A stretch of DNA of 20,404 bases. It comes from a virus. Shown here in pieces: positions 1 to 20,404 of the stretch (its first letter is position 1; the number at the start of each line of letters is the position of its first letter). A program made the position numbers and the translations under genes. The stretch covers positions 1 through 20,404 of the IMG/VR virus record IMGVR_UViG_3300031999_003193; one strand, 5' to 3'. The notes under the pieces were generated by a model. That model was not told where the DNA came from and made no database searches. It saw only the letters and a program-made list of their open reading frames with translations.

Positions 1-83
1 TGTGCGTTGTTAACTAGATCGTTGAGTGTATCGTACTTGATACCATCCTCAACCTTACGATCAAGAAAAGCTTTAAGAAACAT
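1..83 (-). CDS. Partial unknown protein, N-terminus only
   Basis: This is the first 27 codons of a minus-strand gene that runs out of the left edge. It begins MFLKAFLDRKVEDGIKYDTL. The start is set by a clear GGAGG on the minus strand (complement of 91-96). That site lies inside the last codons of the upstream gene, so the two genes form a tightly coupled minus-strand operon. The visible part is charged and probably helical, with no recognisable motif. The product is unknown. Confidence 0.6.
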   Translation of the reverse strand, partial: MFLKAFLDRKVEDGIKYDTLNDLVNNA

Positions 84-87
84 GTTG

Positions 88-297
88 CTATCCTCCAAAT
101 GCATGCGCGATATAATCGAGTACTGCACGTAGACCATATATGCTACCTGCAGCCAAGATCATCGTTACGCCCATGGCAAGGGCATAAGCCAGGGCACCAA
201 TGAAAGATGAGAGACACGATTGTCCTTCATCTGTTTTACGTGGTCTGGCATTGTCATCGTGATGGACGAAGCCAGCTTGCTGAAAACGTTGTGACAT
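88..297 (-). CDS. Small membrane protein, unknown function
   Basis: A 69-residue protein. The start was chosen at MSQRFQQAGF because GGAGGT lies four bases before that ATG. A longer reading from base 384 would run through a low-complexity G/C tract and has no ribosome site. The N-terminal 30 residues are polar (HHDDNARPRKTDE). Residues about 31-60 form one hydrophobic segment (FIGALAYALAMGVTMILAAG), followed by a short amphipathic tail, so a single-pass inner-membrane protein is likely. Its stop codon overlaps the ribosome site of the next minus-strand gene. Small membrane proteins of this kind are common beside phage lysis or early genes. Nothing here proves a holin role, and the charged N-terminus would also suit an anchored regulator. 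Confidence 0.65.
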   Translation of the reverse strand: MSQRFQQAGFVHHDDNARPRKTDEGQSCLSSFIGALAYALAMGVTMILAAGSIYGLRAVLDYIAHAFGG

Positions 298-345
298 GAT
301 AACCTCCAGCACTGCCTGCCCTTGAGGGATCAGGACTTGCGTGCA

Positions 346-490
346 GACAGAGAGGGGGAGTAGGGGTGGGGATAATAGAAGCACATAGAATAATTAATTA
401 TCCTATATGCCTACCCCCCACCTCACTTCCCCCCCTCCCTATATCACTATTAATGCCTCCCCAAATTCCCCTGGCCTTCCCCCGCATGTA
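346..490. other. Divergent control region with G/C runs around an AT palindrome
   Basis: This non-coding stretch lies between the minus-strand genes ending at 297 and the plus-strand genes starting at 546. The left part is a purine tract with runs of five, four and four G (354-371). The centre is the perfect 12-base palindrome ATAATTAATTAT (390-401). The right part has C runs of six (414-419), seven (429-435) and several of three to five up to about 482. The G-rich and C-rich halves are roughly complementary, giving an imperfect inverted repeat around the AT core. It could be a divergent operator or a replication origin. No repeated initiator boxes are visible. Confidence 0.4.
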
Positions 491-517
491 CAGTCCCCGC
501 AACGTCCGCTCCCATGC

Positions 518-528
518 TATGGTATAAT
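518..528 (+). promoter_or_regulatory. Extended -10 promoter for the early-type operon
   Basis: TATGGTATAAT contains the extended -10 pattern TGnTATAAT, with the hexamer at 523-528. It lies 18 bases before the ATG at 546. No good -35 hexamer is seen 17 bases upstream, which extended -10 promoters tolerate. The same 11 bases recur at 17590-17600 before another small gene. Confidence 0.6.
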
Positions 529-545
529 ATAGTCAGGAGATCAAC

Positions 546-647
546 ATGACTGATAGGGATATAATCTTATTCTTCTGTGGGGCGTACATCTTATGGGTAG
601 TAGGTGTAGTTATCCACGATATGTACAACTATTACATTAAGAAATAA
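546..647 (+). CDS. 33-residue membrane peptide
   Basis: A very short gene whose product begins MTDRDIILFFCGAYILWVVG and ends NYYIKK. It has an AGGAG ribosome site seven bases before the ATG, an extended -10 promoter just upstream, and a stop that overlaps the AAAGGAG ribosome site of the next gene. Residues about 6-25 are hydrophobic, so this is probably a single transmembrane peptide with a charged C-terminal end. No family is recognised. It is called real because of the promoter, ribosome site and tight spacing, not because of similarity. Confidence 0.55.
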   Translation: MTDRDIILFFCGAYILWVVGVVIHDMYNYYIKK

Positions 648-658
648 AGGAGACTAGA

Positions 659-1069
659 ATGAGTGATGAACTATGCCCGTTTTGTGGTGGCGAAGGTGGA
701 AACATCAACGATGAAAAATGTCATAAACCATCCTGCTACTTTGTAAAACAAAATTCAATAGATGTTGGGTATGGGCTTATCAAAGAGTGGAACACCCGCC
801 CGATTGAAGATGCCCTCCGCAAGCAACTGATGGTACTCCATTATAGAGATGAGCGCGATAACGTTTACTATGAGTTATCGACTGAACTGCATGTATGGAA
901 AGCATCGCACGATAACCTCGTACGCCAACTTAGCGTCACCAGCGATTCGTTGGAGATTGCAACAGAAGGATTGGTGGATATATACAACCAATATGAACAT
1001 ATCAATAACGGGTACGCCCAAGGCGCTGCTAAAATGGCAAGCGAAACACTACGGAGACTGGAGGAATAG
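659..1069 (+). CDS. Lar-like zinc-ribbon protein with coiled-coil tail
   Basis: A 136-residue protein. The N-terminus has CPFCGG (residues 6-11), two more cysteines (21 and 26) and then EWNTRP (43-48). This spacing, a CPFCGG zinc knuckle ending in WNTR, is the signature of the Lar restriction-alleviation family and of many related phage proteins. The rest (about 50-135) is highly charged and helical and probably forms a coiled coil, longer than the usual 60-80 residue Lar proteins. E. coli Lar modulates type I restriction, but most phage relatives are untested, so an anti-restriction role is only inferred. It starts after an AAAGGAG site and is followed two bases later by the next gene, in one operon. 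Confidence 0.7.
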   Translation: MSDELCPFCGGEGGNINDEKCHKPSCYFVKQNSIDVGYGLIKEWNTRPIEDALRKQLMVLHYRDERDNVYYELSTELHVWKASHDNLVRQLSVTSDSLEIATEGLVDIYNQYEHINNGYAQGAAKMASETLRRLEE

Positions 1070-1071
1070 AT

Positions 1072-1278
1072 ATGTTTCCAGAAAAAGACGATATTACATG
1101 GGGTGGATTCATCAGGAGCAATATAAGGAATAGCGTAGTCAAGGACTGTCTTGGAAGTGGCGATCCGTCCAATTTCTTTAACGCACTTCAGGATGCCATC
1201 GATGGTATCGAGGAAGAGATGGAGTATATAGGCGAAGATAAATTCTGGGAACAGGAAATGCACGAGTGGAACGAATAA
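1072..1278 (+). CDS. Small acidic protein, unknown
   Basis: A 68-residue acidic protein (MFPEKDDITWGGFIRSNIRN at the start; C-terminal half rich in Glu and Asp). It follows the Lar-like gene by two bases and has a GGAGG ribosome site in the end of that gene. The C-terminal half is predicted helical (IDGIEEEMEYIGEDKFWEQEM). It resembles the many short acidic early phage proteins that act as host-protein inhibitors or DNA mimics, but there is no motif to support any such role. It is called a gene because of its position and ribosome site. Confidence 0.6.
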   Translation: MFPEKDDITWGGFIRSNIRNSVVKDCLGSGDPSNFFNALQDAIDGIEEEMEYIGEDKFWEQEMHEWNE

Positions 1279-1279
1279 T

Positions 1280-1867
1280 ATGAAAACATGGATTACATCA
1301 GATCATCACTTTAGGCATGCAAATATCATCAAATACACCAATCGCCCATACGCCGATGTAATGGAAATGGACGACGAGCTTGTCAGTGTATGGAATAACT
1401 TTGTCGATCCGCAGGATACCGTATGGCATCTTGGCGACTTTACACTTGGGGGCAAAGAGCTTGCTGCATACTACTTTGGAAGACTTAATGGTCATATCAA
1501 CATACTCGGCAATCCGTGGCATCACGATAGTCGATGGATCAATGGTATGACAGGGGCGACTGGATTTAGTTCCAAATCAGGCTGGATGCCGTATCTCTTC
1601 TCACCAATCGTTGTCTTAGAAGAAGTAGACACGAACGAGGACGGTGATAGTATACCCGCTGTACTATGCCACTATCAACTCCTTAATTGGGATAGACAGC
1701 ACTACGGAAGTCTACATTTCTTCGGACACTCACACGGGGTTTCTGCACCAAGACATAACTGCCTAGACGTTGGTGTCGATAACGCCTTTAAGCTAACTGG
1801 TGACTATCGACCATTCGAATTCCAGGAAGCCGTAGAAATCGCACAAAGCCTAACATCTCCCTCATAG
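1280..1867 (+). CDS. Metallophosphoesterase (calcineurin-like)
   Basis: A 195-residue protein with the metal-binding series of calcineurin-like phosphoesterases in order: D8-x-H10 (SDHHF), G52-D53 (LGDF), G77-N78 followed by P79-W80-H81 in the place of the usual GNH, H131 (LCHYQL) and G149-H150-S151-H152 (GHSHG), then LDVGVD (162-167). It closely fits the phage and bacterial group of compact single-domain phosphoesterases. The dinuclear metal site should hydrolyse a phosphomonoester or phosphodiester, but the substrate cannot be read from sequence. The PW insertion in the GNH motif is typical of phage members. The start is one base after the previous stop, suggesting translational coupling. 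The stop codon lies in the loop of a terminator-like hairpin. Confidence 0.85.
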   Translation: MKTWITSDHHFRHANIIKYTNRPYADVMEMDDELVSVWNNFVDPQDTVWHLGDFTLGGKELAAYYFGRLNGHINILGNPWHHDSRWINGMTGATGFSSKSGWMPYLFSPIVVLEEVDTNEDGDSIPAVLCHYQLLNWDRQHYGSLHFFGHSHGVSAPRHNCLDVGVDNAFKLTGDYRPFEFQEAVEIAQSLTSPS

Positions 1868-1875
1868 ATGTTAGG
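1849..1875 (+). terminator. Hairpin ending the early-type operon
   Basis: A perfect 10-base stem (CCTAACATCT with AGATGTTAGG) and a 7-base loop, followed by GTTTCC-type sequence with only a short T run. It includes the stop codon of the phosphoesterase gene. A second hairpin follows at 1880-1903 (CGTCACTA with TAGTGACG). Together they separate the operon from the sugar-nucleotide operon. The weak T tract leaves open whether termination is efficient. Confidence 0.55.
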
Positions 1876-1879
1876 TTTC

Positions 1880-1903
1880 CGTCACTATTCTCATTTAGTG
1901 ACG
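1880..1903 (+). terminator. Second hairpin before the sugar operon
   Basis: An 8-base perfect stem with an 8-base loop, directly after the first hairpin and directly before the palindromic site at 1904. It has no T tract. It may be a back-up terminator or part of a regulatory structure that overlaps the -35 area of the next promoter. Confidence 0.4.
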
Positions 1904-1921
1904 ATTTCCGATGTCGGAAAT
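1904..1921. repeat. Palindromic operator-like site, copy 1
   Basis: ATTTCCGATGTCGGAAAT has two 8-base arms around TG. Its core TTCCGATGTCGGAA occurs three times in the window. Here it fills the spacer and putative -35 area just upstream of the extended -10 at 1923-1931. A repressor would block polymerase there, and a spacer-binding activator could also act there. It is 35 bases before the start of the wbpB-like gene. Confidence 0.6.
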
Positions 1922-1922
1922 A

Positions 1923-1931
1923 TGATATAAT
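1923..1931 (+). promoter_or_regulatory. Extended -10 promoter of the sugar operon
   Basis: TGATATAAT, an extended -10 with a perfect hexamer at 1926-1931. It lies between the palindrome and the AGAAAGGAG ribosome site of the wbpB-like gene. No consensus -35 is present 17 bases upstream, where the palindrome begins. This suggests a regulated rather than constitutive promoter. Confidence 0.6.
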
Positions 1932-1956
1932 ATAAACATAACAGAAAGGAGTTTAG

Positions 1957-2868
1957 ATGGAAAATTTTGCTGTCATTGGTGCTGCTGGTTATATCGCTCC
2001 AAAACACTTAAAAGCGATAAGGGATACGGGTAATCGTATCATTGCTGTTTTAGACCCCCACGATTCTGTTGGACTGCTAGATCAGTATGGTTATGATATC
2101 AAATACTTCTCTGACCAGGATAGGTTTGAACGTTTTCTTCAGAAGCTACGGTGTACTCATGATGAGGATCGTGTTCACTGGGTAAGTATTTGTTCCCCGA
2201 ATTACCTGCACGACTCTCACTGTCGACTTGCTATGGACACAGGGGCTGATGTAATTTGCGAAAAGCCTCTTGTTATCAGCCCATGGAATCTAGGTATTCT
2301 CAAAAGTATCGAAGAACGTACTGGACATAACGTTTTTACTGTTCTACAGCTTCGACATCACCCAGAATTGCTCAAAATCAAGGCTCAACTCGCTCTTGGA
2401 CCTGCCAATCAGACCCATCGAGTCAATTTACGATATATTACACCCCGTGGACGCTGGTACGATACCTCCTGGAAGGGAAATGTAGAAAAATCAGGTGGTT
2501 TGATCACAAATATTGGCGTTCATCTACTCGATATGCTCATATGGATGTTCGGAGATATCGAAAACATCAAGATTTACGTAAAAGGTGATCGGAGACTGTC
2601 TGGACAGTTCATAATGAGGGATGCTGTAGTGAATTGGTTCCTCTCAATTGACAAAGATGACCTCTCGGACGAGGAAGAAGAGATATGTAAACCCGTTCGC
2701 GTGCTTGAAATTGATGGAATACCATGTAATTTTGCAGATGGATTCACTGATTTACATACAAATGTATACAAAGAGATATTAAGGGGGTGTGGTTATGGTA
2801 TTGATGATGCTCGTCCAGCTATAGAATTGGCTCATAGAGTAAGAAAATATCTCGAGGAGGAGTCATGA
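1957..2868 (+). CDS. wbpB: WbpB/WlbA-like UDP-GlcNAc-uronate 3-dehydrogenase
   Basis: A 303-residue oxidoreductase of the Gfo/Idh/MocA family. The Rossmann nucleotide site is at the N-terminus (AVIGAAGYIAPKHLKAI, 5-21). SICSPNYLH (77-85), CEKPL (101-105) and TNIGVHLLDMLIW (184-196) match the WlbA/WbpB group closely, as do ITPRGRWY (161-168), the GFTDLHT segment (262-268) and GYGIDDAR (279-286). Members oxidise C3 of UDP-N-acetylglucosaminuronate using tightly bound NAD, which is recycled with 2-oxoglutarate. K103 and H189 are the expected catalytic pair. It opens a polycistronic operon, has a GAAAGGAG ribosome site, and overlaps the next start by four bases. The length is slightly below the usual 310-350. 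Confidence in the subfamily is high because similarity runs over the whole length. Confidence 0.9.
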   Translation: MENFAVIGAAGYIAPKHLKAIRDTGNRIIAVLDPHDSVGLLDQYGYDIKYFSDQDRFERFLQKLRCTHDEDRVHWVSICSPNYLHDSHCRLAMDTGADVICEKPLVISPWNLGILKSIEERTGHNVFTVLQLRHHPELLKIKAQLALGPANQTHRVNLRYITPRGRWYDTSWKGNVEKSGGLITNIGVHLLDMLIWMFGDIENIKIYVKGDRRLSGQFIMRDAVVNWFLSIDKDDLSDEEEEICKPVRVLEIDGIPCNFADGFTDLHTNVYKEILRGCGYGIDDARPAIELAHRVRKYLEEES

Positions 2869-3059
2869 ATGAGGTAGAAGTAATTAGTGAAGAAGAAATA
2901 CAAGAGAAATTCAGACAAGCAACGATGGATCCTGCCACACAACGCCCGGGTTGGTTCCATGTTGGTGACTTTATTCAAATAAATGGTAGGATTTTCCGTG
3001 TTAAGGGTGTTAAGCCTACGGAAATACGTCTAAAACTCGTTCGGGAGCCCACAAAATGA
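2865..3059 (+). CDS. 64-residue phage-type small protein inside the sugar operon
   Basis: Starts [20 protein letters not shown] and has a C-terminal part that looks like a small beta-rich fold ([20 protein letters not shown]). It is tied to both neighbours by ATGA overlaps, so it is probably translated with them. Short proteins with a 'GDxIxIxGRxFRVxxV' pattern are common in phage genomes, where their function is unknown. It is not a known part of the uronate pathway. It may bind an enzyme or nucleic acid, or may simply be a phage gene caught in the operon. The function is not recognised. Confidence 0.7.
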
Positions 3060-3589
3060 AATATACCAAACATCCAACCTCAGTTGTCGATGATAAGACC
3101 CAAATTGGTGACTATACTAAGATTTGGCACTATTCCCATGTCTCCACGGGTGCCAAAATAGGTCGCTGGTGTATTCTTGGACAGAATACATTCATTGGGA
3201 AGAATGTAGTCATTGGAAATACTGTTAAAATTCAGAATAATGTCTCTATTTACGAAGGTGTCACCGTAGAAGATGATGTTTTTATTGGTCCATCAGTGGT
3301 TTTCACTAATGTGATCAATCCTCGCTCCTTTATAGAGCGGAAGAATAAGTATAAACCAACCCTTGTCAAACAAGGTGCGTCTATCGGAGCTAATGCCACC
3401 ATCTTGTGCGGAGTGACAATTGGTGAGTATGCCATAGTGGGGGCTGGTGCAGTGGTAACGAAGGATGTTCCCGATTATACAATCGTTGTTGGGAATCCCG
3501 CTAAAAAGATAGGAATGACAAATCAGGAGGGAGACCTAGAGGAAAAGGAGAAGAAAGATGCTAGCAAGAATACAGATGCAGAATTTTAA
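3056..3589 (+). CDS. wbpD: WbpD/WlbB-like 3-N-acetyltransferase
   Basis: A 177-residue left-handed beta-helix acyltransferase. Hexapeptide repeats run through most of the protein ([63 protein letters not shown]). The segments [24 protein letters not shown] and [10 protein letters not shown] match WlbB/WbpD, which transfer acetyl from acetyl-CoA to the 3-amino group of UDP-2-acetamido-3-amino-glucuronate. It is shorter than the typical 190 residues; the usual extra C-terminal tail is replaced by a charged stretch ([16 protein letters not shown]) that overlaps the next gene by 32 bases. It should act as a trimer in the cytoplasm. The start overlaps the previous stop (ATGA). Confidence 0.9.
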
Positions 3590-4673
3590 GGTACAGTACT
3601 ATGGGATTAAAACAGAAATCGATGAAGCAGTACATCGTGTCCTAGAAAGTCAGGAATTCATCCTAGGAAAGGAGGTAGAACTCTTTGAAGAGGCTATTCG
3701 CATATGGATGGGTTGCAAATATGCTATTGGCGTATCATCTGGTACAGATGCACTAACTATGGCTCTGATGACAGTTGGAGTACGTTCCGGGGACGAAGTT
3801 ATTGTTCCTGCCTATTCCTTTGTCTCTACAGCGAGTTGTGTATCCAGACTTGGTGCAACTCCAGTATTTTGTGACATAGATCCACTAACCTACAACATCG
3901 ATGCTAGCAAGATAGTCCCATTGATTAACTCCAAGACAAAGGCAATCATACCTGTCCATATAGCGGGGCAGATGGCAGATACGGAGAAGATCAGACAGAT
4001 CGCAGATCTTACGAGTCTCTGGGTAATAGAGGATGCCTGCCAGGCCATCGGTGCACGAGAAGGAACAGCAATGGCTGGAACTATTGGGGATATAGGCTGT
4101 TTCAGTTTTTATCCCTCAAAGAATCTCGGCGGATACGGCGATAGTGGAATGGTCGTCACAAATGACGAAGATCTTGCCAAAAGGCTACGTATGATACGTA
4201 ACCATGGACAAGACTATAAATACCACAGTTCGATCATGGGTGGTAATTTTAGAATGGATGCCATTCAGGCTGCAGTGCTGCGCGTTAAACTAAGACATCT
4301 TGTTAAGTGGAATGCACAACGTAGATATCTCGCAGATCGATATAAATACTTTCTATCTGACGTTAATGTTGGATTGCCGTTTGAGGACTCTACCAAGTAT
4401 CATGTATATCATCTGTTTATGACTCGCCACGAGAATAGAGACAATATTCGCCTGTATCTTCAAGGACGTGGTATAGATACAAATATCTACTATCCCGCTG
4501 CACTTCCAGACCAACCCATCTACTGGGACGACACAATGGGTCTTCGTTACCCAGAAGCGCGTAGAGCAGCTAAAGAATCTCTCGCCCTTCCACTCTATCC
4601 AGAACTTGGTTTAACAGAACAGGAATATGTGTCTGCATGTATTCATGACTTCATGGGGAAGCGTGAGACATGA
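3558..4673 (+). CDS. wbpE: WbpE/WlbC-like PLP aminotransferase
   Basis: A 371-residue sugar aminotransferase of the DegT/DnrJ/EryC1/StrS family. Visible landmarks are SSGTDAL (60-66) for phosphate binding, [11 protein letters not shown] (156-166) with D159 contacting the pyridine nitrogen, and the PLP lysine K188 in [22 protein letters not shown] (215-224) and [11 protein letters not shown] (231-241) are typical of the WbpE/WlbC branch. It would transfer the amino group of glutamate to the 3-keto sugar made by WbpB, releasing the 2-oxoglutarate that WbpB uses to recycle NADH. The start was chosen at 3558 because AAAAGGAG lies seven bases before it, although this overlaps the acetyltransferase gene by 32 bases. 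The alternative ATG at 3576 has no such site. Confidence 0.9.
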
Positions 4674-5731
4674 AGATCGTAACCATAGTTGGCGCTCGTC
4701 CACAGTTTATTAAACTTGCCCCTCTTAGTGAGGCCATGAAGAGAATGGGACATATCGAATATGCTATTCATACTGGGCAACACTTCGATTATATGATGTC
4801 CGAGGAGTTTTACAAGGAATTAGCGATCACTACTCCAAATATCAACCTAAATGTCTCTAAGGGTACTATTACGCAGCAACTAGGCAAAATGATAGAGCAT
4901 ATTGGCGCTATCCTCCTGGAGCAGAAGCCACGTCTTGTTATGGTGTTTGGAGACACAACGTCTACACTCGCTGGAGCACTTGCAGCCAATAAGGTTGGCT
5001 GTAAAATCGTACATATCGAAGCTGGTATCCGAAGTTTCAATAGAATCATGCCAGAAGAGCACAATAGAGTGATAACAGACCATATTTCCGATCTTTTATT
5101 CTGCCCTACCTTAACTGCAACGAAAAATCTAGTTAACGAAGGTGTGCAGGGAGGGATTTTCTTCACGGGTGATATCACGTATGATGTCATTCTAGATCAC
5201 ATGGGAAAAGTAAGTTCCTCTGATATATTGGACAGGTTACATTTATCTCCCAAAAGTTATTCGATACTCACGATACATAGATCGTACAACCTCGACAATC
5301 CATATGCACTATCTGGAATTATGACTGGATTGGAAATGTCGGGTAGACAAATCATATTCCCCATGCATCCACACACTCAACAAGTCATGAAGAGTCAACA
5401 AACGAAGATTCCCGCGAATGTTACCACAATATCTCCAGTTGGATACGTAGAGATGCTTTCGTTAGAGAAAAACGCCATAGAAGTCATTACAGACTCTGGT
5501 GGAATGCAAAAAGAGGCATATTGGTTCTCTACACCATGTGTTACCCTGAGAACTGAAACAGAATGGCCTGAAACGACTTATTCTGGCTGGAACGTCTTAG
5601 TTAGTTCTAATCCTGTCCGTATTTATGCCGCTCTCTCTGGACACATATGGCCTACTGCTGGACCACTGCAGATATTTGGAAATGGCAATTCTGCGAAAAG
5701 TATGATGGACTTAATCGATGCATACGCGTAA
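4670..5731 (+). CDS. wbpI: WbpI-like UDP-GlcNAc3NAcA 2-epimerase
   Basis: A 353-residue non-hydrolysing UDP-GlcNAc 2-epimerase fold (GT-B like). It begins IVTIVGARPQFIKLAPL (3-19), followed by TGQHFDYMMS (35-44), GDTTSTLAGA (94-103) with D95, HIEAGIRSF (115-123) with E117, MPEEHNRVITDHISD (127-141) with E130, H203 in TIHRSYN, and DSGGMQKEA (275-283). RTETEWPETTYSGW (294-307) is typical of the WbpI branch, which makes UDP-2,3-diacetamido-mannuronate (EC 5.1.3.23), rather than of WecB. The usual HRxEN is HRSYN here. The start overlaps the previous stop by ATGA, and the end overlaps the next gene by 14 bases. It catalyses the last step of the pathway in the cytoplasm. Confidence 0.9.
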   Translation: MKIVTIVGARPQFIKLAPLSEAMKRMGHIEYAIHTGQHFDYMMSEEFYKELAITTPNINLNVSKGTITQQLGKMIEHIGAILLEQKPRLVMVFGDTTSTLAGALAANKVGCKIVHIEAGIRSFNRIMPEEHNRVITDHISDLLFCPTLTATKNLVNEGVQGGIFFTGDITYDVILDHMGKVSSSDILDRLHLSPKSYSILTIHRSYNLDNPYALSGIMTGLEMSGRQIIFPMHPHTQQVMKSQQTKIPANVTTISPVGYVEMLSLEKNAIEVITDSGGMQKEAYWFSTPCVTLRTETEWPETTYSGWNVLVSSNPVRIYAALSGHIWPTAGPLQIFGNGNSAKSMMDLIDAYA

Positions 5732-6101
5732 ACAGGGCCTACACTGTCATTGGGAGGCTAGGATCTCAAAAAGGAACTGGGTTCGTGTCTTTGTTTGGGA
5801 AACTCGGGAAGATCTCGAGAGAGAGAACGATATAACCGAAGCAATTGGCTATGCTGTGTGCGGAACAGTGTATATTGATAGGCATGGTAGTACAACGAAG
5901 TTGCCAGCGAAATGGGGGGAAATACATCTAGTTAAAGACAATTATGGAGTTGCAACAGCCGCACACGAGATTCAACACCTTATTAACTTCTGGGTAGAGA
6001 GAAAAGGCTGGAATATCTTCGTTCATGACGAAAAGATCGCCCAAACAGCAGAATTGCTCACTCATACCTTTTGGAAAGGCCATTTCAAGAATTTCGATTA
6101 G
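5718..6101 (+). CDS. Small HExxH protein, putative zinc metallopeptidase
   Basis: A 127-residue protein with an HEIQH zinc motif (83-87) in a hydrophobic helix context (TAAHEIQHLINFW). A downstream acidic helix (DEKIAQTAELL, 104-114) could give the third ligand through E105 or E112. Phages often encode small proteins with the pattern AHExxH followed by a D/E-E-x-x-A helix, annotated as putative metallopeptidases of unknown substrate. The start at 5718 overlaps the epimerase gene by 14 bases and has only a weak ribosome site, so it may depend on coupling. No signal peptide is seen, so it should act inside the cell. Whether it is active is unknown; the zinc fold is likely from the motif. Confidence 0.65.
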   Translation: MHTRKQGLHCHWEARISKRNWVRVFVWETREDLERENDITEAIGYAVCGTVYIDRHGSTTKLPAKWGEIHLVKDNYGVATAAHEIQHLINFWVERKGWNIFVHDEKIAQTAELLTHTFWKGHFKNFD

Positions 6102-6136
6102 ATGGTATACTTATAGGAGAGAAAAGGGAAAAAATA

Positions 6137-6355
6137 ATGAATACGACACCACCGTTAACTCCTGAGAACATAAGTCGCTTACATGCTACACTTTCTCAGG
6201 GATCCCAAGATGAGATCAATAAAATGTGCGATATGCTCGTAGATGAGTATGCTGCACTATTTCGAGAGACAAACCCAGGAATAAAGAGAGCAAAGTTTGG
6301 CAGGGAGCAAGCCAAGGAGTTAATCTATGTGCTTGTAAGTAGAGGATATCTATAG
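6137..6355 (+). CDS. Small helical protein, unknown
   Basis: A 72-residue protein beginning MNTTPPLTPENISRLHATLS. The start was chosen here, with AAAGGG upstream, because a longer reading from 6071 would run into the previous gene. It is mostly helical and mixed charge (DEINKMCDMLVDEYAALFRE), with a basic C-terminal part (IKRAKFGREQAKELIYVLVSRGYL). It sits two genes before the large terminase, where a small terminase is often found. It is short for one, however, and no helix-turn-helix can be asserted. The function is unknown. Confidence 0.6.
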   Translation: MNTTPPLTPENISRLHATLSQGSQDEINKMCDMLVDEYAALFRETNPGIKRAKFGREQAKELIYVLVSRGYL

Positions 6356-6368
6356 CATCGAGGATAAA

Positions 6369-6644
6369 ATGAAACGAATTATAGTAGAAGGCTCAGCATC
6401 AAAAGAGTTTGCAAGCTCGGAAGAGAAGTTAGTAATCGTTTTAATGTCAATGGGATGCCCTCCAGTTCGCATCGAAGCAGAAGGAGTGATCTGTACCTAC
6501 TTCTTCGACTATGGAGAGGCTATTGACATAGCCGATATGGTTTCTTGTGGAAATATCGAAGAATTGTCTATTCCTCTTCGGGATCTATGGGCTGCCCAGA
6601 ATATCTGGAAAATCAACATCTCGCGTGCTCGTCAAGGTCAGTAG
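6369..6644 (+). CDS. Unknown protein before terminase
   Basis: A 91-residue protein beginning MKRIIVEGSASKEFASSEEK. It has a GAGG ribosome site. It appears to be a small alpha/beta domain, with a hydrophobic strand (KLVIVLMSMG), a short beta stretch (VICTYFFDYG) and helical ends. Its stop shares one base with the GTG start of terminase, so the two are probably translationally coupled. No family is recognised. A small terminase role is possible by position only. Confidence 0.55.
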   Translation: MKRIIVEGSASKEFASSEEKLVIVLMSMGCPPVRIEAEGVICTYFFDYGEAIDIADMVSCGNIEELSIPLRDLWAAQNIWKINISRARQGQ

Positions 6645-8266
6645 TGAAATCTAAGCGAATATATCAGGCAACCGAAGAAGAAGTAGAAATTATCCTGAAA
6701 GGTCAAGAAAGTCCAGACTATATCACTGGATACTTCTTTAAGCCCTCTTATGCAGATGAGGGATGGTATTTCGACAAAAACTTTACGGAGGACGGCGCAT
6801 GGCAGAAGGATATGCACTTTGCAGCACAATCACTGATTGTCCTTATTGGTGGCATCGGTTCGGGAAAGACTCTGGGAGTAGGAATGTCGGCATGTGTATT
6901 CGGAACTACGACACCAGATTTCAAGTTCCTGAATGTGGCGCAGAAGGAGTACCAGGCCGCCCAGATGTACGACCTGATAATCGAACGAGCGACGGATGCG
7001 CCGTTCGCCAACCTAATAACCTCGGCAGTACGCCGACCACACCACAAGATAACAATAGAGTATAAACTTGGCCCACAAACTATCCATTCCACACTTGAGT
7101 TTATGTCTGTCGACAGAGACGCCACCGGGATCTTCTCCTGGCGAGGAGACTGGATTAACGTCGAAGAAGCTGGACTTCTTGACAATCTTGATGAAATCTC
7201 CCGTAACCTCTCGACTAGACTTACGGGTAACACAAGAACGGGTAGACCTTACTTGGGTAGGTTTTCCTTCACCTCTAACCCTTGGGATACCCCCCACCTC
7301 TGGTATCTATATGACATGGCTGTCGCAGATCCAGAAAATTGTTTCAGCATTACTGTCTCTACAAGATCAAATCAAAATGTAACAGATAAACAGCTCGACA
7401 ATATGCTCAAGCATATTCCCGAGGACGAGCGTGCTCGCTTTATAGATGGTTCTCGTCCCGAAGGACAGGGCATATACTTCAACCGTGGTGCGATTGGAAG
7501 GTGCGAAGATGGACTATCTGGAGAAATGGTTAAACGTGCTGTTACCGAAAACATACCAGGATTTGTGTACGCAGAACAATATCAATGTGGCGTCGTGCAC
7601 TATGGTATTCCCCCCATTAAGGGACATATGTATTTCTGTATTGGAGACCCAGGCTCCGATAACGCTCCAGGCAGAAACGCTCCCTGCATTGGTGTCTGGG
7701 ACGTTACGGGCTTTCCCAAAGAGCCTATGGTACTCACCGCTTTCTGGTGGGGAAACGGCTTTGGGCGTATATCACCCTTCGTTGACAGGCTCCTAGAATT
7801 AAGAACTACCTACGACGCTATATTCACTGCAATAGATAGTACTGGACCTCAGAAGATGTTTGCCGAGCTTCTAAATATCCAGAACTTTGATCCAGATGTA
7901 GATTTAAGTTCTCCAGGCTCTGCATCGATTGCTGGTCTTGATTTCAGTGGTGCAAGGAAGCCAGCTTACCTAGTAGCAGCCAGACTTACTATCGAGAGTG
8001 CAAAAGTCATCTGGCCTAAGACTCTAATTGGTTTTCGTGCCCAACTAGCCAATTATGATCCCCTTAAAGATCGAGCAGGACAACCCAAGATACCACAAGA
8101 TATCGTGGCAATGTTGTCTATGTCATGTTGGGCAGCAAGGATATACTTCAATGCCGACCTTCCTGACGAAGTTGTTGACGAAAATCCGTCTCTTGGTGCA
8201 TCCATCCGAAACGCAAGAAGTGACCAAAGAGAAACCATCGAAGATCGCTCCAAAAGGGCAAGATAG
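6644..8266 (+). CDS. terL: Large terminase subunit (DNA packaging motor)
   Basis: A 540-residue packaging ATPase/nuclease. The start was chosen at GTG 6644, which overlaps the previous stop as TAGTG; an upstream ATG at 6545 would overlap the previous gene by 100 bases. The Walker A motif is IGGIGSGKT (68-76). The likely Walker B is DWINVEEAG (169-177), with Glu at the place usually held by Asp (VEE rather than VDE). The motif after it, FSFTSNPWDTPHLW (207-220), fits the coupling motif. The C-terminal RNase H-like nuclease has acidic residues in IGDPGSD (D335), TAIDSTGPQ (D398) and QDIVAMLS (D486). The motor pumps DNA into the prohead through the portal encoded next. It lies at the end of the sugar operon with no terminator between. 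Confidence 0.92.
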   Translation: MKSKRIYQATEEEVEIILKGQESPDYITGYFFKPSYADEGWYFDKNFTEDGAWQKDMHFAAQSLIVLIGGIGSGKTLGVGMSACVFGTTTPDFKFLNVAQKEYQAAQMYDLIIERATDAPFANLITSAVRRPHHKITIEYKLGPQTIHSTLEFMSVDRDATGIFSWRGDWINVEEAGLLDNLDEISRNLSTRLTGNTRTGRPYLGRFSFTSNPWDTPHLWYLYDMAVADPENCFSITVSTRSNQNVTDKQLDNMLKHIPEDERARFIDGSRPEGQGIYFNRGAIGRCEDGLSGEMVKRAVTENIPGFVYAEQYQCGVVHYGIPPIKGHMYFCIGDPGSDNAPGRNAPCIGVWDVTGFPKEPMVLTAFWWGNGFGRISPFVDRLLELRTTYDAIFTAIDSTGPQKMFAELLNIQNFDPDVDLSSPGSASIAGLDFSGARKPAYLVAARLTIESAKVIWPKTLIGFRAQLANYDPLKDRAGQPKIPQDIVAMLSMSCWAARIYFNADLPDEVVDENPSLGASIRNARSDQRETIEDRSKRAR

Positions 8267-8321
8267 AGAATATGTGGAACGAAACGTGAATAGGAACCAG
8301 CGCTATTTCCGATTTTAACCC

Positions 8322-8350
8322 TTGACGTGAATGGGGATGTAGTCTATAAT
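8322..8350 (+). promoter_or_regulatory. Sigma70-type promoter of the virion operon
   Basis: TTGACG (8322-8327) and TATAAT (8345-8350) are separated by exactly 17 bases, a near-perfect consensus. It lies 20 bases before the portal start and just after terminase. A half copy of the palindromic site (TTTCCGA, 8306-8312) lies upstream of the -35. It probably gives extra expression of portal and the downstream structural genes. Confidence 0.8.
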
Positions 8351-8370
8351 TGTAGTACTTCGGAGGCTAG

Positions 8371-9984
8371 ATGTTTTTAAGACCGACCATGCCAACTGAA
8401 TTAACGGGCTCGACAATACCAAGTTCCTTGTTTGGTACAGCTTCTGTACAGTTTAGCCTCAAGGATATTGATGATTTTCCATACTCGGACTTCACTACAC
8501 TTCAAGGATACTACGACGAGTTAGACACATGGTACACTGGCGTCGTCTTAAACGAAACACAGACCCAGGGTGATAAAGAGGTTGAACTCTACCCCCTGCA
8601 TCTAAATCCTATCCGACCCGCCTTGATGAAGCATGTATACACGTTATTTGGTGAAATACCCGATAATCATTATGGTTCTCTCGTTTCTCCAAGGGTAGTT
8701 GTAAGAGACAGCAAGCCTGAGGCAAATGAGGCTCAAAGGGTAGAGAATTTCATCCAGGATGTATTTTCTGATAATGGTGGTGCATCTCTTCAGCAAGAAA
8801 ACGCTATTATCTCACAGATATTCGGTGGATGCGTCTTTAAGGTTTCCTGGGTAGCTGATCAGGATGATCCAAAGACAGGTCACATTGGTATCGAGAAAGT
8901 TCTTCCTGAAGAATTCATGTGCATACCTTACATGAATAACCCATGGAGATTGCGCAAAGCCTGGATAATTCGTCCGATAGATCAGTTTACTGCTGCGCAG
9001 TTTGGAGTTACACTAGTTGGACTCACTGGTTGGTATATCGAAGCGTGGACTGAAACAGACTATAAGATCTCTATTAATGATTCACCTATTATGCAGCAGT
9101 ACGGGGATGACCTGTATGCGCTGGAGGGATCAAACCCATTTGGTATAGTTCCATTTGTGTATATCCCTCATGAAAGGGCGACTAGCTTCTGGGGCACAAG
9201 TCTTATTACAGAAGCAGTTAAGGGCATCACGAAAGAAAAGAACGCTCGTGTCGCGGATGCCGGGGACGCCACAAGCGATGAGAGCCACTCGTTGCTTGTC
9301 ATGAGAAATGTCCGTGGTTCGCCTACGATGAAACGTATTGGTAGGCATATTCCAGTCATAGACATTGGTACTGGACAAAATATTACAGGACAGACAGAGC
9401 CAGATCTATTCTCTGTAAAGCGTGCGTCGCTTTCAGAATCCATGCTTACGCTCACTAAGGATCTTCATGCTGAGTTTAGGCGTGAAGTGTATGTCCCGGC
9501 TGTTGCAGATGGCGAGGATGAAGGCTCCCAACGCTCCGGTGCTACACTTGCCAATAGAATGTGGCCTCTGGTAAGTCATACGAAGGCAGAACGTGTTCAT
9601 TGGTCTACGGGCATGGGTGTTATCTTTAGACTAATTCTAATAATTGCCAGTGTTAAAAAGCTTGGAAATATTACTTCGGCTGATCTTAAGTACAGGATAC
9701 GATGTAAGTGGTACGCATCTCTTCCTCGAGATAGAGAACAGTTGTCTGCAGAGCTTACGTCTCGAGCTGCACAGAAACTTGGTTCGATTGAGCATCTTAC
9801 TGATATGTTTGGTGATGTAGACGATCTTAATGACGACATGGAGAAGCAGAAGGAATGGATGATGTTTGAGGCCGAGGTCAAGAAGGCTGGTGCTCCAGAT
9901 CCAGTAATCCCGTCAATTCCGACATCGGAAAAGCCAAAAACTTCGGCGGTAAAGAGTCCAGCCGTAACACCAAAGAAGGATTAA
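8371..9984 (+). CDS. Portal protein
   Basis: A 537-residue protein directly after terminase, behind a strong promoter and a CGGAGG ribosome site. The conserved stem and wing pattern of the SPP1-like portals is visible: IPHERATSFWGTSLITEAVK (266-284), a TKEKNARVADAGDATSDES segment (287-305) and the SGATLANRMWPLVSHTKAER segment (389-408), followed by a long hydrophobic helix (GVIFRLILIIASVKK). Twelve copies would form the DNA channel at one capsid vertex. The C-terminal tail (about 500-537) is rich in Pro, Ser and Lys and is probably disordered; one copy of the 14-base palindrome falls in this tail. Portal identity rests on position, length and these patterns. Confidence 0.85.
   Translation: MFLRPTMPTELTGSTIPSSLFGTASVQFSLKDIDDFPYSDFTTLQGYYDELDTWYTGVVLNETQTQGDKEVELYPLHLNPIRPALMKHVYTLFGEIPDNHYGSLVSPRVVVRDSKPEANEAQRVENFIQDVFSDNGGASLQQENAIISQIFGGCVFKVSWVADQDDPKTGHIGIEKVLPEEFMCIPYMNNPWRLRKAWIIRPIDQFTAAQFGVTLVGLTGWYIEAWTETDYKISINDSPIMQQYGDDLYALEGSNPFGIVPFVYIPHERATSFWGTSLITEAVKGITKEKNARVADAGDATSDESHSLLVMRNVRGSPTMKRIGRHIPVIDIGTGQNITGQTEPDLFSVKRASLSESMLTLTKDLHAEFRREVYVPAVADGEDEGSQRSGATLANRMWPLVSHTKAERVHWSTGMGVIFRLILIIASVKKLGNITSADLKYRIRCKWYASLPRDREQLSAELTSRAAQKLGSIEHLTDMFGDVDDLNDDMEKQKEWMMFEAEVKKAGAPDPVIPSIPTSEKPKTSAVKSPAVTPKKD
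9917..9930. repeat. Palindromic site, copy 2 (reverse orientation)
   Basis: TTCCGACATCGGAA is the reverse complement of the core found at 1906-1919 and 16338-16351. It lies in the disordered tail of the portal gene, 60 bases before the next start. Being inside coding sequence, it was probably not selected for the protein (it reads through Pro-Thr-Ser-Glu codons). Confidence 0.55.
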
Positions 9985-9989
9985 AGAAA

Positions 9990-10208
9990 ATGGCTAAGGT
10001 TACTGCAGAGGATCGTGAAAAGCATGCTGCCGTAAGTGGTGGAAGATTTCCAGTAACAAACAAGGCTCAGGCTTCATCTGCTTTGAAGTTGCGTGGGCAT
10101 ACTAAAAGTAAAGCCGAGAGACGTGCAGTAATTCGTGCTGCAGCCAAGTTTTTGCCAGAAGCGGCTTCTCGGGCGCTCGAAGAAGATAAGGCGAAAGGGT
10201 TACTATAA
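9990..10208 (+). CDS. Small basic protein, unknown
   Basis: A 72-residue basic protein beginning MAKVTAEDREKHAAVSGGRF. It contains FPVTNKAQASSALKLRGH and a run of basic helices (KAERRAVIRAAAKFLPEAAS). Short proteins with this 'FP...A..AL......RR.V..AAK' layout occur next to head genes in many phages, but their role is unknown. The AAGGATTAAAG ribosome region lies within the end of portal. It may bind DNA or the inside of the capsid. That is inferred from charge and position only. Confidence 0.65.
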   Translation: MAKVTAEDREKHAAVSGGRFPVTNKAQASSALKLRGHTKSKAERRAVIRAAAKFLPEAASRALEEDKAKGLL

Positions 10209-10209
10209 A

Positions 10210-10437
10210 ATGGCTCGTGATAAGGAGAAAAGAAATGCTTGGTATAGAAAGCATCGCACCGAGCGTTCTGAAGAAGTAAGAGAGAAGGAACTTGCGCATG
10301 GGAGAGAATATCATAACAAGTGGTATTCAGAACATCAGGCAAGTGCTAGAGACTCGTTCCTCAAATATATGTATGGAATTTCTCTGGATGACTACGAATT
10401 GCTGCAGTTGGCAGCGGACTACTTAAAGGAGGTCTAA
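10210..10437 (+). CDS. Endonuclease VII N-terminal-like protein, lacking the nuclease core
   Basis: A 75-residue protein. The start was taken at MARDKEKRNAW, one base after the previous stop. The pattern is a charged helix with repeated 'K/R-WY/Y' units (KRNAWYRKHR, HNKWYSEHQ) followed by YMYGISLDDYELLQL. It is the same as the lead-in of phage endonuclease VII-like HNH proteins, where a 'YGIsledYe.ml..Q.g.CaiC' stretch opens the zinc-bound nuclease. Here the chain stops 13 residues after DDYELL, before any cysteine, so no nuclease core is present. It may be a decayed nuclease gene or a kept DNA-binding piece. The function is not shown. Confidence 0.6.
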   Translation: MARDKEKRNAWYRKHRTERSEEVREKELAHGREYHNKWYSEHQASARDSFLKYMYGISLDDYELLQLAADYLKEV

Positions 10438-10438
10438 G

Positions 10439-10783
10439 TTGAGCTACACATATAAATGCACAGCGCTCGCAGAAGTTAACAGTGGCACAGTCGTGGTCTT
10501 GCAGGAGACTGTTACTGAAACCTTACAGGCAATGACTATATTTAATCATATAGTCCTTAATCAGGCGATGAATACCATAAAGGCTGTTATCAATCTTGGT
10601 TCAGTGACTACAGCAAAGTTTCTGATGCTTTCATCGGACACTGCTATCGAGATCTTCATTAACGATAGCAACGATGGTTTCGTAGGGACACTATTCCTGT
10701 TCCAGGATTGCGCTATTACAAAACTTGAAATTACAACCCAGGTTGCTCTCGCTGCTTCGATGAAAATCGTAGCCGCGATGTAA
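10439..10783 (+). CDS. Unknown virion-region protein with TTG start
   Basis: A 114-residue protein. The TTG at 10439 is chosen because a very strong AAGGAGGT lies five bases before it, and no ATG with such a site follows nearby. The chain is rich in beta-branched and hydrophobic residues (VVVLQETVTE, ITTQVALAASMKIVAAM) and has few charges, which suggests a beta-sheet fold and a structural role. It sits between portal and the scaffold-like gene, where minor head proteins are typical. No family is recognised. Confidence 0.65.
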   Translation: MSYTYKCTALAEVNSGTVVVLQETVTETLQAMTIFNHIVLNQAMNTIKAVINLGSVTTAKFLMLSSDTAIEIFINDSNDGFVGTLFLFQDCAITKLEITTQVALAASMKIVAAM

Positions 10784-10815
10784 ACACACTTAAAGAAAAC
10801 AAAGGAGAAATTATC

Positions 10816-11451
10816 ATGACTGACCAAATCGATGCTGCAGGAAACCTCACTGTGACTCCCGCCCCCATAGGCGCAGCCGCAACTGTTGTCCTACCAGACG
10901 CGATTGTTAAAGCCCAGGCTGAATCTATGGAATGGCAGAAGCGTTTCGCAGGCTTGCAGGGTAAGTACCAGCAAGAACAGGAAAAATGGGCACAGACGGC
11001 TGCAAAGCTGTTAGAGATTGATGAATCAAGTAAAAAGGTTGTTGGAGAGTTCGAAGCTCTTAAGGTCGAGCATTCTAAGACAGCCGAGGAAAAAGATACG
11101 TATTTTACCGAGCTAGAGTTGAAAAAGGCTGAACTAGAGCGTGTATCTATAGTTACTAAGGAGTTTCCGCAATTAGTTCCTCTGCTTCAGGACGATGTCC
11201 TGCCAGACGGAACAGGTGACGAACTTCGAGGAAAACTAAAAATTCTAGCCGAAAGAATCGAATCTATCAAGAAGGGCGAATTTGCTACCAACCTTGCTGG
11301 CGCTTCACCAGCATCACCACCCCAGGGACTTCCAAAGGGTACTGATGCTATCAAGCTGCAGATGATGACAGCTATGCGTGAGGGTCGAATGGATGATTAT
11401 AACAAATTCTATGCCCAATATGTTGAACAATCATCCCCTAAAGGAGGATAA
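10816..11451 (+). CDS. Capsid scaffold-like protein
   Basis: A 211-residue protein beginning MTDQIDAAGNLTVTPAPIGA. A Pro/Ala-rich N-terminus is followed by a long highly charged helical part (about 35-120; EWQKRFAGLQGKYQQEQEKW) that fits a coiled coil. A linker rich in Pro, Ala and Gly (GASPASPPQGLPKG) and a short helical C-terminal end complete it. Coiled coil, charge, and placement between portal and the major capsid protein are the usual signs of a scaffolding protein, which assembles inside the prohead and then leaves. No protease motif is present, so cleavage, if any, is done by another protein. The ribosome site is AAAGGAG. Confidence 0.7.
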   Translation: MTDQIDAAGNLTVTPAPIGAAATVVLPDAIVKAQAESMEWQKRFAGLQGKYQQEQEKWAQTAAKLLEIDESSKKVVGEFEALKVEHSKTAEEKDTYFTELELKKAELERVSIVTKEFPQLVPLLQDDVLPDGTGDELRGKLKILAERIESIKKGEFATNLAGASPASPPQGLPKGTDAIKLQMMTAMREGRMDDYNKFYAQYVEQSSPKGG

Positions 11452-11454
11452 AAT

Positions 11455-11883
11455 ATGGCTACTTACGAGTCCGCTCGTGTTGGCCCAAACGAGTTTTCTT
11501 TTCCCTCATTTCCAGTGCAAACCATTATTAGGGATTATGCATGGGATGACCTCGAGGGAGATCCAGTTTCTACGTTAAAGAGAATTGTTGTTCCACTCGA
11601 AGGTGATATCACCGTAACGAATATAATGCATATTGTGTTAGATAATTTCAATGGTGGAACTGTCGACAATATCGCTATAGGTGATAGTGGTGGAACCTTT
11701 GAATTCTCTGGTGGAACTAATGTCCCGCCTGTTATAGGCGATATGGTGCAGGAACCAGGAAAGTACTTTGCCGATCCTGATTTCATATCAGTGAGCCACA
11801 ATGTGAGAACTGCAGGCGAGGGTCGCCTGTTTGTATTCTACATCGACAAGCGCACCAATTGGCGCACCTACGGAAACATCTAG
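11455..11883 (+). CDS. Capsid decoration or head-accessory protein candidate
   Basis: A 142-residue protein beginning MATYESARVGPNEFSFPSFP. It is glycine-rich with many beta-type stretches (ITVTNIMHIVLDNFNGGTVD, GTFEFSGGT). It lies between the scaffold-like and major capsid genes, which is where lambda gpD-like decoration proteins are encoded, and the length matches. It has its own AAAGGAGG site, consistent with high expression. The identification is by position and composition, not by motif. Confidence 0.55.
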   Translation: MATYESARVGPNEFSFPSFPVQTIIRDYAWDDLEGDPVSTLKRIVVPLEGDITVTNIMHIVLDNFNGGTVDNIAIGDSGGTFEFSGGTNVPPVIGDMVQEPGKYFADPDFISVSHNVRTAGEGRLFVFYIDKRTNWRTYGNI

Positions 11884-11899
11884 GCCCAGGAGATAAAAA

Positions 11900-13324
11900 A
11901 TGAGTACATTTGAAACCTACTACGATATAAATCCTGTCGCCGTGATCGACCAGAACAAGTGGGATGTCTTTATGCCAGAAGTGGCATTACAGTTCCGCTC
12001 TCTTCCTACGGTATACACTCCGTTGGTTGACTGGAACGATGACACACAGCGCACAGGTGCCCAGACCACGACCTACACTGAAATGATGGAAGGCGATGTT
12101 GACATTGCGGAAATTCCCTTGACCGCAAACTACATCGACGCTCCGTTGAACGTCGACAGTCGTGCACGCCAGCTAGCTGTAAAGCGATATGGCGATAAAG
12201 TCCAGTTACACGAATCCAGCAATATCTTCCAGCAATGGCAGATGAGCGGTGGACGTGACTGGCGTCCTTTACTGCGTGGCCTCTTAGGACGCTCCGTGGT
12301 AATGAAGACTGAAATGCTTGCTCGTAATGCCTTCCTATTAGGACCTAAGTCCCACTGGACTTACTCTGATGGTGGTGGCGCTCCTACAAGCATTGGTACT
12401 ATCACCAACGCGGACACATTCAACATGGATGTTGTCAATGAGTGGAACTTGCGACTAGGGAATACTGGAACTCCAGTGGTTCCTGGCGATATGGCGTCCG
12501 CGAAAGTTGCGATCATTCCTCCGGGTGTGGTCTATGACTTCATGGATCAAATCGCTGCCGCAAGCGCGAACGAATCATCTATGTGGCGTGATGCTCAGCT
12601 TTATTCGGGCAAAGAAATTCGCTATGAGATCGGCTCGTTTAAGGGTATCCGTTTCGTCCAGCACCCCAACGATAAGTGGGGGTTGAACAACGCCGTGTTG
12701 TATAACACTGGTGCGATAGATAAGCAGTTTGGTGTTACCGTAGCCATTAAAGCTGGCGATGGTTCACCTAATCCTGAAACAACTCTGGTTGACGAAACCT
12801 GGTACATCGGTCAGAAGAACGTATCCCATGTCATTCAGCTAGAAGCTGCATGTGGCGCTCTCGACTTCGAGGTTGGTGACTTCGTAACGTTCCACACGGA
12901 ACGCACGAATGCACTTGGTGTTATAAATGGCGTGAATCCAACGGCTGTTAAGAACTGTGTACGACGCGTTGTATTCTACGACCATGCAGCCAACACCATC
13001 TCCCTTGACCGTCCTCTCTCCTTCACCTACGATGCTCCATTCGTGGCAACACCTGTTTCAGGTATCAATGGTATCTATTTTGCCTTTGTGACAAAAGCTC
13101 GTCATATTGGCTTCATTCTTACCCTTGGATCCCGCGGTGGTATCATGGGATCAGTTGCTCGACCAATCAAGTTCTACGAACCAAAATCAATCGATGATTT
13201 TGACAGCGTTTGGCGCTATGTCTGGGATATAATCCAGGGCTACAACATTTGGGAACCCAACTTGTTTGAATGCCACTTCTGCGCTTTGACCCTGCCTAAA
13301 ATTGGTGGACTGATCACCCCTTAA
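11900..13324 (+). CDS. Major capsid protein (HK97 fold, N4 gp56-like)
   Basis: A 474-residue protein after the scaffold-like gene, with a strong AGGAG ribosome site. A helix with ETEM-type residues around MKTEMLARNAFLLGPK (135-150) and the stretch ASAKVAIIPPGVVYDFMDQI (199-218) resemble the N4 gp56-type capsid proteins. Residues about 310-385 (EVGDFVTFHTERTNALG to SLDRPLSFTYDAP) look like an inserted beta-rich domain before the fold resumes at 390-425 (IGFILTLGSRGGIMGSVARP). It should form the hexamers and pentamers of the shell. The assignment is good by length and position; the subfamily is less certain. Confidence 0.8.
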   Translation: MSTFETYYDINPVAVIDQNKWDVFMPEVALQFRSLPTVYTPLVDWNDDTQRTGAQTTTYTEMMEGDVDIAEIPLTANYIDAPLNVDSRARQLAVKRYGDKVQLHESSNIFQQWQMSGGRDWRPLLRGLLGRSVVMKTEMLARNAFLLGPKSHWTYSDGGGAPTSIGTITNADTFNMDVVNEWNLRLGNTGTPVVPGDMASAKVAIIPPGVVYDFMDQIAAASANESSMWRDAQLYSGKEIRYEIGSFKGIRFVQHPNDKWGLNNAVLYNTGAIDKQFGVTVAIKAGDGSPNPETTLVDETWYIGQKNVSHVIQLEAACGALDFEVGDFVTFHTERTNALGVINGVNPTAVKNCVRRVVFYDHAANTISLDRPLSFTYDAPFVATPVSGINGIYFAFVTKARHIGFILTLGSRGGIMGSVARPIKFYEPKSIDDFDSVWRYVWDIIQGYNIWEPNLFECHFCALTLPKIGGLITP

Positions 13325-13336
13325 AGGGACAACTAC

Positions 13337-13984
13337 ATGGCGACAAGTTTTGGTAATCTTAAAGCTTTGGTGATACGTTTGGTGGCAGACGAAATAAGTC
13401 CTACTGCTAGTGTAATTAGTGGTATGACTACACCGTCCGAGTTGCTAAGCGATGCTATCAGTGCTGGACTTAAGGCAATCCTGCCTTGGGTCTGGAAGAC
13501 TGCTACATACCCCATCATTGCTGCGGCTACAGACCTTGATCTCCCTGGCGACTTATACAGAATTGAGGGAGTCTACGATGACTCCCTCAATGCCTACCTT
13601 AATGAGAATATCATTACTGCAGGCCTGCCATTCGCCAGTGAGTCCGGGAACATGTGGATAGAATACCCAGAAGGTCACATAACCTTCTTGGACGATCTAC
13701 CAGATGGTGGCACTTTATACTATGCTGCTTACTGGGCTGAACCAAAACTTGATGATGAGTACATTGAGGCTCCTCCGGTAGTGATACCTGGACTAGCGTT
13801 CTATGCTGCATCATACTGTTTACTCCCAAGAGCTACAGCTTCTGCTACCCTGCGACAATTCAATGTCAAAGTAGATAGTGGAACTCCAACTGAGAATCCT
13901 ATAATGGATATGTCGAACGCCTTTATGAAACGCTTTGAGATAGAAATGGGACGTGTGTCCTCTCGAGCAAAAGGTGTAAAATAA
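13337..13984 (+). CDS. Head-tail adaptor protein candidate
   Basis: A 215-residue protein directly after the capsid gene, beginning MATSFGNLKALVIRLVADEI. It has a helical N-terminal part, a beta-rich middle (DLDLPGDLYRIEGVYDDSL, GHITFLDDLPDGGTLYYAAYW) and a helical C-terminal part (MDMSNAFMKRFEIEMGRVS). Adaptor proteins that bind under the portal ring are found at this place and are typically 100-220 residues. Its stop overlaps the start of the next gene by one base. The role is inferred from position and layout. Confidence 0.6.
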   Translation: MATSFGNLKALVIRLVADEISPTASVISGMTTPSELLSDAISAGLKAILPWVWKTATYPIIAAATDLDLPGDLYRIEGVYDDSLNAYLNENIITAGLPFASESGNMWIEYPEGHITFLDDLPDGGTLYYAAYWAEPKLDDEYIEAPPVVIPGLAFYAASYCLLPRATASATLRQFNVKVDSGTPTENPIMDMSNAFMKRFEIEMGRVSSRAKGVK

Positions 13985-14526
13985 TGACACATATCGTTGA
14001 CATCCTTTGTGACACGCTGGTCGATAGGCTTCAATATGATTTAATTGATTCCATACCGACTAGTGACCTCGCTAGGGCTACTATCGTCAAAAAAGGTCGT
14101 TTCCAGGATGATCCTGTGAAAGACTCTATCTATCTGGCGGTCCAGGGAGGGAACCTGGAGAATCCTAACCAACTAGATGGCGTAGTCAGCTTAGGGAGCC
14201 ATCCTAACATCGGCTGGAGCATGCCTCCATACGAAGTAGGTGGTAGTGTTGCTTGGTGGCGAAAAGGGACTATCAGTATTGGTTGCTTCTTTATTCAACA
14301 GCAATACGAAGAAGAAGAGGCCATGGAGTATGCTTATGCAGTTCTTGGAAGAGCAGAGTATGCGGTAGAAACACTAGACCTCAATGGCTTAACCCCAGAC
14401 GACTGGGGCGAAATCGCCTTCAAAATGTTCCTTATAGGGACCAACTTCTTTATGTCTGGTGGGCCTCCCAAGTCTTATATATGGCGAGGAAAAGTCCACT
14501 GGATGTGCCTGACACAAAAACCATAG
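13984..14526 (+). CDS. Tail completion / neck protein candidate
   Basis: A 180-residue protein beginning MTHIVDILCDTLVDRLQYDL. It starts with a helix like those of neck and tail completion proteins, followed by a beta-rich body (DSIYLAVQGG, GTISIGCFFIQQQ) with several tryptophans. The usual siphophage order is capsid, adaptor, neck, tail terminator, tail tube, and this gene fills the slot before the tube. Its start overlaps the previous stop (TAATG), and an AGGAGGT site follows its end, 14525-14531. No enzyme motif is seen. Confidence 0.6.
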   Translation: MTHIVDILCDTLVDRLQYDLIDSIPTSDLARATIVKKGRFQDDPVKDSIYLAVQGGNLENPNQLDGVVSLGSHPNIGWSMPPYEVGGSVAWWRKGTISIGCFFIQQQYEEEEAMEYAYAVLGRAEYAVETLDLNGLTPDDWGEIAFKMFLIGTNFFMSGGPPKSYIWRGKVHWMCLTQKP

Positions 14527-14541
14527 GAGGTTTTTAATATG
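14525..14541 (+). promoter_or_regulatory. Orphan ribosome site and start codon before the homing endonuclease
   Basis: GGAGGT followed after seven bases by ATGGCTCTAG. This is a fully formed start signal in the plus direction at the place where the tail tube gene should begin, but what follows is the antisense strand of the endonuclease gene. The frame after it stays open to 15213 but encodes nothing recognisable. The best reading is the original start signal of the tail tube gene, cut off by insertion of the endonuclease. Confidence 0.5.
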
Positions 14542-14544
14542 GCT

Positions 14545-15120
14545 CTAGTATGGAATATCATGACTATCAAGGATGCCCTTGAGGCGAGTGATCTCGTCAC
14601 CAAGAGTAATTCCTTTACCATGGTTTCCAATATGAATCTCCAGGTTTTTGGGGTCGTTGTCTTGCTTGTTACCATTCTTGTGGTGTACAGTTTCATCTCT
14701 GGTAAGAGGACGGCCCAGTTTCTTGGCCATAATCAATCGGTGCTCCAGAACTCTTGGGCATTCATTCTTCTGCCCCATTGGCTGAGCCAGTTCCTGATCT
14801 TTCTGACTCAAGCCGCTGATAGCAAGAGTGATATATCCCTCACTGGTAATATGTCTTTTATAGGGCCTATAACCAGGGTGTGGTCTAGGTGGATTGCCAG
14901 AACAGTGAATGCAAAGGCCCGTAAAACTTTTTCTATGTCGGACCCGTTCCATTATGGCTCCCCGTCTAACCCATCGGTTTTGACTGCATCGTCCACAGGT
15001 TACAAGGAAGGCAGTGGCGTGTTTGCTAAATACTTTCCAATCATCCCAGTGAATAACACTCCCGTGTTGAAGCTGAATAAATTCGGACTCTATTGGCGAA
15101 ATGCTAGCTTTTCTTGGCAT
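14545..15120 (-). CDS. HNH homing endonuclease
   Basis: A 191-residue protein, the only minus-strand gene within the structural module. The start was chosen at MPRKASISPIESEF because AAAGGA lies seven bases before it and an extended -10 promoter lies upstream; a longer reading from 15252 would overlap the tail tube gene. It has a four-cysteine zinc site (C42-GR-C45 and C70-IH-C73) and the HNH_3-type core EHRLIMAKKLGRPL (126-139), VHHKNGN (145-151), QDNDPKNLEIH (153-163). Such proteins cut a homing site in alleles that lack the gene and so spread between phages. It lies exactly between the orphan start at 14539 and the current tail tube start, fitting an insertion at that gene. Confidence 0.88.
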   Translation of the reverse strand: MPRKASISPIESEFIQLQHGSVIHWDDWKVFSKHATAFLVTCGRCSQNRWVRRGAIMERVRHRKSFTGLCIHCSGNPPRPHPGYRPYKRHITSEGYITLAISGLSQKDQELAQPMGQKNECPRVLEHRLIMAKKLGRPLTRDETVHHKNGNKQDNDPKNLEIHIGNHGKGITLGDEITRLKGILDSHDIPY

Positions 15121-15163
15121 AACCTGATCCTTTCTTTGATTTCCATGTCGAGAATGTGCTGTA

Positions 15164-15172
15164 ATTATAACA
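15164..15172 (-). promoter_or_regulatory. Extended -10 promoter of the homing endonuclease
   Basis: On the minus strand this reads TGTTATAAT (complement of 15164-15172), an extended -10 with a perfect hexamer. It lies about 44 bases before the endonuclease start and gives the gene its own transcription, independent of the plus-strand operon. Confidence 0.55.
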
Positions 15173-15203
15173 CGCAATCCCAGACATGGGGAGGTATAAC
15201 AAA

Positions 15204-16280
15204 TTGGCCGTAACTGCAATGGCAGGAATTGTCTCCTTCGGTCCACAACCAAATCTTGGTACTATCACTGCGTCCTGGTTTAAGCATCGTGTAACACAGA
15301 TCGACTTAGCCCCGAATGATGATACCCGTTTAGGTGTACCCGAAGTGGGTGGTATTCCTGTTCCTACCTTTCCGTATAAAGCTGGCGTGCTCGTAAGTGG
15401 TGGCATGACCATTCAGCCTCGTTTAGAGAGCGTCTTCGGATGGCTAATTTACGCGGCACTTGGTAAGTGCGACACTGCAACGATAATCGAAATTGGCACG
15501 CCGTTCGATCACGTTTTCCGTTTCAAAACAGACGCTGCTGATGTACCTTTCCTCAGTGTCCGTAAAGCAATTCCACGCCGACATGGCGCCACGGACTCAG
15601 ATCTCGGGGAAGTATTCAAGGACTGTAAGGTCACTTCTTTGGCGATGACCTTTCCTAACGATGCCCCCATTACTGCTCGAGTGGATATACTTGGACGCGA
15701 GTTCTCGTTTGACCACGATCCTGCATCCTGGACCTATGCCAACCCCACGTTCGAGGACTATCCATCGATCCCTGTTGGTTGTGAAACAAATGGCTATATC
15801 AAGTTGCCTGACTTCAATAGTGGCGCTGAGCTTCCTGTTGTAGCTGCAACTGTGACATTCCAAAATATCCCTCTCGATCTACGTCAAGAGCGTGTCTTTG
15901 GCTCTCCGTTCCTTGAAGATATCACGATTGTCATGCGACAGTTGACCTTCGATGTTCTTGTGAAGTGGAACGATCCTGATCTGTACGCTACTATCCTAAC
16001 GGGTAGTATAACTGGTACGGCCTGGACCGCGAAACCCTACACTGGACGCTTCGAGGTCTATATCAACTCTCCAGATGAAATGCCAAATGCATCATTATCT
16101 CACTACTCCCTCAAGATTGAGGCTAGTGAATGCATGTTCGCCATGACCGAGGGAATAACCCTTGCTGGTAACCAGGCTGTTATGGCTCGGTTTACTGGTA
16201 CGGCTCTTGCTCCTCCTAGTGGTGACTACTGCAGGTTCACGTTGCGCAATGAAGTAAGCAACTATAGCTGGCCAATCTAA
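15204..16280 (+). CDS. Tail tube protein (major tail protein)
   Basis: A 358-residue protein, large for a single-domain tube protein. The TTG at 15204 is chosen because GGGGAGGT ends eight bases before it. The ATG at 15186 has no ribosome site, and the ATG at 15219 lies too far from this one. The chain is beta-rich, with GVLVSGGMTIQPRLESVFGW, HVFRFKTDAADVPFLSVRK, LGEVFKDCKVTSLAMTFPND and APITARVDILGREFSF in the order seen in siphophage tube proteins. Its C-terminal part (about 180-358) may be an added surface domain. It would stack in rings around the tape measure. It is followed by a terminator-like hairpin. The TTG start and the upstream endonuclease suggest a start re-made after insertion. 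Confidence 0.75.
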   Translation: MAVTAMAGIVSFGPQPNLGTITASWFKHRVTQIDLAPNDDTRLGVPEVGGIPVPTFPYKAGVLVSGGMTIQPRLESVFGWLIYAALGKCDTATIIEIGTPFDHVFRFKTDAADVPFLSVRKAIPRRHGATDSDLGEVFKDCKVTSLAMTFPNDAPITARVDILGREFSFDHDPASWTYANPTFEDYPSIPVGCETNGYIKLPDFNSGAELPVVAATVTFQNIPLDLRQERVFGSPFLEDITIVMRQLTFDVLVKWNDPDLYATILTGSITGTAWTAKPYTGRFEVYINSPDEMPNASLSHYSLKIEASECMFAMTEGITLAGNQAVMARFTGTALAPPSGDYCRFTLRNEVSNYSWPI

Positions 16281-16291
16281 AGTAAACTGAT

Positions 16292-16318
16292 ATGGGAGGG
16301 GTCAAAATCCCCTCCCAT
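16292..16318 (+). terminator. Strong GC-rich hairpin after the tail tube gene
   Basis: A perfect 10-base stem ATGGGAGGGG / CCCCTCCCAT with a 7-base AT-rich loop (TCAAAAT), followed by TATCTAATAA. The stem is strong but the T tract is poor. It may reduce read-through so that tube protein is made in excess over the downstream genes, a common need in tails. Confidence 0.65.
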
Positions 16319-16336
16319 TATCTAATAAGTACAGTG

Positions 16337-16351
16337 TTTCCGATGTCGGAA
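16337..16351. repeat. Palindromic operator-like site, copy 3
   Basis: TTTCCGATGTCGGAA matches 15 bases of copy 1 and, in reverse, copy 2. It lies between the terminator-like hairpin and the AAGGAGG ribosome site of the next gene, 13 bases from its ATG. In an mRNA it would form a short hairpin right beside the ribosome site, so an effect on translation is possible as well as on transcription. Confidence 0.6.
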
Positions 16352-16364
16352 TTAAGGAGGTCAT

Positions 16365-16808
16365 ATGACCGCACGATCCGCTAAGGGTCCCGCCACTAAG
16401 GTAGACGAAATATGGCATGTTGGACACGACTCCGAAGTAACCATAAAGAATGAAGTATTCCGTGTAATGCCTGATGATGAAGAACGACAGATTCTCTCTA
16501 TCATGCTTGCGTACACATCAACTGCTGATGCGGGAAATCGTCAAATAGTATGTAAGTTTCAGAGTAGGTATGCAGATCCTATATACACAGCATACGCTGG
16601 TATCGTACAAGCTGCTAGTAAGGTCTATACATATATCTTCGCTCCTGGTCTTCCAGACGCCACGGCCTTACGTGTTGATACTCTCACCACTCCTATTCCA
16701 TATTTAGTTCTCAAGCCATGGGACGCAATCTATATCCTAGATGACAATGGTATTGAAGTAACTGATGATATAATGTTTGAAATGCAGTATCTCTATCGAA
16801 AGGTATAG
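16365..16808 (+). CDS. Minor virion protein candidate, unknown
   Basis: A 147-residue protein beginning MTARSAKGPATKVDEIWHVG, with a strong TAAGGAGG ribosome site preceded by palindrome copy 3. It is a mixed alpha/beta or beta-rich chain (EVTIKNEVFRVMPDDEERQI, IPYLVLKPWDAIYILDDNGI) with no enzyme motif. It lies between tail tube and the LamG-like gene, so a tail or head surface role is likely, but it has no recognised family. The next gene starts three bases after its stop. Confidence 0.65.
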   Translation: MTARSAKGPATKVDEIWHVGHDSEVTIKNEVFRVMPDDEERQILSIMLAYTSTADAGNRQIVCKFQSRYADPIYTAYAGIVQAASKVYTYIFAPGLPDATALRVDTLTTPIPYLVLKPWDAIYILDDNGIEVTDDIMFEMQYLYRKV

Positions 16809-16811
16809 ATA

Positions 16812-17588
16812 ATGCCAGGGCTTGGACTGTCTCTTGTTGGCAGAGGTTCAAAGTTCGTCGAGGACCCAATTCCATTTACTGGACATTGGTGGAAAGGTCC
16901 ATGGTGCGGCGATGTCACTACATCCATAGAGGATGCAGCCGTTGTAGCAGCATGGCAGCCTAAGTGGGCTAATAACACGTTATACTTTCGTACAGACGTT
17001 CCCAATTATGCTAATAGCAAAATCAATCTAGATAACCCCGGCACGCACGATGCGATAAATGGGATTTCAAACCCAACTTTCGACCCATCTATTGGATGGA
17101 CATCTATCGGTGCTTCGTATCTTGACACGGATGTTATTCCTGCTAGTGATAGAACATGGTCTATGGTAGTTGCTTTTAATGGTCTTAGCCTTGGTATAAA
17201 CACTCTTGCTGGATGTGGCTCTTTCGTTGGCGGTATCACTGCGCGTTTTGGTATACAGCAAACCGAACCTATTATGGGGTTGCCCTCTGCTCAGTTCTGG
17301 AACCAACACTTTCGAGACACGTCTAACTTGATATCTCCTACCGAGGGTGTTCTTGGACTGTCGGGCACTAGTGCCTACAGTCTTGGTTTATATTCATGGG
17401 GGCTACAAGATATCGCAGCGAACGGAAATATTGCTACCACTATAGCTATTATGGCGGAGAACGATAATGGGGTAATGAACAATATCATGACTGGCAGTTG
17501 GGTGGCCGGAGCAGTATACAATCGTGTTTTGAGTGCCATAGAGATAGCTGCTGTTAGCAGGGCGTTAAACATAATACGTTTGGCGTAA
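16812..17588 (+). CDS. LamG / concanavalin A-like virion surface protein
   Basis: A 258-residue protein beginning MPGLGLSLVGRGSKFVEDPI. The last 30 residues (WVAGAVYNRVLSAIEIAAVSR in the main part) match the closing strand and helix of LamG-like jelly-roll domains, where 'ia..YNRaLsa.Ei..l' is the typical ending. The middle (YLDTDVIPASDRTWSMVVAF) fits the opening strands of the same fold. These domains bind sugars or decorate phage heads and tails. With a sugar-nucleotide operon in the same phage, sugar binding would be a natural partner, but this is only a suggestion. It is encoded three bases after the preceding gene. Confidence 0.7.
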   Translation: MPGLGLSLVGRGSKFVEDPIPFTGHWWKGPWCGDVTTSIEDAAVVAAWQPKWANNTLYFRTDVPNYANSKINLDNPGTHDAINGISNPTFDPSIGWTSIGASYLDTDVIPASDRTWSMVVAFNGLSLGINTLAGCGSFVGGITARFGIQQTEPIMGLPSAQFWNQHFRDTSNLISPTEGVLGLSGTSAYSLGLYSWGLQDIAANGNIATTIAIMAENDNGVMNNIMTGSWVAGAVYNRVLSAIEIAAVSRALNIIRLA

Positions 17589-17589
17589 G

Positions 17590-17600
17590 TATGGTATAAT
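17590..17600 (+). promoter_or_regulatory. Extended -10 promoter before the two-repeat gene
   Basis: TATGGTATAAT, identical to 518-528, lies 20 bases before the ATG at 17621. The hexamer is 17595-17600. No clear -35 is present. It could give separate transcription to the chaperone-region genes after the terminator-like hairpin upstream. Confidence 0.6.
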
Positions 17601-17620
17601 GATTAATAAGGAGATGATTT

Positions 17621-17947
17621 ATGGAAGGACTTACTGCTCAACAGGAATACGAACTTTATATAGCGTTGTACCAATGGGATTACTACGAACAAATGAAACA
17701 TGGTTTTGAGAAAAAGTTAAAGACTATGGCTGTAAAGGCTAATCCCGCACAAAAAGTATACCTAGATAACATGATAGGGTGGATATATGATTGGGTAAAC
17801 CCAATGGCAGATCTATGCGAACCATTGATAACAAAGTATAAGCTAAAGTTAAACTCTCTATCATTACGAGCAAACCCTGCGAGAGCAGAGTGGTACAAGG
17901 GACAGATTAAGGTTATGGAGATATTTCTCGCTAGAACAAAACAATAA
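17621..17947 (+). CDS. Two-repeat helical protein, unknown
   Basis: A 108-residue mostly helical protein beginning MEGLTAQQEYELYIALYQWD. Residues about 31-55 and 75-99 look like copies of one unit, each with a basic helix, an ANPA turn (40-43 and 84-87) and a second helix; the units are 44 residues apart. This suggests an internal duplication giving two helical hairpins. It has an AAGGAG ribosome site and its own promoter and lies just before the tail assembly chaperone, so a tail assembly role is possible. No family is recognised. Confidence 0.65.
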   Translation: MEGLTAQQEYELYIALYQWDYYEQMKHGFEKKLKTMAVKANPAQKVYLDNMIGWIYDWVNPMADLCEPLITKYKLKLNSLSLRANPARAEWYKGQIKVMEIFLARTKQ

Positions 17948-17965
17948 CACAAGAAGGAGTTTTAA

Positions 17966-18406
17966 ATGGCATTTAAGTTATCACCACCGATTGAACAGAC
18001 ATTCCCGTTAGATAAGACAGATGAGACATACACATCCAAGGGTACTCAGGTTACAGTAAAGCAAGCTACCCAGGGTGAGCATAAGAAACGTAGTGATATT
18101 TACGCAAATATCCTTACTCGCTTCCAGAGAAATTCAGACACAGTAGAAGTAGCACAGAGATTTTCTCCTCCTGAAATGCAGGCACTTGAGGTCAGACTAA
18201 CCATGACCGACTGCAATATCATAGGCGAAGACGATAAGCCCCTCTTTAAGTTTGCCAAGGACAGTAAGGGACGTTCCTACCTAGAAGATGTTGGTGCTTT
18301 TCAACTAGCGTGGGACTCATTACCTACTGAGGTTTGTCAGGAGATTCATGATAAAGTACTCGTTCTGAATCCATCCTGGAATCAAAACTTGGGGGAAGCG
18401 TCTTAG
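17966..18406 (+). CDS. Tail assembly chaperone, unshifted form (gpG-like)
   Basis: A 146-residue protein beginning MAFKLSPPIEQTFPLDKTDE, with an AAGGAG ribosome site. Length, charge and location (two steps after tail tube, just before the long right-edge gene) match lambda gpG-like chaperones, which coat the tape measure during tail growth. The last codons contain a run of five G (18391-18395) just before the stop at 18404. The -1 frame is open from 18355 to the stop at 18676, so a longer form is expected (see the next entry). No enzyme motif is seen. Confidence 0.7.
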   Translation: MAFKLSPPIEQTFPLDKTDETYTSKGTQVTVKQATQGEHKKRSDIYANILTRFQRNSDTVEVAQRFSPPEMQALEVRLTMTDCNIIGEDDKPLFKFAKDSKGRSYLEDVGAFQLAWDSLPTEVCQEIHDKVLVLNPSWNQNLGEAS

Positions 18407-18678
18407 AGGACCTCTTACAAGAACTCTCGGATAAGATAGACGAATATAGAGGTGCATGGAATGAAGTACGACTTGGTGCACGTTCTACAAAAGACTTACC
18501 CGAAAAACCAGAGGCCCTCATCCTCTACGAGCAAACTAAAGAGTTAGGTATACCACTTCTCGATGGTGGGATTATCGATCAGCCGCATGTTTGGATGGAG
18601 CAATATGCTGTTTGCGCTATGCGTACCAAACTATGGGATGCATTGGATGCAGCGGCACAATCACATCAAGGAAAATAA
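17966..18678 (+). CDS. Predicted -1 frameshift fusion of the tail chaperone (gpGT-like)
   Basis: A -1 shift at G-GGG-GAA (18391-18397) would join the first 143 residues to a 94-residue extension and end at TAA 18676-18678, a total of about 237 residues. The extension is acidic and helical (SVLEDLLQELSDKIDEYRGA, later DQPHVWMEQYAVCAMRTKL), which looks like a real protein. It has no start codon with a ribosome site near its beginning, so it is best explained by shifting. Siphophage tails widely use this device to make a minor longer chaperone. The P-site GGG pairs fully after the shift; the A-site does not, so the slip is imperfect. The join is a prediction. Confidence 0.6.
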
Positions 18679-18681
18679 ACA

Positions 18682-20404
18682 ATGGCAATCGATCCACTCT
18701 GGGACCCTGCTTTACACGACCCTAACTACCAAGATATTAATAATCCTAAGCCCTCATCTAATCCTGCTTATGGCCCATTTCGTAGTGGCTCTGCAAAGGA
18801 GCTACTAGGCAATCTGCAGTCAAATCTAGGTGAGAGTTATAAGGTAACATCACATGGAGATGTTACGGGTGCAGCCTCTGAGGGAGGCGAGCGATCTTTC
18901 ACCCGTATCTCGATTAGCCATCGCGGTGGGGCTGAGATGGTTATTGATCTCAGAACCATTGAGCTTGAATCCAAAGAGAAACTCGTTGGTGCTATTAAGG
19001 GCTCGCCACTGATAGCTATTCGCCAGCAAGGTCAGGTAGGAGAAGCTGCAGAAAGAACATTTTCTGGTAAGACATATCGAGATGAATTAACGAAGGGATC
19101 TACGTATAGAGTTTATGATGCTGTCCAGGAAGTGGCAGATGTAATACGTGGTGGACACAAGTATTACGAAGAAGAGCCATCTGCCCGAGGGATGGGTAAG
19201 TCCCCAACCGAGGCATTCACTGCAGTTCTTGGTTCCGCAGAGACTGGTCGTGGTGGAGATTTGATGAAGAGGATCCGCGAGGAATTCCATATAGCATCTT
19301 CTTCTGGGATAGCGTGGGGTCAACAGCGTAGAGGTTTCTACGAAGAACTAGCCTCGAAAATATCTGTGTATTGGGGACCCGAAGCGGCATACAAAGAGCA
19401 GACAATACTTCGAAGAAGTCTAGCTAATATGCGAAACTTCGCTAAGGCCCCACTATTCTATGATCCGAGTCACGGAATTGTCTCGACATGGGACCAGGCG
19501 CGACGTACCAGTAAGTATGGATACGAGGAAGAAGAGGTTGAGCTTGCTCGTGAGGGAGCGGAGGGGCTAAAGACATTCAAGCAACTACCATCTCTTAGAC
19601 AATCAAGAGAAGAGGTACATCCTCTTATCTCATCCTTTAACGAGGAAACTGGTAAGGTTATGAGAACTCGTTTATCCGCTCCTACTCCTGACGAAATACT
19701 TGGCACAGGCGGGGATCCCAATAGGGATATGGTTTATGGAGAACGTCTTGGTAGACGTGGTGGCATATGGATGAATATACGTGGAGAGGTTGTGCTTGCT
19801 GGATCCACTATTGTCACTCAAACACCATCCGGTGCTGGCGCTGCATATGTATCCAAAACAGCAATTCCGCAATTTGACTCTGCTGGTAATAGAATATCAT
19901 TTGGATTTAAGGGTTCACAACAGGTTCCATTACCTTGGGAGACTCCAGAGGATTTTACTCGTGTTGCAAGACTCACGTCGAAAGAGGGTGTTGGACCCTT
20001 AGATTTAAATGCAACCGTTGGCAAGTCGTCTGGAGCCAATGCTCGTACTGGCGTTAAGGTTGGCACAGTTTCAATCATTGATGAAAATGGTCAACTCAAA
20101 CAGAAACCTATATTTTCTGAGTCAAAGTCATATGAAGCTCAGATAGATGCTGTTACGCTTGTTGTCCCAAAATTCTTTAATACAAGAACTAATCAGTTCT
20201 CTGCAATAATTCCAAGTGGATTAAGTGAAGAAGATCGTGCGGGGTGGCAGGAGTCAAGCGCCATGGACGCAGATCTTCGCAGACTAGCAGGAAAGCAAAA
20301 ACTTAATATTGAGTATACTGGTACTAATAAGATGTACCTGTCTCTTGCCACTACTGGTATTGTCGATCCTGGCTTCAAGTTAAAAGGCGTCAAGGAAAGC
20401 GAGA
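18682..20404 (+). CDS. Large open frame in the tape-measure position, 3' end missing
   Basis: An uninterrupted reading frame of 574 codons that runs off the right edge. It starts MAIDPLWDPALHDPNYQDIN with an AAGGA ribosome site nine bases upstream, four bases after the stop of the chaperone extension. The tape measure gene is expected here. The visible part, however, is not a coiled coil: it has mixed alpha/beta character, many aromatic and basic residues, and beta-rich stretches in the second half (encoded at about 19750-19900 and 20040-20200). I do not recognise the family. It may be an unusually long tape measure with a folded N-terminal domain, or another large virion-injected protein. 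Confidence 0.75.
   Translation, partial: MAIDPLWDPALHDPNYQDINNPKPSSNPAYGPFRSGSAKELLGNLQSNLGESYKVTSHGDVTGAASEGGERSFTRISISHRGGAEMVIDLRTIELESKEKLVGAIKGSPLIAIRQQGQVGEAAERTFSGKTYRDELTKGSTYRVYDAVQEVADVIRGGHKYYEEEPSARGMGKSPTEAFTAVLGSAETGRGGDLMKRIREEFHIASSSGIAWGQQRRGFYEELASKISVYWGPEAAYKEQTILRRSLANMRNFAKAPLFYDPSHGIVSTWDQARRTSKYGYEEEEVELAREGAEGLKTFKQLPSLRQSREEVHPLISSFNEETGKVMRTRLSAPTPDEILGTGGDPNRDMVYGERLGRRGGIWMNIRGEVVLAGSTIVTQTPSGAGAAYVSKTAIPQFDSAGNRISFGFKGSQQVPLPWETPEDFTRVARLTSKEGVGPLDLNATVGKSSGANARTGVKVGTVSIIDENGQLKQKPIFSESKSYEAQIDAVTLVVPKFFNTRTNQFSAIIPSGLSEEDRAGWQESSAMDADLRRLAGKQKLNIEYTGTNKMYLSLATTGIVDPGFKLKGVKESE

Follow-up and report, generated by a model that had tools for sequence, protein, structure and literature searches.

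How can an essential and highly expressed structural gene be invaded by a mobile gene within its second codon and still specify the same predicted protein? This question is raised by the tail-tube gene of the virus described here. The window, that is, the whole stretch of DNA analysed (20,404 nucleotides), is a 20.4-kb virus record carrying the head and tail operon of a tailed phage, in the order terminase (PHROG 2), portal (PHROG 64), an adaptor-like gene, a gene encoding a 180-aa protein and the tail tube. The 358-aa tail-tube protein (15204..16280, + strand) is a member of Phage_tube_2 (PF18906; E=4.7e-8, 33.4 bits, above the gathering cut-off of 27) and of PHROG 290 (tail), and its position in the tail operon fits this assignment; a search for its relatives among annotated phages found none. 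The 180-aa gene (13984..14526, + strand) immediately precedes the tail tube in the majority of relatives, and its TAG stop codon (14524-14526) overlaps the native tail-tube Shine-Dalgarno sequence, AGGAGGT (14525-14531). In the two most distant relatives, L008 and L009, a gene resembling a glycosyltransferase by sequence (~1860-3004) stands upstream of the tail tube in place of the usual 180-aa tail gene.

Elsewhere in the window, the phage carries four sugar-nucleotide genes (1957-5731), namely those of a Gfo/Idh/MocA oxidoreductase, a hexapeptide acetyltransferase, a DegT-type aminotransferase and a non-hydrolysing UDP-GlcNAc 2-epimerase, the last of which scores above the WecB cut-off. We take this cassette to resemble the WbpB/D/E/I steps leading to the diacetamido-sugar nucleotides of O-antigen pathways.

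The empty allele and the insertion point

The tail-tube protein served as query against 2.9 million viral contigs and gave a set of relatives at 16 loci, about 11 of them distinct, at 29-89% identity. The nearest are L003 and L004, whose tail-tube protein is 89% identical and whose allele is uninterrupted, reading AGGAGGTTTTTAAT-ATG-GCC-GTA-ACT, with AAAAACCATAGGAGGTTTTTAATATGGCCGTAACTGCAATGGCAGGAAT present without a break. As the initial annotation had anticipated for relatives lacking the endonuclease, GGAGGT and ATGGCC run straight into the codons now found in the window. The window itself contains the L003 and L004 sequence split by 665 bp (14544..15208) between ATGGC and the remainder of codon 2. 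The left flank matches both relatives through ATGGC and the right flank from TGGC on, the two flanks being collinear; in comparison with L003, 92 of the 100 bases to the left of the insertion point and 92 of the 100 to its right are identical, as against 67-89 farther out. Placement of the insert is ambiguous by 4 bp, as TGGC at 14540-14543 is repeated at 15205-15208 and the limits 14540-15204 are equally possible; the TGGC common to both junctions would represent a duplication of 4 bp of the target or, alternatively, microhomology.

The native start, now stranded, is composed of AGGAGGT, a 7-nt spacer and ATGGC (14539-14543), together occupying 14525..14543 on the + strand, and is identical to the uninterrupted start of L003 and L004. 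From this comparison an insertion in codon 2 of the tail-tube gene is near certain, and the proposal that a mobile gene had entered within the first codons is thereby borne out. Neither the insert nor a TTG start occurs at any of the 16 relative loci; since all of these begin with ATG and lack the insert, the ATG arrangement is considered ancestral and the TTG derived. An insert-free relative starting with TTG, which the initial annotation had set against its own reading, is absent from the set (16/16 start with ATG). The site consequently displays a presence/absence polymorphism, occupied in the window and empty at the same point in L003 and L004, and a scan of the viral contigs for the exact empty-site pattern matched only these two.

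A tail-tube protein of unusual length is encoded by L007 (3001-4368), with ~100 extra residues after position ~90. This was considered as a second insertion and rejected, the extra stretch being in frame; it probably represents an additional domain and not a mobile gene.

The endonuclease gene and its signals

On the - strand, the insert carries the gene of a 191-aa HNH endonuclease (14545..15120; ATG at 15120, stop codon TAG at 14547-14545), identified from its translation by Pfam HNH_3 (E=5e-8) and, as best PHROG, by the HNH endonuclease family 20891 (E=2e-19). Its stop codon abuts the native tail-tube start, with a single base between it and the left junction, confirming the earlier observation that a full start signal at 14525-14543 is followed directly by an antisense endonuclease. 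The HNH catalytic motif is intact, with EHR...VHHKNGN...N...NL all present, and is preceded by two Cys pairs, CGRC and CIHC, that suggest a zinc ribbon. The nearest relatives in annotated phages are HNH proteins of actinobacteriophages and others, 31-34% identical over 69-81% of the query. Searches of genomes returned no close relative and only one distant match, in an archaeal genome; no solved structure was matched by sequence, and no counterpart was found in five insert-free relatives, three of which are more distant. As judged by its family, the enzyme is likely a homing endonuclease. A free-standing HNH cassette of this kind, inserted antisense into codon 2, would spread by repair after its product cuts or nicks the uninterrupted tail-tube start, and its insertion would remove the target site from carriers.

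The endonuclease ORF takes up 576 of the 665 bp of the insert, and the remaining ~88 bp hold signals for both directions, with the promoter motif and the ribosome site of the endonuclease on the - strand and the tail-tube start on the + strand. A Shine-Dalgarno sequence, AAAGGA (15128..15133, - strand), stands 7 nt before the endonuclease ATG, and ~45 nt ahead of that start lies a perfect extended -10 motif, TGTTATAAT (15164..15172, - strand). Six copies of the motif are present in the window, where 1.2 would be expected. Three other TGnTATAAT copies, at 520-528, 1923-1931 and 17592-17600, fall in intergenic gaps just ahead of phage ORFs, and L003 has one at 6737 that is likewise in a gap ahead of an ORF; the endonuclease copy belongs to the type used by the phage ahead of the genes at 1957 and 17621. 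TGnTATAAT is probably the promoter type of this phage and, because the motif is over-represented and three others lie in gaps ahead of ORFs, TGTTATAAT is probably the promoter of the endonuclease. Scans for terminators and for two-hexamer sigma-70 promoters gave nothing over chance level.

A further short ORF in the window (10208-10437; MARDKEKRNAWYRKH...YGISLDDYELLQLAADYLKEV) resembles the start of an endonuclease VII-type HNH protein, ending before the catalytic part, and is possibly a decayed second homing gene. Its sole Pfam match is weak and is to another family.

The probable replacement start and the open antisense frame

At the right end of the insert, GGGGAGGT (15188-15195) is followed by an 8-nt spacer and by a TTG at 15204 that opens the tail-tube frame, an arrangement (15188..15206, + strand) present in no relative. 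The initial annotation had the tail tube opening with a TTG on the far side of the insert, which is confirmed, and had further proposed that a replacement start was carried or formed at the right end; this gains support from the predicted N terminus, M-A-V-T-A-M-A-G (MAVTAMAG), which is identical to that of L003. The tail-tube gene has acquired another start codon and leader through the insertion, with a predicted protein that is the same from its first residue. A strong Shine-Dalgarno sequence with the TTG would in this way reopen the gene for the same product, and TTG 15204 is likely the replacement start in use. A likeness between the native and replacement start regions had also been pointed out, and it is real but uninformative: the two align with a score of 4.0, as compared to 9.0 and 10.0 for two other start regions of the phage against the native one and 3.5 for three more, and what they share is the Shine-Dalgarno consensus and the 4-bp TGGC of the junctions. 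The idea that the right-hand start duplicates the whole start region was rejected because the likeness is no greater than that of other phage starts.

The stranded ATG heads a read-through frame of 224 codons (14539..15213, + strand) that spans the insert and ends in a TAA (15211-15213) whose first base follows that of the TTG by seven positions, so that the frame overlaps the replacement start. The codons of this frame lie exactly opposite those of the endonuclease, and each TTA, CTA or TCA in the endonuclease would therefore stop it; none of its 26 Leu and Ser codons (14 Leu, 12 Ser) is one of these three. The probability of such an open frame is 4e-4 with the codon usage of the phage, 6e-4 with the third-base usage of the endonuclease itself and 3e-4 by Monte Carlo, the statistic being post hoc and P near 1e-3 after correction for three frames. 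Windows of 191 codons from other phage genes were never equally open (0/2108), and the longest antisense open run in any frame of the other 13 genes tested is 166 codons, as against 224 here.

These features are consistent with the tentative reading that the endonuclease coding sequence is kept free of antisense stops because ribosomes from the host start must cross it to reach the replacement start. The native start is possibly still in use, in which case its ribosomes would translate the insert antisense to the endonuclease, terminate at the TAA and begin again at the TTG just before it; translation of the operon would thereby be maintained, and that of the tail tube would remain coupled to the genes upstream. 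Passage would be required since polarity could arise if ~670 nt were left untranslated midway along the message of a structural operon; a restart is plausible since a ribosome terminating just past GGGGAGGT-TTG would be well placed for it. Such a relay across the insert, suggested by the established behaviour of coupled bacterial genes, is conceivable and somewhat short of probable. A cost would be incurred if a 224-residue antisense product were synthesised in the amounts typical of a structural gene, and this counts against the relay. The read-through product has no match to any Pfam or NCBIfam family, and inspection of the overlap by eye revealed no slippery heptamer for a frameshift into the tail-tube frame. 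The predicted accessibility of the new Shine-Dalgarno sequence is not unusual for this phage and lends no support to coupling; RNA structure hiding that sequence was considered as a basis for coupling and set aside as uninformative, low predicted accessibility being common at the starts of this phage.

It may instead be that the insertion is real while the native start is a mere relic, the open frame being a product of chance or codon bias and the TTG being initiated freely, a reading that is likewise somewhat short of probable. The TTG indeed has a strong Shine-Dalgarno sequence of its own at good spacing, and the endonuclease has other codon oddities. Nine of its 12 Ser codons are AGY, and a foreign codon preference could account for part of the open antisense frame; among HNH relatives, most carry antisense stops, with the one exception of the distant L016, which is higher in GC (0.55) and antisense-open. 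Against a relic stand the low probabilities under the codon-usage nulls (P about 3-6e-4) and the fact that the open frame is exactly that of the native start and ends at the new one.

Both the relay and the relic place the tail-tube start at TTG 15204. Initiation at ATG 15186, which would add six residues, or at ATG 15219, which would remove five, is unlikely: both codons share the reading frame and, as ATG, are stronger starts than a TTG, but neither has a Shine-Dalgarno sequence at a usable distance, and the L003 N terminus is reproduced by the TTG only. The TTG would be irrelevant altogether if the insert were a group I or group II intron with an antisense endonuclease, the splicing of which would restore ATG-GCC-GTA. 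The insertion point lies inside conserved coding sequence, where exact excision would restore the gene, and the insert folds somewhat better than its shuffles (z=-4.2), but there is no match to an Rfam family anywhere in the window. Furthermore, 0/5 junction placements combine a final U of the 5' exon with a final G of the insert, as for group I, and 0/5 begin with GUGYG, as for group II; the ORF fills 576/665 bp and leaves little space, with start signals in the remainder, and a new Shine-Dalgarno sequence and start would be needless. The absent Rfam match, the unfit junction bases and the antisense direction of the gene place the endonuclease within neither an intron nor an intein, and the fact that the insert closes with a start of its own for the tail-tube gene likewise argues against an intron, which is accordingly a very improbable explanation.

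Pattern scans of the viral contigs found the exact left junction and the right end of the insert in no other contig and recovered no other copy of the cassette or its ends, leaving the window as the one occupied allele known. Although these junctions occur on a single contig and the record is a 20-kb virus fragment, an assembly chimera in which the insert was wrongly joined to the phage contig is improbable in the extreme, as both flanks meet at the same empty-allele point with a 4-bp overlap, the joined product retains a working start and base composition is alike (0.451 vs 0.45). The explanation as a whole, comprising an antisense HNH cassette in codon 2, a TTG restart, homing and the relay, is considered likely, the relay itself at the more tentative grade given above.

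Relation to known homing genes

Free-standing homing genes normally lie between genes or split their target. In phage T4, segD, located between genes 23 and 24 in the structural-gene region, encodes a GIY-YIG endonuclease of the free-standing kind and is the sole homing endonuclease gene of T4 opposed to its neighbours, with no recognised promoter (PMC2988022). The present gene shares with segD its orientation against its neighbours and its place in a structural-gene region, but it is an HNH gene located in codon 2 and bearing a promoter motif, whereas segD is intergenic and of the GIY-YIG type. The antisense frames of segD contain 9, 12 and 26 stops, T4 being AT-rich, as compared to the one open antisense frame of the present gene.

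HNH genes residing within host genes are typified by mobE in nrdA of Aeh1 and mobA in gene 60 of T4, insertions that split the host protein into two polypeptides with function kept (PMC2988022). The present cassette is likewise an HNH gene inside an essential coding sequence, but it is antisense, and the protein would remain whole by means of the new start at its right end. With segG and gene 32 of T4, and in similar cases, the endonuclease gene carries promoters of the downstream gene, favouring its retention (PMC2988022). There, too, a mobile gene bears expression signals for an essential downstream neighbour; the signal of segG is a transcription promoter, whereas that of the present insert is a translation start. 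The closest relatives in annotated phages, the HNH endonucleases Jabbawokkie gp30, Squillium gp42 and ctXG6705, are sense-oriented and lie between their neighbours, in contrast to the antisense gene described here.

The present case combines traits of segD, of mobE and mobA, and of segG, with the carried signal moving from transcription to translation. A literature search of incomplete coverage found no paper on an antisense homing gene that provides its target with a replacement translation start. The window and its empty relatives form a before-and-after pair, in which a probable homing gene has entered the second codon of a gene that is both essential and highly expressed and has left its predicted protein unchanged. 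Should the relay prove true, the mobile gene would be selected on both strands, for its enzyme on one and for translatability on the other, and its antisense strand would act as a translation bridge leading ribosomes to the new start of the invaded essential gene.
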